Below are positions 1 through 64,000 of a stretch of DNA of 64,000 nt, in pieces (the first letter of the stretch is position 1; each line of letters begins with the position of its first letter). The position numbers and the translations under genes were made by a program. Below the pieces are notes generated by a model. It was not told the DNA's origin and ran no database searches. It saw nothing but the letters and a program-made list of their open reading frames with translations. The DNA comes from an uncultured Actinomycetes bacterium (lineage in GTDB: Bacteria; Actinomycetota; Acidimicrobiia; Acidimicrobiales; RAAP-2). The stretch spans positions 310,001-374,000 of the forward strand of contig CAIYAP010000007.1 in assembly GCA_903924205.1 (NCBI GenBank), read 5' to 3'.

Positions 1-1
1 T

Positions 2-1132
2 CTCACCATCGGTCCGAAAGACGGTGACCGCGCCATCACGGGCAGTTTCCTGCTCACGAAGCAGGACTCGGGCACTCACGATGTATTACCCGGTGCCGAG
101 TTCTCGCTCACCCGAGACCCCACTAATTCACACGTGGCCAACGGCGACGTTGCCACCTGCACCACCAACGCGCAGGGCCAGTGCCTCTGGAGTGACCTCC
201 TGCCGGGCTACTACTTCCTCGCCGAAGTGTCGCCACCCGCAAATTTTCTGGCGACCTTTGCGGGAGAGTGGGTGTGGGTCGGCCCTGGTGACGCCGCCGG
301 CCTCGACGTGACCAATGACCCCGCGATGGTGACGCTGCGGGCGGAGAAATACAACAGCGCGCAGACGGGTACCGCCATCCCCGGTGCGGTCTACGACCTG
401 TATGTGCGCGGCACACCTACCTGGGCCACCGCCACCGCCCCCGAAGGTAGTGAAGCCTTCCCGGATCTCACCTTCGTCGAACGGGGCACCACCTCCTCGA
501 CGGGCCAGATGACCTTCTCGGTCCGTGCGGGATACGAGTGGTGTCTACGTGAGGTGTCGGTGCCCGCGGAATACATCGTGGATCCGGACCTGCACTGCAC
601 CTCCGCGCCGGTCACGCAATCGTCCTCAGACGCGGATGCCACGGTGGCCTTACCGGAGGTGGCCTCGTCGCTCGTCATCCGACTGCACAAGTTCAACGCC
701 ACCTCACGCTCGGTGGGTGTGCCGGGGGCGTATTACGCCCTCTTCGTGGCCCTCCCCTACCCCACGGGATTCACCGCACCCGACGCGACGAACGTGACGG
801 TTCCCTGGGGATACGGCTTATGGGAAGTCACCCGGACGGGAAGCGGTGGCTACGTGGATCTCTCGATTCCGAGTGGGCACCACTGGTGCGTGCGCGAGAT
901 CTACGCCCCGTCGGGTTACTTCCTTGACCCGGCGCTGCACTGCACCTCGGGCGTGCTGAGCGCGCAGGGCCACCTCGCGCCCGTCACATTGTCCGCGCCG
1001 GAGGTCGCATTGCCCGTCACCGGAGGTGACAGTGGCGTCCTCGTGCGAGGGGGGCTCGCTCTGCTCGGCCTCGGCCTCGTCGTCTGGCGCCGTCAGGCGT
1101 TGCGCAGCTGGTGGGCGGCCATCACCAAGTAG
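2..1132 (+). CDS. LPXTG-anchored surface protein with SpaA-like domains (5' truncated by window edge)
   Basis: The frame is open from the first bases of the window, so the true start lies upstream; 376 residues are visible. Three prealbumin-like SpaA repeats can be read from their A-strands (KQDSGTHDVLPGAEFSL; EKYNSAQTGTAIPGAVYDL; HKFNATSRSVGVPGAYYAL), each closing with a CLREV- or CVREI-like strand. The C-terminus is a typical cell-wall sorting signal: LPVTG, a hydrophobic helix (LALLGLGLVV) and a short basic tail. In this family such proteins are covalently attached to peptidoglycan by a class of sortase; none is encoded in this window. The 3' end overlaps the convergent haemoglobin gene by 40 bases. 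Function beyond a surface adhesin or pilin-like scaffold cannot be stated. Confidence 0.85.
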   Translation, partial: LTIGPKDGDRAITGSFLLTKQDSGTHDVLPGAEFSLTRDPTNSHVANGDVATCTTNAQGQCLWSDLLPGYYFLAEVSPPANFLATFAGEWVWVGPGDAAGLDVTNDPAMVTLRAEKYNSAQTGTAIPGAVYDLYVRGTPTWATATAPEGSEAFPDLTFVERGTTSSTGQMTFSVRAGYEWCLREVSVPAEYIVDPDLHCTSAPVTQSSSDADATVALPEVASSLVIRLHKFNATSRSVGVPGAYYALFVALPYPTGFTAPDATNVTVPWGYGLWEVTRTGSGGYVDLSIPSGHHWCVREIYAPSGYFLDPALHCTSGVLSAQGHLAPVTLSAPEVALPVTGGDSGVLVRGGLALLGLGLVVWRRQALRSWWAAITK

Positions 1133-1464
1133 TCCTTGATGTCGCGCAGGTCCTCGGGGGTGAGGCGGTCAGAGACCGTGTCGAGTCCGTTCAGCATGCA
1201 GGTCAACCACGCATCGCGAGCCTTCTTCGTGATGCGAAAAGGGTCGTGACGCATGCGTAGGCGGGGGTGTCCGCGCTCGGCGTTGTAGGCCGCGGGGCCA
1301 CCAAAGTACTGAGCGAGGAAGAGGGCCAAGAATCGCTTCGACTCCGTCAAATCCTCGGGATACATGGGGCGCAGATTCTCATTCAATTCCACGCCGACGT
1401 AAAAGGCGTCCACCAAGTCGACAAAGAAACTGTCGCCGCCGACGCGTTCGTAAAACGTATCCAT
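1093..1464 (-). CDS. glbO: group II truncated haemoglobin (GlbO-like)
   Basis: The 123-residue protein has the length and sequence of 2-on-2 haemoglobins of the O group. The start MDTFYERVGGDSFF, the block FGGPAAYNAERGHPRLRMRHDPF containing the proximal haem histidine region, and the C-terminal helices all match. Members bind O2 or NO-related ligands in the cytoplasm; the exact role here is unknown. It sits alone on the minus strand, and its last 40 bases overlap the convergent surface-protein gene, so the two mRNAs are antisense over that stretch. Confidence 0.92.
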   Translation of the reverse strand: MDTFYERVGGDSFFVDLVDAFYVGVELNENLRPMYPEDLTESKRFLALFLAQYFGGPAAYNAERGHPRLRMRHDPFRITKKARDAWLTCMLNGLDTVSDRLTPEDLRDIKDYLVMAAHQLRNA

Positions 1465-1532
1465 CGCCCCTCAGCCTAGGACGATGGCCGACGTCGCCAT
1501 TTCGCCATGTCGAATGGGGTCGGTCGATGGTT

Positions 1533-1538
1533 TAGAAT
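1533..1538 (+). promoter_or_regulatory. probable -10 box of tRNA-Gly promoter
   Basis: TAGAAT lies about 11 bases before the first base of the mature tRNA, the usual place for a -10 element giving a very short leader. No convincing -35 hexamer is seen at 16-18 bases upstream. Confidence 0.4.
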
Positions 1539-1549
1539 GAGACGTCTCT

Positions 1550-1623
1550 GCGGGTGTAGCTCAATGGCAGAGTTCCAGACTTCCAATCTGGCCATGCGGG
1601 TTCGATCCCCGTCACCCGCTCCA
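1550..1623 (+). tRNA. tRNA-Gly (anticodon TCC), CCA encoded
   Basis: A full cloverleaf can be folded: acceptor GCGGGTG pairs with CACCCGC, anticodon stem CCAGA/TCTGG with loop CTTCCAA (anticodon TCC), and a T arm containing GGTTCGATCCC. The discriminator is T at 1620, and CCA is encoded at 1621-1623. It reads Gly GGA/GGG codons. Confidence 0.97.
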
Positions 1624-1625
1624 GC

Positions 1626-1644
1626 AGTCCACTCGTCGTGGACT
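1626..1644 (+). terminator. short hairpin after tRNA-Gly
   Basis: AGTCCAC and GTGGACT form a 7-bp stem around a 5-base loop, directly after the tRNA. Only a weak T tract follows. It may serve the tRNA and the convergent small gene that ends at 1644. Confidence 0.45.
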
Positions 1645-1931
1645 TATCCCCAGTTAAGTCGCGGGGCGTCCGCTAAGGACTGACCCACGATGCGCGAGCC
1701 CTTCTTGGCGGTGGCCGGATAAATCTGATCGGGTCGAAACGAGCGAGTTCGCTGCGCGTTGGCCTTGCCGCCGTGAACTTCCACCCACTCGTCGCCGGTC
1801 GTGAGATTGGTGATGTGCGCCACGAAGGTGAAGGTGGATCGGCGCTCACGCTCATCATCGACGACCACGACATCGCCCACGGCGACGCCGTTCCATTGCG
1901 TCTGACGACGCAAATTCTCGTTAGTGCTCAC
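1644..1931 (-). CDS. small conserved-looking hypothetical protein
   Basis: A 95-residue soluble protein beginning VSTNENLRRQTQWNGVAVGDVVVVDD and ending PRLNWG. The pattern of short beta strands (GVAVGDVVVV, STFTFVAHI, EWVEVHGG) suggests a small beta-barrel fold, but I do not recognise a family. I chose GTG at 1931. The frame stays open upstream to 2210, but that extension is low-complexity basic sequence running antisense through the nuclease gene. Another GTG at 1949 is possible. It is divergent from the nuclease gene. Confidence 0.55.
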   Translation of the reverse strand: MSTNENLRRQTQWNGVAVGDVVVVDDERERRSTFTFVAHITNLTTGDEWVEVHGGKANAQRTRSFRPDQIYPATAKKGSRIVGQSLADAPRLNWG

Positions 1932-2015
1932 TCGGGGTGCTCTCGCCACGGGTGATGGTCTAGTCGACCGCTGGGTCACCTCGCCATGTCGCAGCGACGA
2001 GTTACCGTCAGCACT

Positions 2016-2801
2016 ATGAGTTTTGACCAACCACTGCCCGCCGCGCTCTCGCCGTCTCGCCTCAAGGATTTCCAAGAGTGCCCCCGGCGTTTCCAGTATT
2101 CGAACGTAGAGCGCCTTCGCCAACCGGCCACGGTCGCGACCACCAAGGGCAACGTGGTGCACCACATCTTGGAACACCTCTTTCACCTGCCACCCGCCGA
2201 GCGCAGCCACGACGCCGCCCTCTCACTGCGCGAGGCGGCCTTTGCCCACGAGGTCACCGAGGACATCCAGGCCGACATTGACTGGGCGAGCTGTGAAGCG
2301 CAAATGCGCCTCGACGTCGACGCCATTCTGGAGACCTACTTCGAGATGGAAGACCCCTCGAGCATCGAGGCCATTGGGGTCGAGCGCAACATCGCAGCGA
2401 CCATCAACGATGCTCCCCTGCGCGGCATTCTGGACCGCCTCGATCAGAACGATGACGGATCCATCACCATCGTGGACTACAAGACCGGCAAGCCACCACG
2501 CGCCGGCTACGAAAACGACGCCCTCGCCAACTCCCAGATTTACGCCGCGTTATGCGAGGCCGAGATTGGTCAGCTGCCGACCAACATTCGACTCCTCTAC
2601 GTCGCGCACGGCTCCACCCTGGACGTGGCGGTGTCACCCGTCGTTGTCAGTGCGCGTGCCAAGTCCGCCGCCACCGTCTGGCAGCGCATCAATACTTTCT
2701 ATGCCGACGGAGAATTTCCGGCCGACCCCTCGCCGCGGACGTGTCGTTGGTGCGCGTACAAGGACGTGTGTCGCGAGCGTGGAGTCCCCGTCCCGGTCTA
2801 G
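2016..2801 (+). CDS. PD-(D/E)XK nuclease, RecB/Cas4-like with Fe-S cysteines
   Basis: The 261-residue protein has the motifs of the RecB-type nuclease domain: a histidine helix (GNVVHHILEH near residue 50), the acidic residue in GILDRLD, the VDYKTGK catalytic strand and a following NSQIYAAL helix. One cysteine near the N-terminus (ECPRRF) plus the C-terminal CRWCAYKDVC triad match the 4Fe-4S cluster of AddB/Cas4-type nucleases. The family cuts single-stranded or end DNA during repair. ATG at 2016 is preferred because ten extra residues from 1986 show no family resemblance. No cas genes or helicase partner are adjacent, so this looks like a stand-alone actinobacterial RecB-family exonuclease. 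Confidence 0.85.
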   Translation: MSFDQPLPAALSPSRLKDFQECPRRFQYSNVERLRQPATVATTKGNVVHHILEHLFHLPPAERSHDAALSLREAAFAHEVTEDIQADIDWASCEAQMRLDVDAILETYFEMEDPSSIEAIGVERNIAATINDAPLRGILDRLDQNDDGSITIVDYKTGKPPRAGYENDALANSQIYAALCEAEIGQLPTNIRLLYVAHGSTLDVAVSPVVVSARAKSAATVWQRINTFYADGEFPADPSPRTCRWCAYKDVCRERGVPVPV

Positions 2802-2821
2802 AGCACCATTAGGTTGCGGTG

Positions 2822-3415
2822 ATGACGACTTTCGCCCTCAACTACGACTACCGCTGCCCCTTCGCGAAGAACATTCACCTCCACGTGCTGGCGGCACTGC
2901 GCGCGGGCGCCGATCTCGACGTGACCTTTGAACCCTGGACGCTGTCGCAGGGTCACCGCAGCGAGGGCGAGGGTGACGTCTGGGACAACCCCGAACGCGA
3001 CAGTGAGCACCTCGCTCTCTTCGCCTCCATTTCCGTGCGCGACCAGCAGCCCGAGTTTTTCCCCAGCGTGCACGAGGGGCTCTTTCGCGCCCGGCACCAC
3101 CAATCGCTTCGCCTGAACACCTGGGAAGAGATGGTGCCGGTGCTCGAGGTCGCCGGCGTGGACGTCGACGCGGTGACATCTGACGTCGCCACGAGACGGC
3201 CCGCGCAGGTCCTCGCGGCCGCGCAGCGTCGCTTCGAACAGGTCGACACTTTCGGGGTGCCGACATTTCTCATCGGCAACGACGCCACCTTCGTTCGCTA
3301 CATGACCGAGCCGGTCAGCGACGACAACTCCGCGCAGATCATCACCTCGCTGGTGACGCTGATGGCGAACCAGGGCGATCTCAACGAGTTCAAGCACACT
3401 CGCCTGCCGGCGTAA
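2822..3415 (+). CDS. DsbA-family thioredoxin-fold protein
   Basis: A 197-residue protein starting MTTFALNYDYRCPFAKNIHLHVL, the N-terminal strand and helix of the DsbA/HCCA-isomerase thioredoxin fold. The active-site position reads RCPFAK, a single cysteine with no CxxC, so a classical disulfide oxidase role is doubtful. The cis-proline loop FGVPTFLIG is intact near residue 150. There is no signal peptide, so it is cytoplasmic. ATG 2822 follows an AGG at short distance; GTG at 2819 is an alternative. It follows the nuclease by about 20 bases and may be co-transcribed. Confidence 0.8.
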   Translation: MTTFALNYDYRCPFAKNIHLHVLAALRAGADLDVTFEPWTLSQGHRSEGEGDVWDNPERDSEHLALFASISVRDQQPEFFPSVHEGLFRARHHQSLRLNTWEEMVPVLEVAGVDVDAVTSDVATRRPAQVLAAAQRRFEQVDTFGVPTFLIGNDATFVRYMTEPVSDDNSAQIITSLVTLMANQGDLNEFKHTRLPA

Positions 3416-3416
3416 T

Positions 3417-4322
3417 TCAGGCCTTAGAGCGGCTCAGCACCTCGAGCGTGGCCTCACGGTCGGCGCCCACACCCATGATGTTGGCGGAGAATTCGGTCAC
3501 GCCGGCATCGGCCAGGGCTGCCAACTTCTCGAGCACCTGATCGGCACTGCCGACGATGGCGAGGTCCGACGCCGTCGTCGCCCCTTCACGCTCCATCATG
3601 GCGGCGTAACTCGGCAAGGTGGGATAGACCGCGAGGGCCTGGTCGATAAAGGCCCGAGTGCCCGCGACGTCGCTCGTCACCAAGATGGGCAGAGCACAGA
3701 TGATGTCGGGACGCGGCCGGCCGGCCGCCTCGGCCGCGGCGTTGATCGTGGGGGCCACGTAGGAACGAATGGTCTCCTCACCGGTCATCCAGGTGCAGGT
3801 GCCATCGGCGAGCTGAGCCGTCATCTCGAGCATCTTGGGTCCGAGGGCGGCGACGAGAAGGCGCGGCGCCACCGTGTCCTTCGGACCGACGGTGCCCATG
3901 GTGGTGGCCGAGACACGCTCGCCCGTTACCGACACGGCCTCGCCGCGCAAGATGGGGGCGAGGGCGGCGAGGTATTCGCGCATGTACGAGGCGGGGCGGT
4001 CGTAGCTGAGGCCCCACAGGCCCTCGACCACGATCTGATGACTGAGACCGATGCCCAGATTGAGGCGACCCGTCATCAGCGACTGGACAGTGCGAGCCTG
4101 TGCTCCCAGCATCGAAGGGTGACGAGGCTGAATGGGCACCACGGCCGTGCCGAGGTCGAGACCAGGGATGGCGTGGCCGAGAACGGCGAAGGTCGTCAGG
4201 GTGTCGGGACCAAAGATCTGGCTGGCCCATTGGCTGGTGAAGCCGGCGGTGAACAATTCCCGCGACGTTGCCAGGAGTTGCTCGAAGGGCGCTTCGACAT
4301 CAATTCCGATACCAATTTTCAC
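3417..4322 (-). CDS. LLM-class F420-dependent oxidoreductase
   Basis: The 301-residue protein has the bacterial luciferase-like TIM barrel: N-terminal VKIGIGIDVEAP, the core GTAVVPIQPRHPSMLGAQA, LNLGIGLSH, and a C-terminal VGSADQVLEKLAAL segment. Actinobacterial members use reduced coenzyme F420 to reduce or oxidise diverse substrates; the substrate here is unknown. GTG at 4322 is chosen because GGGGAG lies 7 bases upstream; the longer frame lacks such a site. Its end nearly abuts the convergent DsbA-like gene (1-base gap). Confidence 0.88.
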   Translation of the reverse strand: MKIGIGIDVEAPFEQLLATSRELFTAGFTSQWASQIFGPDTLTTFAVLGHAIPGLDLGTAVVPIQPRHPSMLGAQARTVQSLMTGRLNLGIGLSHQIVVEGLWGLSYDRPASYMREYLAALAPILRGEAVSVTGERVSATTMGTVGPKDTVAPRLLVAALGPKMLEMTAQLADGTCTWMTGEETIRSYVAPTINAAAEAAGRPRPDIICALPILVTSDVAGTRAFIDQALAVYPTLPSYAAMMEREGATTASDLAIVGSADQVLEKLAALADAGVTEFSANIMGVGADREATLEVLSRSKA

Positions 4323-4450
4323 GACTATCTCCCCGCAGCGAGCCCCCGTTGGCCGCACCTGAGACTACCTCGCACCTTAAGAAAACCCTGAAAACGTCGT
4401 GAGTGTCACCGCTAGCGGGCAGAATGGGAACCGAAAGTGGAGGTATTCCC

Positions 4451-5167
4451 ATGGGAATCATGCAACGCGTCAGCACCTTGTTCAAAGCGAAGGCCAATGC
4501 GGCCCTGAATAAGGCCGAAGATCCCCGTCAGGTTCTCGACCTCTCCTACGAACAGCAGCTCGAAAACCTGACCAAGATGCGTCGCGCGTTGGCGGACGTC
4601 GCCACGGCCGCGAAGCGTCTCGAACTGCAGGCCCAGCAGCTGAAGACCCAGGGCGACACGCTCCAGACGCAGGCCGCTCAGGCCGTCACCCAGGGCAATG
4701 ACGCCCTCGCCCGCACCGCTCTCGAGCGCCGCGAAGCCATTGCCGTTCAGCTCGCCAGCCTCGACGTCCAGCACCAGCAGGTCATGGACCAGCAGCAGAA
4801 GTTGCAAGACGCCACCAGCAAGCTGGAGGCTCAGGTCGAAATCTTCCGCACGAAGAAGGAAACTCTCAAGGCCACCTACACCGCCGCGGAAGCCTCCTCG
4901 CACATCAATGAAGCGGTCGCGGGGATCTCCGGTTCCATGAGCGACGCGGGTGCCGCCCTCCAGCGAGCGCAAGACAAGGTGCAGGACATGCAGGCGCGCT
5001 CGGGTGCCCTCGATGACCTGCTCACCTCGGGAGCCCTCACCGATCTCACGAGTGAGCACGACGACATCCAGCGCCAGCTCGACGCCGCCAGCACCGCCAG
5101 CACCGTGGACGCCCAATTGGCCGCCCTCAAAGCCCAGACGGCCGGCGAGTTGCCGGAGGCGAAGTAG
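4451..5167 (+). CDS. pspA: PspA/IM30-family membrane-stress protein
   Basis: A 238-residue, almost entirely helical protein starting MGIMQRVSTLFKAKANAALNKAEDP, which matches the membrane-binding N-terminal helix and first hairpin of PspA/Vipp1. Long coiled-coil segments rich in Q, A and L follow. PspA polymers stabilise the inner membrane under proton-leak or envelope stress. GGAGG lies 8 bases upstream of ATG 4451. It leads an operon with an HtpX-like protease (2-base gap) and PspAB. Confidence 0.93.
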   Translation: MGIMQRVSTLFKAKANAALNKAEDPRQVLDLSYEQQLENLTKMRRALADVATAAKRLELQAQQLKTQGDTLQTQAAQAVTQGNDALARTALERREAIAVQLASLDVQHQQVMDQQQKLQDATSKLEAQVEIFRTKKETLKATYTAAEASSHINEAVAGISGSMSDAGAALQRAQDKVQDMQARSGALDDLLTSGALTDLTSEHDDIQRQLDAASTASTVDAQLAALKAQTAGELPEAK

Positions 5168-5169
5168 TC

Positions 5170-6084
5170 GTGTCGTCGAAGCACCTCGAAACTGACCGCG
5201 GACTGTCGATCCGCATGTTCATCACGGGCCTCGGCCTCGTGGTGCTCTACCTCCTGATTGGCACCTTGCTCTTCGCGCTCAAGATTCCCGTCATGGGCAT
5301 TGTGCTCATCGAATTCGCGATGATTTTCGGTCAGTACTGGTTCAGCGACAAGATCGCCATGTATTCGATGCGGGCGCGTGAGGTCACGCCCCAAGAAGAG
5401 CCACAGCTACACGCCATGGTCGAGCGCTTAGCCGCCCTGGCCAATATTCCGAAGCCCCGCGTGGGCGTCTCGGAAATGGACATGCCGAACGCTTTCGCCA
5501 CGGGTCGTAACCCGAAGCACTCCGTGGTCGTGGTGACGCGCGGCTTGCAGCGACGCTTGCCCGACGAGGAAATCGAAGCCGTACTCAGCCACGAAATCAG
5601 CCACGTCATCCACCGCGACGTCGCCGTCATGACCATTGCGTCCTCGGTTGGCATGTTGGCCGGCATCATCGCGCGCATGGCCATGTGGGGAGCCATGCTC
5701 TCGGGGAACGGCCGCGACAACAAGGATGGCGAAAGCCTGGTCCTTTTGGAACTCGTCACCTGGGTGGCGTCCATTGCGATTTACGTCGTGAGCTACCTGC
5801 TGACGATGGCCCTGTCTCGATACCGCGAACTCGCGGCCGACCGCTCGGGCGCCATCTTGATCGGTAAGCCCATGGCCCTCGCGTCCGCGCTGCAGCGCAT
5901 CACTGGCGACATGGCCCGTATTCCGACCACGGATCTTCGTCGCGTCGAGAACATGAACGCCTTCTTCTTTACCCCCGCCTTGGCGAAGGGATCTCTGGGC
6001 TCGCTATTTTCGACTCACCCCAGCCTGCAAGCCCGCCTTGACCAGCTCATGAAGCTCGAGCGCGACCTCAACGGTCAGGCCTAG
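5170..6084 (+). CDS. htpX: HtpX-like M48 membrane metalloprotease
   Basis: The 304-residue protein carries two N-terminal membrane helices (about residues 15-60), then the zinc motif HEISH (VLSHEISHVIHRD) near residue 142, two further hydrophobic segments, and the conserved ELAADRSGA that supplies the third zinc ligand. HtpX degrades damaged membrane proteins with its active site in the cytoplasm. The GTG start at 5170 lies 2 bases after pspA, and the stop overlaps the next start (TAGTG). This indicates coupled translation in a membrane-stress operon. Confidence 0.93.
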   Translation: MSSKHLETDRGLSIRMFITGLGLVVLYLLIGTLLFALKIPVMGIVLIEFAMIFGQYWFSDKIAMYSMRAREVTPQEEPQLHAMVERLAALANIPKPRVGVSEMDMPNAFATGRNPKHSVVVVTRGLQRRLPDEEIEAVLSHEISHVIHRDVAVMTIASSVGMLAGIIARMAMWGAMLSGNGRDNKDGESLVLLELVTWVASIAIYVVSYLLTMALSRYRELAADRSGAILIGKPMALASALQRITGDMARIPTTDLRRVENMNAFFFTPALAKGSLGSLFSTHPSLQARLDQLMKLERDLNGQA

Positions 6085-6647
6085 TGGGCCTTCGCGACAC
6101 GCTCTTTGGGCGAACGAAGCAATCCGCGCCGAATCTCGACGCCCTCTTTGCGTTGCCGGCGGCGGTGCCAGATCTCGCGACCAATCTCGCCCTTCACCCC
6201 AGCGGGGTCGCGGCGGTGTGCTGGAAGAAGGGCTCCGGTGGCGCCACTATCAGCAGCGACAGCGAGATTGACCAGTTGCTGCAATTAGACGCCACCAGCG
6301 CCGTGACTTTCACCACCGACGATCTCGGATTTGAGTGGGCCGTGTTTCGCGCGGACGACTTGCCGACATTGGTGACCAACGCCCACGGAGTTCACAGCAC
6401 CTTGGTGGATAAGGGCCTCGGCCCGCGCCTGCTCTGCAGCGTGTTTCGCTTTGACCCCGATAAGGGTGGTGACCCGGCGTACCTCGTCTATCTCGCGAAG
6501 TCCGGGACCTTCTACCCCTTCGCTCCAGCGGCCAACCAGATGCGCAACAACGAGCTTGAACTGCAAATCCGCACCTTTCTCGGTTCGGATATTCCGGTCG
6601 AAAAGGACCTCTCGAAGTGGATGGCCCTCTGGGGGTTGCCGCTCTAG
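6084..6647 (+). CDS. pspAB: PspA-associated protein PspAB
   Basis: A 187-residue protein beginning MGLRDTLFGRTKQSAPNLD, then LFALPAAVPDL, a start that matches actinobacterial PspAB proteins, which are encoded beside PspA and HtpX. It has no membrane segment or signal peptide. The biochemical role of the family is not settled; association with PspA is inferred from gene context. GTG 6084 overlaps the htpX stop by one base. Confidence 0.85.
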   Translation: MGLRDTLFGRTKQSAPNLDALFALPAAVPDLATNLALHPSGVAAVCWKKGSGGATISSDSEIDQLLQLDATSAVTFTTDDLGFEWAVFRADDLPTLVTNAHGVHSTLVDKGLGPRLLCSVFRFDPDKGGDPAYLVYLAKSGTFYPFAPAANQMRNNELELQIRTFLGSDIPVEKDLSKWMALWGLPL

Positions 6648-6710
6648 GTTGTTGACCTACGGGAAACGTCACAGAGGGACGCCTACTTAGAGTTTGATAG
6701 CCATAGGTAG

Positions 6711-6726
6711 CAGTCGGAAACGACTG
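6711..6726. terminator. GAAA-capped hairpin between convergent genes
   Basis: CAGTCG and CGACTG form a 6-bp stem around a GAAA tetraloop in the 157-base gap between pspAB and the convergent HTH gene. No T run follows on either strand, so it is at best a weak terminator or RNA-end stabiliser. Confidence 0.35.
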
Positions 6727-6804
6727 ACACATTCGCTTCCCCCATCGATCCACCACCTCCGTGAAGAATGCGTATTTCGAACGAGTGTGGCTCCTCGCGG
6801 GCGC

Positions 6805-7101
6805 TTAGTGGCGAACACGCTGAGGGAGCGTCGCTTCCGATCGAGCTCGACCAAAGTCCGTCTCGTACGGATCAGCCGCCTTGACGACGGCATCCAGCTG
6901 ACCCACCGCTCGCGCCACATTTAAGAACACGTCAAGTCCCACTGTGGCGTGTCCATGCTCGAGTCGAGCAAGCGTCTGACGAGTGATACCCGCACGCTCC
7001 GCCACCTGTTGGGCAGTCAATCCGAGAAGCTTGCGCCAAGTGCAAAGGTGTTGGCCCAACTCGACCGCTGCCCTCTGTGTTGATGCTGACATCGGACGCA
7101 T
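6805..7101 (-). CDS. XRE-family regulator, HipB-like antitoxin type, no toxin partner
   Basis: A 98-residue protein with a complete helix-turn-helix (LGLTAQQVAERAGITRQTLARLEHG, residues about 28-52). The C-terminal tail ADPYETDFGRAR is typical of HipB-like antitoxins in actinobacteria. In that family the gene normally precedes hipA on the same strand. Downstream (below 6805) there are only 157 bases with no hipA-like frame. GTGAG lies upstream of ATG 7101; ATG 7092 is an alternative start. An AT-rich stretch with a perfect inverted repeat lies directly upstream and may be its operator. Confidence 0.85.
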   Translation of the reverse strand: MRPMSASTQRAAVELGQHLCTWRKLLGLTAQQVAERAGITRQTLARLEHGHATVGLDVFLNVARAVGQLDAVVKAADPYETDFGRARSEATLPQRVRH

Positions 7102-7158
7102 TGGAACTCACCATCCTCAGCCAGTTCACTGGCAATTTCTTTAATGTTAACGTTGAGG

Positions 7159-7179
7159 AACTTTAATGAATTTAAAGTT
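7159..7179. promoter_or_regulatory. AT-rich inverted repeat, candidate operator of the HipB-like gene
   Basis: AACTTTAA and TTAAAGTT form a perfect 8-bp inverted repeat separated by 5 bases, inside a markedly AT-rich 135-base gap. It lies 58 bases upstream of the HTH gene start. Dimeric HTH proteins of this type bind such repeats; binding here is inference. Confidence 0.45.
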
Positions 7180-7236
7180 ATTTTCAGCGAACATTATACC
7201 ATTTAACAACAAGCAGCATCTCAGTATCGACCCCAC

Positions 7237-7553
7237 TTACGGACCATCACCGGAATGCAACGTTGGCGGTTCGACGAGCCAGTGGTCGTCGATGAATTCC
7301 ATCAACTCTCGGTCCCAGGTAGTGAGGGTGGCTCGATCGTGGGTATACACCTCGACACGTAGGAATTCATATGACAAGGTCGCTACGGGGTGATGTTGGC
7401 GCCGCTCGAATTCTGGGGCGTGCTTAACCAGCCACGCGCTCGCAACGGGGAACGCCACCGACGCCTCGCGCACCAAGTGCCCTGACTGAAGACGCCACGC
7501 TGGATGGCTCGCCAGCACATCTGCGAGCTCGGCCTCGGTCAGTGCACGGCGAC

Positions 7554-7557
<4 letters not shown>
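7237..7557 (-). CDS. pterin-4a-carbinolamine dehydratase-like protein
   Basis: The 106-residue protein matches the PCD/DCoH fold: [18 protein letters not shown] at the N-terminus, the active-site stretch [20 protein letters not shown], then THDRATLT and a C-terminal FIDD. Family members dehydrate 4a-hydroxytetrahydropterin. No aromatic amino acid hydroxylase is present in the window, so the physiological partner is unknown. Its ATG overlaps the fumC stop (ATGA), so the pair is translationally coupled. Confidence 0.87.
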
Positions 7558-8942
<1,385 letters not shown>

Positions 8943-9017
8943 GAGTCCTACTTCCAAATAGAGGGGTATACGGGGCAGCGAGTCCTCGAATCGGCCCGTA
9001 TGGTCATCGGTGCCAAA

Positions 9018-9033
9018 CTAGTAGCGCTACTAG
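9018..9033. promoter_or_regulatory. perfect 16-bp palindrome upstream of PPOX-type gene
   Basis: CTAGTAGCGCTACTAG is an exact palindrome ending 21 bases before the ATG at 9055 and 76 bases from the divergent fumC start. This position suits a repressor operator or a leader hairpin. Confidence 0.4.
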
Positions 9034-9054
9034 CCCTGACGAAACGGATTCACG

Positions 9055-9456
9055 ATGACCGACACTCTCTCCCCCGCCGCTCGCGCCATCTTCGACAAGC
9101 AGGTGCTGGCCCACGTCGCCAGCCTCGGCCCCGACGGTGCGCCCCACGTCACTCCGGTCTGGGTCGAACTTGACGGGGACCTCGTGGTCATCAACACCGC
9201 CCTCGGCCGAGCCAAGGCCCGCAACTTGGCGGCCGACGCCCGCGTGGCCATCTCGCTCACCGACCCCGATGACAGCTACTCGGTGATTGCCATTCGTGGC
9301 ACCGTGACCACTTTCACCACCGATGGTGCCGACGAGGTCATTGACCGTCTCGCGAAGAAGTACCTCGGCGTTGACAGCTACCCCTATCGCCGCGAAGGCG
9401 AAGTGCGCGTCACGGTCAAGATTTCCACCGACCGCATCGCCCAGCAGCCGGCCTAG
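9055..9456 (+). CDS. PPOX-class F420-dependent enzyme
   Basis: The 133-residue protein has the split beta-barrel of pyridoxamine-oxidase-like F420/FMN proteins: HVASLGPDGAPHVTPVWVELDGD, then TALGRAKARNLAADARVAIS and DSYSVIAIRGTV. In actinobacteria this subgroup commonly binds F420; the reaction is unknown. Start choice is ATG 9055. The 3' end overlaps the convergent hypothetical gene by 4 bases. Confidence 0.88.
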   Translation: MTDTLSPAARAIFDKQVLAHVASLGPDGAPHVTPVWVELDGDLVVINTALGRAKARNLAADARVAISLTDPDDSYSVIAIRGTVTTFTTDGADEVIDRLAKKYLGVDSYPYRREGEVRVTVKISTDRIAQQPA

Positions 9457-9812
9457 GGCGACAGCGTCTCGCAGGCGCTCTCGTCACACCAGCAGATCTC
9501 GATCGGATACGCCACGGCGGGACGTAGTTGCGTGACGACCTGACTACCATCGCCGAGCGTCGCAGGCAGCCCCACCCCCACGACCAAATCGCGACAGATC
9601 TCCGCTTCGTGGCGGTCACCGTGGATGATGACCCGCGCGAGGGAACCCAGATGCGACAAGGTGGCGATGTCGCGCGCCACCAATGATCCGCGATAGTCAT
9701 TATTGGCCGTCAACATCACGGTGTCGTGTGAGTCGCCACGGGCCCACGCGGCGGCCACGGCCGTCGCGGCATCGCTCCCGAAGCCAGCGCCCCGACAGCA
9801 GTCATGGTTCAC
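9453..9812 (-). CDS. hypothetical protein coupled to DUF2469 gene
   Basis: A 119-residue product, cysteine-containing (DCCRGAG at the start, EICRD, ICWCDE near the end) and without membrane segments. I do not recognise a family. Support for it being real: its ATG overlaps the stop of the DUF2469 gene (ATGA), third-position GC is high, and it fills the space up to a 4-base overlap with the convergent gene. In many actinobacteria the equivalent position holds a YraN-like nuclease, which this does not resemble. Confidence 0.55.
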   Translation of the reverse strand: MNHDCCRGAGFGSDAATAVAAAWARGDSHDTVMLTANNDYRGSLVARDIATLSHLGSLARVIIHGDRHEAEICRDLVVGVGLPATLGDGSQVVTQLRPAVAYPIEICWCDESACETLSP

Positions 9813-10105
9813 TGCGAAAAGTCGCTTTCGGGCAAGGTCTCAATATTCACGTCGCGATTGGTGAGCACCCGCACGGAGGTCACAAAGCGCACGGGTCGAT
9901 ACATGTCCCACACCCAGGCGTCCGTCAGTGTCACTTCGACCAAGGAACTGGCCGGGTTCAGGACCGCGACGTGAACGGCATTAGTGAGATAGAAGCGCCG
10001 CTCGGTTTCCACCACGTAGCGGAACATCCGCACGACGTCTTTGTACTCCGCGAGGAGTCGCAGTTCGAGCTCGGTTTCGAGCTCGTCGAGCTCGTCCTCG
10101 CCCAC
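9809..10105 (-). CDS. DUF2469 family protein
   Basis: A 98-residue protein whose core (LAEYKDVVRMFRYVVETERR, FYLTNAVHV, DAWVWDMYRPVRFV) matches the actinobacterial DUF2469 family, usually found downstream of rplS, lepB and rnhB. The N-terminus is very acidic. Molecular function is unknown. It starts only 3 bases after the rplS stop, so it belongs to the same operon. Here lepB and rnhB are missing from between them. Confidence 0.9.
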   Translation of the reverse strand: MGEDELDELETELELRLLAEYKDVVRMFRYVVETERRFYLTNAVHVAVLNPASSLVEVTLTDAWVWDMYRPVRFVTSVRVLTNRDVNIETLPESDFSQ

Positions 10106-10108
10106 GTA

Positions 10109-10468
10109 CTACTTCGCCGGCGAAACGTCGCGAAGTTCCTTGATCTTCGCGGCCTTGCCACGCAGATCGCGGAGGTAGTACAACTTGGCGCGACGAACGT
10201 CACCGCGGCTCTCGACTTCGATCTTCGCGATGGTGGGCGCGTGCACCGGGAAGGTGCGCTCCACGCCAATGCCGAAAGAAATCTTGCGAACGGTGAAAGT
10301 CTCCTGGAGGCCTGAACCCTGGCGGCGGATAACCACGCCTTGGAAGACCTGGACGCGCTCGCGGGTACCTTCGACCACGCGCACGTGGACCTTCAAGGTG
10401 TCGCCCGGGCGAAACGTGGGGATGTCAGTGCGCAGTGAGTCGCGGTCGATCAGGTCAGTCGGCTTCAT
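10109..10468 (-). CDS. rplS: 50S ribosomal protein L19
   Basis: The 119-residue protein has the L19 hallmarks: [49 protein letters not shown], and a basic C-terminus [21 protein letters not shown]19 sits at the interface of the two ribosomal subunits. It heads a unit with DUF2469. In most bacteria it directly follows trmD; here a membrane protein and an acyltransferase gene lie between. Confidence 0.98.
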
Positions 10469-10519
10469 GGTTTTCCTTCGGCGTCTAAGACAGCCGGATT
10501 ATCTTAGCGGAAAAGGCGG

Positions 10520-12343
10520 TCAGCGCTTCGAGTCGAGTACGCAGCCGGGAACGGCAGCCGGATTCACCCGTCCAATCCCCCAGGCGCAGTATTCCCAGCG
10601 CTTAGGGGCCAACACCAGTGGCGTTCCGAGCTCGGGAGCATGACGCAAGTCCCAGTGCCACTCTCCCGCCACCACGCGGGGCGCCCCGTATATTTCGCTG
10701 AAAGCGGCCACGATTTGGTAGGGCTGCAGGTATCCCCGCTCGAGAGGGGTCGCCACCCGGCGAGGAATGACGAGGTCGGTGACCTCATGGGCGGCAAAGA
10801 AGGTGGCTATCTCTCGCAATTGGGTTTCGGTCGGCTGGTGGGTGCGAAGCTCGGACAGGAAGACCAAGGTGGTGTCGGCGGAAATCTCCGACGGGTCGTA
10901 ACCCGGCTGGGGGCCCCAGCCACCCAGCAGTCGAATCTTCAGCTGTTGATCGACCTGCTGAATCATGGCGGCGGAGGATTCGTTGAAGGGAAAGGCCACC
11001 ACCACCGGAGTCGCCGGCTCATGGTGAGCCACCCAGGTCAGCCCACGATCAACGCGGGGCGTCTGGCTGTGCCACGGTCCCGCATGGAATATGGCCAGCG
11101 CGGGGGCGGCGAGCACTAACGCGCTGAGCGCCCCCACGAGGCCGAGTGACGTGCGCGCGCCGACGTGGCGTTTGCGCAGTGTGCGAAGAAGGCTCTCCAC
11201 GCCCAGAGCCATGGCGATGGCGGCGGCGAACCACGTGATGAGAACGTAACGACCCACCACGATGTTGTGCACCACCGGCAGGCGCCATAAAACGGCGAAG
11301 GGGTGAAGTGGTGCCCGAACCCCACGAATCAGCCAGACGCCCATGGCCGCGAGGGCCAGGCTCACCCACCCCAGCGCGCGACGCGCGGCGAGAGCCGAGA
11401 CGACCACCGCCACGAGAAGAATTGGCCCAAAGTAAAAGTGGGAGGGGTAGACCGGTTCCCACCCCGGGTGAAAGGCACCCGAGGCGACGGGATCGCTCCA
11501 CAGGCTCGACACGGGTACCGAAATCTTGAATACCGCTTCGGGCCAGACCCACGATTGAAGATGCGCGGGGCCCGCGAGGGCGAACAACGCGGCGGACAAT
11601 CCGACCGGGGCTCCGGCCAGCGACGTCCACCCCACGAAACGACCAAGGCGAGCCAGGGTGAGATCACCCGGAAGGCGACGCTGGCGCAGAGACCACAGGG
11701 CGGTCACGAGCACCACCATGCTCATAACGACGAGGCACATCGCGGCCACTTCCCCGCCGATGAGAAGTTGCAGCGACATCATGACGCCAGTGAAGATTCC
11801 CAGACGGCGCGCCGTGAGCTCACCACGTATCAACTCGCTCGACACCCACAGCAAGAGCGGAGGAGTTGCCAAGTAGAGAAAGTTTGGCCAGCCCCAGTAG
11901 AGAGCCTCCATGGCGAAGGGCGAGAACCCCCAGATCAATCCGGCAATTCCCCGTGCGATCGGTGAGGGAACGAGTCGGCGAAGCGACCATTGCATCGCCA
12001 CCGCGGACACGACGGGGAGAAGAAAGAGCTCCACGTTGAATGAGGCCACGGGGCCGACGATCCACGTCACGGGTGCGAGAAGCAGGGCGAGACCCCAGGC
12101 CGTGGTGTTCGCCAAGAGATTTATGCCGTGGGGAGCGAACACCCCCGACGAGAAAAGGGGCGAGCTATTCCACGTCCAAAAGTGGGCCACGAAGCCGTTC
12201 GCCCAAATGGAAATCGAGGCATCACCTTCGGGCCACACCGTGGAACGGCGCAGGCCACTGGCCAGGAGAGGTGACATGATGAGTAGCGACAAAAAGGCGT
12301 AAAAGCCCACGAAAGCCGTCGACAGTCGGCGGTCGCGAATCAT
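10520..12343 (-). CDS. multi-pass membrane protein, probable envelope-polymer glycosyltransferase-like
   Basis: The 607-residue product has about eleven to twelve hydrophobic segments in residues 10-430, then a soluble C-terminal region of about 180 residues. The layout resembles GT-C fold or YfhO-like membrane transferases, with acidic and aromatic residues (WPEGDAS) in the first extracytoplasmic loop, but no diagnostic motif is certain. It is divergent from an acyltransferase gene, with 58 bases between starts. Both sit inside the normally contiguous trmD-rplS interval, so a shared role in surface polymer modification is inferred. Confidence 0.7.
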   Translation of the reverse strand: MIRDRRLSTAFVGFYAFLSLLIMSPLLASGLRRSTVWPEGDASISIWANGFVAHFWTWNSSPLFSSGVFAPHGINLLANTTAWGLALLLAPVTWIVGPVASFNVELFLLPVVSAVAMQWSLRRLVPSPIARGIAGLIWGFSPFAMEALYWGWPNFLYLATPPLLLWVSSELIRGELTARRLGIFTGVMMSLQLLIGGEVAAMCLVVMSMVVLVTALWSLRQRRLPGDLTLARLGRFVGWTSLAGAPVGLSAALFALAGPAHLQSWVWPEAVFKISVPVSSLWSDPVASGAFHPGWEPVYPSHFYFGPILLVAVVVSALAARRALGWVSLALAAMGVWLIRGVRAPLHPFAVLWRLPVVHNIVVGRYVLITWFAAAIAMALGVESLLRTLRKRHVGARTSLGLVGALSALVLAAPALAIFHAGPWHSQTPRVDRGLTWVAHHEPATPVVVAFPFNESSAAMIQQVDQQLKIRLLGGWGPQPGYDPSEISADTTLVFLSELRTHQPTETQLREIATFFAAHEVTDLVIPRRVATPLERGYLQPYQIVAAFSEIYGAPRVVAGEWHWDLRHAPELGTPLVLAPKRWEYCAWGIGRVNPAAVPGCVLDSKR

Positions 12344-12401
12344 GGCGTGAGCCTAATCGCAGAGCCTGAGCCAACGAAGGTGGAGTCGTACACTGGCCAT
12401 C

Positions 12402-14360
12402 ATGTCGACGACGGAAATTCAGCTCGGACCGGACGGGCTGCGCCACTCGCTCACCTATCAGCCGGCGCTGGACGGCGTGCGCGCCCTCGCCGTGGGTCTC
12501 GTGTTGCTCTATCACGGTGGTATTCCTGGTTTTCACGGGGGCTTCTTAGGTGTCGACGTTTTCTTCGGTTTGTCGGGCTTCCTCATTACCACCTTGCTAT
12601 TGAAGGAATTCAACGACAGCGCGACTATCCGTCCGGTGCACTTCTGGATTCGCCGGTTTAAACGCCTCATGCCGGCGCTATTAGCAGTGGTGCTAGCGAG
12701 CACCATTCTCGGGGCCGCCCTCTATCCGACGGGTTATTTCCCCTACCTCGTCAAAGATGCCTTGGGGGCGATTTTCTACGTCTCGAACTGGCACCTGGTG
12801 GGATCACACGCCACGTACTTCAACTCGTTGACGGCTCCGTCGATATTGACGCACACCTGGTCGCTGTCCATCGAAGAGCAGTTCTATTGGGCCTGGCCGC
12901 TCGTCATCTACGCACTGCTACGCATTCGACGCACTCCCCTCATCGTGACCGCGGTCGCGGGGGTCGGGGCCGTCGTCTCCATGATCTTGATGAACACCGG
13001 TTACACCGGCATCGGATCGACGACGCGTTTGTACTTCGGCACTGACACTCACGTCGAGGGTCTCTTGCTCGGCGCCGCCATCGCCGGACTGGTCTACGTC
13101 ATTCGCCTCACGCCCGCAGTGGCATCAGGCGAGTTCAACGGCCTCTTTCACGTGGCCGGCATTTCCGGCCTGCTGCTCACTCTCGCGGTGACCTATAAGG
13201 CCTTCGGGAACAGCGTGTTCATGTTCAAGTGGGGTTTTTTCGTGGTGGCCCTCGCCGTGGCGGTGATGGTCGCGTCGCTCTCGCTGGTACCCACGTCGCC
13301 TCTCGCACGACTCTTCGGCTGGGGGCCCGTCGCCTACGTCGGACGTATTTCGTACGGCCTGTACCTCTGGCACTACCCCATCTTCACGGTGCTCAACCAC
13401 TTTCACACCGGACTCACGGCGTGGACCTTGTTCGCCCTGCGCCTGCTCGTGACCATCGTGGTCACGCTCGTCAGTTACTACTTCCTGGAACTTCCCATAC
13501 GTCGGCGCACCTGGACGCGCCCCCGCCTCGCCGCGGTGCTATCCGTGGCGACGATTGCCGCGGTATCGGTGACTTGCGTGTTCGTGGCCCGTGGTGTCGA
13601 GACGCCTATGGCCTATACCTTGGCGAAGCCCACCCCCCTGCATCAGCCCGTGACCACCGTGGTCATCGGTGATTCACAAATTCTCACTTTCGGGATCGTG
13701 ACGGATCACCAGCGAGTCACTGCCAACGTCAGTACGTTGAGTCTCGCCCAGCTCGGCTGTGGCGTGATTGGCGCCACGCACCCCGTCATGACCGGCATGC
13801 TCTTCTTCCAGAACCCCGAGTGCCGCATTCGTCGCGACGGGACGTGGGCCTTACAAAATAAGTGGAGCCGCACGATTAGCGAGCTTCAGCCCAACGTCGT
13901 CATTGTGGCCGCGGGTCGCTGGGAGACGCACGACCAAAAAATTGGCCATCGCATGTTCAACATCACCGAGCCGAGCTTCCGCGCACGTATCACGAACAGT
14001 TTGAACATGATTTATCGCGAGAGTCTCGCGGCGCACGCCACCATGATGTTGGTGACGTCCGCGTGCAGCTATTCCGGTGAAACTGCCTTTGGTCGCTACT
14101 ACGTCGAAGACAGCCTCTCGCGATTGGCGATGTACAACCACCTCATCGAGCGCTTCGCGGCGCAACGACACCTGCCCCTCTTCGATATGAACAAGCTGGT
14201 GTGCCCCCGTGGGACGTTCTCGTACTACCTCCACGGGGTGCAAGTGCGCTCCGCGGATGGCGTGCACTACACCTGGCCCGCGGGCCCGCTCTTTGGGACG
14301 CAATTCTGGGGCTTCGTGCAGCGCGTCGGCCACGCCAATCAAGCGCTGCGAGTTCGCTAA
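12402..14360 (+). CDS. acyltransferase-3/SGNH fusion, cell-surface O-acyltransferase (OafA/OatA-like)
   Basis: The 652-residue protein has an acyltransferase-3 membrane domain (residues about 15-400): YQPALDGVRALAV, LYHGG, FLGVDVFFGLSGFLIT, WIRRFKRLMPAL, and THTWSLSIEEQFYWAWP. A periplasmic SGNH-hydrolase-like domain follows, with the serine motif VIGDSQ near residue 425 and a C-terminal DGVHYTWP carrying the Asp/His pair. Such fusions carry acyl groups across the membrane and attach them to peptidoglycan or polysaccharide. The final 4 bases overlap the convergent trmD. Confidence 0.92.
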   Translation: MSTTEIQLGPDGLRHSLTYQPALDGVRALAVGLVLLYHGGIPGFHGGFLGVDVFFGLSGFLITTLLLKEFNDSATIRPVHFWIRRFKRLMPALLAVVLASTILGAALYPTGYFPYLVKDALGAIFYVSNWHLVGSHATYFNSLTAPSILTHTWSLSIEEQFYWAWPLVIYALLRIRRTPLIVTAVAGVGAVVSMILMNTGYTGIGSTTRLYFGTDTHVEGLLLGAAIAGLVYVIRLTPAVASGEFNGLFHVAGISGLLLTLAVTYKAFGNSVFMFKWGFFVVALAVAVMVASLSLVPTSPLARLFGWGPVAYVGRISYGLYLWHYPIFTVLNHFHTGLTAWTLFALRLLVTIVVTLVSYYFLELPIRRRTWTRPRLAAVLSVATIAAVSVTCVFVARGVETPMAYTLAKPTPLHQPVTTVVIGDSQILTFGIVTDHQRVTANVSTLSLAQLGCGVIGATHPVMTGMLFFQNPECRIRRDGTWALQNKWSRTISELQPNVVIVAAGRWETHDQKIGHRMFNITEPSFRARITNSLNMIYRESLAAHATMMLVTSACSYSGETAFGRYYVEDSLSRLAMYNHLIERFAAQRHLPLFDMNKLVCPRGTFSYYLHGVQVRSADGVHYTWPAGPLFGTQFWGFVQRVGHANQALRVR

Positions 14361-15085
14361 GGCTGCAGGTCCTCACCGAATACCTCGCGCCACGCGCGCC
14401 GGTCGTCGTCGGTGACGTCGTACGCGGCCCACAAATCGGGGCGGCGCTCTCTCGTACGCTGCAGCGCCATCGCGCGGCGCCACCTCTCGATCTTCGCGTG
14501 ATGTCCCCCACGCACAATCTCCGGGACCTCGAGGCCGTCATAGTCCGCGGGCTTGGTGTATTGCGGGTACTCGAGCAGTCCGTCCGAGAAGCTCTCTTCG
14601 ATCGCCGACATGTCGTTACCGAGGCCACCGGGGATGAGTCGGGTGACCGCTTCGATAACGGCAAGGGCCGCAATTTCGCCGCCCGCCAGGACGAAGTCCC
14701 CGAGGCTGATTTCACCGTCGCAACAGTCCAGCACGCGCTGATCGATGCCTTCGTATCGTCCGCAGATCAAGGTGAAGCCGTCGAGGGCGGCGAGTTCTTT
14801 TGCCACTGACTGCGTCAAGGGTCGCCCCGAAGGTGTCAAGGCGAACAGGGGACGTGGCACGTCATTAACCGCCACGGTGCGAAGGAGGGGGCCGGGAGTC
14901 ATCACCATGCCCGCTCCCCCACCAAAGGGAGTGTCGTCGACCGAGCGGTGCGCATCTTCCGTTTGCTCGCGGGGGTCGAAAGTCGTCACGCGGACGACGC
15001 CCCGCGCTTGGGCGCGACCCATGATGCTGGTCGAGCAGTACTGGTCGATCAGTTCGGGAAAGATGGTGATGACGGAGATATTCAT
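14357..15085 (-). CDS. trmD: tRNA (guanine-N1)-methyltransferase
   Basis: The 242-residue protein starts MNISVITIFPELIDQYC. It has the SAM-binding trefoil-knot signatures ICGRYEGIDQRVLD and EISLGDFVLAGGE, plus PFGGGAGMVM. TrmD methylates G37 of tRNAs with G36 and prevents +1 frameshifting. Its ATG overlaps the rimM stop by 4 bases, part of the rpsP-khpA-rimM-trmD operon. Confidence 0.98.
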   Translation of the reverse strand: MNISVITIFPELIDQYCSTSIMGRAQARGVVRVTTFDPREQTEDAHRSVDDTPFGGGAGMVMTPGPLLRTVAVNDVPRPLFALTPSGRPLTQSVAKELAALDGFTLICGRYEGIDQRVLDCCDGEISLGDFVLAGGEIAALAVIEAVTRLIPGGLGNDMSAIEESFSDGLLEYPQYTKPADYDGLEVPEIVRGGHHAKIERWRRAMALQRTRERRPDLWAAYDVTDDDRRAWREVFGEDLQP

Positions 15086-15576
15086 TCGTCGAAGAGCCCG
15101 GCGGGCGGGTCAATCACGATGCGTTCGTTCGCCACAACCTCCACGACAAAGGTGAGGGGCACGAGGCCGCCGTTGTCGAGCACCAAGATGTCGCTCGCGG
15201 GATTCTCCTCCACCGAGACCACGGTGCCAAAGACCTGGCCATCAGCGGAGACCACCTGAGCGTCGAAGAGTTCATCAATCCAAATGACGTCGTCGCCCTC
15301 CTCCTCGTCGACGACTTTTTCCGCGGACAAAATGGTGTTACGCCACCCTTCGGCGGTCGTGCGATCGGCGATTTCGGCAAACTTCACGATGTACGCGCCT
15401 TGGTGAATGGCGGAACGGGTGACGGTGAGGTCACCGCGAGACGTGAAGAGAATGGAACCCTGATGGAGGCGCTCGACGCGATCGCTGGAGAGCAGCACCA
15501 AGACGTCGCCCTTAATGCCATGGGCTTTAATGATCTTGCCGACTTCCAGCAAGGTGCCGCGGTCCGCGGCCATCAT
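15082..15576 (-). CDS. rimM: 16S rRNA processing protein RimM
   Basis: The 164-residue protein has the RimM N-domain (LEVGKIIKAHGIKGDVLVLL) and the PRC-barrel C-domain (IDELFDAQVVSADGQVFGTV, PLTFVVEVVANERIVI). It assists maturation of the 30S head around S19. The start overlaps the KH gene stop by one base and the end overlaps trmD by 4. Confidence 0.95.
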   Translation of the reverse strand: MMAADRGTLLEVGKIIKAHGIKGDVLVLLSSDRVERLHQGSILFTSRGDLTVTRSAIHQGAYIVKFAEIADRTTAEGWRNTILSAEKVVDEEEGDDVIWIDELFDAQVVSADGQVFGTVVSVEENPASDILVLDNGGLVPLTFVVEVVANERIVIDPPAGLFDE

Positions 15577-15869
15577 CAGTCGAGAATGTCGACGTTGGTC
15601 GCGACACCGTCACGCGCGCCGGCGGCGGCGATCAGCGTGCGCAGAGCCTGCGCAGTGCGGCCACGACGGCCAATCACGCGACCCACATCACCGGCGCCGA
15701 CGCGCAGGTTCAGCTTGAGACCACGAGGGGTTGACTCGGTCGAGACGGAAACGGCCTCGGGCTCATCGGCCATCTGGCGAGCCACGTACTCAAGGACGCG
15801 CTCCGCGGTGGGCGATGCGGCGTTGGCCGCGTCGACCTCGTTCACGTCGCCGTCGACGTAGTCGCTCAC
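15576..15869 (-). CDS. khpA: KH-domain RNA-binding protein KhpA
   Basis: The 97-residue protein has a single type II KH domain with VGAGDVGRVIGRRGRTAQALRT, whose GRRG loop contacts RNA. An N-terminal acidic extension (DYVDGDVNEVD) is longer than in many homologues. It lies between rpsP and rimM, each with overlapping ends, as is usual. KhpA binds many RNAs and affects cell envelope growth in other Gram-positives. Confidence 0.94.
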   Translation of the reverse strand: MSDYVDGDVNEVDAANAASPTAERVLEYVARQMADEPEAVSVSTESTPRGLKLNLRVGAGDVGRVIGRRGRTAQALRTLIAAAGARDGVATNVDILD

Positions 15870-16153
15870 TTGGCATCCTTCGCGGCCTGGAAGGCGGCGG
15901 AGACGCCAGTCTTCTCAAACAACTTGGCGACCCGCTCGGTGGGCTGGGCACCGCTCTGGAGCCACTTGACGGCCTTGTCGGTGTCAATGTTCACGACGGT
16001 CTCGGGGTCAGCCTTGCTGGCGCCACGCGGGGCGTAGGTGCCCACGACTTCCAAGAACGCGCCACCACGGGCACGACGACTGTCGGCAGCGACGACTCGG
16101 TAGGTCGGCTGCTTCTTCTTACCCATTCGCACCAGACGGAGCTTGACGGCCAC
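15866..16153 (-). CDS. rpsP: 30S ribosomal protein S16
   Basis: The 95-residue protein from GTG 16153 reads VAVKLRLVRMGKKKQPTYRVV, the standard S16 start, followed by DSRRARGGAFLEVVGTYAPR. GAGAGG lies about 8 bases upstream of this GTG. The in-frame extension to 16183 is not needed. It is the first gene of rpsP-khpA-rimM-trmD. Confidence 0.98.
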   Translation of the reverse strand: MAVKLRLVRMGKKKQPTYRVVAADSRRARGGAFLEVVGTYAPRGASKADPETVVNIDTDKAVKWLQSGAQPTERVAKLFEKTGVSAAFQAAKDAK

Positions 16154-16210
16154 GGTGATTCCTCTCGACTTCTTCGTCCGCACGTGCGGCGCACAGACGG
16201 CTTGTGAATA

Positions 16211-17662
16211 TTAGCCGTTTTTCGGCGGGGTGACTCGGCCACCCTTTTTCTTCTTCTTTCCACCCCCACTGGAACCACCCGGACGTGGCCCGGCAGCACC
16301 GGGCAGACCGGCCATGGCACCGGGGGGCATCCGGCCCGCCAATTTGCCCAAACCACCCGGCAAATTGGGCATGGAACCCGACGCCATCTGCTTCATCATC
16401 TTTTGCATCTCGGTGAATTGGCGCAGCAAATTGTTGACGGCGGGCACCGTGGTGCCCGACCCCTGGGCGATACGAAGTCGGCGGCTGCCATTGATGAGGG
16501 CGGGGTCGCGCCTTTCGGCCGGGGTCATGGAGTGAATGATCGCCTCCACGCGGTTGAGATCCTTGTCGTTCACCGAATCGGCGGCCGCACGTAAATCTTT
16601 TCCCACGCCCGGCAGCATTTTCATGATGGAGCCCAGTGAGCCCATTTTTCGCACCTGGACCATTTGGGCCAAGAAGTCGTCCAGGGTGAACTGGCCCGAC
16701 ATGAGACGCTCAGCGGTCGATCCGACCACGTCGGCGTCCATTTTGCGTTCGGCCTCTTCAATGAGCGTGAGCACGTCGCCCATGCCCAAGATGCGCGACG
16801 CCATGCGCTCGGGGTGAAAGAGGTCGAAATCATCGAGCTTTTCGCCGGTGGACGCAAAGACCACCGGACGGCCCACCACTCCCTGAGCGGAGAGCACCGC
16901 ACCACCACGTGCGTCGTAGTCGAGCTTGGTCACGATCAGACCCGAGAGGCTGAGTCGATCGTGGAAGGCCCGCGCGGTGTGCACGGCATCTTGGCCGGTC
17001 ATCGCGTCGATGACCAGGAAGGTGTAATGCGGCGACGTGGCGTCAGAAATCTGGCGCACTTCGTCCATCAGGGCTTCGTCGATAGAGAGACGACCCGCAG
17101 TGTCGATGATGACCACGTCGCGACCCTTCAGGGTCGCAATCTGCACACCCTTGCGGGCAACCTCCAGGGGCGTCAGCGGTTCGGAATACACCTCGACGCC
17201 GGCGCGTTCACCGAGGACGCGAAGCTGCTCCACGGCCGCGGGGCGCTGGAGGTCAGCGGCCACCAGCAGTGGCTGACGGCCCTGCTGCTTGAACCACTGG
17301 GCGAGCTTGCCGGCGGTGGTCGTCTTACCGGCACCTTGAAGTCCGGCCAGCAAAATGACGGTGGGCGGATGGGTGGCGTAGGTGACTTTGAGCGTCTCGC
17401 CACCGAGCATCTCCACGAGTTGTTCGTGCACGGCCTTGACGACCTGCTGACCGGGACTGAGAGCTTGGCTGACGGAAGCACCGGTGAGTCGTCCGCGAAC
17501 CGCGTCAATAAAGGCCCGAACCACCGTCAGTTCAACGTCGGCCTCCAAGAGGGCGGTGCGCACTTCACCTAAGGCCTCATCAAGGTCGCGGTCAGTGAGG
17601 CGACCCTTCGAGCGCAGGGATTTGGTTACGGCGTCAAGGCGGTCCGAGAGGGCGTCAAACAT
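16211..17662 (-). CDS. ffh: signal recognition particle protein Ffh
   Basis: The 483-residue protein has an N-domain (FDALSDRLDAVTKSLRSKG), the GTPase G-domain with P-loop LAGLQGAGKTTTAGKLA, DTAGRLSIDE, and a TKLD motif, then a methionine-rich M-domain ending in a glycine- and lysine-rich tail (GGGKKKKKGGR). It binds signal sequences and 4.5S RNA to target proteins to the membrane. ftsY lies just upstream; glnB/amtB/glnD, which often separate the two in actinobacteria, are absent. Confidence 0.98.
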   Translation of the reverse strand: MFDALSDRLDAVTKSLRSKGRLTDRDLDEALGEVRTALLEADVELTVVRAFIDAVRGRLTGASVSQALSPGQQVVKAVHEQLVEMLGGETLKVTYATHPPTVILLAGLQGAGKTTTAGKLAQWFKQQGRQPLLVAADLQRPAAVEQLRVLGERAGVEVYSEPLTPLEVARKGVQIATLKGRDVVIIDTAGRLSIDEALMDEVRQISDATSPHYTFLVIDAMTGQDAVHTARAFHDRLSLSGLIVTKLDYDARGGAVLSAQGVVGRPVVFASTGEKLDDFDLFHPERMASRILGMGDVLTLIEEAERKMDADVVGSTAERLMSGQFTLDDFLAQMVQVRKMGSLGSIMKMLPGVGKDLRAAADSVNDKDLNRVEAIIHSMTPAERRDPALINGSRRLRIAQGSGTTVPAVNNLLRQFTEMQKMMKQMASGSMPNLPGGLGKLAGRMPPGAMAGLPGAAGPRPGGSSGGGKKKKKGGRVTPPKNG

Positions 17663-17680
17663 GGTGGCGTCAGGCTACCG

Positions 17681-18726
<1,046 letters not shown>

Positions 18727-18730
<4 letters not shown>

Positions 18731-21700
18731 TCGCTACCCGCCTGCAACTTGCCGGTGACGCGCTGGGAGACCACCTTGGAGGATCCACCGGGCACCATGG
18801 TCACGCCGTAGAGGGCGTCAGCGGCTTCCATCGTGCGCTTTTGGTGCGTCACGATGAGCAACTGAGCCTCATCGCGGAACTCGGCGACCAGCGACAAGAA
18901 GCGCTGGAGGTTGACGTCGTCGAGAGCGGCTTCGACCTCGTCCATCATGTAGAACGGCGAGGGGCGCGAGCGGAAGGTCGAGAAGAGGAAGGCCAGGGCC
19001 GCCATGGAACGCTCGCCACCGGAGAGCAAGCTCACGCGGCGCACGTTTCGTCCCATGGGTCGAACCTCAATCTCCACGCCGGTGTTCAGCGGGTCGTCGG
19101 GCTCCGTGAGCGACAAGCGACCCTGTCCCCCGGGGAACAGCATCCCAATCAAGGCCGAGAAGTGCTCGTTCACGTCGGCAAAGGCCGAGGTGAAGGTCTG
19201 CATGATTTCGTCGTCCAAGGCGCGAATAGCTTCCTGCAATTCGCGACGCGCGTGACGTACGTCGGCGACCTGGGCGTCGAGGTCCTTATAACGCTCCTCG
19301 AGAGCGGTGAGCTCCTCGAGAGCCAAGGGATTAATCGGACCGAGCGAACTGAGACGGGCTTCGAGTTCCGCGAGGCGCTGCTCCAAGGTCACGCCGTCGG
19401 GTAGGTCGAGCTCGACGGGCTCGTCAAGCACTTCCCAGTCGCCGTGCAGGTCGCGCTGCACGGCTTCGGCCAGAGTCGAGAGTTTGACGGTCAATTCCGC
19501 CAATTCAATGTCGGCGCGACGCGTGGATTCGGTGAGTTCCGTGAGCTCGGCATCCACCGTGGCGCGACGACGACGAATTTCTTCGAGGCGCTCGGCGCTG
19601 GCACGGCTGGCTTCGAGCTGCTCACGGTAGGTCGACTCCAGGGCAGCCTGGTTCGTACGAACGTCCTCGGCGGCGATCTCAACAATCTGTTCGAGACGAC
19701 CCAGGGCGTCGAGTTCGAACTCCAAGCGACGACGACGCTCGGCGGCGACTTCACGCTCGGCGGCGTGACCAGCCAAGCGGCGCTCCACTTCGGCGAGACG
19801 GTCCCTATTGACCTGACGACGAGTGGTCACCGATGACTCGAGGCGCGCAATGTCGCGTCGCAGTTCAGCCACTGATTCACGCTTGGCGTCCAGCGTGGCT
19901 TTCGCTTCGTCCGCCCACTTCGCTCGCTGACCCGCGTCGGCCGCAGCCGCTTCGAGTTGCGGCAGTCGAGCAGTTTCGGTGGCGAGCTCCGCATCGAGTT
20001 GGCTGACCGCGCCGTGCGACTCGCTTACCTGGGCGCGGAACTTTTCGAGAGTGGCGGCAATGTCAACGAGATCGGCCTGCGCACGCGACAGTTCGCGGCG
20101 CAGCCGCTCCACGTCGTTGGTGGCCTTCACCTGAGCGAGCTGTGCGGCCTGGTGAGCCTCACGAACCGCGCGCAGGGCCTGGTCGGCAGCGCGCAGGGCC
20201 TCAGTGGCGGGGGCAACTTTGGCCTGCGCATCGGTCGCGGCGGCATCCGCCTCTTCGACCGAACTACGCGTCACGAGCGCGCGGCCCGACGCCACGCGCC
20301 AGCCGTTGCCCGCGAATCGGTCACCCTCACGCGTCACCACGACCAGCTCCGGGTGGGCGACCGCCACGTCAATGGCGCTCTCCCAGTTCTCGGCGACCAC
20401 GGTGCGACCAAAGAGGGCGTCGAGGACGGCAGTGAAGTGTGACGACGCGGACGAACGTGGTCGAACGTGATCGCGCAACAACACCGTGCCGACGGGCGCG
20501 GTAATCGGCGCCATCGAGGAAGTGGGGGCCGGCAAAATCAAACCCAGTCCACCCTTGTCGCGTAGGGCCTGAAGGGCGGCTCGGGCGGAGGTGCGGCCAT
20601 CAACCACGACCGCGCCCATGGCAACGTCCGCCGCGGACTCCACGGCGCGTTCCCAGCCGCCGTCCACGTCCACGAGGTCAAGGAAGGCACCGAGGACACC
20701 CTCGAGGCCACTGACGATGGCGCGGCCACCCGATCCGGATAGTTCTTCGAGAGCACGAGCGAGTGCTTCCGCACGCGCGGTCGCGCGAGCGGCGCCGTCG
20801 GTAACGTCACGCAGGGCCACACTCGCCGCCTCGCGAGCGGATTCACTAGCCGTCACGTGCTCGGCGGCGTCCGCGAGTGTCGCGGCAGCCTGCTCCCGGA
20901 GATTCTCGGCATCGGCCAGCTGGCTCTGCGCCTGGTCGCGACGCGACAAGGTCTCTTCCTCACGACGCTGTGCGTCATCGCGTTGTGTGCTGGCGCGCTG
21001 AAAAGTCGCCTGCGCCGCATCACGCGAACGCGTCAAGGTGGCGATCTGCGCCCTGGCCGCGTCCAAGTCGTGCACCGGATTTGAGGCCGATGCGACTGAC
21101 CAGGTGGCGTCATACTGCTCACTCGCGAGGGCGAATTCCTGTTCGCGCTCCGCGAGCTGAGCGCGCTGCGGCTCGAGAGTGACTTCGTCCGCATCAATCT
21201 CGCCTTGCTCCCCCACGAGCCGAGCGGCTTCACCTTCGAGGGTGGCGATGACGTTTTCGTCGAAGGATGCATCGAGAGCTTCGCGTAGTCGACGGCGACG
21301 CTCGACGATGACCGAGGCCAAGCCGCGGGCTCGTTCGCCCAGTCCCTGAAGTTGACCCAAGGTGGAGGCGAGAATTTCTTCGCGACGAGAGGCCATCTCC
21401 GCCGCGGCCCGGGTGGCCTGCGCGTCAAGAAGCACCAACTCGTGACGCTTTTCGCGCTCGGTGCTGGCGCCGCCTTGCAAGGTGGCGTCCAGCTCGCTGC
21501 GACGCGCTTCGTAGGCGTGGCGACGACTGGAGAACAGTGCTCGACGCACTGCCTGCAAATCGCTCTCCACGTCGGTGTAACTGCGCGCGGCCGCGGCTTG
21601 ACGCTCGAGCGGACGCATCTGTCGGCGCACTTCGCGCACCAGGTCGCCGAGACGCTCCAAGTTTTCGGCCGTGGTGGCGAGACGGCGCTCGGCGCGTTCC

Positions 21701-22221
21701 TTGCGACGACGGTGCTTCAGCACCCCGGCGGCCTCTTCGATCACCGCGCGACGGTCCTCGGGACGGCTGTTCAAGATGGAGTCGAGTTGGCCCTGACCAA
21801 TGATCATGTGCTGGTGTCGACCGACACCCGAATCGCTCAGCAGTTCTTGAATGTCGAGCAAACGACAGGGCTGACCATTAATGGCGTATTCCGAGTCACC
21901 GTTTCGAAAGAGGGTGCGACTGATCGTGACTTCGGCACCGTCGATGGGCAACTTGCCCGACGCGTTGTCCAAGGTGAGAGCGACCTCCGCGCGGCCGAGG
22001 GCGGGACGTGAACTCGTGCCGACGAAGATGACGTCTTCCATCTTCGCGCTGCGCATCGCGCGGGTGCTTTGTGCACCTAAAACCCAGGACACTGCATCGA
22101 CGACGTTGGATTTGCCCGAGCCATTGGGACCGACAACCGCGGTCACTCCCTGCTCAAACTCCAGAACGGTGGCGTCGGCGAAGGACTTGAAGCCCTTCAT
22201 GGTAAGCCGCTTCAGAAACAT
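18727..22221 (-). CDS. smc: chromosome segregation SMC ATPase
   Basis: The 1164-residue protein has the N-terminal ATPase half (MFLKRLTMKGFKSFAD, VGPNGSGKSNVVDAVSWVLG), two long coiled coils, and a hinge around residues 490-640 (GLEGVLGAFLDLVDVD and GNGWRVASGRAL). The C-terminal half carries signature LLSGGERSMAALAFLF and Walker B FYMMDEVEAALDD. SMC organises and segregates the nucleoid. It sits between mutM and ftsY as in other actinobacteria. Confidence 0.98.
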
Positions 22222-22265
22222 GGGAGCGAGGCTACCCGTTTTGACGGGAGCCCTCTAAGTGCGCC

Positions 22266-23165
22266 CTAGGCCTGACACTTGGCGCAGAACACGTGCGTGC
22301 TGCCCCCGACCTTTTCGCCCCGCAAGGCGAAGCGACACTGGCCACAGGGCTCCCCCACGCGACCGGTCACTTGCAACTGCGCCTGAAAATTTCCCAACTT
22401 GCCGTCGGGGTCACTAAAGCCACCCTCGAGGCTAGTCCCACCCTGCTTGATCGACTCGGCCACGATCTCGGTCAAGGTGCGATGCAAGCGACGAAGTTCA
22501 ATGGATGACAGGCCGGCGGAGTTGCGGTCCGGGCGAAGTGCCGAGGAATACAAAGTCTCATCTATGCAGATCGGTCCGAGGCCGGCATAGAGGCGCTCAT
22601 CGGCCAGCGCGAGGGCCACCGGCGCGTCTGCGGCCTTCATGGTCGCGGCGAATAGCTCCGAGCCCACTTGGTCCACCGAAATGTCGATGGGTGACGAGGC
22701 CAGCGACGGATAGGCGCGGCGCAGCGACAGCCCGTCACCACCCAAGATGAACGAGGCGAGGCGAGGCAAGTCCACCGAGGTGCCGGCCGCCAAGGGTTCG
22801 GCCACCCACATTTGCAGCGTGCCGTCGGGGTCGGCGATGCGCCACTCAGAGCCCGCCGTCGGCGTGATGATGGCGTGAGTGTGCTTGGGCTTGACCACCT
22901 TGGCGTTCGCGGCGCGCGTCACCGAGTTGCTGGCCCCGAGGGCCACCACTAATGCCGAACCGCTATCGAGAGTGATGATGAGCTGGCGACCGAGGCGCTG
23001 CACCGTCTTCACCGTGCGGCCCTCCGCGAGGGCGCGGAACGCTTTCGAGGACGTGTGCTTGGCGCACACGGCCCCCGTGGTGAGGGTGAGGGTCTTGATC
23101 TTCTTTCCGACCAAGTCCCTCGAGATGATTGATCGAATGACTTCGACTTCGGCTAATTCCATCAT
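22266..23165 (-). CDS. mutM: MutM/Fpg-like protein lacking canonical catalytic residues
   Basis: The 299-residue protein sits at the standard mutM locus between rnc and smc and keeps the overall Fpg fold: ELAEVEV start, H2TH region, and zinc finger with CGQC and CAKC. However, the catalytic N-terminal proline is replaced (MMELAEVE), and the active-site lysine position reads RLGRQLII. HLGMSG has become ALGASN, DPRxFG has become DPDGTL, GNIY has become GPIC, and the zinc-finger arginine is serine (GGSTHVFC). In Fpg these residues do base excision, AP lyase chemistry and lesion probing. GGAGG lies 8 bases before ATG 23165, which overlaps the rnc stop. It is probably a non-catalytic DNA-binding homologue. 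Confidence 0.85.
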   Translation of the reverse strand: MMELAEVEVIRSIISRDLVGKKIKTLTLTTGAVCAKHTSSKAFRALAEGRTVKTVQRLGRQLIITLDSGSALVVALGASNSVTRAANAKVVKPKHTHAIITPTAGSEWRIADPDGTLQMWVAEPLAAGTSVDLPRLASFILGGDGLSLRRAYPSLASSPIDISVDQVGSELFAATMKAADAPVALALADERLYAGLGPICIDETLYSSALRPDRNSAGLSSIELRRLHRTLTEIVAESIKQGGTSLEGGFSDPDGKLGNFQAQLQVTGRVGEPCGQCRFALRGEKVGGSTHVFCAKCQA

Positions 23166-23776
23166 GTTCGGCTCCTCCAGGCGGCGGCCGCGGCGGCCGA
23201 TTCGGCCGCTCGCTTCGTTGATCCCCGGCCGGTGGCGCTCACGCGTTCTCCCACCGTGACGGTGACCTCGAATGTGGTGGCGTGCACGGGACCGTGCGCC
23301 ACGGCAACGTAGACCGGGGCGGGAAGCCCTTGGGCCTCCGCCCACTGAATCAGTCGCGTCTTGGGGTCGCCACCGGACGGATCCGTGGCGGCCAGCGAAA
23401 TGCGCGGCACGAGAAGGTCGGCCACGAACTCGTAGGCCTCGTCAAATCCGCGGTCGATGTAGATGGCGGCAATGACCGCTTCGAAAGCATCCGCTTGCAG
23501 CGCGGCGCGGTGACGCCCGCCGGATTTGTCTTCACCCTTCCCGAGTTGCATGAACTCAGGAATACCGAGATCCATCGCCACCTCGGCGAAGGTGGCCTCG
23601 TTCACCACCTGGGCACGAACTTGCGAGCATTGGCCCTCATTGAAATCGCCGTACGTCGACATGATGACGTCCGCGGCCACCAGATTCACCACGGCGTCAC
23701 CGAGAAATTCGAGTCGCTCATTCGATTCGAGATCGTGCTCGGCCGCGTAGCTCGAATGTGTCAGCGCCGTCGACAA
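23162..23776 (-). CDS. rnc: ribonuclease III (start uncertain)
   Basis: The catalytic domain signature ERLEFLGDAVVNLVAADVIM and second acidic motif DAFEAVIAAIYIDRGF are present. A double-stranded RNA-binding domain follows (DPKTRLIQWAEAQGLPAPVY to AAESAAAAAAW). RNase III cuts rRNA precursors and duplex RNA. From TTG 23776 the product is 204 residues and lacks the first helix; family-like sequence (DQFAARCGLSAQ) continues upstream in frame to an ATT codon at 23854, right after an in-frame stop. No ATG, GTG or other TTG exists in between. The start may be ATT or another rare codon. Confidence 0.92.
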   Translation of the reverse strand: MSTALTHSSYAAEHDLESNERLEFLGDAVVNLVAADVIMSTYGDFNEGQCSQVRAQVVNEATFAEVAMDLGIPEFMQLGKGEDKSGGRHRAALQADAFEAVIAAIYIDRGFDEAYEFVADLLVPRISLAATDPSGGDPKTRLIQWAEAQGLPAPVYVAVAHGPVHATTFEVTVTVGERVSATGRGSTKRAAESAAAAAAWRSRT

Positions 23777-23849
23777 GGTCGACGACTGCGCTGAGAGGCC
23801 ACAGCGAGCGGCAAATTGGTCGTAGGAAACGGCCGTAACGGCAGTCCGC

Positions 23850-24140
23850 CTAATTCAGGTTGAGCTTGGCGGCGACGTAGTCGACCGCGTCGGCAATAGT
23901 GAGGAGATCTTCGAGGTCTTCATCGTCAAAGGCGAAGCCCACGGAACGCTCGCCAATTTCTTCTTCGAGCGCTTCAACCATCTCGATCAGGGCCAATGAG
24001 TCAGCTCCCAGGGATTCGAACGAGGCGGTCGGGTCGATGTCCGCGGCGTCTTTTTCGAGAATTTCGGCCAAATTCGTCTGAATCAGGGCCAGAATTTCGG
24101 CGCGGTCCAGCGGGGCAGAATTATGGGTCTCAGCCGGCAT
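23850..24140 (-). CDS. acpP: acyl carrier protein
   Basis: The 96-residue acidic protein has the phosphopantetheine site GADSLALIEMVEALEEE, with serine near residue 47. It carries acyl chains for fatty acid synthesis. A perfect AAGGAGG ribosome-binding site precedes ATG 24140. Its stop overlaps the open frame of rnc. The flanking plsX and rnc genes match the plsX-acpP-rnc order of many bacteria. Confidence 0.95.
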   Translation of the reverse strand: MPAETHNSAPLDRAEILALIQTNLAEILEKDAADIDPTASFESLGADSLALIEMVEALEEEIGERSVGFAFDDEDLEDLLTIADAVDYVAAKLNLN

Positions 24141-24204
24141 GGCATACCTCCTTGGTCGAACAGCATTCTACCGCCCATACGCGGAAAAATCGTGTATTAC
24201 CTGA

Positions 24205-25182
24205 TCAGGCGGGACGAATGGCATGGCGCAGGGCGTCAACGACACCGGCATCGGATAGTTCCGCGCCCACCCGCAAGGCATTCATGATGGCCGTGGCGTT
24301 CGACGAACCGTGGCTAATGATGCAAATTCCCTCGAGGCCCAGCAACATCGCTCCCCCGTGGCTGTCCGGCGAGAGGTCGCCGGCGAGGGGCAGCAGGTAC
24401 GGGAAAAGTACATCGCCCGCGGCGCGCGTCTCCTCGTTGGTGCCAATGACTGAGAGCACCTGGCTGAAGAGGAACTTCATCGACCCTTCGAGCGTCTTCA
24501 GCGCCACGTTGCCAGTGAAACCATCGGTCACAATGACGTCGACGGGTGACGGAATGATGTCGCGGCCCTCGACGTTGCCATAAAAGTTGAGGCCGGGGGT
24601 CGCGGCGAGCAGCTGGTGGGTTTCCTTTACCAACGGCGTTCCCTTGGTGGACTCTTCGCCGATCGACAAGAGACCCACCGTCGGATTCACGGTGCCGAAG
24701 CGAGCTGTGGCGAAAGCGGCGCCCATCAATGCGAACTGAACGAGCATCTCAGGAGTGCATTCGGCGTTCGCGCCCGCATCGACCATCACCGTGGGATTCC
24801 GGCCGGGATTAGGCAAGGGAGTGGCGATGCAGGGGCGAATCACTCCCGGGAGGCGGCCCATACGTAGGAGGGCGGACGCCATCGTGGCCCCCGTATTTCC
24901 GGCCGAAATCATGGCGCGGGCGTGGCCATCGCGAACGAGTTCCGCCGCGCGAACGAGGGACGAATCCTTCTTCTTGCGAACGCCCTGCGCCGGGTCGTCA
25001 TCCATCTCGATGACTTCCGTGCAGGCAAAAACGTCGAGACCCTGAGGGTCACCGATGCGATCTGGTGGTCCCACCAGTGTCACGGAGAGACCTAATTCAT
25101 CGACAGCGCGACGAGCACCCGCGATGATGTCGGCAGGCGCCTTGTCGCCGCCCATCGCGTCGAGCGCGAGGGGCAGAGTCAA
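24205..25182 (-). CDS. plsX: phosphate acyltransferase PlsX
   Basis: The 325-residue protein starts TLPLALDAMGGDKAPADIIAGA and contains the conserved ISAGNTGATMASALLRMG, VDAGANAECTPEMLVQFA and VTDGFTGNVALKTLEG blocks. PlsX makes acyl-phosphate from acyl-ACP for phospholipid synthesis. The start is TTG at 25182, immediately after the rpmF stop (TAGTTG). Confidence 0.96.
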   Translation of the reverse strand: MTLPLALDAMGGDKAPADIIAGARRAVDELGLSVTLVGPPDRIGDPQGLDVFACTEVIEMDDDPAQGVRKKKDSSLVRAAELVRDGHARAMISAGNTGATMASALLRMGRLPGVIRPCIATPLPNPGRNPTVMVDAGANAECTPEMLVQFALMGAAFATARFGTVNPTVGLLSIGEESTKGTPLVKETHQLLAATPGLNFYGNVEGRDIIPSPVDVIVTDGFTGNVALKTLEGSMKFLFSQVLSVIGTNEETRAAGDVLFPYLLPLAGDLSPDSHGGAMLLGLEGICIISHGSSNATAIMNALRVGAELSDAGVVDALRHAIRPA

Positions 25183-25362
25183 CTACTTAACCTCGATAGC
25201 AACTCGACCGTTGTACCAACCGCAGTTGGGGCACACCACGTGGGGCAGCTTGGAGGTCGAGCACTGGGGGCACACGGAGCGGCTGGGGCGCTCCAAGCGC
25301 CACGCCGACGCGCGACGGGCGCGCGTGCGTGCCTTACTCATCTTCCTCTTAGGAACTGGCAT
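25183..25362 (-). CDS. rpmF: 50S ribosomal protein L32
   Basis: A 59-residue protein starting MPVPKRKMSKARTRARRA. It carries the zinc-ribbon CPQC near residue 31 and CPNCGWYNGR near residue 44, typical of the cysteine-containing form of L32. It lies between yceD and plsX, the conserved position. Spacing to plsX is zero. Confidence 0.97.
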   Translation of the reverse strand: MPVPKRKMSKARTRARRASAWRLERPSRSVCPQCSTSKLPHVVCPNCGWYNGRVAIEVK

Positions 25363-25378
25363 CGTCGATCCTTACGTT

Positions 25379-25918
25379 CTAGCTTCCCGACGAGTCATCG
25401 CCGAGGAGTTCGGAAAGTTTAGCCCACCGCGGGTGTATCGGTGCCGCACAGTCGCAGGGCGACTCATTTCGGTCCACGCCGCACTGCGCGCAGAGGCCTA
25501 AACAGTCCTCTTTACACAGTGCCGTCAAGGGAAGTTCCAAGAAAATGGCGTCGTGGACCAAGGGTGCCAAATCCAGCTCGTCACCCTCGTAGCCGTAGGC
25601 CTCATCGTTATCCGTGGGCATATCTTCGACGTAGCGCTCTTTGACCAGCACCGACAAGGTGTCATGAATCGGAGTCGAACAGCGTCGACACAGGGCATCA
25701 AAGGGCGCCGAGACGGTGCCCACGAAGCGCAATCCCCCGGGGTAGCTTGCGAGCGATCCCTCAATTCGCGTGGGCGCGTCACTCGCCACGTCGGGCTCCC
25801 CTTCGGGGCGAGGCTCAAATTCGCGCTTCCCATCAAACGGGGCAGTGAAGTTGATGGCCCGAGAGGTGGGCACGTTTCGCAGCAGGGCCGCGATCGGAAT
25901 GAGGTAGGGCGAACTCAC
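25379..25918 (-). CDS. YceD family protein (DUF177)
   Basis: The 179-residue protein has the DUF177 layout: GSLASYPGGLRFVGTVSAPFDALCRRCSTPI, an acidic middle YEGDELDLAPLVHDAIFLELPLTALC, and a C-terminal zinc-like motif CLGLCAQCGVDRNESPCDC. It always accompanies rpmF. Homologues have been linked to 23S rRNA accumulation; the mechanism is unclear. It is 16 bases from the rpmF start. Confidence 0.92.
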   Translation of the reverse strand: MSSPYLIPIAALLRNVPTSRAINFTAPFDGKREFEPRPEGEPDVASDAPTRIEGSLASYPGGLRFVGTVSAPFDALCRRCSTPIHDTLSVLVKERYVEDMPTDNDEAYGYEGDELDLAPLVHDAIFLELPLTALCKEDCLGLCAQCGVDRNESPCDCAAPIHPRWAKLSELLGDDSSGS

Positions 25919-25927
25919 CCGGACGTC

Positions 25928-26590
25928 CTATTCCTCGTCTTGGTCAAAGATCTCGTCGTCCGCATCCACGATGGTCTCAATAGTGCCGTAGGCCGCAGCC
26001 GCGGGCGGGAGATCATCGTCGAGGTGCGGGGCGAGGTCATTTTGATCCGCGAAGGTGTCCATCTGGCCAGCGAACTGCGCGCGGCCCTTCGCGACGGCCT
26101 GCTGGGCGCGGTCGAGCAAGTCTTCGAGTCGGGCGAGCTGCTGGTCGTAGTAGTCCTTGACCTGGTTGTGCATGCGGCGCACTTCCTCGTGGGCCTCGCT
26201 CACAATCTCGCGGGCCTTGGCCTCCGCCGCACGTACCACTTGTGCCTGGCTCACTAATTGACGACGTCGCTCCTCGGCGTCGGCCAGCATTTGCTCGATG
26301 ACCTGATGGGTCTCGGCAATGCGGGCCTCACGCTCTCGTAGCTCCCAGCGCGCTTGGCGCACCTCTTCGGGAATGGCGTCACGTACTTCGAGCAGCAACT
26401 CCACCATTTCGTCGCGCTGGATGCGCACGGTGTTCGAGAGGGGCATGGGCTTGGCCGTCTGGACGAATTCAATGGCGGCCTCCAGCATGGACTCCATGTC
26501 ACGACGCGCGTGGCGGGGCTCGGGGGCGTAGCTCGCTCCGAGGTCATCGTCGAGTTCGTACTCGTTGTCAAAGTCGTCGTAACGCGACAT
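25928..26590 (-). CDS. DivIVA-like coiled-coil protein
   Basis: A 220-residue highly charged protein with acidic tails at both ends (YDDFDNEYELDDD; IVDADDEIFDQDEE) and a long coiled coil in the middle (about residues 55-175). This resembles the DivIVA or ATP-synthase-b-like proteins that actinobacteria encode between coaD and yceD. Cell division or polar growth scaffolding is inferred from the family, not shown. ATG 26590 overlaps the coaD stop (TGATG). Confidence 0.8.
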   Translation of the reverse strand: MSRYDDFDNEYELDDDLGASYAPEPRHARRDMESMLEAAIEFVQTAKPMPLSNTVRIQRDEMVELLLEVRDAIPEEVRQARWELREREARIAETHQVIEQMLADAEERRRQLVSQAQVVRAAEAKAREIVSEAHEEVRRMHNQVKDYYDQQLARLEDLLDRAQQAVAKGRAQFAGQMDTFADQNDLAPHLDDDLPPAAAAYGTIETIVDADDEIFDQDEE

Positions 26591-27075
26591 CAATTGCCTC
26601 CCGGAAATCTTTCCGCCAGTCGTGCCGCAACGGGCGCTGGCACAAAATTACTCACATTGCCGCCCAAACGGGCAACTTCTCGTAGCAAACGACTCGCGAT
26701 GAACGAGTGCGAGGAACTCGTCGGAATAAAAACGGTCTCGATTCCCGACAGTGAGCGGTTCATCTGAGCCATCTGCAATTCGCTCTCAAAGTCCGAGACT
26801 GCGCGCAAACCCTTCACGATGGCGGTGGCGTTGACGTCCTTGGCCACGTTGACCAGCAAGGTGGCGATGGACACAATCCGCACCCGCGGCAAGTGAGCCA
26901 AGGATTCGGCAATCATGTCGCGACGCTCGTCGAGGTCGAACATGGCCTCGGATTTTTGAGGATTACGGATGGCCGCGACCACCACTTCGTCGAACATGTG
27001 CGAGGCGCGTTCGACGATTTCCAGGTGTCCGTTGTGAAAGGGGTCAAAAGATCCGGGGATCAGGGCGACGGTCAT
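26590..27075 (-). CDS. coaD: phosphopantetheine adenylyltransferase
   Basis: The 161-residue protein has the nucleotidyltransferase start MTVALIPGSFDPFHNGHLEIV with the HxGH motif, plus the C-terminal SSSHSFIASRLLREVA segment corresponding to ISSTxxR. It makes dephospho-CoA from phosphopantetheine and ATP. Its start overlaps the rsmD stop by 4 bases. Confidence 0.97.
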   Translation of the reverse strand: MTVALIPGSFDPFHNGHLEIVERASHMFDEVVVAAIRNPQKSEAMFDLDERRDMIAESLAHLPRVRIVSIATLLVNVAKDVNATAIVKGLRAVSDFESELQMAQMNRSLSGIETVFIPTSSSHSFIASRLLREVARLGGNVSNFVPAPVAARLAERFPGGN

Positions 27076-27593
27076 TCGTCCTCCGTGCGCTCAAACATGG
27101 TCACAAAGGTAGTGCCGTAACGCTTCTCCTTCACGACCTCCCAGCCCACCGGGGCGGCCATGAAGCGATCGTTTTCGATAATGACGCGCGGCGCGCGCAC
27201 CTCGCGCAGCAAGGCGGCGGGGTCAAGCGGCCCGTAGGGCGGGTCGGCGATCACGAGATCAAGGTCGGCCGGAGGATTCCAGGCGGGCAGTTCCGCCTTG
27301 ACGTAGTGGGCTTCACCGGGCAGCCCAAAGGGGGCGAGATTGGTTTTTGCGGCATCGAGACAGACGGGATTGTGATCCACGAAGTACACCTGCGCGGCAC
27401 CGCGAGACAGGGCCTCAATCCCAATGGCGCCCGATCCGCAATACAGGTCCGCCACGACGAGATCCTGCAGGCCCCCGCGGGCTTCCAGCATGGAGAAGAT
27501 GGCTTCACGGCAATAGTCCGTGGTCGGTCGAACCGACGCCGGCAGTTTGGCCTTCAGCTGTCGACCCCTCGCGAGGCCACCGATTACGCGCAC
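27072..27593 (-). CDS. rsmD: 16S rRNA (guanine966-N2)-methyltransferase RsmD
   Basis: The 173-residue Rossmann methyltransferase has MRVIGGLARGRQLKA, the SAM motif VADLYCGSGAIGIEALSRGA, and the catalytic LVIADPPYGPLD. It methylates G966 of 16S rRNA in the 30S subunit. GTG 27593 is the start. It follows recG and overlaps coaD. Confidence 0.95.
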   Translation of the reverse strand: MRVIGGLARGRQLKAKLPASVRPTTDYCREAIFSMLEARGGLQDLVVADLYCGSGAIGIEALSRGAAQVYFVDHNPVCLDAAKTNLAPFGLPGEAHYVKAELPAWNPPADLDLVIADPPYGPLDPAALLREVRAPRVIIENDRFMAAPVGWEVVKEKRYGTTFVTMFERTEDE

Positions 27594-27628
27594 GGGTGAA
27601 GGCTAGGCGGTGGGCGCGACGCGACGCG

Positions 27629-29839
27629 TCACGACATAAAGAGGTAGACGGCTTCGTCGTCGTCAATGAATAATTTGAGTTCGTCAACCAAATCTGAATA
27701 CGCCGACAAATCCGACCCGTCGCCCACGAGGGCGCTAGCGGCCTCGCGGGCATCATCCAAGATGTCGGCGTCGCGGCGCAGCGACGCCAACTTGAGGTCA
27801 CTACGCCCCCGTTGACGCGCCCCCAAAATGGTGCCTTCACCACGCTGGTCGAGGTCTACCTCGGCCAGATAGAAGCCGTCCGTCGAGGCGGCCACCGCTT
27901 CGAGGCGAATCACGCCTTCCTCGGTGGGGGGATCGCCGAGGAGGTAGCAGTGGCTGGGATGCACGCCACGGCCCACCCGCCCTCGAAGTTGGTGCAGTTG
28001 GGCGATGCCGAAGCGCCACGCATCTTCGATAACGATCACGGTGGCTTCCGGCACGTCGACACCAACTTCAATCACGGTGGTGGCGACCAATACGTCAAGA
28101 TCGCCGCGGCGAAACTCGTCCATGACCTGGTCTTTTTCCACCGACTTCATTTGTCCGTGCAGTAATCCGACGCGCAGTCCCGATAGCTCTCCCTCGGCCA
28201 AACGGTCCCTTTCGCTCACGGCACTCGTCGCCTCGACGCGCTCAGACCCGTCGACGAGTGGACACACCACGAAGGCCCGACGACCCTGTGCGACCTCGTG
28301 TCGAACGCGATCCCACACGGTCGTGACCTCGCTGTCTCGCACCCAGGTCGTGGAGATAGGAGTGCGTCCCGCCGGCAGTTCATCAATGACCGTCAAGTCG
28401 AGATCGGCAAAGGCCACCAACGCAGCGGTTCGTGGAATGGGCGTCGCGGTCATGACGAGGAGGTCGGGATCACGACCCGCCCGTGAATGGGTGCGGCCCT
28501 TGTCACGCAGCACGGCCCGTTGCTCCACGCCGAAGCGATGCTGTTCGTCAATCACCACCACACCCAGTGACGCGAACTGCACGTCATCAGTCAGCAATGC
28601 GTGAGTTCCCACCACGATGTCAATCGCCCCGGCTTCGAGTTGTTGAATGATGCGCTTACGTTCCAAGCCCTTGACTCGCCCCGTGAGCAGGGCGACGGTG
28701 ACCGGTCGGCGCCCCGACAACACGCGAGAGTCAGGGACACTTAAATTGGCGACGTCACGGCGTAGAGATGCCACGTGCTGTTCGGCGAGGACTTCGGTAG
28801 GCGCCAGCAATGCGCTCTGGTGCCCCCCATCGACGGCGGCCAACATCGCCACCAGGGCAACGGTGGTTTTTCCCGATCCCACATCTCCCTGTAAGAGACG
28901 GTGCATGGGCCGAGCCCGCCCCAAGTCCTCGGCCATCTCGGTCAGTGCGCGACGCTGCGCAGCGGTGAGAGAAAAACGATGCCCCGCAAGAAACTGGCGA
29001 ACGAGACTCGCCTCGGGGGTGGTCAATTCCCCGGGCGTCACGTCGAGATCTGAGACATCGAGGTGGTGCGTGATGCCCACCGCGTCGCGTTCGGCGCGTC
29101 GACGACGAAGGGTCAACAGCAATTGCAGTCGGAGGAATTCGTCAAAGACCAGTCGGCGCCGAGCGGGACGAATCTGCGACATCTCCTCGGGAAGGTGGAT
29201 GTCGCGCAGAGCGCGACTGCGGTCGATAAGCCGATAGCGCAGACGAATGCTCTCCGGGACGGTGTCGAGGATCTGCGGTGCTCGGCGCAGAGACTCTTCG
29301 ATGAACCCACCCATTTCCCAACTCGTCAATCCGGCCTTGCCGCTCGCGGGATAGATGGGGACGATGCGTCCCACCCGTGATGGGTCTCGCTCCTCACCGC
29401 TCGCCCCGACGATGATGTCGACCACCGGATTGCTCATTTGGCGCTCGCCGCGATACTCCCCCACCTTGCCGAAGAAGAGCGCCATGACGCCGGGCTGAAG
29501 TTGACGTTCGCGCCACGGCTGATTAAAGAAGACGACGCTGAGGGTGCCCGTGCCGTCCGACACTCGCGTCGTGACCATGGTCTTTCCCTGCTTCGTGCGA
29601 CGTGATTCGCTACGACGCACTTCCGCGAAAATCGCCACCTCGTCGCCGAGAGTGAGATCGGAGACATCAATCTGCTCGCTGCGATCGACGTAACGGCGCG
29701 GATAGGTGGTAATGAGGTCAAAAACGGATTCGATGCCCATCTGCGCCAACGACGCAGCGCGCTTTTCCTTCACGTACTTCAGAGCGGTAACGGGGACCTC
29801 GGCGAGCCGCCGAAGGGGGCGCGGTGCGCTCTCGCTCAC
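27629..29839 (-). CDS. recG: ATP-dependent DNA helicase RecG
   Basis: The 736-residue protein has an N-terminal OB wedge domain and SF2 helicase motifs: LLQGDVGSGKTTVALVAML, VIDEQHRFGVEQR, TATPIPRTAAL, and ATTVIEVGVDVPEAT with QLRGRVGRG. RecG remodels stalled replication forks and Holliday junctions. GTG 29839 is chosen since it overlaps the FakA-like stop by 4 bases; the 81-residue frame extension beyond it is basic low-complexity sequence inside the neighbouring gene. Confidence 0.97.
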   Translation of the reverse strand: MSESAPRPLRRLAEVPVTALKYVKEKRAASLAQMGIESVFDLITTYPRRYVDRSEQIDVSDLTLGDEVAIFAEVRRSESRRTKQGKTMVTTRVSDGTGTLSVVFFNQPWRERQLQPGVMALFFGKVGEYRGERQMSNPVVDIIVGASGEERDPSRVGRIVPIYPASGKAGLTSWEMGGFIEESLRRAPQILDTVPESIRLRYRLIDRSRALRDIHLPEEMSQIRPARRRLVFDEFLRLQLLLTLRRRRAERDAVGITHHLDVSDLDVTPGELTTPEASLVRQFLAGHRFSLTAAQRRALTEMAEDLGRARPMHRLLQGDVGSGKTTVALVAMLAAVDGGHQSALLAPTEVLAEQHVASLRRDVANLSVPDSRVLSGRRPVTVALLTGRVKGLERKRIIQQLEAGAIDIVVGTHALLTDDVQFASLGVVVIDEQHRFGVEQRAVLRDKGRTHSRAGRDPDLLVMTATPIPRTAALVAFADLDLTVIDELPAGRTPISTTWVRDSEVTTVWDRVRHEVAQGRRAFVVCPLVDGSERVEATSAVSERDRLAEGELSGLRVGLLHGQMKSVEKDQVMDEFRRGDLDVLVATTVIEVGVDVPEATVIVIEDAWRFGIAQLHQLRGRVGRGVHPSHCYLLGDPPTEEGVIRLEAVAASTDGFYLAEVDLDQRGEGTILGARQRGRSDLKLASLRRDADILDDAREAASALVGDGSDLSAYSDLVDELKLFIDDDEAVYLFMS

Positions 29840-31491
29840 TCGATACCGACGAGGTAGGGATAGAGCGGCTGGCCACCGTGGTGCACCTCGACGGTCACGT
29901 CCGGATACTCCTCGTGGAGGTACTCGGTAATGCGTCGAGTGTTGGCCGCGCTTGCCGAATCTCCCTCGATGAGGGTGATGAGCTCGTGCTGCTCGGTCAT
30001 CACCGCCGCGATCATTTTGGTCGTCGCGATGGCGACGGAGTCCGCGATCGAGACAATGCCCGTGCCGGTGAGACCAATCCAATCACCGACGCGCACCATG
30101 CCGGCCGGAGATTCGGTGTCGCGCACTGCCTGGGTGACTTCTCCGGCAATGACCGCGCTGGCCGAGTCGTCCATGCCCGCGACATTGTCGTCAACCGACG
30201 CACCCGGGTCATAGGCCAAGAGCGCCGCGAAGCCCTCCACGATGGAGTTCGTGGGTACGACGCGCACCTCAATATCCACGAGGTCGTTGATTTGCTCGGC
30301 GACGGGACGAATGTTTTTGTTATTTGGCAAAATGATGACTTGCTGTGAACCCGTGGCCCTCACCGCTTCCACGAGTTCGGCCGTCGACGGGTTCATCGAC
30401 TGCCCTCCGCGCACCTGCGTGCGGACACCGAGGGAACGGAAAATGCGGCCAATGCCGTCACCGACGACCACGGCTACCACGGCCGTCGTGGGTGCGGGTC
30501 CCGAGACTTCTGTCAACTCGTCGCCGTGCAGTTGCTCGGCCACCCCTTCACGAACCCACTTTTCTTCGATGACCTGCTCTTGCAGGTCCGTGACGCGAAT
30601 GTCGCGGGGACGACCAGCATCGAGGGCTGCCTCAATGGACGCACCAATGTCATCCGTATGGATGTGGCAGTTGTACAGCCCTTCGCCACCCACCACCACG
30701 ATGGAGTCACCGATGCCCGCCCATACTTCTTTGAAGGCGGGAATCTTGGCGTCGTCGGCATCGAGCAGATACATCACTTCGTAGCGGAGCTCGGAAATAT
30801 CGCCCTCACCATGACCGGGAAGGGTCTCGGGTGCGTGCACCACGATGCCCTCGAGCTCCGGCACCGGCGGCAAGGGGTCGCCCGCCACCACGTGGCAGAA
30901 AGCGTCAATCAGAAGGAGAAGACCGGTGCCGCCGGAGTCGACGACGCCGGCTTGCTTCAACACGGGTAACTGCTCGGGGGTGTAGGCCAAGGCCGCGGCC
31001 GCGGCGCCACGAGACGAGCGCACCAATGCGTCGAGGGATGAAGTGGCCGAGCTCGCTCCCACCGCCGCCGCGCGGGCCACCGACAAAATGGTCCCCTCAA
31101 TGGGTCGAACGACGGCTTGACGCGCCAGCACGTCGGCGTGCGTGAGAGCTTCCGCCAAGAGCGGGGCCGTGATGGCCGAGGCGGATTTGAATTTCTCCAC
31201 GAGCCCTCGAAGGAGCTGGGACAAGATCACCCCCGAGTTTCCGCGGGCACCCATCAGCGATCCATGGGCCACGGCCTTGCACACGGCCGCCATATCTGTC
31301 TCTGCGCCCAGTTCGGACAGCTCCGCGGCCACTGAATCCAGGGTGAGCGACATGTTGGTTCCCGTGTCGCCATCAGGGACCGGATAGACATTCAGCCGGT
31401 TAATGACCTCTTTGTGCTGTCCCAAGAGGTCGGCGAAAGTCTCGATGACGGCCCGAAATTCGCGGGCCGAGAGTGAAGTGAGTATCGCCAC
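29836..31491 (-). CDS. fakA: DAK2-domain fatty acid kinase FakA-like protein
   Basis: The 551-residue protein has the DAK2 ATP-binding region LNVYPVPDGDTGTNMSLTLD and LMGARGNSGVILSQLLRG, followed by the middle and C-terminal domains of FakA (SQQVIILPNNKNIRPVAEQ). FakA phosphorylates fatty acids presented by a FakB protein; no FakB is in this window. GTG 31491 is preferred over TTG 31500, though neither has a clear ribosome-binding site. It is divergent from rpmB and overlaps recG. Confidence 0.88.
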   Translation of the reverse strand: MAILTSLSAREFRAVIETFADLLGQHKEVINRLNVYPVPDGDTGTNMSLTLDSVAAELSELGAETDMAAVCKAVAHGSLMGARGNSGVILSQLLRGLVEKFKSASAITAPLLAEALTHADVLARQAVVRPIEGTILSVARAAAVGASSATSSLDALVRSSRGAAAAALAYTPEQLPVLKQAGVVDSGGTGLLLLIDAFCHVVAGDPLPPVPELEGIVVHAPETLPGHGEGDISELRYEVMYLLDADDAKIPAFKEVWAGIGDSIVVVGGEGLYNCHIHTDDIGASIEAALDAGRPRDIRVTDLQEQVIEEKWVREGVAEQLHGDELTEVSGPAPTTAVVAVVVGDGIGRIFRSLGVRTQVRGGQSMNPSTAELVEAVRATGSQQVIILPNNKNIRPVAEQINDLVDIEVRVVPTNSIVEGFAALLAYDPGASVDDNVAGMDDSASAVIAGEVTQAVRDTESPAGMVRVGDWIGLTGTGIVSIADSVAIATTKMIAAVMTEQHELITLIEGDSASAANTRRITEYLHEEYPDVTVEVHHGGQPLYPYLVGIE

Positions 31492-31500
31492 GGGGACCAA

Positions 31501-31509
31501 TGCTACAAT
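31501..31509 (+). promoter_or_regulatory. rpmB: extended -10 promoter of rpmB
   Basis: TGCTACAAT is an extended -10 element (TGn then TACAAT) about 66 bases before the rpmB start codon, with no good -35. It would give a leader of roughly 60 bases containing the hairpin at 31530-31550. Confidence 0.5.
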
Positions 31510-31529
31510 GATGAACCTGTTTGAACGAG

Positions 31530-31550
31530 CGTTACGGAATGTCCGTAACG
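31530..31550 (+). promoter_or_regulatory. rpmB: 9-bp leader hairpin upstream of rpmB
   Basis: CGTTACGGA and TCCGTAACG form a perfect 9-bp stem with a 3-base ATG loop, 24 bases before the rpmB start codon. Ribosomal protein leaders often fold to bind their own product; this is a candidate of that kind. Confidence 0.45.
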
Positions 31551-31574
31551 ATGGACACGAGGAGTTTGAGGATT

Positions 31575-31784
31575 ATGGCATCGGTCTGCGAGATCTGCGG
31601 CAAGAAGCCCTCATTCGGCATGAACGTGTCGCACTCCCACCGTCGCACCAAGCGTCGCTGGAACCCGAACATTCAGCGCATTCGTGCCGTCATCAACGGC
31701 ACTAACACTCGCGTCAACGTCTGCACCGGGTGCATGCGTTCGGGCAAGATTCAAAAGCCCGTCCGTCGCAACGTCTCGGCCTAG
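31575..31784 (+). CDS. rpmB: 50S ribosomal protein L28
   Basis: The 69-residue protein reads [22 protein letters not shown] and contains [14 protein letters not shown] and [14 protein letters not shown]. The CEIC and CTGC pairs mark the zinc-binding form of L28. ATG 31575 has AGG close upstream; the longer open frame from 31521 runs through the leader hairpin and is rejected. Confidence 0.97.
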
Positions 31785-31791
31785 AAGCTCC

Positions 31792-31809
31792 ACGCCGGTT
31801 CTTCGGCGT
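31792..31809 (+). terminator. weak hairpin after rpmB
   Basis: ACGCCG and CGGCGT pair across a 6-base loop, 8 bases past the rpmB stop, followed by only TTTCG. The remaining gap to the TetR gene (to 31986) shows no other feature. Confidence 0.4.
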
Positions 31810-31986
31810 TTCGCAATCCAAGAATTATTCTGCCTCCACCGGTCACGTATCGGGACCTTCACATCTCGGGGTCGAGCAAATCTCTTGTCAATTCACGTGC
31901 AGGAACGTTGGTCACCCTGCCGCGACAGCTGACGTTGGGCGAGACCTTTCAGTGTGCATTCATCGGCATCCGCGAGTCAACGTTGG

Positions 31987-32571
31987 CTACGCGAGCGTGT
32001 CAGCCTGTCTTCCCAACTGGTCGATGAAGGCGACGAGAAGATCGAAGGAGTCCCTCATTGCTTCGTCAGTGAAGAGCTGAGGTTGCGTCGGAGTGAACAA
32101 CACCTGTGCCTGCATATACGAGAACGCAATCACGACTGCCGCCGATTTGGCACGGTCGCTCATCTCCGGGTTGATATTGAGGTGCCGGACAGTGAGATCT
32201 CTGAGCGCGTTCAGCAGGTCGGGATCGGCCTCCAGCAGAGCAGGATCAGTGCCCGTGAGTGAGAGCCACGATGAAAATTTGATCCAGAGGAAGACTTCGC
32301 GGATGGGCAGAAGTCCCATCACGTCGGAGCTGGCCAAAACATCGACCGTTGTTTCTTCGAGGTGCCGCAAGACTGCGACGAAGAGATTCTCCAACGACTC
32401 GAAATTTCGAAAAATGACGTTGGGGTCCATGCCCACTTCTGCAGCAATACGTCGAGCCGTCAGGTCAGGTAACGGCGTGGTGTCCGCTAACTGAATTACC
32501 GCTTCGACCAACCGAGCTCGAGCGTCGGTCGACGACGTTCGTGGCTTCGCGCGGCGATCAGTGGGCGACAT
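31987..32571 (-). CDS. TetR-family transcriptional regulator
   Basis: A 194-residue protein with an N-terminal HTH (LTARRIAAEVGMDPNVIFRNF, about residues 38-58) and a helical C-terminal ligand domain. GGGAG precedes ATG 32571. It is divergent from the secreted repeat protein; the 120-base gap contains a perfect 49-base palindrome, so regulation of that gene and of itself is plausible but unproven. Confidence 0.88.
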   Translation of the reverse strand: MSPTDRRAKPRTSSTDARARLVEAVIQLADTTPLPDLTARRIAAEVGMDPNVIFRNFESLENLFVAVLRHLEETTVDVLASSDVMGLLPIREVFLWIKFSSWLSLTGTDPALLEADPDLLNALRDLTVRHLNINPEMSDRAKSAAVVIAFSYMQAQVLFTPTQPQLFTDEAMRDSFDLLVAFIDQLGRQADTLA

Positions 32572-32633
32572 AACTCTCCCGTGACCTTATCCCCAGCGGA
32601 GTCTCGACTTTTGATACGTCGGAGCAGTTCACA

Positions 32634-32682
32634 TCCACTATTCTCCACTTGTCATCAAAGATGACAAGTGGAGAATAGTGGA
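32634..32682. promoter_or_regulatory. perfect 23-bp inverted repeat over the ribosome-binding site of the secreted repeat protein
   Basis: Arms 32634-32656 and 32660-32682 are exact reverse complements around an AAA loop. The right arm ends inside the GGAG that precedes ATG 32692. Folded in RNA, it would bury the ribosome-binding site; as DNA it could be an oversized operator for the divergent TetR regulator. No T run follows, so it is not a standard terminator. Confidence 0.9.
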
Positions 32683-32691
32683 GACTTTGTG

Positions 32692-34998
32692 ATGAAAATC
32701 AAACCGTTGCTGCTCAGCGCCCTCGTGGCGTCGATGTCGCTCACCGTGAATCCCGCGGGTGCCAGTGCCCACGGGAAGGTAGGACACGTCACCCATAGCC
32801 ACGCCACATCACACACTTACGGATCGATTCAGCCCGCCCTCATCGCCGCTGGACTCGGCAATGCCGATCCCTACGACCAATTCAGTGACATCTCGTGCAG
32901 CGCTCCGGGCTACTGCACGGCGGCCGGTTCATTTCTCACCGCGGATGGCTCCAACTTACCCATGACCGAGACGTCTACCGCCGGTGTGTGGGCCCTCGTC
33001 GTGCCCGCCGACACTGAGCCGTTCGGCGCAGGGCAGGGGGCAGGTTCATTTAATTCCATTTCCTGCTCCGCTCCCGGATTCTGCACGGCAGCAGGTGTCT
33101 ACCGAGGTCAAGCCATCACCGCGACATCCGAAAACGGCATCTGGTCGCCCCTGCGCGCGGCGCAGTTCGATCCCAGCGTGACGCGAAATTACGATGGCCC
33201 GAATGACCTTTTTAATTCCGTGTCGTGTTCATCATCCGGTAACTGCACCGCCGTGGGCGGCGTGTCAAACTTTGATGGTTACCGAGTGCCCATGATGCAG
33301 ACGATGACGAATGGGGTGTGGGACCTCGCTCACGTTGCGGCGATTCCCGACAAATACTCGACGCAGCCGGATAACTCGTTCTTGTCCGTATCGTGCGCGT
33401 CAAACGGGAACTGCACCGCTGGTGGTGCCACCTACTCATGGGACACGAATACATTTTTCACCTTCATCTCGACGTCCACCGACGGCGTGTGGGGCGAGAT
33501 GGTGCTCGTTGCTGATACCCAGTTCTACCGCTTTTCCTGCACCGCCCCCGGCGATTGCTCGGCGGCTGGGAGCGATGACGAGAGTGGCTTCAACACGGCG
33601 GCAACCATCACCTCAACGAATGGGGTGTGGGCCTCCCCTGTCGTTGTCTCCATCGACCCTCTCACGCAATACCCCGGCTACCGCGAGTCATACTTCGCTG
33701 ATATTTCCTGCTCATCACCGGGCAACTGCTCTGCGGTGGGTTACGCCAATGATGTTCAGTGGAACTCCCGTCCCTTGGTTCGTCAATCTGTCGATGGCGT
33801 GTGGGGTCCAGTGACCTTTCCGGCGTACTCCGCCGCAGCCACGGGTCCCGAGCACTACGGCTATCTATCATCCGTTTCGTGCACCGCACCCCAGGCGTGT
33901 ACGGCTGCCGGCACCGTGGCTGATACGAACGGCAATTACATGGCCGCCACCACCACTCTCACGTCGACAGGATGGGGCGACATGGTGATTGCTCCGATGG
34001 GCTCAACTCCTACGAGCCACCCCCGGGCCGACAGCTTTAACACCATTTCTTGCTCAACGCCGACGATCTGCACCGCGGCGGGCACGTTCACCGATTCGTC
34101 CGGTAACTACCCGGCGATGACAGAGTCGTTGACCGGACCAGCACCTGACGCGCCGACCGGAGTCTCCGCACTGGGCGCGCCGGGACACGTCATCGTGTCA
34201 TGGAACAGTCCCTCGAGCGCGGCAGGTGACATCTCGTCATACCGCGTCACCGTATTGCGCGGGAACACCGTCATGACGCAGCAGGACGTCTCCCCCGCGT
34301 CAACTCAAACCATCGCGACACTTTCCCCTGGCACCTACCGCGTCACGGTGGCGGCGGTGAATTCCAACGGCTCCAGCGTGGAAGTAGCGGCGCCCGGCGT
34401 GTCGATACCCTCGTCGGCTGGGGTCAGAATCCCTCCCGCTCCCCGAGCGCTCAGTGCCGTCGTTCTCAGCGGTGCTCTACGGATCTCCTGGCTACCGCCC
34501 GCACTCAGCGACGGCGGCTCTCCGATCTACCAATACATCGTGTCGGATGGCCACGGTCACGGCTGCGTGAGCGGACACGATGCCCGCCGATCGGCTGCCA
34601 CATTCACTTGCGTGATACGCGGCCTCACGAATGGCCAGCGATATGGCTGGGCAGTGCGAGCGGTCAACATCATGGGCACGTCGGTCGCCTCACCACTCCT
34701 GTGGCTCAGCCCCGCGAGCGCCCCGATCACCGCACCCTCCATCAGCCTCGACAGCGTGACGAGTCATCGCGTCATCATCAACGTCACGGCACCGTCCGAC
34801 ATGGGAGGCCGACCCTTACAGGGCTACGTCGTGAGTTTCGACCGCGGCCACACCTGGTCGCCGGCGATGTTTGACGCGACCACCGGTCAGATCACCCTCG
34901 GCGCATTGAAATCGTCCACCACCTTGCGCATCGATATCGCGGCCACGAATCAGATGGGTCGCTCTCCCGCAGTCTCCTTGTCGGTCGCAACGCCGTAG
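32692..34998 (+). CDS. secreted protein with eight SC-x5-C repeats and C-terminal FN3 domains
   Basis: The 768-residue protein has a signal peptide (MKIKPLLLSALVASMSL to ASAHG). Eight repeats of about 45-60 residues follow, each containing SISCSAPGFCTAAG or a variant and usually a TSTNGVWG-type strand; this looks like a beta-propeller built from cysteine-paired blades. Two to three fibronectin type III-like domains end it (PTGVSALGAPGHVIVSWNSP; PRALSAVVLSGALRISWLPP; ISLDSVTSHRVIINVTAP). There is no LPXTG or membrane anchor, so it is probably released or loosely wall-bound. Ligand unknown. It separates thiL from rpmB, normally neighbours. Confidence 0.85.
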   Translation: MKIKPLLLSALVASMSLTVNPAGASAHGKVGHVTHSHATSHTYGSIQPALIAAGLGNADPYDQFSDISCSAPGYCTAAGSFLTADGSNLPMTETSTAGVWALVVPADTEPFGAGQGAGSFNSISCSAPGFCTAAGVYRGQAITATSENGIWSPLRAAQFDPSVTRNYDGPNDLFNSVSCSSSGNCTAVGGVSNFDGYRVPMMQTMTNGVWDLAHVAAIPDKYSTQPDNSFLSVSCASNGNCTAGGATYSWDTNTFFTFISTSTDGVWGEMVLVADTQFYRFSCTAPGDCSAAGSDDESGFNTAATITSTNGVWASPVVVSIDPLTQYPGYRESYFADISCSSPGNCSAVGYANDVQWNSRPLVRQSVDGVWGPVTFPAYSAAATGPEHYGYLSSVSCTAPQACTAAGTVADTNGNYMAATTTLTSTGWGDMVIAPMGSTPTSHPRADSFNTISCSTPTICTAAGTFTDSSGNYPAMTESLTGPAPDAPTGVSALGAPGHVIVSWNSPSSAAGDISSYRVTVLRGNTVMTQQDVSPASTQTIATLSPGTYRVTVAAVNSNGSSVEVAAPGVSIPSSAGVRIPPAPRALSAVVLSGALRISWLPPALSDGGSPIYQYIVSDGHGHGCVSGHDARRSAATFTCVIRGLTNGQRYGWAVRAVNIMGTSVASPLLWLSPASAPITAPSISLDSVTSHRVIINVTAPSDMGGRPLQGYVVSFDRGHTWSPAMFDATTGQITLGALKSSTTLRIDIAATNQMGRSPAVSLSVATP

Positions 34999-35006
34999 TT
35001 CTTCTA

Positions 35007-35024
35007 CCCCATCCCTCCGTGGGG
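35007..35024. terminator. weak hairpin between convergent genes
   Basis: CCCCA and TGGGG can pair across 8 bases in the 40-base gap between the repeat protein and convergent thiL. It is short and lacks a T run. Confidence 0.25.
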
Positions 35025-35038
35025 CATGGCCATCGAGA

Positions 35039-35995
35039 TTAAAACTCGTGCAACCATCCCACGGGGGGCAGGGGTTGTCCGCTCGCCGTCCGCGTGCCAG
35101 CGGCCACCACTCGACCAATGACGATGGGCTCGGGGAGGTCGGCGTGTCGGCACTGAGACCGGAACGCCTCGACATCAGAGGTCGCGATGAGCAATTCGTA
35201 ATCCTCGCCGCCGCTGAGTGCCTCTTGTCGAGTTGCTCCGTCGGCAATAGGGATCTCGTCCACCTCGAAACCTACGGAGCTCGCATCCGCGAGTCGATTC
35301 AGATCAATCGCCAAGCCGTCAGAGATGTCCATGGCTGCGCTCACCGCCGCCGCAGCCGCGGCGACACCACTCGCCATGCGAGCTCGCGGTCGCGACTGAG
35401 CTCGAACGAGCGCGTCAGCCGGCTCGGCCCCTTCTCGCCGACGCCTCAAGCCTGCCGCGGGTCGACCGAGTGCTCCGGTGACCATCAGAGTGTCGCCAAC
35501 TTGCGCTCCACTACGACGCAGCGCACCTCCCGCGGGGGCCTCCCCCAGCACGGTCACGGCCACCTGCAGATGCGGTCCGGTGGACAGATCGCCTCCCACC
35601 ACCGCCGCGTGAAGTTCCGAGGCCGCATCGGCTATCCCACGATGAAGTTCCTCGAGGTCAGTGCCCGGCGGCGCTGTAACCGCTACCACGATGGCGCGCA
35701 GACTGCCACCCATCGCGGCGATGTCGCTGGCGGCGCTCATCACTGCCTTAAATCCCAGGTCAGAGATAGTAAATAGGTCAAGGTCAAGGTGGACGCCGGC
35801 TACCGCTACATCGGTCGAAACTAGCCACGATGCGATTGAGGGTGACAAGACAGCCGCGTCATCACCTATATATATCTCGCCCGTCGCGGGTGAGCCACCC
35901 CCCAAGATGGCGGCGATACGCTGAAGCATGACATCTTCACGCCTAACCATTTCCGAATTCGGAAAGGGTGGGTGGTTTGGCGTGGGGCTCGTCAT
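35039..35995 (-). CDS. thiL: thiamine-monophosphate kinase
   Basis: The 318-residue protein has the ThiL/PurM-fold motifs IGDDAAVLSPS, STDVAVAGVHLDLD, FKAVMSAASDIAAMGG, VVGGDLSTG, AAMDISDGLAIDLNRLA and LSGGEDYELLIA. It phosphorylates thiamine monophosphate to the active diphosphate. The start is uncertain: ATG 35995, 35950 or 35929 are all in frame and none has a strong ribosome-binding site. The later starts would leave the 35950-35965 palindrome intergenic. Confidence 0.93.
   Translation of the reverse strand: MTSPTPNHPPFPNSEMVRREDVMLQRIAAILGGGSPATGEIYIGDDAAVLSPSIASWLVSTDVAVAGVHLDLDLFTISDLGFKAVMSAASDIAAMGGSLRAIVVAVTAPPGTDLEELHRGIADAASELHAAVVGGDLSTGPHLQVAVTVLGEAPAGGALRRSGAQVGDTLMVTGALGRPAAGLRRRREGAEPADALVRAQSRPRARMASGVAAAAAAVSAAMDISDGLAIDLNRLADASSVGFEVDEIPIADGATRQEALSGGEDYELLIATSDVEAFRSQCRHADLPEPIVIGRVVAAGTRTASGQPLPPVGWLHEF
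35950..35965. promoter_or_regulatory. perfect 16-bp palindrome between thiL and pckG
   Basis: TTTCCGAATTCGGAAA is an exact palindrome about 70 bases upstream of the pckG start. This is a good position for a dimeric regulator of pckG. It overlaps the possible longer N-terminus of thiL. Confidence 0.45.
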
Positions 35996-36034
35996 GAGCA
36001 GTAGTACCCAACCGCTGTCTTGGAGGCACCCACA

Positions 36035-37828
36035 ATGACCACTCCCCTCACCGCTAACCAGAAACTCATTGACTGGGTCAACGAGGTAGCGGCACTCACG
36101 ACTCCCGATCGTATCCACTGGTGCGACGGATCAGCCGACGAGTACGACGAACTCTGCCAATTGTTGGTAGACAACGGAACTTTCACGAAGCTGTCAGAGG
36201 CCAAGCGCCCGAACTCCTACTACGCCACGAGCGACCCGGGTGACGTAGCGCGCGTCGAAGACCGCACCTACATCTGCTCGACGAAGGAGATCGACGCCGG
36301 CCCGACCAATAACTGGTGCGAGCCCGCCGAGATGCGCGCGAAACTTAATGGTCTCTTTCAGGGATCCATGAAGGGCCGCACCATGTACGTGGTGCCCTTC
36401 TCCATGGGACCACTCGGATCGAAGATCGCGCACATTGGCGTCGAGCTCACGGACTCCCCCTACGTGGCGGTCTCCATGCGCATCATGACGCGCATGGGCA
36501 AGGGCGCGCTCGACGTACTCGGCAGCGACGGCGACTTTGTTCCCTGTCTGCACTCGGTCGGCATGCCGCTCGCCGATGGTCAGAACGACGTCGCGTGGCC
36601 CTGCAATGCGGACAACAAGTACATCGTGCACTTTCCGGAAACCAAGGAAATCATCTCGTACGGGTCGGGCTACGGCGGCAACGCCTTGCTCGGAAAGAAG
36701 TGCTTCGCGTTGCGCATTGCGTCAGTGATGGCTCGTGACGAGAATTGGTTGGCCGAGCACATGCTCATCTTGAAGCTCACCAGCCCCACCGGTGAGAAGA
36801 AGTTCCTTAGTGCCGCATTTCCGTCGGCCTGTGGCAAGACCAACCTCGCCATGTTGATTCCCACCTTGCCGGGCTGGACCGTCGAGACCGTGGGTGACGA
36901 CATTTGCTGGATGAAGCCGGGACCTGACGGTCGCCTCTACGCCATCAACCCCGAAGCGGGATTCTTCGGCGTGGCGCCGGGCACCAACATGGAGACCAAC
37001 CCCAACGCGATGTACTCCATCGAAGCCAACACCATCTTCACCAACACCGCCCTTACCGCTGACGGAGACGTGTGGTGGGAAGGCATGGGTGACGCGCCCG
37101 AGGGCCTTACTGACTGGAAGGGTCAGGCGTGGTCGACGGACCTGGGCGCTCCCGCCGCCCACCCGAACGCTCGCTTCACCGCTCCCGCCGAGCAGGACCC
37201 CGCCATCGCGCCCGAGTGGCAAGACCCGGCGGGCGTGCCGATCGACGCCGTGTTATTCGGTGGCCGACGCGCCAGCGTGATCCCCTTGGTGTTCGAGAGC
37301 TTTGACTGGAACCACGGTGTCTTCCTCGGTTCCATCATGAGTTCGGAGACCACGGCCGCCGCGGCCGGCGCCGTCGGCAACCTTCGTCGTGACCCCTTCG
37401 CCATGCTCCCCTTCTGCGGCTACAACATGGCCGACTACTTCGCTCATTGGCTGAAGATTGGTTCGCTAAGTTCCGCGGACAAGTTGCCGAAGATCTTCTA
37501 CGTCAACTGGTTCCGCAAGGGCAGCGACGGCCGCTGGCTGTGGCCGGGATACGGCGAGAACAGCCGAGTCCTCGAGTGGGTCTTCGAGCGCGTCGCGGGT
37601 CGTGCCGCGGGCATCGAGACGCCGATTGGCATCATTCCCACGCGCGACGCGCTGAACCTCGATGGTCTCAGCATCGACGAGCGTGACGTCACCGAGCTCT
37701 TGACCGTGAACAGTGACGAGTGGCGCGCAGAGGTGCCGCTCATTCGCGAGCACTTTGCCCAGTTCGGTGACCGCCTGCCGGCGGAGCTACACGCTCAGGT
37801 CGACGCTCTCGAAGCGCGACTCGGCTAA
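36035..37828 (+). CDS. pckG: phosphoenolpyruvate carboxykinase (GTP)
   Basis: The 597-residue protein matches the GTP-type enzyme: N-terminal [38 protein letters not shown]-loop [13 protein letters not shown] near residue 277, GDDICWMK, and [20 protein letters not shown]. It interconverts oxaloacetate and PEP, the key gluconeogenic step. GGAGG lies 9 bases before ATG 36035. A strong terminator follows. Confidence 0.98.
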
Positions 37829-37844
37829 AGGCGATAACTCCACG

Positions 37845-37874
37845 AAAAGACCCCCCGCTTGCGGGGGGTCTTTT
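37845..37874. terminator. strong bidirectional rho-independent terminator
   Basis: AAAAGACCCCCCGC and GCGGGGGGTCTTTT form a perfect 14-bp stem around TT, ending in a T run on both strands. It serves pckG and the convergent hypothetical gene. Confidence 0.97.
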
Positions 37875-37891
37875 CTCTTATGTCCTCGACG

Positions 37892-38569
37892 TCAACCCTT
37901 GCGAGCTCGCAAGAGAGCGTCGATGTGGCCGTTCAGACGAGCCATGACCGCGTCGTCGACGGAGATTGTCAATACCAATTGGAGCGGCGTGGTCTGAGCC
38001 TGGCCACCACGAACACCCTCCGCGACACGCTGGACGTTGTCACTCAGCGCCGCAGAAAATGCCTGAATTTGGCTGATGGGCCCGAGGCACACATCCGCGA
38101 GGTCGGTGGCGACGTCATGGAATTGTCCGAAGTTGGTTGACTTCACGTCCAGGGCAACGTGGATGAGATTGAGATAGACCCCGGCCAACTCACTCGCGAT
38201 ATGTGCGATGGCCACGACATCCGCGGGAACTCCAGGCGGGCCAAAGGCCCCCTCAAGATGAGCGGGCGAGAAGATGGTCTCGGTGAGAGCGACAGTGGTC
38301 GAAATCGTCTCCATGGCGTGCGTCAATTCGCCCGGAGGATCTGCCACCGGCGGCCCCGCGGGGGCGGTCGTGACATTCACGAGTTCGAGTCGAGTGGGCT
38401 CGAGGGCGCTGAGATAACGAGCCAGTTCGGCCGCCAAGTAGAGGTACTCCCACCCCGCCTCGCGATCAGCTGGCTGGCCGATGGTGCCGGGAATGTACGC
38501 GATGTGCTCGAGCATCTCGAGTGCTTCCTGATGACGACGCGCGTCGCGTGAGAAGAGTTGCCGCCACAT
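37892..38569 (-). CDS. hypothetical helical protein
   Basis: A 225-residue product, starting MWRQLFSRDARRHQEALEMLEH, mainly alpha-helical and without a signal peptide or membrane helix. I do not recognise the family. It follows a DUF4236 gene by 2 bases, so the two form a small operon, and it ends at the shared terminator. Base composition is like its neighbours. Confidence 0.65.
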   Translation of the reverse strand: MWRQLFSRDARRHQEALEMLEHIAYIPGTIGQPADREAGWEYLYLAAELARYLSALEPTRLELVNVTTAPAGPPVADPPGELTHAMETISTTVALTETIFSPAHLEGAFGPPGVPADVVAIAHIASELAGVYLNLIHVALDVKSTNFGQFHDVATDLADVCLGPISQIQAFSAALSDNVQRVAEGVRGGQAQTTPLQLVLTISVDDAVMARLNGHIDALLRARKG

Positions 38570-38571
38570 GG

Positions 38572-38751
38572 TTATCCCAACTTCGTTCGAAAGTAGACCC
38601 CACGCTTACCGCCACGGGCGTAGAGCCCGCTACGACCCGCCTGCTTGCCGATGCGTAAACCCGCCACGCCAAAAGACGCACCGAGTCCCTTCTTCGAGAG
38701 GTTCAGTCGCAGAGGACCAAAGCTCACACTTTTTCGGTAATAAAGACCCAT
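38572..38751 (-). CDS. DUF4236 small protein
   Basis: A 59-residue basic protein MGLYYRKSVSFGPLRLNLSK, then KGLGASFGVAGLRIG, which matches the DUF4236 domain (RKSxxxGPxRLNLSKxGxGxSxGVxGxRxG). Function unknown. ATG 38751 is chosen since the match begins there; the frame extends further only over the divergent transporter start. Confidence 0.8.
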   Translation of the reverse strand: MGLYYRKSVSFGPLRLNLSKKGLGASFGVAGLRIGKQAGRSGLYARGGKRGVYFRTKLG

Positions 38752-38857
38752 GACCGAACGGTAACGCAGGGTTGTGACGGAGCCCCGTGATACTGACATC
38801 CCCGCGCGCCGGTAAGTTCCCAGAGATTCTTCTTCCCCGACACCCGCGAGGCCACCA

Positions 38858-40270
38858 ATGAGCACGACATCATCGACACACCGCGGCGCTCTCGTCCTCA
38901 TCGCCGCCACGCAGCTCATGATCATGCTCGACATGACAATTACCAATGTCGCTCTCCCGGCGATTCAGCACGGATTGGGCTTCTCAGTGACGGCCCTGGC
39001 ATGGGTCATTGATGCCTACATCTTGACTTTTGGTGGCCTGCTCATTCTCGGTGGTCGCTTGGGCGACCTCCTGGGCCGTCGTCGCCTGTTCATTATTGGC
39101 GTCAGTCTGTTCACCGCCGCCTCACTGCTCGGTGGTCTTGCCACGTCGCCCGCCCTGCTCATCGCGGCACGCGCGCTCCAGGGAGTGGGTGCGGCGCTCA
39201 CCGCGCCGTCGGCCCTGGCGATGATCGCCATCATCTTTCCGGATGGTCGCGAGCGTCATCGGGCGATGTCGGTATACGCCGCGATGACCGCGGCCGGCGG
39301 TGCCTCGGGGCTGATTTCGGGTGGCATTTTGGTGCAGTACGTCTCGTGGCCCTGGGTGTTTTTCGTCAACATTCCCATCGGCATCATCATTGCGCTCTCC
39401 GCTCGCATCGTCCTGCCCCGTGACACGGGACACCCTCGACGTATCGATATCTTCGGGGCGATTTCCATCTCCACCGCGGCCGCCAGTTTTGTCTTCGGCA
39501 TCATTTCGGGGCCCGAACACGGCTGGGGCGATACTCGCGTCGTTGTCGCGTTAGCTCTCGCCGTGATGGCGCTGATGGCCTTCGTGGTGACCGAAAAGAC
39601 GATCAGCTACCCCCTTATTCCCCTGGGGTTTCTGCGCCACCGAAACCGCATCGGCAGTTATCTCGTGATGGGTCTCGTCGGTGGGGCGATGGTGTCGCTC
39701 CTGTTTCACCTCACACAATTCATGCAAGCGGTCCTGCACTACTCCCCCGTGCGCGCCGGCTTCTCGTACCTTCCTATCCCGCTGATGGTCGCGACCAATT
39801 CCATTATTGGTCCCCGACTCATTCGCCGTTTCGGACCTCGACCCTTGCTGGTGGTGGGACCACTTCTGATTTTGATCGGCATGAGCGGGCTCGCCCTGGT
39901 TACCGAGCACTCCTCCTATCTCAACATCCTGCTGCCTCTCACCCTGGTCGGTATCGGCATGGGGCAAACCTTGATGCCCGTCACGCTGAACGCCGTGGCA
40001 GGCGTACAGCCGGAAATGACCGGACTGGCGTCCGCGCTATTGACAACCTCCAATCAGATGGGTGCCTCCGTCGTGCTGGCGATCGTGGTTTCTATTTCGA
40101 CGACGTGGTCACAACACCAGGTGTCTCTCGCCTCGCCATCAGCCCAGATTCTCACTCGCAACGTGTCGCTGTACCAATCAGCACTCTGGACGGGAGCGGC
40201 CCTCGTGGCCGTGGCCGTGATCTCGTCCATTACCCTCATCCGCCGTGCACCGACGTCCGTGACGGCCTGA
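38858..40270 (+). CDS. MFS transporter, DHA2-type drug/proton antiporter
   Basis: The 470-residue protein has about 14 hydrophobic helices. It carries the N-terminal motif LDMTITNVALPAIQHGLGFS, motif A GGRLGDLLGRRRLFIIG and motif C-like ASGLISGGILVQYVSWPWVFFVNIPIG, as in the EmrB/QacA family. It probably exports hydrophobic compounds. Its start is divergent from DUF4236, with about 106 bases between. No regulator is adjacent. Confidence 0.93.
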   Translation: MSTTSSTHRGALVLIAATQLMIMLDMTITNVALPAIQHGLGFSVTALAWVIDAYILTFGGLLILGGRLGDLLGRRRLFIIGVSLFTAASLLGGLATSPALLIAARALQGVGAALTAPSALAMIAIIFPDGRERHRAMSVYAAMTAAGGASGLISGGILVQYVSWPWVFFVNIPIGIIIALSARIVLPRDTGHPRRIDIFGAISISTAAASFVFGIISGPEHGWGDTRVVVALALAVMALMAFVVTEKTISYPLIPLGFLRHRNRIGSYLVMGLVGGAMVSLLFHLTQFMQAVLHYSPVRAGFSYLPIPLMVATNSIIGPRLIRRFGPRPLLVVGPLLILIGMSGLALVTEHSSYLNILLPLTLVGIGMGQTLMPVTLNAVAGVQPEMTGLASALLTTSNQMGASVVLAIVVSISTTWSQHQVSLASPSAQILTRNVSLYQSALWTGAALVAVAVISSITLIRRAPTSVTA

Positions 40271-40272
40271 CC

Positions 40273-41544
40273 TTACGTCGCTCGTCGGGGATGACGGCCG
40301 ATGAGATAGACCACGGCCGCCGCACCCGTCAGCAACGCGAGCAAGAGATCACCCGCCCGATATGACAGGTGAATGGCTACGGGAATGACCGCGCCCAGTA
40401 CCCACATCAATTGTTGACGCACCGCAAAACGCGCAAAGGTTTCGCCCTGGGCCGTGGGGGCAACGGCCGACTGAGTAATGGCGTCAAATGAGGGCTGCGC
40501 CATCGCGGCCGCCCCGGAGAGAAGCGCCGTGACCACCATTTGCACGTCGACACGAGGAAATTGGTATCCCGCGACAGACACGGCGCACATGGCGACGAGG
40601 GAGACCACCATGAGGCTGGGTTCATTGATGCGTCGGCGCAGGCGTGTGACCAGCGACAACCCCAGCATGGACCCGACGCCGACCATCGACATGGCGAGGC
40701 CGAACTGCGTGAGGGATGCGTGGTCGCGACGAAGGCCAAAGGCGATGAGGAAGGCGGCGAAACCAAGGGCGAAACGAATGGCGGCCATCGCGTTCAGGCC
40801 CCAGAGCACATCTCTGTCCCCGAATCGACCATCGTGGTGACGCGTGGGCGACTCAACGCGCACGCCGCGCGCCAAGCGCAGCGAGAGAACCGCCGCCACG
40901 ACAAAAGTGCCCGCCGCCACGTGCAACACCACCGAGACATCCAAGGCTTTGAGAAGTGCGACTCCCATCGATCCAGCGATAAAACCCGCCACGGTGCCGA
41001 GCAGCGTTAGTTGCGCATTAAATCCCGCGAAGCCCTCTTCGTCGTCCCCTTCTTCTGCCGGCCAGCCGGCGAGACCTACCGACCGGTCGTGACGACCCAA
41101 TTGGTGCTCGCGCAACATTTCGGGCACTAGGGCACCGCGAGTCACGGCGTAGAGCTTTGACCCCACGAGTGAGAGAAAGGCCGCGGGAAACAGCAGCCAG
41201 TCGTGAGAATGCGTGGCCATGAGGATGCACAGGATGGTACGAATCAGCGATGACCCGGCGATGAGGTAGCGACGTCCGCCGGCACTTTTATCGATCAGCG
41301 GTCCGAGCAGGGGTGACACCACCGCAAAGGGGGCGACTGTGAGCAGGAGGTACAGCAAGACTTTGCTGGTGGCTTCCGTGGGGGTGACGGAGAAAAAGAG
41401 TGAGCCCGCGAGGGCCACCGTGATGAAGGTATCGCCCGCTGTGGTCGCCGCGTGCACCGCCGCGAGTCGACCAAAGGGTGTCTCTTGATCAAAGAGGTCG
41501 GTTAACGCCGACCACATCAACGAACGAATTCCCCGGCGTCCCAT
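40273..41544 (-). CDS. MFS transporter
   Basis: The 423-residue protein has about 12 hydrophobic helices, with LYLLLTVAPFAVVSPLLGPLIDKSAGGRR as its motif-A-like loop. A longer hydrophilic loop (ARGVRVESPTRHHDGRFGDRD) lies near the middle. Substrate unknown. ATG 41544 is chosen; ATG 41517 is possible. It ends 2 bases from the convergent DHA2 gene. Confidence 0.82.
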   Translation of the reverse strand: MGRRGIRSLMWSALTDLFDQETPFGRLAAVHAATTAGDTFITVALAGSLFFSVTPTEATSKVLLYLLLTVAPFAVVSPLLGPLIDKSAGGRRYLIAGSSLIRTILCILMATHSHDWLLFPAAFLSLVGSKLYAVTRGALVPEMLREHQLGRHDRSVGLAGWPAEEGDDEEGFAGFNAQLTLLGTVAGFIAGSMGVALLKALDVSVVLHVAAGTFVVAAVLSLRLARGVRVESPTRHHDGRFGDRDVLWGLNAMAAIRFALGFAAFLIAFGLRRDHASLTQFGLAMSMVGVGSMLGLSLVTRLRRRINEPSLMVVSLVAMCAVSVAGYQFPRVDVQMVVTALLSGAAAMAQPSFDAITQSAVAPTAQGETFARFAVRQQLMWVLGAVIPVAIHLSYRAGDLLLALLTGAAAVVYLIGRHPRRAT

Positions 41545-41581
41545 CGACGCGAGCGTAGAGGAGCCACGGCATACTGACGGT

Positions 41582-42400
41582 ATGTCCAGCACCATTCATA
41601 CCTTCGTCGCCAATCTGCCCCTCGCCCTCGCCACCACCGTGGCGTGGGTACTGGTCGCTTTCGTCGTTGGCCGCCTCGTGAAGCGTCACGCCACCATCGA
41701 CGTGTTTTGGGGATCCGGCTTCGTGGTGGTCTTTGGCGAATCACTCCTCCATGCCCACCTGGGGTCTCACCACCACCTCAGCTCGCTGCAGTGGGCGTCG
41801 TTCGCCATGGTGGCGCTCTGGGGGGCGCGACTCGCGGGATATCTCGCGTGGCGTCAGCGCGGCTCGGCCGAAGATCCGCGCTACGTGTGGATTATGAAGG
41901 GTGCGCGCGGCAAGAACGAAACCGTCTACGCCCTCGCCAAGATTTACCTGTTCCAGGCTGTGTTGATGTGGTTCATCTCCTTCCCGCTGCAATACATCGC
42001 CGCATCCGCCACGCCGCTGGTGGGCGCCCTGGTCATCGTTGGCATTGCCGTGTCGCTCGTGGGCCTGGGTTTTGAAGCCATTGGCGACAGCCAACTGCGC
42101 GCCTTCCTCGCCAACCCCGCGAACAAGGGAACCACGCTGAACTCAGGGCTGTGGGCCTACACCCGTCACCCCAATTACTTCGGAGATTCGGTGGTGTGGT
42201 GGGGCATCTACCTCGTCGCCATCGCCACGGGCGGGGGCGTCTTTACCATCGCGTCACCCCTGCTGATGACCTGGCTCCTCACGTCCCTGTCCGGCAAGCC
42301 CATGCTGGAAAAGAAGTTGACGAAGACACGCGCGGGCTACGACGACTACGTGGCGACGGTCAGCGGGTTCATTCCTCGCCCACCGCGACCTCGGCGTTAA
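41582..42400 (+). CDS. DUF1295 membrane protein (steroid 5-alpha-reductase-like)
   Basis: The 272-residue protein has about 6 membrane segments and the family core SGLWAYTRHPNYFGDSVVWWGIYL, preceded by YVWIMKGARGKNETVY. Relatives reduce lipid double bonds using NADPH, but DUF1295 substrates are undefined. It starts 38 bases from the divergent MFS gene and overlaps the convergent exported protein by 4 bases. Confidence 0.88.
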   Translation: MSSTIHTFVANLPLALATTVAWVLVAFVVGRLVKRHATIDVFWGSGFVVVFGESLLHAHLGSHHHLSSLQWASFAMVALWGARLAGYLAWRQRGSAEDPRYVWIMKGARGKNETVYALAKIYLFQAVLMWFISFPLQYIAASATPLVGALVIVGIAVSLVGLGFEAIGDSQLRAFLANPANKGTTLNSGLWAYTRHPNYFGDSVVWWGIYLVAIATGGGVFTIASPLLMTWLLTSLSGKPMLEKKLTKTRAGYDDYVATVSGFIPRPPRPRR

Positions 42401-42765
42401 TTAGAAAAGCAACCTTCGAGGTAAATCTCGCGAGGCAAAATGGTCGGAAAGCAGACGACGGCCCGATTCACCGAGATCCACGTGAGGGTGCTCGATGACC
42501 ACTGAAGCACATCGGTGATGTCGAAGAGCGGACGGCCGTGATCGCCGATTAAGGCCCACGCGAAGGCGTACCCGCCGGCACATCCGAATCGGTAGACCTT
42601 CATCCAATTGGCGTGGTTCCCGTCGCCCTCGCGATGTCCGCGCATCAGCACCTCGTTGGAGCAGGCGTTCGCCGGCACGGGGCTCACCACCACTTTCGTG
42701 GAGCTCGCCAGCCACGTGGCAACTACGAGAATCAGACCAACGGCGGCGAGTCGAAGTGGCTTCAC
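42397..42765 (-). CDS. small exported cysteine-containing protein
   Basis: A 122-residue product starting at GTG 42765 (VKPLRLAAVGLILVVATWLASS), an evident signal or anchor sequence. Four cysteines follow in the mature part (ANACSN, FGCAGG, VVCFP, EGCFSN), which could form two disulfides outside the membrane. GAGAA lies close upstream of the GTG. Family not recognised. It is divergent from efeO, with a 39-base gap, so a link to iron handling is possible but only positional. Confidence 0.65.
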   Translation of the reverse strand: MKPLRLAAVGLILVVATWLASSTKVVVSPVPANACSNEVLMRGHREGDGNHANWMKVYRFGCAGGYAFAWALIGDHGRPLFDITDVLQWSSSTLTWISVNRAVVCFPTILPREIYLEGCFSN

Positions 42766-42804
42766 GTTCTCATTAGACCATAGGTCTCGGCGTACTATTG
42801 CTGC

Positions 42805-43710
42805 ATGCCTGCAACGTCGCGGCGTATTGTGCGCCTCAGCCTCATCGTCACGGTGCTCGCAATTGTCCTCGCGTCGCTGGGGAGCCAGCATTCCTCATCG
42901 CGTCGCTCGACGACGACCACCGTCGACCTGTACGGACTACGTGGCCACCCTTCCGCGAACCAGCAACGAGAGGCCGCGGCAGCCTATCGCGCCTATCGCA
43001 CCTACGTGGTGGCCGCCGCCCAAGCGTTTAGTAGTGACGCAGCCTCAATGTGCTCGGCCGGTCTCGCTCATGACCTCGTGCGTGCCCGCCAAAGCTGGCG
43101 ACGCGCGCAGATGGATTATGACCGCCTGCGGTCGCGCATTGCGGACCGCAGCAATACGGAACTCACCATCGACGGCCTGATTGCTAATCAACCCTTCTAT
43201 GTCGGTCGAAACGGTCTGCACGCCATAGAGCAGGACCTCTTCGGATCGACCGGGCCGCAGTTGGCAGATGATTGTCGACACATCGCGGGTGATGGCGTTG
43301 CCCTCACCTTCGGCCTCTCTCACACCGTGGCCACGCCGTCGCGCATTGCTCTCGATGCGGTGTCCCTCCTCACGTGGATGGTTGAGAGGGTTATCGCTCA
43401 GCCCCAGGAAGTTTTCGCCCATACCCAGTCCACTGATAGCGACAGCGTCGTGCACAGCGTGGCATCCTGGTGGTCGTTTGAGCGCCCTCTGGTTGTGCTG
43501 GTTGACGCCCGCATCATCCCCCTCGTGGACCACGCCGTCACCGTGTTACTCATCGATCAGAGTCGTGTTGGTGGTCCGGGCACTCCTGATTCGCAGGTCA
43601 GCGACGCCTCGTGGTCCCATCTGGCGCACGACGCCGTTCACGTGGCGACACTCATGACGCGCGTTGCCAGTGAGTTGTACGGCTTCGGCGCGGGACGGAC
43701 GTACGCGTGA
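42805..43710 (+). CDS. efeO: EfeO-like imelysin-family (M75) iron-uptake protein
   Basis: The 301-residue protein has an N-terminal signal or anchor helix (RLSLIVTVLAIVLASLG) and the imelysin GxHxxE motif GLHAIEQDLFG near residue 137. EfeO passes iron to the EfeU permease in the EfeUOB system. It overlaps efeB by 4 bases (GTGA). No EfeU permease gene is seen within the window. Confidence 0.85.
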   Translation: MPATSRRIVRLSLIVTVLAIVLASLGSQHSSSRRSTTTTVDLYGLRGHPSANQQREAAAAYRAYRTYVVAAAQAFSSDAASMCSAGLAHDLVRARQSWRRAQMDYDRLRSRIADRSNTELTIDGLIANQPFYVGRNGLHAIEQDLFGSTGPQLADDCRHIAGDGVALTFGLSHTVATPSRIALDAVSLLTWMVERVIAQPQEVFAHTQSTDSDSVVHSVASWWSFERPLVVLVDARIIPLVDHAVTVLLIDQSRVGGPGTPDSQVSDASWSHLAHDAVHVATLMTRVASELYGFGAGRTYA

Positions 43711-44936
43711 GTTCGCCCTCTCGTCGCGACCTGCTGCGAGGCGTCGGCATCGCCGGCGTGTCCCTCGCGGCGGGGGCCGGATTGTCAGAGGCCATCACCT
43801 CGCGACGGGGGGACCATGTCGGCGCATCTCGAGTGAGTTTTCGCGGCGTTCACCAAAGTGGCATCACCACTCCCGCACCCGATTACCTCTCGCTTATCGC
43901 CTTTGATCTCGACGTCGAGTCCGCCACCGACATACGCGACCTGCTCAACGCCTGGAGCGCCGTCGTGGCGGACTTAGTGGCGGGTCGACCCGTTGGCCCT
44001 GAGCAATCTCCATCGCTCAGTCCTCGCGATACCGGCGAGGCGCTCGAACTGGGCGCGAGCTCGCTCACGGTCACCATCGGCTATGGACCCTCATTGTTTG
44101 AGCGGCCCGACACATCGCATCTCCCTCGCCCGCGCCACCTCGCCCCCCTGCCCACCTTCGTGGGGGACAATCTCGACAATCGACTCGGCGGCGGAGACGT
44201 TGTCTTTCAGATCTGCTCACAGGACGCCCAGGTGAATTTTCACGCCGTTCACAGCCTGGAACGCCTCGCGCAGGGCCTCGCCCACCTGCGCTATTGGCAT
44301 CGTGGTTTCGGCCGCACCTCGGCCGTCGGCGGGAAGCAAGAGAGCACCCGTAATTTGCTGGGCTTCAAAGACGGCACCAACAATCTGCAGTCGCATCACG
44401 TGGATGCTCTGGCTGACGTGGTGTGGGTCAGAGATGGTCGCGAACCATCATGGCTTCAGCACGGCACGTATCTCATTCACCGAAAGATTCGGACTTTCAT
44501 TGAGACGTGGTCCGCGCAATCTTTGGACACTCAGGAGGCCACCATCGGACGATTCCGCGCCAGCGGCGCACCGCTCACGGGAAAGCACGAGCACGACCCC
44601 CCCGACCTGAATGCCGTGGACCAATACGGGAACTACGTCATCCCCACCAGCGCACACATTCGATCAGCCGCTCCGTCGAGCAATCACGGGATGAGAATCC
44701 TGCGGCGGGGATTTTCCTATGCCGATGGCATTGATTCTCATTCGGGTCAATTTGATGCGGGCCTGCACTTCATCTGCTTTCAGCAAAACCCTCTCGCGCA
44801 ATTCGCCGCCATTCAACAGACCTTGAGCCAGAACGACGCCCTCATGAATTACCTCACGCACCTCTCGAGCACCGTGGCGGCCTGCCCGCGCGGCCTGGCC
44901 GCTCACGAGGGCTGGGGCGACCAATTGTTCGCCTAA
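43707..44936 (+). CDS. efeB: Tat-exported Dyp-type haem peroxidase EfeB
   Basis: The 409-residue protein starts with a Tat signal (SRRDLLRGVGIAGVSLAAGAG). It has the DyP motif GFKDGTNN near residue 220, the haem-ligand region HIRSAAPSSNHGMRILRRGFSYADG, and LHFICFQQNP. EfeB is a periplasmic or extracytoplasmic peroxidase that works with EfeO in ferrous iron or haem-iron uptake. GTG 43707 overlaps the efeO stop. Confidence 0.95.
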   Translation: MSSPSRRDLLRGVGIAGVSLAAGAGLSEAITSRRGDHVGASRVSFRGVHQSGITTPAPDYLSLIAFDLDVESATDIRDLLNAWSAVVADLVAGRPVGPEQSPSLSPRDTGEALELGASSLTVTIGYGPSLFERPDTSHLPRPRHLAPLPTFVGDNLDNRLGGGDVVFQICSQDAQVNFHAVHSLERLAQGLAHLRYWHRGFGRTSAVGGKQESTRNLLGFKDGTNNLQSHHVDALADVVWVRDGREPSWLQHGTYLIHRKIRTFIETWSAQSLDTQEATIGRFRASGAPLTGKHEHDPPDLNAVDQYGNYVIPTSAHIRSAAPSSNHGMRILRRGFSYADGIDSHSGQFDAGLHFICFQQNPLAQFAAIQQTLSQNDALMNYLTHLSSTVAACPRGLAAHEGWGDQLFA

Positions 44937-45002
44937 TCCGCCCCCCTTCGGTCTCGCGTTGTAATGTCGAGACGAGATCATTTCCAAAGGGGGGAATTTC
45001 TT

Positions 45003-46661
45003 ATGTCTCAGGTCATTCGTCGTCGGCCGTGGCGCTGTGCTGCCATCGCCGGAGCACTTCTTGCGAGTGTGCTTACCGCATCCACAAGCAGTGGAGCGTC
45101 TAGTACGCCGAGCGGGCACGTCCTGCTCGTGGGTACGTGGAAAGGCGTCACTGGCCAGTATCTGAGCATCCAGGCGGCGGTCAACGCCGCCCAACCGGGA
45201 GACTGGATTTTGGTTGCGCCGGGCGACTATCGCGAACAAAACGATATGACCAACCCTCCATCGGGGTCCGCACTTCGCGAGGGTGGATACGGTTCCATCC
45301 TCATCACCAAGGACAACCTCCATCTTCGTGGTCTCAATCGCAATGCGGTGATTATCGACGGCACCTCAACCGGCACTGCGTGCAACTCCGTCGAGGCCAA
45401 CCAGAACTTCGGTCCCGTGGTGAACGGTCAGGCGCTCGGACGAAACGGGATTGTCGTGTACAAGGCCAACGACGTGTCCATCGACAACCTCACGACCTGC
45501 AACTTCACCGGCGGAGCAGGCGACACGGGAAACAACATTTGGTGGAATGGCGGAGCGGGGTCCGGCCAGATCGGCCTCACGGGTTATAGCGGTTCTTACC
45601 TGACCGCGACCGACCAATTCTTCAGCGGCAACAGCACCGCCGGCACCTACGGCATTTTCTCGTCTGATGCCGCCGGCAGCCCCACCACCGTGTGGAACAA
45701 CGTCTACGGCGCCAATTTCAATGACTCGGGTATGTACGTGGGTGCCTGCCGTCAGCTGTGCAACATCACCATCAACAACGCCTACATGACGAACAACGCC
45801 TTGGGCTACTCGGGTACCAACTCGGGTGGATCCATTCTCATTGAGAACTCAACTTTCACGAATAACCAAGATGGTCTGGACACCAACACGCAGATTGCTG
45901 GTGACCCGCCCGCTGGTCAAAATGGTGCGTGCCCGCCGGGCCAGAAGCCCAAAATCAAGGGTGCGACGACCTGCTGGATTTTGTACAAGGACACCTTCTC
46001 CTACAACAACAACGCCCACGTCCCTCACTCGGGCACCGCGGCTGATGGACCGCTAGGAACTGGCATCACCATTTCCGGTGGACGAAATGACACCGTGATG
46101 GAGTCCACCTTCGTGGGTAACAACGCCTGGGGCATGTTGGTCCTGCCCTTCGCCGACAGCGACACACCGCCGGCGGGAGTGAGTTGCACCAACACCGGCG
46201 GCACGGAGATGACGGGGTTGGGCTGCATTTACGATCCGCAGAATGTGCACATCGTGAACAACAAGTTCTCCAACAACGGCGGATACAAAAACATCACCAA
46301 TTCAGACATTGGTTACATAGACCTCTTTGGTGGCGTGGCACAGAGTTGCTTCACCAACAACAAGAATGGCTCGAAGTCGGCCATCACCTACCCACCAAAT
46401 CTGCAGAAGCAATTCGGCATCTGCACGGGGGCACTTACCTCGGCCGACCCGGGGGCGCGATACCCCGTCACGAGTTTGTTCAGCACCTTGGTGACCGAAG
46501 TTCTCTGCGACACCGGTTTTTCGAGTTGCCCTCAAGGCGCGAACTACCCGCACTCGAACACGGTGATTTTGGCGCCCCGTCCGACCAATTTGCCCACAAT
46601 GGCGAACCCTTGCCTCGGGGTCCCCGACAACGGGTGGTGTCGCAAGGGCAAGCTGATCTAG
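45003..46661 (+). CDS. secreted right-handed beta-helix protein
   Basis: The 552-residue protein has a signal peptide (RRRPWRCAAIAGALLASVLTAS), then YLSIQAAVNAAQPGDWILVAPGDYRE, the entry strand of pectate-lyase-like beta helices, and many N-rich turns (ITINNAYMTNNALGYSG; NVHIVNNKFSNNGG). It is likely an extracellular carbohydrate-binding or -cleaving protein; catalytic residues cannot be assigned. ATG 45003 follows GGGGGG. A perfect hairpin ends the unit. Confidence 0.85.
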   Translation: MSQVIRRRPWRCAAIAGALLASVLTASTSSGASSTPSGHVLLVGTWKGVTGQYLSIQAAVNAAQPGDWILVAPGDYREQNDMTNPPSGSALREGGYGSILITKDNLHLRGLNRNAVIIDGTSTGTACNSVEANQNFGPVVNGQALGRNGIVVYKANDVSIDNLTTCNFTGGAGDTGNNIWWNGGAGSGQIGLTGYSGSYLTATDQFFSGNSTAGTYGIFSSDAAGSPTTVWNNVYGANFNDSGMYVGACRQLCNITINNAYMTNNALGYSGTNSGGSILIENSTFTNNQDGLDTNTQIAGDPPAGQNGACPPGQKPKIKGATTCWILYKDTFSYNNNAHVPHSGTAADGPLGTGITISGGRNDTVMESTFVGNNAWGMLVLPFADSDTPPAGVSCTNTGGTEMTGLGCIYDPQNVHIVNNKFSNNGGYKNITNSDIGYIDLFGGVAQSCFTNNKNGSKSAITYPPNLQKQFGICTGALTSADPGARYPVTSLFSTLVTEVLCDTGFSSCPQGANYPHSNTVILAPRPTNLPTMANPCLGVPDNGWCRKGKLI

Positions 46662-46678
46662 CCTCGCCCGATCTGCGC

Positions 46679-46716
46679 GCATACAGCCCCGGAGTTGAAA
46701 CTCCGGGGCTGTATGC
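46679..46716 (+). terminator. perfect 18-bp hairpin after beta-helix gene
   Basis: Two exact 18-base arms flank a GA loop, 18 bases past the stop. No T run follows, as is common for actinobacterial terminators. Confidence 0.85.
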
Positions 46717-46762
46717 CGTGGTGACACCCACCGTTCACCGCTTCTCGTCATACTGGAGGAAT

Positions 46763-47659
46763 ATGAATCGCACCTCCATTCGCGTCGTCTTGGGGCTCAC
46801 CCTGTCCCTCCTTCTCATCTCCGCGGCCCACTTTTCCCTGTCGACGGCGGTGGCGAGTGCGGCCGCAACGAGCTCGACGACGAGCAGTAGCAGCACCTCG
46901 ACGACGACCGTGGTGTCAAATGCGGAGGCAGCTTTTCAGTCACCGCAGCGTGGTTGCGGCATGTACCTCAGTGGCCCGACGACCTACCCGCGCAGCATCG
47001 GACACTGCACCATCATGTGGATTGGCGACTCACTGGGTGAGGACATGAGTTGGGGCATGGTCAAGGAGATTGCCAAATACCCCGAAGTGAACTTGGTGCT
47101 GAACGGCAAGAGCAGTACCGGTCTGGCCAACACGCCGTATTACAGCTGGCCGCTCCACTTACGTTCCATGCTGGCGACCTCACACCCCCACCTTCTCATC
47201 GTGGGCATTGGCGGCAACGATGGACAATCGCTGCAGGCCGATGGCCACGTATACCGCTTCGGCACTCCGGAGTGGAAAGTGGCCTACGCCCACCAGGTGT
47301 CCATCGTCGTGCACGAGGCGCTCGCTGCTCACGCCATGGTCCTCTGGGTCGGCCTACCCATCATGCAGCCCTGGGGGTACTGGCAGAAGATTCAAACCCT
47401 CAATGGCATCTACCGTCAAGTCGTGACGTCGATTCCCGGCGCTCGTTACCTCGACACCTGGAACGTTCTCAGCCACCCCTCGGGAGTCTTTGCCAGTTCC
47501 GCGCCGGTCAATGGCGTCTTGAGCCAAATCCGCTCGGCGGACGGCATCCACATGTGGCCGAAAGGTGAAGCAGTGATTGCGACCTACATCGTGCGCTACA
47601 TCGATGCGACCTACAACATGCCCTTCGTTCCCCAAGAGAACGCCGTCATCACGAAGTAG
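46763..47659 (+). CDS. secreted SGNH-hydrolase-like protein
   Basis: The 298-residue protein has a signal peptide (SIRVVLGLTLSLLLISAAHF), a Ser/Thr linker (TSSTTSSSSTSTTTVV), then an SGNH fold with the serine block IMWIGDSLGEDM, GIGGNDGQS and C-terminal DGIHMWPKGEA giving the Asp/His pair. GGAGG precedes ATG 46763. It resembles the C-terminal domain of the acyltransferase fusion at 12402-14360 and converges on a stand-alone acyltransferase-3 gene. A role in acylating or deacylating cell-surface polymers is inferred. Confidence 0.85.
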   Translation: MNRTSIRVVLGLTLSLLLISAAHFSLSTAVASAAATSSTTSSSSTSTTTVVSNAEAAFQSPQRGCGMYLSGPTTYPRSIGHCTIMWIGDSLGEDMSWGMVKEIAKYPEVNLVLNGKSSTGLANTPYYSWPLHLRSMLATSHPHLLIVGIGGNDGQSLQADGHVYRFGTPEWKVAYAHQVSIVVHEALAAHAMVLWVGLPIMQPWGYWQKIQTLNGIYRQVVTSIPGARYLDTWNVLSHPSGVFASSAPVNGVLSQIRSADGIHMWPKGEAVIATYIVRYIDATYNMPFVPQENAVITK

Positions 47660-47669
47660 GGCCGGCTCG

Positions 47670-48809
47670 TTAGTGAACGAGCAGCGTGACGTTCCAGACC
47701 AACATCACTGCACAGGCGACAAAGAGCAACGAGGAAAACAGGTCATCGCGCAACCACGATGCTCGCCGCAGAGGTTGTTCGATGAAGTGGTACGACGCCG
47801 CGGCCATGGCGATCGCGCACAGCGTTTCCACCGTCGGCGCGCCATCAAAGGTCCAGGGCGTGGGCAGCATCTGAGGGATCATCAGCCACGCGAAGTGAAA
47901 AAGGTAGAGCGAGTAGGAAATATCGCCGAGGTAGACCAGCGGATCTTGGCTGAGCAAGTACGACGGCCCGTGACTCACCTGGTGTTCACCCGTCCACAAC
48001 ACGAGTGCTGCTCCCGCAACGGGAAGCAGAAAGCGATAGGACGGGAAGGGGGTGGCGTCGGAGAAAGTCAACGTGGCGACGGCGATGGCCGCGAGCCCTA
48101 ACGCCCCACATACCGCGGAGAAACCGCGATGTCGCGCCCACCCACCCGACGGGGTCAGCGCCAGCAGCCCGCCAAGAGCCAATTCGCCCATGCGCGACAG
48201 TGGCGAGTAGTAGGCCACCACCGCGTTACTCGACGTCAATCGCCATGCGGCGATCAGCGACACAATCACCACCACCGCGAAGAAAACTCGCAGGAGCTGC
48301 GGACGACGACGAGAACCGAATGACGCCAATGTGACAACGAGAGGAATGACGACGTAGAACTGCTCCTCCACCGACAGCGACCAGAAATGTGTGACCAGAG
48401 AGGGTGGCAGCCCCTGCACGAAATAATTCGCCCCGCTCGCCATGAAGTGAAGGTTCGCTCCGAAGAGGGCCGCCCATCTCACGTCGCTCGCCAAGGTGGG
48501 AGGGAAGGCCGAACCCAGAGCGAGACGGGCCACCACCATGGTCGCCATCAGAGTCACGGTGGCGGCGGGAATAATGCGGGCGATGCGATGCGCGTAGAAG
48601 CGAGCCAGGGCCCGACGTCGCGTCGTGGAACGATCTCGCAGCAAACTCGACGTAATCACGAACCCGCTAATGACGAAGAAGACGTCGACCCCGACAAAGC
48701 CACCGCCGAAGCCCGAAAGGTGCGCGTGGTTGGCAATGACGATGAGAACGGCGACAGCGCGAAGACCTTGAATATCTCGACGGCGCGTCGTTGCCCCTTC
48801 GTCAGTCAC
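47670..48809 (-). CDS. acyltransferase-3 family membrane O-acyltransferase
   Basis: The 379-residue protein has about 10 membrane helices and family motifs RDIQGLRAVAVLIVIANHA, GFVGVDVFFVISGFVITSSL, FYAHRIARIIPAA, and THFWSLSVEEQFYVVIPL. Unlike the fusion at 12402-14360 it lacks an SGNH domain. The convergent SGNH gene 10 bases away could supply that half. Substrate unknown. Confidence 0.9.
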   Translation of the reverse strand: MTDEGATTRRRDIQGLRAVAVLIVIANHAHLSGFGGGFVGVDVFFVISGFVITSSLLRDRSTTRRRALARFYAHRIARIIPAATVTLMATMVVARLALGSAFPPTLASDVRWAALFGANLHFMASGANYFVQGLPPSLVTHFWSLSVEEQFYVVIPLVVTLASFGSRRRPQLLRVFFAVVVIVSLIAAWRLTSSNAVVAYYSPLSRMGELALGGLLALTPSGGWARHRGFSAVCGALGLAAIAVATLTFSDATPFPSYRFLLPVAGAALVLWTGEHQVSHGPSYLLSQDPLVYLGDISYSLYLFHFAWLMIPQMLPTPWTFDGAPTVETLCAIAMAAASYHFIEQPLRRASWLRDDLFSSLLFVACAVMLVWNVTLLVH

Positions 48810-48850
48810 GGGCGAAGGTTAGTCAGTGTGCCATTACCCTTGGGGGAACC

Positions 48851-49417
48851 ATGACGCCCATCCATCTGCACGTTGTTATCTGTTCCACTCGACCCGGCCG
48901 CTCCGGAGACGCGATTGCGGTGGCGGTGGCCGACATTGCGCGGCGCGATACTCGCTTCCAGGTGGAGCTGGTGGATCTGGCCGAGGTGAATCTCCCCCTC
49001 TTTGACGAGGCCACCCACCCGATGCGGGGACAGTACGCCGAGGAGCACACCCTGCGCTGGGCACAGATCGTGGCTCGTGGCGATGCCTTCGTGTTCGTGA
49101 TGCCGGAGTACAACCACAGTTACAACGCGGCGCTGAAGAACGCGCTCGACTACCTGCACGCCGAATGGCGATACAAGCCGGTGGGGCTCGTGGGTTACGG
49201 CGCCGGAATGTCAATGGGCGCGCGCGCCATTATGGCCATTAAGCCGGTGCTATCGGCACTGAAGCTCATCCACACCGCTGACGTCGGCGTCTCCACGATG
49301 ATGACGCCCGTCGTCGATGGTGTCTTTACTCCCAGCGAGCCCTTCACCCTCGCGACCACCGCCATGTTGGATGAAATCGACAAGACGCACCAGGCCATTC
49401 ATCCCCTGCGCGCGTAG
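48851..49417 (+). CDS. NAD(P)H-dependent FMN reductase
   Basis: The 188-residue flavodoxin-fold protein has HVVICSTRPGRSGDAIA binding FMN phosphate, then FVFVMPEYNHSYNAALKNALDYL and GYGAGMSMGARA, all typical of the NADPH-dependent FMN reductase family. GGGGGAACC precedes ATG 48851. It is followed 23 bases later by the M20 gene. Confidence 0.92.
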   Translation: MTPIHLHVVICSTRPGRSGDAIAVAVADIARRDTRFQVELVDLAEVNLPLFDEATHPMRGQYAEEHTLRWAQIVARGDAFVFVMPEYNHSYNAALKNALDYLHAEWRYKPVGLVGYGAGMSMGARAIMAIKPVLSALKLIHTADVGVSTMMTPVVDGVFTPSEPFTLATTAMLDEIDKTHQAIHPLRA

Positions 49418-49440
49418 TCACACCTTTCTAGAATCGGCCC

Positions 49441-50640
49441 ATGACCCTCTCTGACCTCTATACGGACGCGCTCGCTCTCCTCCCGAGTGCCGTCGCGATG
49501 CGTCGTGACATTCACGCGCACCCCGAACTCGGCAATGAGTTGCCGCGGACCCAGCGCGCCATCATCGAGGCACTCGACGGCTTGGGTCTGGACATCATTC
49601 GCGGCGAGGCGTTGACCTCGGTCGTGGCCATCTTGGACAGTGGTCGACCCGGCCCCGTGGTTTTGCTGCGTGGCGACATGGATGCGCTGCCCATGCCGGA
49701 AGATACCGACGTGGAATTTGCCTCCACGGTCGACGGCGTCATGCACGCCTGCGGCCACGACACTCACGTCGCGATGCTCGCGCACGCCGCCCGGTTGTTG
49801 TGCGCTCGTCGGGACGAGCTCAACGGCAAAGTGGTGTTCATGTTTCAGCCGGGCGAGGAGGGTTTCGGTGGCGCCGATCTCATGATTGGCGAGGGCGTGC
49901 TCGAAGTCGCGGGTCGCCCCGACTTCGCCTTTGCCATTCACGCCACCCCCGGCGCGCCCATCAACATCATCTCGACCAAGCCCGGACCGCTCATGGCCTC
50001 ATCGGACACCTTCGACATCACCGTCACGGGCCGTGGCGGGCACGCGTCGGCGCCCCATCAAGCCCTTGACCCCATTCCCGTGGCCTGTGAGATTGTGATC
50101 GGCCTACAGACCATGGTGACGCGTCGCATCGACATCTTTGACCCGGCGGTCATCACGGTCGGGAAAATTGAATCAGGAACCACCAACAACGTCATCCCCG
50201 AGAGGGCCCACATCACCGGAACGATTCGCACCTTGTCGCCCGCCACTCGCGACAGCGTTCGTCACTACATCGAGCAAGTCGCGACCGGCATCGCGTCCGC
50301 TCATGGTGCCACCGTGACTTCGGATTTCGACCTCGGTTACCCGGTCACCGTGAATGACCACTTGGCCACCGAGTGGGTGCAAAAGGTAGCCGACCAACTG
50401 ACCGGGCAGCCGGTGAGCCTGCCACTTCCCCACCCCGTCATGGGTGCCGAAGACTTTTCCTACGTCCTCAATCACATTCCGGGCTGTTTGGTCTTCCTCG
50501 GCATGTGCCCCGAGGGGAAGAATTTCTGGGAAGTTCCGATGAACCACTCCAATCGCGTCACCTTTAACGAAGACGGCATGACTCTCGGCATCGCGCTGTA
50601 TGCCGCCGTGGCCCTCGAGCGTTCCCGCAACTGGCAATAG
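49441..50640 (+). CDS. M20D-family amidohydrolase (aminoacylase/hippurate hydrolase type)
   Basis: The 399-residue protein has RRDIHAHPELGNELPRTQ, the metal site VMHACGHDTHVAMLAHAA, FQPGEEGFGGADLMIGEGV and a C-terminal MGAEDFSYVL with the last metal ligand histidine region NHSN. Relatives cleave N-acyl amino acids with Zn or Mn in the cytoplasm. Substrate unknown. Confidence 0.94.
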   Translation: MTLSDLYTDALALLPSAVAMRRDIHAHPELGNELPRTQRAIIEALDGLGLDIIRGEALTSVVAILDSGRPGPVVLLRGDMDALPMPEDTDVEFASTVDGVMHACGHDTHVAMLAHAARLLCARRDELNGKVVFMFQPGEEGFGGADLMIGEGVLEVAGRPDFAFAIHATPGAPINIISTKPGPLMASSDTFDITVTGRGGHASAPHQALDPIPVACEIVIGLQTMVTRRIDIFDPAVITVGKIESGTTNNVIPERAHITGTIRTLSPATRDSVRHYIEQVATGIASAHGATVTSDFDLGYPVTVNDHLATEWVQKVADQLTGQPVSLPLPHPVMGAEDFSYVLNHIPGCLVFLGMCPEGKNFWEVPMNHSNRVTFNEDGMTLGIALYAAVALERSRNWQ

Positions 50641-50707
50641 CCACGAGCGCCGGCACGGGGTGTCGGTAGGATAAGCGCGCGGTTGCCGTGTTGGAGACCC
50701 GCATTGA

Positions 50708-50780
50708 GGGGCTGTAGCTCAGTGGTTAGAGCAGGGGACTCATAATCCCTCGGTCGTGGGTTCGATCCCCACCGGCCCTA
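50708..50780 (+). tRNA. tRNA with CAT anticodon (Ile2 or elongator Met), no CCA encoded
   Basis: Acceptor GGGGCTG pairs with CGGCCCT (two G-U pairs), anticodon stem GGGGA/TCCCT with loop CTCATAA, T arm GTGGG/CCCAC, and discriminator A. The D-loop AGTGGTTAGAGCA and anticodon arm resemble bacterial tRNA-Ile2, whose C34 is modified to lysidine. Elongator Met cannot be excluded by eye. Confidence 0.95.
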
Positions 50781-50817
50781 CTCAATCGATGTCACAGCCG
50801 TTCCCCATCATGGGTGC

Positions 50818-51102
50818 ATGACCATGTATTGCGTGAGAGGAAAATGGGGACGGCATCGTCGGGACTTTTCGGTCTTCGCCGACTCCATGGATGAAGCGGT
50901 GGAGAACGCCATCCTGATGGCCAAGTTCTATGCATCGGGGACTCGCAACTACACCACCGAGACCTGGACGTATGGATCGATAGAGGTCGTTAGCGAGACC
51001 TGCGAGATTCGCCCGGTGCGCCCAGAGCGGGCGCCACTACAGGTGGTGGGCCGCCCCGCACCCCTGAACAAGTGGGCTCGCCGACCATCCCCGAAGGTGT
51101 GA
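50818..51102 (+). CDS. small hypothetical protein
   Basis: A 94-residue product starting MTMYCVRGKWGRHRRDFSVFADSMDEAVENAI, which reads like a small alpha/beta domain with a DSMDEA helix cap, and ending in a basic tail KWARRPSPKV. No family recognised and no strong ribosome-binding site. It lies between two tRNA genes. Codon use is compatible with coding. Confidence 0.5.
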   Translation: MTMYCVRGKWGRHRRDFSVFADSMDEAVENAILMAKFYASGTRNYTTETWTYGSIEVVSETCEIRPVRPERAPLQVVGRPAPLNKWARRPSPKV

Positions 51103-51178
51103 TCGCAATTGCCGTGGTCTGCACTGCTTCTCCCCTGCGGTCTGCTAAGGTTAACGGAAAGCAAACGGAGGGTGACAA

Positions 51179-51358
51179 ATGGGCAACAAACTAAACACGC
51201 TGGAATCACGAATTTCGATTTCCTTCAATGAATCATTGGCGAAACTACAAAATGCGTCTCACTCGAACGACGACTTCGAAAAGGGCTACGCAGCCGCGTT
51301 GTTCGATGTCCGTCAGCTGATCGTTGACCTGCAGACGCGTACTCGTCTCGCTAGCTAA
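51179..51358 (+). CDS. small helical hypothetical protein
   Basis: A 59-residue protein starting MGNKLNTLESRISISFNESL and ending TRTRLAS. GGAGGG lies 6-7 bases before the ATG, the strongest such site nearby. Two short amphipathic helices are likely. The gene is more AT-rich than its surroundings and lies in a tRNA-flanked interval. A hairpin follows the stop. Confidence 0.6.
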   Translation: MGNKLNTLESRISISFNESLAKLQNASHSNDDFEKGYAAALFDVRQLIVDLQTRTRLAS

Positions 51359-51361
51359 AAA

Positions 51362-51385
51362 GGTCCCTCCACGAGTGGAGGGACT
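51362..51385 (-). terminator. bidirectional hairpin, terminator of tRNA-Asn
   Basis: GTCCCTCCAC and GTGGAGGGAC form a 10-bp stem with GA between. Reading the minus strand, a T run follows (from the AAAAA at 51357-51361), so it is a good terminator for tRNA-Asn and may also stop the small gene. Confidence 0.85.
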
Positions 51386-51393
51386 AGGTGACC

Positions 51394-51469
51394 TGGCTCC
51401 CAGAGCAGGACTCGAACCTGCAACCTAGCGGTTAACAGCCGCTTGCTCTGCCAATTGAGCTATCTGGGA
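51394..51469 (-). tRNA. tRNA-Asn (anticodon GTT), CCA encoded
   Basis: On the minus strand TCCCAGA pairs with TCTGGGA, the anticodon loop contains GTT, the T arm carries GGTTCGAGTCC, the discriminator is G and CCA follows (51394-51396). Confidence 0.97.
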
Positions 51470-51541
51470 AGGTAGTGCAACTTTAGCACTCTGGAGAAAG
51501 TGCTCCGAACGTGGTGCGGGAGCGAGACGGGCTGCGCCGAG

Positions 51542-52321
51542 CTAGAGAGCGCGCCAGAAACGCTCCAAATCGGCGCCGAAGGTACTGTTTCTCAGTGTTT
51601 CGCGCATTTTGGCGTAGCGCTTATGCATGGCCTGGCGGCTGATGTCGTGAAGTTGAGCGCGCTCTTCGAGTGTGGTCACGCCGCCGGAGAGCATCCAGAA
51701 GTCTTCGAACTGGCTCCCCAGGACCTCTTTCATCGCGTCAATCACCCATCCTTCGTCGGGGTGATCCGCGTCGCTATCGCGTGAGCCCTCAAGAGCCCGG
51801 CGAAGCGAGAGGTCGTCGCGTTCGTCCGACAGGCTCATGATGTGGCTGGCCACGGAGACCGAGATCTTTAACTTTCGCGCGACCTCATGGGCGCTGAGAT
51901 CGCGGCCTGCGTCACTCGTCATCTGTCGATATTTGATGAGCAATCGCACCGTGGCGTGGTCGTAGGGGTACCGCGCGGCGGCCGCTTCAAAAACTCGCTT
52001 GCGAATCCAGTATCGGGCATAGGTCGTGAACGAGGCGCCTTTATCGGGGTCGAATCGCCGTAGTGCTTCGCTAAGACCCTCGTGACCGGCCGCCACAAAA
52101 TCTTCGCGCTCTCCGTAACGCGCGACCCGGTACGCCTCTTTGGCGACCAAGCGGTTGAGCGAGTTCACGAGAGCGCGTTCGGCCACGTGCCGGGCCTTCA
52201 CGTCCGCACGCAAGCGGCGTCGCGTATCGTCGCCGATGCGCGACGAACTCAGCCGCATTTCGGCATCTCGGCCACGGCGAATAGTTCGCCATAATTCCGT
52301 AACGTCAACGTCGTCACTCAT
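51542..52321 (-). CDS. divergent sigma-70 family factor coupled to dnaG
   Basis: The 259-residue protein has a clear region 2 (GHEGLSEALRRFDPDKGASF, then TTYARYWIRKRVFEA), a region-3-like helix set (AHEVARKLKISVSVASHIM), and a weak region 4 HTH (LHDISRQAMHKRYAKMRETLR). It lacks region 1 and is shorter than a housekeeping RpoD. Its start overlaps the dnaG stop by 4 bases, the place where rpoD sits in many bacteria. An alternative sigma factor is inferred. Confidence 0.82.
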   Translation of the reverse strand: MSDDVDVTELWRTIRRGRDAEMRLSSSRIGDDTRRRLRADVKARHVAERALVNSLNRLVAKEAYRVARYGEREDFVAAGHEGLSEALRRFDPDKGASFTTYARYWIRKRVFEAAAARYPYDHATVRLLIKYRQMTSDAGRDLSAHEVARKLKISVSVASHIMSLSDERDDLSLRRALEGSRDSDADHPDEGWVIDAMKEVLGSQFEDFWMLSGGVTTLEERAQLHDISRQAMHKRYAKMRETLRNSTFGADLERFWRAL

Positions 52322-54138
52322 GAGCGATAGGTCTCGTCAAAACCGACCAGCCATTCCGTCAAGGCACTCGTGGCGTCGACGCGTTGCGGCGAATCCAAGA
52401 GCGCGACGTAGTGCTGCACGTCAGCCACAATGGCGGCCGCCTCATCGGCCATCACTGCCTGCTCGCGAACGAGGCGAGGAATGTCGCCCAGCGCCGCACG
52501 ACAGGCCTGGCGCAGGAGGTGGTCAGCCATCTCGTCAATGGATTCCTCGGTCACATCACTCGGCGGCTCGGGGTAGGCCACGAGGCGCTCCAGCAAGTCG
52601 GCCGCGGCAGTCTCCCCGATGGCTTCCAGTCGGTCGATGGCGACACGCACCATTTCCCCGCTGGCCAGAGACTCAAATACCACCCGATGCTCGGGTACCT
52701 GGAAGAACGCCCCGACAAAGCGACCATCGGTGATATCGGGTTCGTTCACCATGGCCAAGAGGGCGTTCACGGCGGCGCGATTTCGTGACAGGTCAATGGC
52801 GCCTTGCGGCACGGGAGCTTCGACGAACTCCCGCGGCGCGGCGGGCCGCGGCGAGCTCAACATCTTGCGCAGTCGGTCGACATCCAAGCGGCAGCGATCG
52901 GCAACGACCTGCAGATACTGGTCACGCACCAAATCACTGGGGTGCTCACCAATCATGGCCACGGCGCCCTCCGCGGCGCGCGCACGTCCCTCCGCCGTAT
53001 CGAGTGAGGCCGAGGCCAGCGCTCGCTCCACTCGGAACTGCAAGAAGGGCGTGGCGTTCGCGATGGCCTCGCGCAAGGCCTCAGGATCGCGCTGTGCGAG
53101 TTCGGCGGGGTCAACGCCGGTCGGGAACTTAGCGACGCGCACTTCCACGTCGTGCGACTTCTCCCATTGGTACACCGCGGCGGCCGCATTTTGACCCGCG
53201 AAGTCGCCGTCATAGGCGAGCACGATGCGCGACGCGAAGTTGCGCATGGTGCGAAAGTGGTCTTCGGCGAGTGCGGTGCCACAGGTCGCCACCGCCCGCG
53301 GGAGGCCCGCATTGAAAAAGGCGATGACGTCGGTGTAGCCCTCGCAGACGATGATTTCGCCCGTCTTGACGACGTCGTCCTTCGCCCAGTTCAACCCGTA
53401 GAGGGTCTTACGCTTGGAATAGATGACCGTTTCGGGAGAGTTCTTGTATTTCGGTTCGGGACGACCGGACGGTTCGTGTCCGGGCGCCGGTGGCAAGATG
53501 CGACCTCCCACCGCAATGGGCTTGCCGGAGGGATCAAAAATCGGGAAAATAATGCGCGCTCGCAAGAAATCCTGCTTACGACCTCGCGAATTTATGAAAC
53601 CCAAACCCGTGCCGTCGAGAATGTCGGCGGACAAGTCAAAAGTGGTCGCGAGCTTGTCCCACTCATCGGGCGCCCAGCCCAAGTGAAAACGCCGAACCGT
53701 CTCGCTGTCATATCCCCGGGACCGAAGGTAACCCCGTGCCGTGGCGGCGTCGGGGCTGGTGAGCAGTTGGTCGTGATACCAGGTCACCGCCTTGTCCATG
53801 GCCTCGAGGTAGCCCTTGCGGTTGCGCGTGGGACCTGAACTCTCCGTTTCCTGCAATGTCAGGCCGGCCTTATCCGCCAGGTACCGCAGGGCATCAACGA
53901 AATCGAAATGCTGCGTTTGCCGCACCCACTCGATGGCGTCACCTTTTTGGTGACAGCCGAAGCAGTAGTAGCGACCTTCGTTGGCGTTGACGTAAAACGA
54001 ACCGGTGCGTTCATTATGAAAGGGGCAGAGGCCTACCCAGCGCGATCCGGAACGCTTCAGGCCCGTGCGTTCGGAAATGAGGTTGACGATGTCCGTGGCG
54101 GCCAGAACCCGCTCTTTTTCCCCGTCCGCAATTGCCAC
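52318..54138 (-). CDS. dnaG: DNA primase
   Basis: The 606-residue protein has the zinc-binding domain (GLCPFHNERTGSFYV, YYCFGCHQKGDAIEW), the catalytic core with TOPRIM residues VCEGYTDVIAFFNAG and LAYDGDFAGQNAA, and a helicase-binding C-terminal region. It makes RNA primers for replication. It heads a two-gene unit with the sigma factor. Confidence 0.98.
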   Translation of the reverse strand: MAIADGEKERVLAATDIVNLISERTGLKRSGSRWVGLCPFHNERTGSFYVNANEGRYYCFGCHQKGDAIEWVRQTQHFDFVDALRYLADKAGLTLQETESSGPTRNRKGYLEAMDKAVTWYHDQLLTSPDAATARGYLRSRGYDSETVRRFHLGWAPDEWDKLATTFDLSADILDGTGLGFINSRGRKQDFLRARIIFPIFDPSGKPIAVGGRILPPAPGHEPSGRPEPKYKNSPETVIYSKRKTLYGLNWAKDDVVKTGEIIVCEGYTDVIAFFNAGLPRAVATCGTALAEDHFRTMRNFASRIVLAYDGDFAGQNAAAAVYQWEKSHDVEVRVAKFPTGVDPAELAQRDPEALREAIANATPFLQFRVERALASASLDTAEGRARAAEGAVAMIGEHPSDLVRDQYLQVVADRCRLDVDRLRKMLSSPRPAAPREFVEAPVPQGAIDLSRNRAAVNALLAMVNEPDITDGRFVGAFFQVPEHRVVFESLASGEMVRVAIDRLEAIGETAAADLLERLVAYPEPPSDVTEESIDEMADHLLRQACRAALGDIPRLVREQAVMADEAAAIVADVQHYVALLDSPQRVDATSALTEWLVGFDETYRS

Positions 54139-54194
54139 GCTGTGAGGGTACCGCCTCTTACGCGCCCGACGAACTACTCGCCTAGGGTAGAGCC

Positions 54195-55187
54195 ATGACC
54201 GAGAATGCCGTAGAAATCCGCAATCTGGTCCGCACGTTCCGCGATGGCGCCGTCACGGCCCTGGACGGAGTCAGTTTCGATGTTCCGAAGGGCCAAGTCT
54301 TCGGACTTCTCGGTCCGAACGGCTCGGGAAAGACCACCATCGTGCGGATCTTGTCCACCATTTTGGCCCCCACTGGTGGCAGTGCCACAGTGGCGGGTTT
54401 TGACGTGGTGAAGAACCCCGACGCCGTTCGACGCTCCATTGGCCTCGCCGGCCAGTTCGCGACGGTGGACCAGAACCTGACTGGTTTTGAGAACATCTAC
54501 ATGGTGGGGCGTTTAAACCACCTCCCCAAGGACGTGGTGCGTCAGCGAACCAACGAATTGCTGGCCCAGTTCAATTTGTCCGACGCTGGCAATCGAAACG
54601 TGAAGACCTACTCCGGCGGTATGCGTCGTCGCCTCGACCTCGCCGCCGCCCTCGTCGCCCACCCGCCGATCTTGTTTCTCGACGAACCGACGACTGGCCT
54701 TGACCCCCAGAGCCGTCAGGACCTGTGGTTCGCTATCGAGTCTCTCGTGGAGTCCGGCGTGACTGTATTGCTCACGACCCAGTACCTCGAAGAGGCTGAC
54801 CGCCTCGCGAAGCAGTTAGTCGTGCTCGACAAGGGCAAGATCATCGCTGAAGGCACGGCCGCGCAGCTCAAGGCGCAGCTCGGCACCACAGTTTTGTCGC
54901 TCACCTTCCAGAACTTGGCCGACGCGGACTCCGCGGTGTCGCTCGTTCGTGACTTGTCCGACAAGCCGCTGAACCACGATGGCACCGTCGTCGAACTCAC
55001 GGTGAACTCGGGTCCGGCTAGCGCCGCCGAGGCCCTTCGACGCATTGACGCCTCGGGCGTTACTTTGGCGGGCCTCGCCCTTCGCGAGCCCAGTCTCGAC
55101 GATGTATTCCTCAACCTCACTGGCCACAAGGCCGACGATGCACCGGCGGCCGAACCCGTCGCCACGGGTCGAAAGGCACAGCGATGA
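54195..55187 (+). CDS. ABC transporter ATP-binding protein (DrrA-like)
   Basis: The 330-residue protein has Walker A LGPNGSGKTTIVR, signature YSGGMRRRLDLAAALV, Walker B ILFLDEPTTGLDP and a C-terminal extension (VTLAGLALREPSLDDVFLNLTG) typical of the daunorubicin-resistance DrrA subfamily. It energises the adjacent permease, with which it overlaps by 4 bases. Confidence 0.95.
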   Translation: MTENAVEIRNLVRTFRDGAVTALDGVSFDVPKGQVFGLLGPNGSGKTTIVRILSTILAPTGGSATVAGFDVVKNPDAVRRSIGLAGQFATVDQNLTGFENIYMVGRLNHLPKDVVRQRTNELLAQFNLSDAGNRNVKTYSGGMRRRLDLAAALVAHPPILFLDEPTTGLDPQSRQDLWFAIESLVESGVTVLLTTQYLEEADRLAKQLVVLDKGKIIAEGTAAQLKAQLGTTVLSLTFQNLADADSAVSLVRDLSDKPLNHDGTVVELTVNSGPASAAEALRRIDASGVTLAGLALREPSLDDVFLNLTGHKADDAPAAEPVATGRKAQR

Positions 55188-55987
55188 AACTCAGCTCTCT
55201 GAAGTGGGCCATCAGCGATGTCGGCGTGCTGGCGCGCCGCAATCTGCTGGCCCTGGTGCGCATCCCCGTTGCGCTCGTGTTCTCGGTCATTCAGCCGGTG
55301 ATGTTCGTGCTCTTGTTCCGATACGTATTTGGCGGGTCGATCCAAGGTGGCGTGCCCGGTGGCTACGTGAACTACCTCATTCCCGGCATCTTGGTGCAGA
55401 CCACCATCTTCGGTGCCGTCGGCACCGCGATCGGCTTGTCCCAAGACCTCCAAGAAGGTCTCATCGAGCGCTTCCGAGCGCTTCCCATGTCGCGTATGGC
55501 CGTCTTGGCTGGGCGCACAGTGTCGGATGTCGGCCGCAACCTGCTCGTCTTGGTGGTCATCACCGTCATCGGAATCGCCGTGGGCTTCCGCCCGCACGGG
55601 GGCATCGGGAACTACCTCTTGGCCTGCCTCATCATGCTGATCTTCGCGTACTGCTTGTCGTGGGGCTTCGCCTTCATTGGCCTCGCGGCCCCCAACGCTG
55701 AATCGGCCCAGGCGATGACCTTCCCATTGATTTTCCCCTTGACCTTCGCGTCGGGCATCTTCGTGCAGGTGGCGTCCATGCCGGGATGGCTCCAAGGCTT
55801 CGCCCGCAACCAGCCCATCACGCAGGTCACCGACTCAGTGCGCGGCCTCATGCTCGGTGACATTCACCTCCCCACGGGTCAGATTCTCGGTCACGGCAAC
55901 TCCACATGGGTCTCACTGGCCTGGAGCATCGGCATCATTGCCACTCTGGCGCCGTTAGCTGTCCGGAAGTACCGCAAGGTGGCCTAG
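55184..55987 (+). CDS. ABC-2 type permease (DrrB-like)
   Basis: The 267-residue protein has six hydrophobic segments, the ABC-2 motif ERFRALPMSRMAVLAGRTVSD, and SGIFVQVASMPGWLQGFARNQP, typical of DrrB-type exporters. Its start overlaps the ATPase stop and its stop overlaps the thioesterase start. Confidence 0.92.
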   Translation: MKLSSLKWAISDVGVLARRNLLALVRIPVALVFSVIQPVMFVLLFRYVFGGSIQGGVPGGYVNYLIPGILVQTTIFGAVGTAIGLSQDLQEGLIERFRALPMSRMAVLAGRTVSDVGRNLLVLVVITVIGIAVGFRPHGGIGNYLLACLIMLIFAYCLSWGFAFIGLAAPNAESAQAMTFPLIFPLTFASGIFVQVASMPGWLQGFARNQPITQVTDSVRGLMLGDIHLPTGQILGHGNSTWVSLAWSIGIIATLAPLAVRKYRKVA

Positions 55988-56412
55988 TGGGCCGAATCGG
56001 CCACGTGGAATTAGATCGTGAAGCGCTGAACGGGATTCTTCGCCAATTCAGCCAGAACGCCGACATCATGGACATCGTCGACGTCACGGAGCGCGGAGTG
56101 CGCGTGCGCCTCGCGGTCGATGAACGTCATGGTCGACCGGGCGGCACCGTCTCGGGCCCCGCACAAATGACTTTGGCGGATGCGTCGGCGTGGTTCGCCA
56201 TATTGTCCCGTGTCGGTCCGAAGCTGTTATCGGTGACCACCAGCCTGCATATCGACTTTCTCCGCAAGCCTGAGATTGCCGCCCTCGTCGCCGACGCCGA
56301 ACTCGTGAAACTAGGAAGTCGCCTTGCCGTCGTGCGAGTCACGATTAGCAACGAGGGTGCTGACGAACCCTGCGCGGTGGCCCAAGTCACCTATTCAATC
56401 CCTAAGGACTGA
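55987..56412 (+). CDS. hotdog-fold PaaI-like thioesterase
   Basis: The 141-residue protein has the hotdog core GRPGGTVSGPAQMTLADAS, SVTTSLHIDFLRKP and the last strands RLAVVRVTISN and AVAQVTYSIP. PaaI-type members hydrolyse acyl-CoA thioesters; the substrate is unknown. GTG 55987 overlaps the permease stop (TAGTG), making it the third gene of an exporter operon. Confidence 0.85.
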   Translation: MGRIGHVELDREALNGILRQFSQNADIMDIVDVTERGVRVRLAVDERHGRPGGTVSGPAQMTLADASAWFAILSRVGPKLLSVTTSLHIDFLRKPEIAALVADAELVKLGSRLAVVRVTISNEGADEPCAVAQVTYSIPKD

Positions 56413-56431
56413 GGCGCACGGTCGCGCCGAG

Positions 56432-57739
56432 CTACCTCGCCAAACGCCCCATCACGTAGCCCACCAGTTCGCTGATGGCGATGCGCTCTTGCACCATGGT
56501 GTCGCGGTCACGAACCGTCACGGCCTTGTCGTCGAGAGAATCAAAGTCCACCGTGATGCATAGCGGCGTGCCGACTTCGTCTTGACGGCGGTAACGCTTG
56601 CCAATGGACTGAGTCACGTCGTAGTCGCACATGAGGAAGGGTCGCAGAAGTCCGAGGACTTCACGACTGGTCGCTTCGAGCTCGGGCTTCTTCGACAGTG
56701 GCAACACGGCGACTTGATAGGGCGCGAGTCTCGGGTCGAGACGCAGCACGCTACGAGTTTCGCCGTCCACTACTTCTTCCTCATACGCCGACAGCAAGAA
56801 GGCCATCATGGCACGGGTCGCTCCGGCGGCGGGCTCGATCACGTAGGGGGTGTAACGCTCATTTGCGGCCTGGTCGTAAAACTCCAGCTTCTGACCCGAC
56901 GCATTCGAGTGCTGCGTGAGGTCGTAGTCACCACGATTCGCAATGCCTTCCAACTCGTCCCAGCCCCAGGGGTAGGCGAACTCCACGTCGGTGGTGCCGC
57001 GCGAATAGTGCGACAGGTCGTGCTGCGGGTGCTCGAAGAGTCGTAGACGGTCCGCGGGAATTCCTAGATCGAGGTACCAGTGGTAGCGAGCGTCGATCCA
57101 GTAGCGATACCACTCGTCCGCCTCGGTGGGCGGCACGAAGTACTCCATCTCCATTTGCTCGAACTCGCGGGTGCGAAAGACGAAGTTCTGCGGAGTGATT
57201 TCGTTGCGGAAGCTCTTGCCGATTTGCGCGATGCCGAAGGGGGGCTTGCGGCGCATCGTGGTGAGGACGTTGGCGAAGTTGGTGAAGATTCCCTGGGCGG
57301 TCTCGGGACGAAGGTACGCGGTGGCACCTTCGCCTTCGATGGGACCCGCCTGCGTCTTAAACATCAAGTTGAAAGCCCGCGAGTCGGTAAAGGTGGTGTT
57401 GCCACACTTGGGACAGACTCCGTCGATCTTGTCTTCGCGCCACCGTTCCTTGCACTTGAGGCAATCCACGAGGGGGTCGGTGAAGGTGGCGAGGTGGCCG
57501 GAGGCTGCCCACACTGCCGGCGGACCCAAAATGGCGGCGTCGAGACCCACAATGTCGTCGCGCATCTGCACCATGGAACGCCACCAGGCGTTCTTCACGT
57601 TGCGCAGCATTAAGACGCCCAGCGGGCCGTAGTCGTAGGTGGAGCGAAAGCCGCCGTAGATGTCGGCGGAGGGGAAGATGAACCCCCGTCGTTTGCAGAG
57701 GTTGATGACGGACTCGAGAATGTCGGGGGTGTCGCTCAC
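56432..57739 (-). CDS. glyS: glycyl-tRNA synthetase (alpha2 type)
   Basis: The 435-residue class II enzyme has motif 1 RRGFIFPSADIYGGFRSTYD, zinc-binding CLKCKERW and CPKCGNTTF, motif 2 FRNEITPQNFVFRTREFEQM, and an anticodon domain starting LAPYQVAVLPLSKK. It charges tRNA-Gly. It lies next to hemW, gap 14 bases. Confidence 0.97.
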   Translation of the reverse strand: MSDTPDILESVINLCKRRGFIFPSADIYGGFRSTYDYGPLGVLMLRNVKNAWWRSMVQMRDDIVGLDAAILGPPAVWAASGHLATFTDPLVDCLKCKERWREDKIDGVCPKCGNTTFTDSRAFNLMFKTQAGPIEGEGATAYLRPETAQGIFTNFANVLTTMRRKPPFGIAQIGKSFRNEITPQNFVFRTREFEQMEMEYFVPPTEADEWYRYWIDARYHWYLDLGIPADRLRLFEHPQHDLSHYSRGTTDVEFAYPWGWDELEGIANRGDYDLTQHSNASGQKLEFYDQAANERYTPYVIEPAAGATRAMMAFLLSAYEEEVVDGETRSVLRLDPRLAPYQVAVLPLSKKPELEATSREVLGLLRPFLMCDYDVTQSIGKRYRRQDEVGTPLCITVDFDSLDDKAVTVRDRDTMVQERIAISELVGYVMGRLAR

Positions 57740-57753
57740 GGCACCCAGACTAG

Positions 57754-58845
57754 TTAGCCCTCGGCCCCGTCTTGAGCCGAGCGCAGCTGCAAAATCACTC
57801 GATTGGCAATGAGGCGACCTTCGGGTCGAAGACGCACCACGTCACCGTCGACGTCCACCAAGTGCTCCACCTCGGACAAATCATCGAAGGCGCTGCGCGC
57901 CACGCCGTGCCTCGTGCGCAGCGCGAGCGACTCGGCTTCAAAGAGCTGTGCGGCCGCATCAACGAATTCCTCCCCACCGAGTGGCTCCTCGCCCCGCTGG
58001 CACATCTCGATGTAGCGGTTCGGGGTACGCACGTTCCAAAAACGACGACCATCGACGTGCGAGTGAGCCGCCGAGCCAAAACCTCGGTAATTCCCTCGCT
58101 GCCAATAGAGATGATTATGGCGACAGGCGTGTCCGGGTTTGGCCCAGTTACTAATTTCTTCCCACTCGTAACCCGCCTCCGCCAGCATCTGTCCCACGAG
58201 GTCGTAGGCGTCCGCCGTCGCGTCCTCGTCGGGGTGACGCGACGGGTCGCGACCCAGCGGCGTCGCCGGTTCCGGGGTGAGGGCGTAACACGCGATGTGC
58301 GGCGGGGGCGTGGGCAGCGAGATGAGGTCGAGTACTGATTGGCGAATGGTGTCGAGGGTGTCCGCGGTCGATCCCACGATGAGATCCATGTTGAAAGTCG
58401 TGAATCCCGCCTCGACGGTTCTCGCGGCGACCTCGGCGTGGTGGTGAATGCCGTGACGACGGCCCAAGTCGGCCAGTGTGGCCGGATTAGTCGACTGCAC
58501 GCCGTAGCTCATGCGGGTGACCCCGCCTCGTCGATAGGTCACCAAACGCTCGAGGGACGCGTCTTCGGGATTGCACTCCACCGTTATTTCGCACCCCTCC
58601 CTCTGCGGCACCGTCTGGATAATGCGAACGAGGTCGTCCGCCTCGAGACGCGAGGGGGTGCCGCCACCGACGAAAATGCTGGTCGCGGCGGGAAGGCCCG
58701 CCTCTATCGCCGAGACGATTTCCGAGATCAACGCCTCGACGTAGGGCTCGCGGAGGTCGTCGCGATCGTCGTAAGTCGCAAAGGCGCAGTAGTCGCAACG
58801 TCGCGCACAAAACGGCACGTGGATGTACACGCCAAAATCAGGCAC
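57754..58845 (-). CDS. hemW: radical SAM haem chaperone HemW (HemN-like)
   Basis: The 363-residue protein starts with PDFGVYIHVPFCARRCDYCAF, the CX3CX2C radical SAM site, then FVGGGTPSRLE and GFGSAAHSHVDGRRFWN. The four-residue CX2C spacing, C-terminal domain and genome context match HemW, which hands haem to proteins, rather than the coproporphyrinogen dehydrogenase HemN. The start is GTG 58845. It overlaps the photolyase stop by 8 bases. Confidence 0.93.
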   Translation of the reverse strand: MPDFGVYIHVPFCARRCDYCAFATYDDRDDLREPYVEALISEIVSAIEAGLPAATSIFVGGGTPSRLEADDLVRIIQTVPQREGCEITVECNPEDASLERLVTYRRGGVTRMSYGVQSTNPATLADLGRRHGIHHHAEVAARTVEAGFTTFNMDLIVGSTADTLDTIRQSVLDLISLPTPPPHIACYALTPEPATPLGRDPSRHPDEDATADAYDLVGQMLAEAGYEWEEISNWAKPGHACRHNHLYWQRGNYRGFGSAAHSHVDGRRFWNVRTPNRYIEMCQRGEEPLGGEEFVDAAAQLFEAESLALRTRHGVARSAFDDLSEVEHLVDVDGDVVRLRPEGRLIANRVILQLRSAQDGAEG

Positions 58846-60241
58846 TCTCTACTCCCCGGGCCACCGCGAAGCGTCGCAGGGCCTCGTCGCGCTCCACGCC
58901 CGCATCAATCATCGGGGCCACGTAGCCGGGTGCGGCAAACAAGCCGTCACCACCACCGGGCGCGGTACGAAGCTTTGCCGGCTGCGTGCGCAGCTCGGGG
59001 ATGTACTTCGCGATGTACTCACCGTCGGGATCAAAACGTTCCGCTTGCAGCGTCGGATTAAAGACGCGGTGATACGGAGCGGCATCGGTGCCCGTGCCGG
59101 CCGTCCACTGCCAACCGTGCTGGTTGGAGGCGACGTCGCCGTCAATCAGGTGCCACATGAACCATCGGGCACCCCAGCGCCAATCGAGGTGCAGGTGCTT
59201 CACGAGGAACGACGCACACACCATGCGTACGCGGTTGTGCATCCACCCCTCCGCGAGGAGCTGGCGCATCCCGGCATCGACCATGGGGTAGCCGGTCTCC
59301 CCCACCGCCCAGCGGCGAAAGCGCTCTCGGGCCGCCTCATCGCGGTCGACCTCGAGATTGCGGGTGGAGTTCTGAAAGACCTCGCGCACGCTGTCGGGGT
59401 GGTGAAACATCACGTCGGCGTAGAACTCGCGCCACCCGATTTCGCTCACGAAATGCGCTGATCCGGCACCCACTCCGGCAGTTGCCGCCACGATGCTGCG
59501 GGGGTGAATGGAGCCCACCTTGAGGTGAGGGCTGAGGCGGCTCGTGCCCTCGAGTCCGGGATTGTTTCGTTGCTCGGCGTACAGGTCGACGTGTTCGCGA
59601 AACGCGGACAACAATCGATGCGCCTCCGCTTCCCCGGCCACCGGCAAGGTGGCGTCGACAGGATCGATGCCCTCAAAGAGAGCGGGCCACGAGCGACGAG
59701 ATATGGCGACGAGGTCGTCTATCTCGGCTGTCGACGCCGCGGTCATCACGTCGAGCGCGACGCGGGGGGCGAGGTCGAGGTCGAGATGCTCTTCCCAAAC
59801 TTTTCGAAAGGGGGTGAAGACCTTGAAGGGAGTCCCCGTCTTGTTCATCACCGTGCCGGGCGCGACGATATACGGCGTGTCCAGAAAATGAAGGACGAGA
59901 CCCGCCTCCGCCACCGCGCGTCGAACGGCGTTATCGCGCTGTCGACCGTAGGGACCGAAGTCTGAGGTGGCGTACATCTCCGTCGCCCCGGTCTCCGCGG
60001 CGAGTTCCTTCAGCACCGCGGCCGGTTCGCCCGAGCGAACAACCAAACCGTTATCGAGATCGCGATTTAGGGCGTGGAGAGACTCGGCGACCCATCGGGC
60101 GCGATTCGGCCCGCTCGGCGACGCCAGACGGTTGTCGATGATGAATAGAGGCACCACGGGACCGGTCGCGGCGGCCGCGAGGGCGCGCGATTCCGAAAGG
60201 CGCAGGTCACGGCGGAACCAATAGATGCGAGGTGACGTCAC
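58838..60241 (-). CDS. phr: deoxyribodipyrimidine photolyase
   Basis: The 467-residue protein has the N-terminal alpha/beta antenna domain (IYWFRRDLRLSESRAL) and FAD-binding C-terminal region: FVSEIGWREFYADVMFHHP, GYPMVDAGMRQLLAEGWMHN, DGDVASNQHGWQWTAGTGTD, and HRVFNPTLQ. This is a class I CPD photolyase that repairs UV dimers with blue light. The start is 16 bases from the recO end. Confidence 0.96.
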   Translation of the reverse strand: MTSPRIYWFRRDLRLSESRALAAAATGPVVPLFIIDNRLASPSGPNRARWVAESLHALNRDLDNGLVVRSGEPAAVLKELAAETGATEMYATSDFGPYGRQRDNAVRRAVAEAGLVLHFLDTPYIVAPGTVMNKTGTPFKVFTPFRKVWEEHLDLDLAPRVALDVMTAASTAEIDDLVAISRRSWPALFEGIDPVDATLPVAGEAEAHRLLSAFREHVDLYAEQRNNPGLEGTSRLSPHLKVGSIHPRSIVAATAGVGAGSAHFVSEIGWREFYADVMFHHPDSVREVFQNSTRNLEVDRDEAARERFRRWAVGETGYPMVDAGMRQLLAEGWMHNRVRMVCASFLVKHLHLDWRWGARWFMWHLIDGDVASNQHGWQWTAGTGTDAAPYHRVFNPTLQAERFDPDGEYIAKYIPELRTQPAKLRTAPGGGDGLFAAPGYVAPMIDAGVERDEALRRFAVARGVESA

Positions 60242-60257
60242 CGTGCCACCCTACGGG

Positions 60258-60980
60258 TCACAGTGCGGGTGGCCGAAACGTGCGAAGGCGTCGACCCAGA
60301 TGACTCTCCAGCGCTTCACGGCTCATGCGTTTGACTTCGTCACTACCCGCGGGTCGGTCCTCTCTCAAGACCCCGGCGAGATCCCCCAGGCGCATCCGTT
60401 GCAGCAAAGCCAGGGCTTCCGGCGATACCGGAAACCCCACTTGGCAATCACGGCAGGTCACTCCCCCGTGCGCCCCATCGAAGCTCGTGAGGTGCTCAGT
60501 GGCCCCACAGTTCACGCAGTGGTCCACAATGGGCGTGACCCCGTCGGCTTCGAGTACCCGCCACGCAAAGGCAAAGGGGACGAGGTCGGGGTAGAACTCG
60601 CGGTTGGCCACCGCTCGCAACGCTCGCACCACCGTCTCGAACAACTCCGGCGCGGGCTCGTTGTCGAGGGGCAGGGCGTCGAGCACCTCCATGAGTGCCG
60701 ACGCCGCGTTCAACCTCTCGAGGTCGTCCCGGAAAGTCAGCGAGGTATCGATGTAGGACACTTGGCGCACGATCAGCAGTTCCCCGCGACCGTGAGCCAT
60801 CAACACGTCAATGAGGGCGGTGGACTCGAGGGCTGAGCCAATCTTGCTCGTGGGCTTACGCACGCCTTTAGCGATGGCACGAACTTTGCCGTGTGACTTC
60901 GTGAACAGAACGACGACGCGGTCTGATTCGCCCGACTTAAAGGTGCGCACCACCACCGCGTGATCGCGGAGGTCGTTCAC
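60258..60980 (-). CDS. recO: DNA repair protein RecO
   Basis: The 240-residue protein has the OB-fold start LRDHAVVVRTFKSGESDRVVV, then HGKVRAIAKGVRK, and zinc ribbon CVNCGATEHLTS with CRDC. RecO loads RecA with RecR at gaps. It overlaps the downstream membrane protein gene's stop by 4 bases. Confidence 0.96.
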   Translation of the reverse strand: MNDLRDHAVVVRTFKSGESDRVVVLFTKSHGKVRAIAKGVRKPTSKIGSALESTALIDVLMAHGRGELLIVRQVSYIDTSLTFRDDLERLNAASALMEVLDALPLDNEPAPELFETVVRALRAVANREFYPDLVPFAFAWRVLEADGVTPIVDHCVNCGATEHLTSFDGAHGGVTCRDCQVGFPVSPEALALLQRMRLGDLAGVLREDRPAGSDEVKRMSREALESHLGRRLRTFRPPAL

Positions 60981-61186
60981 TCCTTATCCGACGGCTTTTT
61001 GAATTGTGGTGACTTGCGCTTAATGCCCATGCTGGAGGTCATCCAATTGCCGCCGGCCACCAAGGCGACAAGCACCAGAGGGGTGGCGAGCAACGGGGTG
61101 AGCCCGCTCGCGCCATTGAGGGCCACGCCCCACAGAAAGATATAGATAGCGCCGAGAGCGACGACGGTCATTTTTGTCACGTTCAT
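60977..61186 (-). CDS. small two-helix membrane protein
   Basis: A 69-residue protein with two predicted membrane helices (VVALGAIYIFLWGVALNG; PLVLVALVAGGNWM) and a basic tail KRKSPQFKKPSDKE. It lies between uppS and recO with ATGA overlaps on both sides, so it is surely expressed with them. Family not recognised. Confidence 0.75.
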   Translation of the reverse strand: MNVTKMTVVALGAIYIFLWGVALNGASGLTPLLATPLVLVALVAGGNWMTSSMGIKRKSPQFKKPSDKE

Positions 61187-61923
61187 TCGTCCAGCCCTCC
61201 GTAACGGCGGCGGCGACCTTGGTATTCACTTACCGCGGCGTAGAGATCTTCTCGCCGAAAGTCTGGCCACAACACGTCGGTGAAGACGAGCTCGCTGTAA
61301 GCCATTTCCCACATCAGGAAGTTGCTGGTGCGATACTCGCCCGAGGTGCGAATCACCAGGTCGGGATCAGGAATTTCCGGGTGATACAGACGTTCACGAA
61401 TGGCCTTCTCGGTGATCTTGCGAGCCGGCACGCCATCGTCCACCAAGCGGGTGATGGCGTCAATGAGCTCGGCGCGACCGCCGTAATTGAATGCCATATT
61501 GAGCACCATGGTCTTGTTGCGTCGGGTGAGTTCGGCGGCGTCATCCATGTTGGCGAGCACGCGCCGCGGCACGCGCCAATCGCGACGTCCCGAAAAGACG
61601 ATGCGGATACCCACCTCGCCGAGTTCGCGAGCGCGCCGCTTCAGCAGTGATTCGTTGAAGTTCATCAGGAATTTCACTTCATCTACGGGGCGACGCCAGT
61701 TCTCCGTCGAGAAGGCGTAGACCGTGATGTACTTAATTCCCGCCGCCAGAGCGCCGTACACCACGTCAACCAGGGCCTCTTCACCGGCGGCATGACCATC
61801 AGTGCGCGGGAGACCTTGACGCTGGGCCCAGCGACCATTGCCGTCCATCACGATGGCGACGTGAGTGGGCATCCGGCTGAGGTCGAGGTCCGCAGGCAGC
61901 GGGAGGGGACGCGGGTCAGGCAC
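61183..61923 (-). CDS. uppS: isoprenyl (undecaprenyl) diphosphate synthase
   Basis: The 246-residue cis-prenyltransferase has PTHVAIVMDGNGRWAQRQGL, the helix TVYAFSTENWRRP, and the signature RTSGEYRTSNFLMWEMAYSE. It makes the lipid carrier for peptidoglycan and polysaccharide precursors. Actinobacteria often have a second such gene, so the chain length is unverified. Confidence 0.96.
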   Translation of the reverse strand: MPDPRPLPLPADLDLSRMPTHVAIVMDGNGRWAQRQGLPRTDGHAAGEEALVDVVYGALAAGIKYITVYAFSTENWRRPVDEVKFLMNFNESLLKRRARELGEVGIRIVFSGRRDWRVPRRVLANMDDAAELTRRNKTMVLNMAFNYGGRAELIDAITRLVDDGVPARKITEKAIRERLYHPEIPDPDLVIRTSGEYRTSNFLMWEMAYSELVFTDVLWPDFRREDLYAAVSEYQGRRRRYGGLDE

Positions 61924-61977
61924 GGGTCAAAACTAGTCCGGTCCCGTCCGGCGGCGACGGCTCGTTAGTGTCGACGC

Positions 61978-63918
61978 GTGCGAAGCTTCGATCCTGACGC
62001 CCCCGACGACCTTGACGGCGACGTCGAATTCTCGGCATCGGGCCGAGTGGCCGTGACGGCCGAGTCCGAACTCGAGCTCTTGTCTGCCATCACGTCGGAC
62101 TTGCCCGGCGGTGGCGAAACACGCCCCGGCCAGCAAGAAATGGTCCGCGCCGTGACCTCCGCCATTACCACCAGTGAACACCTCATCATTGAGGCCGGCA
62201 CTGGTGTCGGTAAATCGCTGGGCTACCTCGTCCCCGCCGCGCTCTCCGGCTCACGCGTCATTATTGCCACCGCCACCAAGAACCTCCAAGACCAGCTGGG
62301 GCAGAAAGATGCCCCCGCCGTCGTCACGCGCACCCACGCGTCGGTCGCCGTCTTAAAGGGTCGCCAGAACTACCTCTGTCGCCTCAAGGCTCGTGGCGTG
62401 GGTGACGGTAACCAGATGACCTTTGACACCGACGATCTGCCCACCGGTTATGTCGATGAAGTGCGCCGGATTTTGTCGTGGGGGGAAACCTCCGACGTCG
62501 GCGATCGCGATGAGTTGCCCTTCGAGGTTGACCCCCGCAGTTGGCGCGCCGTCTCGGTGACCCCCCAGGAATGTCTCGGCCGCATGGCCTGTCCCGTGGC
62601 GCACGAGTGCTTCACCGAGAAGGCTCGCGACCGCGCGGCGGAAGCCGACATCGTCATCGTCAATACCCACCTGTACGCCTCGCATCTCGCGTCTGGCCAG
62701 ACCTTGCTTCCCGCGCACGAGGTCGTCATTCTCGACGAAGCCCACGAGGCCCTCGACATCTTCACTTCCGCGCTCGGCACCTCCTTGGCGATGGTGCAGC
62801 TACGCGCCCTCGCGACCACTCTTCGGCCCCACGTGCGCGAATCGCACCCCGATGCGCTCGGCGACCTCGTGAGCGCCATCGACCGATTGAGTAGTGCGCT
62901 CGAGCGTCAACTCGACGAACGCCAGGACGTGGGACTCAGCGAGAGTGCTCTGGTGGCCGTGGCCGACGCGTCGCGAGCCCTCGCGCCGCTGATTGAAGCC
63001 CTGCGCATTCACCCCCGCCTGACCGAAACGGAGCGGCAAAATGCCGTTGGCCCCGCGGTGCACATTCTGGGCGACCTCGATCGACTCACGAAAGTGTCAG
63101 AGCGAGAATTGCTCCACGTGGAGCGTGAAGGTCGCGAACCCGTCATCAAGGTGTCGTTGATCGACGTCGGCCCGCGCCTCGCCGGCGAACTGTGGGATCA
63201 CGTCACGGCGGTGTGCACCAGCGCCACCATTCCCCTCTCGCTGCGGCGCGATCTGGGGCTGCCGGCGAGCACCACGGAACTGCAGGTTCCCAGCCCCTTC
63301 GATTACCCCGAGAATGGGCTGCTCTACGTGCCCGAGATGGCCGAGCGCAACGACCCGGCCGCCGAGCAGCAGATCGTTGACCACCTCGTCGAACTCATCA
63401 CCTGGGCCGAGGGACGCACCCTGGCCTTGTTCACGAATACGGCCGTCATGCGCCGTGTGCACGAGGCCGTCAAGGCTCGCGTGTCGACGCCCGTGCTCGT
63501 GCAGGGTGAAAAGGCGCGGGGGCGCTTGCTGACCCAATTCGCCAACGACGAGGCAACCAGCCTCTTTGCGGTGGCGAGCTTTTGGCAGGGCGTCGACGTC
63601 CCCGGCAAGTCGCTCTCCGTGGTCGCCATTGATCGGCTCCCCTTTCGCCCGCAGGGCGACCCCATCAGCGAAGCTCGCCGCTCCCGCTCCACGTCTCCCT
63701 TCATGGAGGTCGACCTGCCGCGGGCCACCATGATGCTGGCGCAGGGCATTGGCCGATTGATTCGCTCCTCCACCGACCGCGGCGTGGTCGCCGTCTTTGA
63801 CATTCGCCTCGCCGAAGCGCGTTACGGCAACGTCATGCGAAAGCGCATCCCCCCGATGCGGCGCACGCGCGTGGGCTCAGACGTTCGCGAATTCCTCGAG
63901 GCAATTCTCGATACTTAG
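61978..63918 (+). CDS. dinG: ATP-dependent DNA helicase DinG
   Basis: The 646-residue SF2 helicase has P-loop IEAGTGVGKSLGYL, DEAH box VILDEAHEAL, motif QGIGRLIRS, and four Fe-S cysteines (YLCRL, QECLG, MACPVA, HECFTE). DinG unwinds DNA flaps and R-loops from 5' ends. GTG 61978 is the start; it is divergent from uppS, 54 bases apart. Its stop overlaps the partial gene at the window edge by 4 bases. Confidence 0.96.
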   Translation: MRSFDPDAPDDLDGDVEFSASGRVAVTAESELELLSAITSDLPGGGETRPGQQEMVRAVTSAITTSEHLIIEAGTGVGKSLGYLVPAALSGSRVIIATATKNLQDQLGQKDAPAVVTRTHASVAVLKGRQNYLCRLKARGVGDGNQMTFDTDDLPTGYVDEVRRILSWGETSDVGDRDELPFEVDPRSWRAVSVTPQECLGRMACPVAHECFTEKARDRAAEADIVIVNTHLYASHLASGQTLLPAHEVVILDEAHEALDIFTSALGTSLAMVQLRALATTLRPHVRESHPDALGDLVSAIDRLSSALERQLDERQDVGLSESALVAVADASRALAPLIEALRIHPRLTETERQNAVGPAVHILGDLDRLTKVSERELLHVEREGREPVIKVSLIDVGPRLAGELWDHVTAVCTSATIPLSLRRDLGLPASTTELQVPSPFDYPENGLLYVPEMAERNDPAAEQQIVDHLVELITWAEGRTLALFTNTAVMRRVHEAVKARVSTPVLVQGEKARGRLLTQFANDEATSLFAVASFWQGVDVPGKSLSVVAIDRLPFRPQGDPISEARRSRSTSPFMEVDLPRATMMLAQGIGRLIRSSTDRGVVAVFDIRLAEARYGNVMRKRIPPMRRTRVGSDVREFLEAILDT

Positions 63919-64000
63919 ACGGCGGCGTCGGGGTTGATCTCGAGCAAGTCGTGCGCGAGCGCCCGGATGGCGAGCCCCAACAAATTCCATTCCCCACCAT
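63915..64000 (-). CDS. C-terminal fragment of an unidentified gene (cut by window edge)
   Basis: A minus-strand frame without stop runs from the window edge to TAA at 63915-63917, giving the tail GGEWNLLGLAIRALAHDLLE followed by INPDAAV. It is adjacent to and slightly overlaps dinG in convergent orientation. The family cannot be judged from so few residues. Confidence 0.5.
   Translation of the reverse strand, partial: GGEWNLLGLAIRALAHDLLEINPDAAV

What the first reader, a model, noticed from the sequence alone, without database searches (positions are those of the whole stretch)
22266..23165. MutM at its normal locus has lost every canonical catalytic and probing residue
Seen: the start reads MMELAEVE instead of M-P-E-L-P-E-V-E; the lysine of RRxKYLLL is arginine (RLGRQLII); HLGMSG is ALGASN; DPRxFG is DPDGTL; GNIY is GPIC; and the zinc-finger arginine is serine (GGSTHVFC). 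Known: these are the N-terminal proline nucleophile, active-site lysine, void-filling triad, H2TH asparagine and zinc-finger arginine of Fpg. Inference: the protein folds like Fpg and keeps its four zinc cysteines but cannot do base excision. It may be a repurposed DNA-binding or lesion-sensing protein.
Basis: partly seen in the sequence, partly recalled or inferred. Interest (0 to 1): 0.72.

Follow-up and report, generated by a model that had tools for sequence, protein, structure and literature searches.

The report
Retained MutM with dismantled active site
A bacterial DNA-repair gene has lost the residues it needs to find and cut out damaged bases, yet evolution keeps it intact, and the same thing has happened several times in related bacteria, which points to an unknown second job of a textbook repair protein.

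Summary
Confirmed with corrections. The 299-aa ORF between rnc and smc has a full Fpg fold (AF2 pLDDT 94.6; Z 32 to MutM) but lacks Pro2, Lys60, His75, Met78, Arg114, Phe116, Asn198 and the zinc-finger Arg289; it keeps catalytic Glu3, Glu6 and four zinc Cys. A sister species (92% identical) shares the losses, so it is no sequencing error. In the genus, 11 of 96 MutM at this locus are degenerate, in four groups that are not one clade (AU p=3e-5). dN/dS inside the groups is 0.02-0.10: purifying selection, not decay. In an even draw of the order, 39 of 92 rnc-linked MutM are degenerate (19 of 50 families); more cases lie elsewhere in the phylum. All 58 degenerate proteins read in genus and order keep at least 4 of 5 residues of a helix motif (E223, R225, R226, R229, K240), absent from 30 outside Fpgs and from 7 separate canonical MutM in genomes with degenerate copies. 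Best reading: an rnc-smc-linked MutM subfamily has a second, non-excision function that outlives the glycosylase. Its nature is unproven. Acidic or proline replacements in the DNA cleft argue against lesion sensing through the old site. My paper searches found no description of it.

The parts
22266..23165 (-). degenerate (by inference glycosylase-dead) MutM/Fpg homologue, 299 aa
23162..23776 (-). rnc (RNase III), listed from a TTG; its stop TGA overlaps the mutM start (ATGA)
18727..22221 (-). smc (chromosome condensation ATPase), directly downstream
22446..22499 (-). residues 223-240 of the degenerate MutM: helix after H2TH with E223, R225, R226, R229, K240
   Evidence: motif kept at >=4 of 5 in 58 of 58 degenerates of genus and order, 0 of 30 outside Fpg, 0 of 7 separate canonical copies; helix 221-240 in the model
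22728..22790 (-). residues 126-146: insertion of 21-22 aa between the beta domain and H2TH, in canonical and degenerate members of the genus
   Evidence: absent from 5 of 5 order outgroups aligned; modelled with confidence
22275..22346 (-). zinc finger: C274, C277, C294, C297 kept, Arg289 replaced by Ser

Best explanation
The gene encodes a glycosylase-dead member of an rnc-smc-linked MutM subfamily. Shown: fold kept (model); residues that distort DNA and flip the base lost; protein under strong purifying selection; the same loss in several lineages; a basic-helix motif (E223 R225 R226 R229 K240) kept at 4 or 5 of 5, and Glu6, Glu8 and Cys294 always kept, in the degenerates read in genus and order. 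Inferred: the subfamily gained a second, non-excision function before the glycosylase was lost, and that function is what selection now protects. Most likely it works as a non-cutting binding protein whose exposed basic helix docks on a partner of the chromosome or RNA housekeeping module it sits in (SMC, RNase III, or nucleic acid), not through the old lesion cleft. Where it occurs, excision of oxidised bases is left to another Fpg-type paralogue and to MutY.
For: Genus: 11 of 96 MutM degenerate, all 11 with rnc and smc on the fetched stretch. All 11 lost H75, M78, R114, T115, F116, H157, N198 and R289, each at least 99% conserved in 80 full-length canonical relatives. dN/dS in 9 unsaturated degenerate pairs 0.023-0.103 (19 canonical pairs 0.011-0.059); omega=1 rejected in all 10 pairs, 2dlnL 131.6-333.8. 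Not one clade: dlnL 100.5, p-AU 3.4e-5. Order: 39 of 92 in an even draw, 19 of 50 families; with 11 further loci that I had picked partly for low Fpg scores, 47 of 103 and 20 of 50. Further cases: 4 of 23 loci of the class search, 11 of 24 of the phylum search. Motif at >=4 of 5: 58 of 58 degenerates (57 at 5 of 5), 48 of 66 canonical rnc-linked, 22 of 23 class loci, 23 of 24 phylum loci, 0 of 30 outside Fpg, 0 of 7 separate canonical copies. The motif was chosen on degenerates against outside Fpg, so only the class, phylum and separate sets are independent checks. 36 of 47 degenerate order genomes have a TIGR00577 match at E<=1e-60, about its cut-off. AF2 model pLDDT 94.6, Z 32.0 to 2f5q/1r2y.
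Against: No function was observed; partner docking is inference from a motif and gene order. The motif may be structural (salt bridges); no coordinates were available to place it. Inside the genus, degeneracy goes with small genomes (estimated median 1.56 vs 2.27 Mb, not corrected for kinship), which would also fit relaxed selection on repair. 30 of 73 degenerates keep Pro2 and 62 keep Glu3, so some AP-site chemistry cannot be ruled out for those. W169, at 0.95 in degenerates, is Ser in the window protein. One degenerate phylum locus (G538) has a motif score of 3. That degenerates occur only with the motif is weak evidence by itself, since most rnc-linked canonical proteins carry it too.
Confidence: 0.7

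Rival explanations
1. Relaxed selection: in reduced genomes MutM repair is no longer needed and the gene is decaying slowly, with no new function.
For: Degenerate members of the genus have small genomes (estimated median 1.56 vs 2.27 Mb, n=11 and 85, MWU p=3e-7 without kinship correction). Divergence from canonical is raised (window 44% median identity vs 74% canonical-canonical).
Against: dN/dS 0.023-0.103 inside the four groups with omega=1 rejected in all ten pairs; 11 of 11 reading frames open at 299-301 aa; specific residues lost while others stay invariant; in the wider order degenerates also sit in large genomes, for example G192 with 4.9 Mb.
Confidence: 0.07
2. Altered-specificity enzyme: still acts on DNA, for example AP-site or single-strand lyase or binding, with a rebuilt active site.
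For: Glu3 kept in 62 and Pro2 in 30 of 73 degenerates. In E. coli Fpg, R108, N168 and R258 mutants lose AP-site activity much less than 8-oxoG activity, if at all (PMC4737139, section 11 read). Group D (G022, G112) keeps Pro2, Glu3 and Lys60.
Against: The window lacks Pro2 and Lys60. In mycobacterial Nei2, P2A and K51A abolish AP lyase and K51A also the glycosylase (PMC11323726, passages read). Only 4 of 73 keep P2, E3 and K60 together; Asp, Glu or Pro stand at the phosphate-binding Asn in 65 of 73.
Confidence: 0.15
3. The kept motif and fold are structural only: the ORF is needed for co-translation or stability of rnc and smc products (operon spacer with a folding constraint).
For: mutM starts inside the rnc stop (ATGA), and the gene stays beside rnc, and beside smc where the stretch reaches it (82 of 103 order loci show both, 21 rnc only).
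Against: A spacer would not hold omega at 0.02-0.10 nor keep 5 helix residues at >=4 of 5 in 58 of 58 proteins. ORF distances to rnc and smc vary, so tight coupling is not general.
Confidence: 0.08

Closest known systems
Fpg/MutM (formamidopyrimidine-DNA glycosylase, TIGR00577)
   Same: fold over the whole length (Z 32.0 over 273 residues), Glu3, Glu6, H2TH helices, four zinc Cys; locus between rnc and smc as in canonical relatives
   Different: lacks Pro2, Lys60, the His and Met of HLGM, the Arg and Phe of DPRxF, the H2TH Asn and the zinc-finger Arg; below the TIGR00577 cut-off
AlkD2 (HEAT-like repeat relative of AlkD; PMC4433238, abstract and outline seen)
   Same: glycosylase relative with the fold kept, the DNA-penetrating element lost, weak DNA binding, no excision
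   Different: unrelated fold (recalled); a less conserved second copy beside AlkD, whereas here the copy at the ancestral locus is the degenerate one
Mycobacterial Nei2 (PMC11323726, abstract and passages seen)
   Different: Nei2 keeps Pro2, Glu3 and Lys51 and is an active enzyme; other subfamily
M. tuberculosis Fpg1 next to rnc (PMC2734929, passages seen)
   Same: same neighbour, rnc
   Different: strand-cleavage assays are reported for it; it was not aligned here, and the one Mycobacterium MutM in my outside set has none of the five motif residues (L107)

Membership tests
Fpg/MutM glycosylase | Fpg fold: beta sandwich, H2TH, zinc finger | tested here: met
   AF2 pLDDT 94.6; Foldseek 1r2y TMt 0.90; Z 32.0, rmsd 2.3 A over 273 residues
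Fpg/MutM glycosylase | N-terminal Pro2 nucleophile | tested here: not met
   Met in the window and in G118
Fpg/MutM glycosylase | catalytic Glu3 | tested here: met
   E3 in the window and in 11 of 11 degenerates of the genus
Fpg/MutM glycosylase | Lys of RRGK, His of HLGM, H2TH Asn and zinc-finger Arg (DNA backbone contacts; roles recalled) | tested here: not met
   R60, A75, P198, S289
Fpg/MutM glycosylase | void-filling Met, Arg, Phe | tested here: not met
   A78, D114, T116
Fpg/MutM glycosylase | NCBIfam TIGR00577 curated cut-off 203.3 bits | tested here: not met
   146.6 bits
Fpg/MutM glycosylase | excision of 8-oxoG or FapyG | not testable with these tools
   needs purified protein
rnc-smc-linked MutM subfamily with the ERRRK helix (defined here) | E223 R225 R226 R229 K240 and position beside rnc and smc | tested here: met
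   ERRRK in the window protein; rnc and smc adjacent
rnc-smc-linked MutM subfamily with the ERRRK helix (defined here) | a shared second function | not testable with these tools
   inferred from conservation only
AlkD2-type pseudo-glycosylase | HEAT-like repeat fold | tested here: not met
   the model aligns over its whole length with Fpg structures; the likeness is one of kind, not of family

The most novel reading that the evidence does not exclude
MutM next to rnc and smc in several lineages of Actinomycetota is a two-job protein whose unknown non-repair job is the more essential one. It has outlived the glycosylase repeatedly (8 changes of state on a rough order tree, more cases elsewhere in the phylum), leaving a widespread pseudo-glycosylase family filed under a repair-enzyme family, which acts through an exposed basic helix in chromosome or RNA housekeeping.
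Probability: 0.55. Interest if true: 0.85.

Novelty: new variant of a known kind. Interest (0 to 1): 0.74.

Why it matters
MutM is a model DNA glycosylase and is usually treated as a single-purpose repair enzyme (recalled). A subfamily in which catalysis is expendable but the protein is not implies a second function that may also be present, unnoticed, in the active canonical members that carry the same helix motif (48 of 66 canonical rnc-linked proteins read). It offers a natural separation-of-function series for asking what that is. It also warns against scoring these genes as active 8-oxoG glycosylases when repair capacity is read from genomes.

Tried and rejected
Second canonical MutM as the explanation inside the genus: not found in the five degenerate genomes searched (G000, G013, G016, G019, G022: two PF01149 hits each, one at the locus and one MPEILE type that canonical members also have). 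The other six degenerate genomes were not searched with PF01149.

One shared origin of all degenerates in the genus: rejected by AU test on 10 of the 11. The joining of A and B is unsure (support 79/29 in the careful tree; 98 in the quick tree).

Loss of the whole GO system: the MutY ORFs of 9 degenerate genomes keep the catalytic Glu, Asp and Cys motif by eye. An Nth search of the genus gave no match over cut-off in 99 genomes; where I compared places, the hits were the MutY ORF.

The strand motif FTQGG and the genus insertion as markers of the second function: FTQGG-like in 31 of 47 degenerate and 27 of 56 canonical order proteins, so not a clean marker. An insert of like length is also in G123, G255, G271 and G374, while most order degenerates are about 277 aa and lack it. 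I gave both up in favour of the helix motif.

Wide genome-contig scan with the degenerate profile: of 80 loci kept, four are genus members (43-44%); 30 of the other 76 were aligned later and none is degenerate; the remaining 46 were not read.

Net charge: degenerates 0 to +5 vs canonical mean +5.4 (sd 2.4), weak. The order tree is FastTree on RNC+SMC (645 columns), so '8 changes' is rough. dS was saturated in pair G013-G122, not used for omega. Two of 105 order loci gave no MutM next to rnc (G177, G141; contig ends or absence). G041 is borderline (3 of 7 key residues kept), and its TIGR00577 match may be the linked copy itself. Three genus genomes (G031, G103, G106) had no match. Solved-structure sequence search showed only Fpg-type and related entries.

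Papers: searches listed no report of a dead MutM at this locus that I recognised; 'acidimicrobi' with 'formamidopyrimidine' gave 0 papers.

Full report
OBSERVATION. The ORF 22266..23165 (-) translates to 299 aa beginning MMELAEVE. It matches Pfam Fapy_DNA_glyco (63.5 bits) and H2TH (45.8) over cut-off and zf-FPG below it. TIGR00577 gives 146.6 bits against a cut-off of 203.3. The start overlaps the rnc stop (ATGA), smc follows, and the upstream frame holds no MPELPEVE. Glu3, Glu6 and four zinc cysteines are present, so 'every catalytic residue' overstates it.

FOLD. AlphaFold2 on a 36-row alignment gave pLDDT 94.6, pTM 0.90. The best solved structures are MutM-DNA complexes: Foldseek 1r2y TM 0.83/0.90, VIA-align Z 32.0, rmsd 2.3 A over 273 residues.

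GENOME. The window lies in a 1.66 Mb, 7-contig assembly, 97.5% complete. The only other PF01149 protein is an MPEILE-type paralogue on contig C2 that looks intact. A MutY with catalytic Glu, Asp and Cys motif is present. Four named contigs have the same lengths as contigs of genus members: PNAH01000008.1 (titled Acidimicrobiaceae), NCBE01000138.1 (Actinobacteria), JAKABC010000066.1 (Actinomycetes) and JAGWHY010000030.1 (titled Acidobacteriota, so one title disagrees). I read the order as Acidimicrobiales; that is inference, helped by G130's contig length, 2,158,157, which is the one I recall for Acidimicrobium ferrooxidans.

GENUS. 96 of 99 held genomes have the gene; in 92 of 96 both rnc and smc are on the fetched stretch, in the other four one of them. 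Reading the 96 gave 11 degenerate proteins in four groups: A G000+G118; B G013, G016, G081, G122; C G019, G114, G115; D G022, G112. The other 85 are canonical where readable (80 full length; G021 has Ile for the Met). Among columns at least 97% conserved in the 80, those lost in all 11 are H75, M78, R114, T115, F116, H157, N198 and R289; K60 is Arg in A, B and C; Pro2 is lost in A and C only; E3, E6 and the four Cys are kept in all 11. G118 is 92% identical to the window, so sequencing error is excluded.

SELECTION. A pairwise GY94 script gave dN/dS 0.039 (A), 0.033, 0.070, 0.074, 0.103 (B), 0.028, 0.031, 0.033 (C), 0.023 (D); the tenth pair is saturated. 19 canonical pairs gave 0.011-0.059. 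Omega=1 is rejected in all ten degenerate pairs (2dlnL 131.6-333.8). I conclude that the genes are functional.

ORIGINS. A 36-taxon tree of SMC, RNC, PlsX, CoaD and ACP (LG+C20) makes each group a clade. C and D lie among canonical species; A and B are weakly joined. Holding 10 degenerates together costs 100.5 lnL, p-AU 3.4e-5; G081 was not in this tree. So at least two, most likely three, losses within one genus. Degenerate genomes are small (estimated median 1.56 vs 2.27 Mb, n=11 and 85, MWU p=3e-7, not corrected for kinship).

ORDER AND PHYLUM. A TIGR00577 search of 298 order genomes and a follow-up of low scorers showed degenerate MutM next to rnc and smc in other families. I then surveyed rnc-linked MutM through rnc. 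In the even draw, 92 loci outside the genus had a MutM beside rnc, 39 of them degenerate, in 19 of 50 families. Adding 11 loci from the follow-up, most of them picked for low scores (8 degenerate), gives 47 of 103 and 20 of 50 families. Degenerate means at most 3 of the 7 residues K H M R F N R (46 of 47 keep at most 2), canonical at least 6; none lies between. Many sit in one large clade, others apart; 8 changes by Fitch on a rough tree that includes five genus members. In several families two or three zinc Cys are gone, but C294 never. 36 of the 47 genomes have a TIGR00577 match at E<=1e-60, about its cut-off; the degenerate copies of the genus stayed below it (best 2.1e-56). I infer a separate canonical Fpg in most; seven such copies were read, five of them in genomes counted among the other 11. 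The best-scoring loci of class and phylum searches add 4 degenerates of 23 and 11 of 24 read; they were picked by similarity to a degenerate protein, so these are not frequencies.

MOTIF. Comparing 58 degenerates with 30 outside Fpg pointed to E223, R225, R226, R229 and K240 on the helix 221-240 after H2TH. At 4 or 5 of 5 it is in 58 of 58 degenerates, 48 of 66 canonical rnc-linked, 22 of 23 class and 23 of 24 phylum loci, 0 of 30 outside Fpg and 0 of 7 separate canonical copies. The two class and phylum misses read DRRRR, both changes conservative. The simplest history is that the rnc-linked subfamily acquired a second role with this helix, after which the glycosylase became expendable, often with another Fpg to cover repair. 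That the helix is an exposed docking surface is inference from its spacing of charged and hydrophobic residues.

WHY NOT LESION SENSING. Of 73 degenerates, position N198 is Pro 30, Asp 28, Glu 7; H75 is Asp 27 or Glu 5; K60 is kept in 7. In E. coli Fpg, N168D leaves 0.2% and R108L/Q 0.3% of 8-oxoG activity, although AP-site cleavage suffers less (PMC4737139, section 11 read); the same paper reports little change of KM, so loss of these residues alone need not abolish DNA binding. In Nei2, K51A kills glycosylase and lyase (PMC11323726, passages). Acidic side chains and proline at the DNA phosphate site make binding through the old cleft unlikely, but direct tests are needed, above all for group D, which keeps Pro2, Glu3 and Lys60.

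LIMITS. The motif was found post hoc. The order tree is rough. No structure coordinates, complexes or assays were available. The partner (SMC, RNase III or nucleic acid) is a guess from gene order.

Noticed in passing
L398, L399, L401, L402, L403, L405, L408, L409, L411 (family f84, same phylum): rnc-linked MutM that keeps the cleft residues but appears to lack the N-terminal proline: the frame reads V/M-ELPEVE with a GTG or ATG at the proline position; in two of four loci checked (L401, L405) this follows a stop codon directly.
   Followed up: partly
L002:1093-1875 (-) and L245-L248: A second Fpg/Nei-type protein (MPEILE start) with intact-looking catalytic residues in the five degenerate genomes read; 37 of 41 genus genomes have two or more PF01149 hits. 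It may carry the remaining excision activity.
   Followed up: partly
99 genus genomes: No Nth-type endonuclease III match over the curated cut-off; the hits compared coincide with the MutY ORF, so this genus may lack Nth.
   Followed up: no
G106 (97% complete), G031, G103: No rnc-type MutM match; G106 may have lost the gene.
   Followed up: no
f7 and f32 loci: rnc-linked canonical MutM without the helix motif, possibly replacement of the locus copy by an ordinary MutM.
   Followed up: no
window 22728-22790: Insertion of 21-22 aa between the beta domain and H2TH in the genus, conserved in canonical members (R138, L139 in all 80) and kept in the degenerates.
   Followed up: partly
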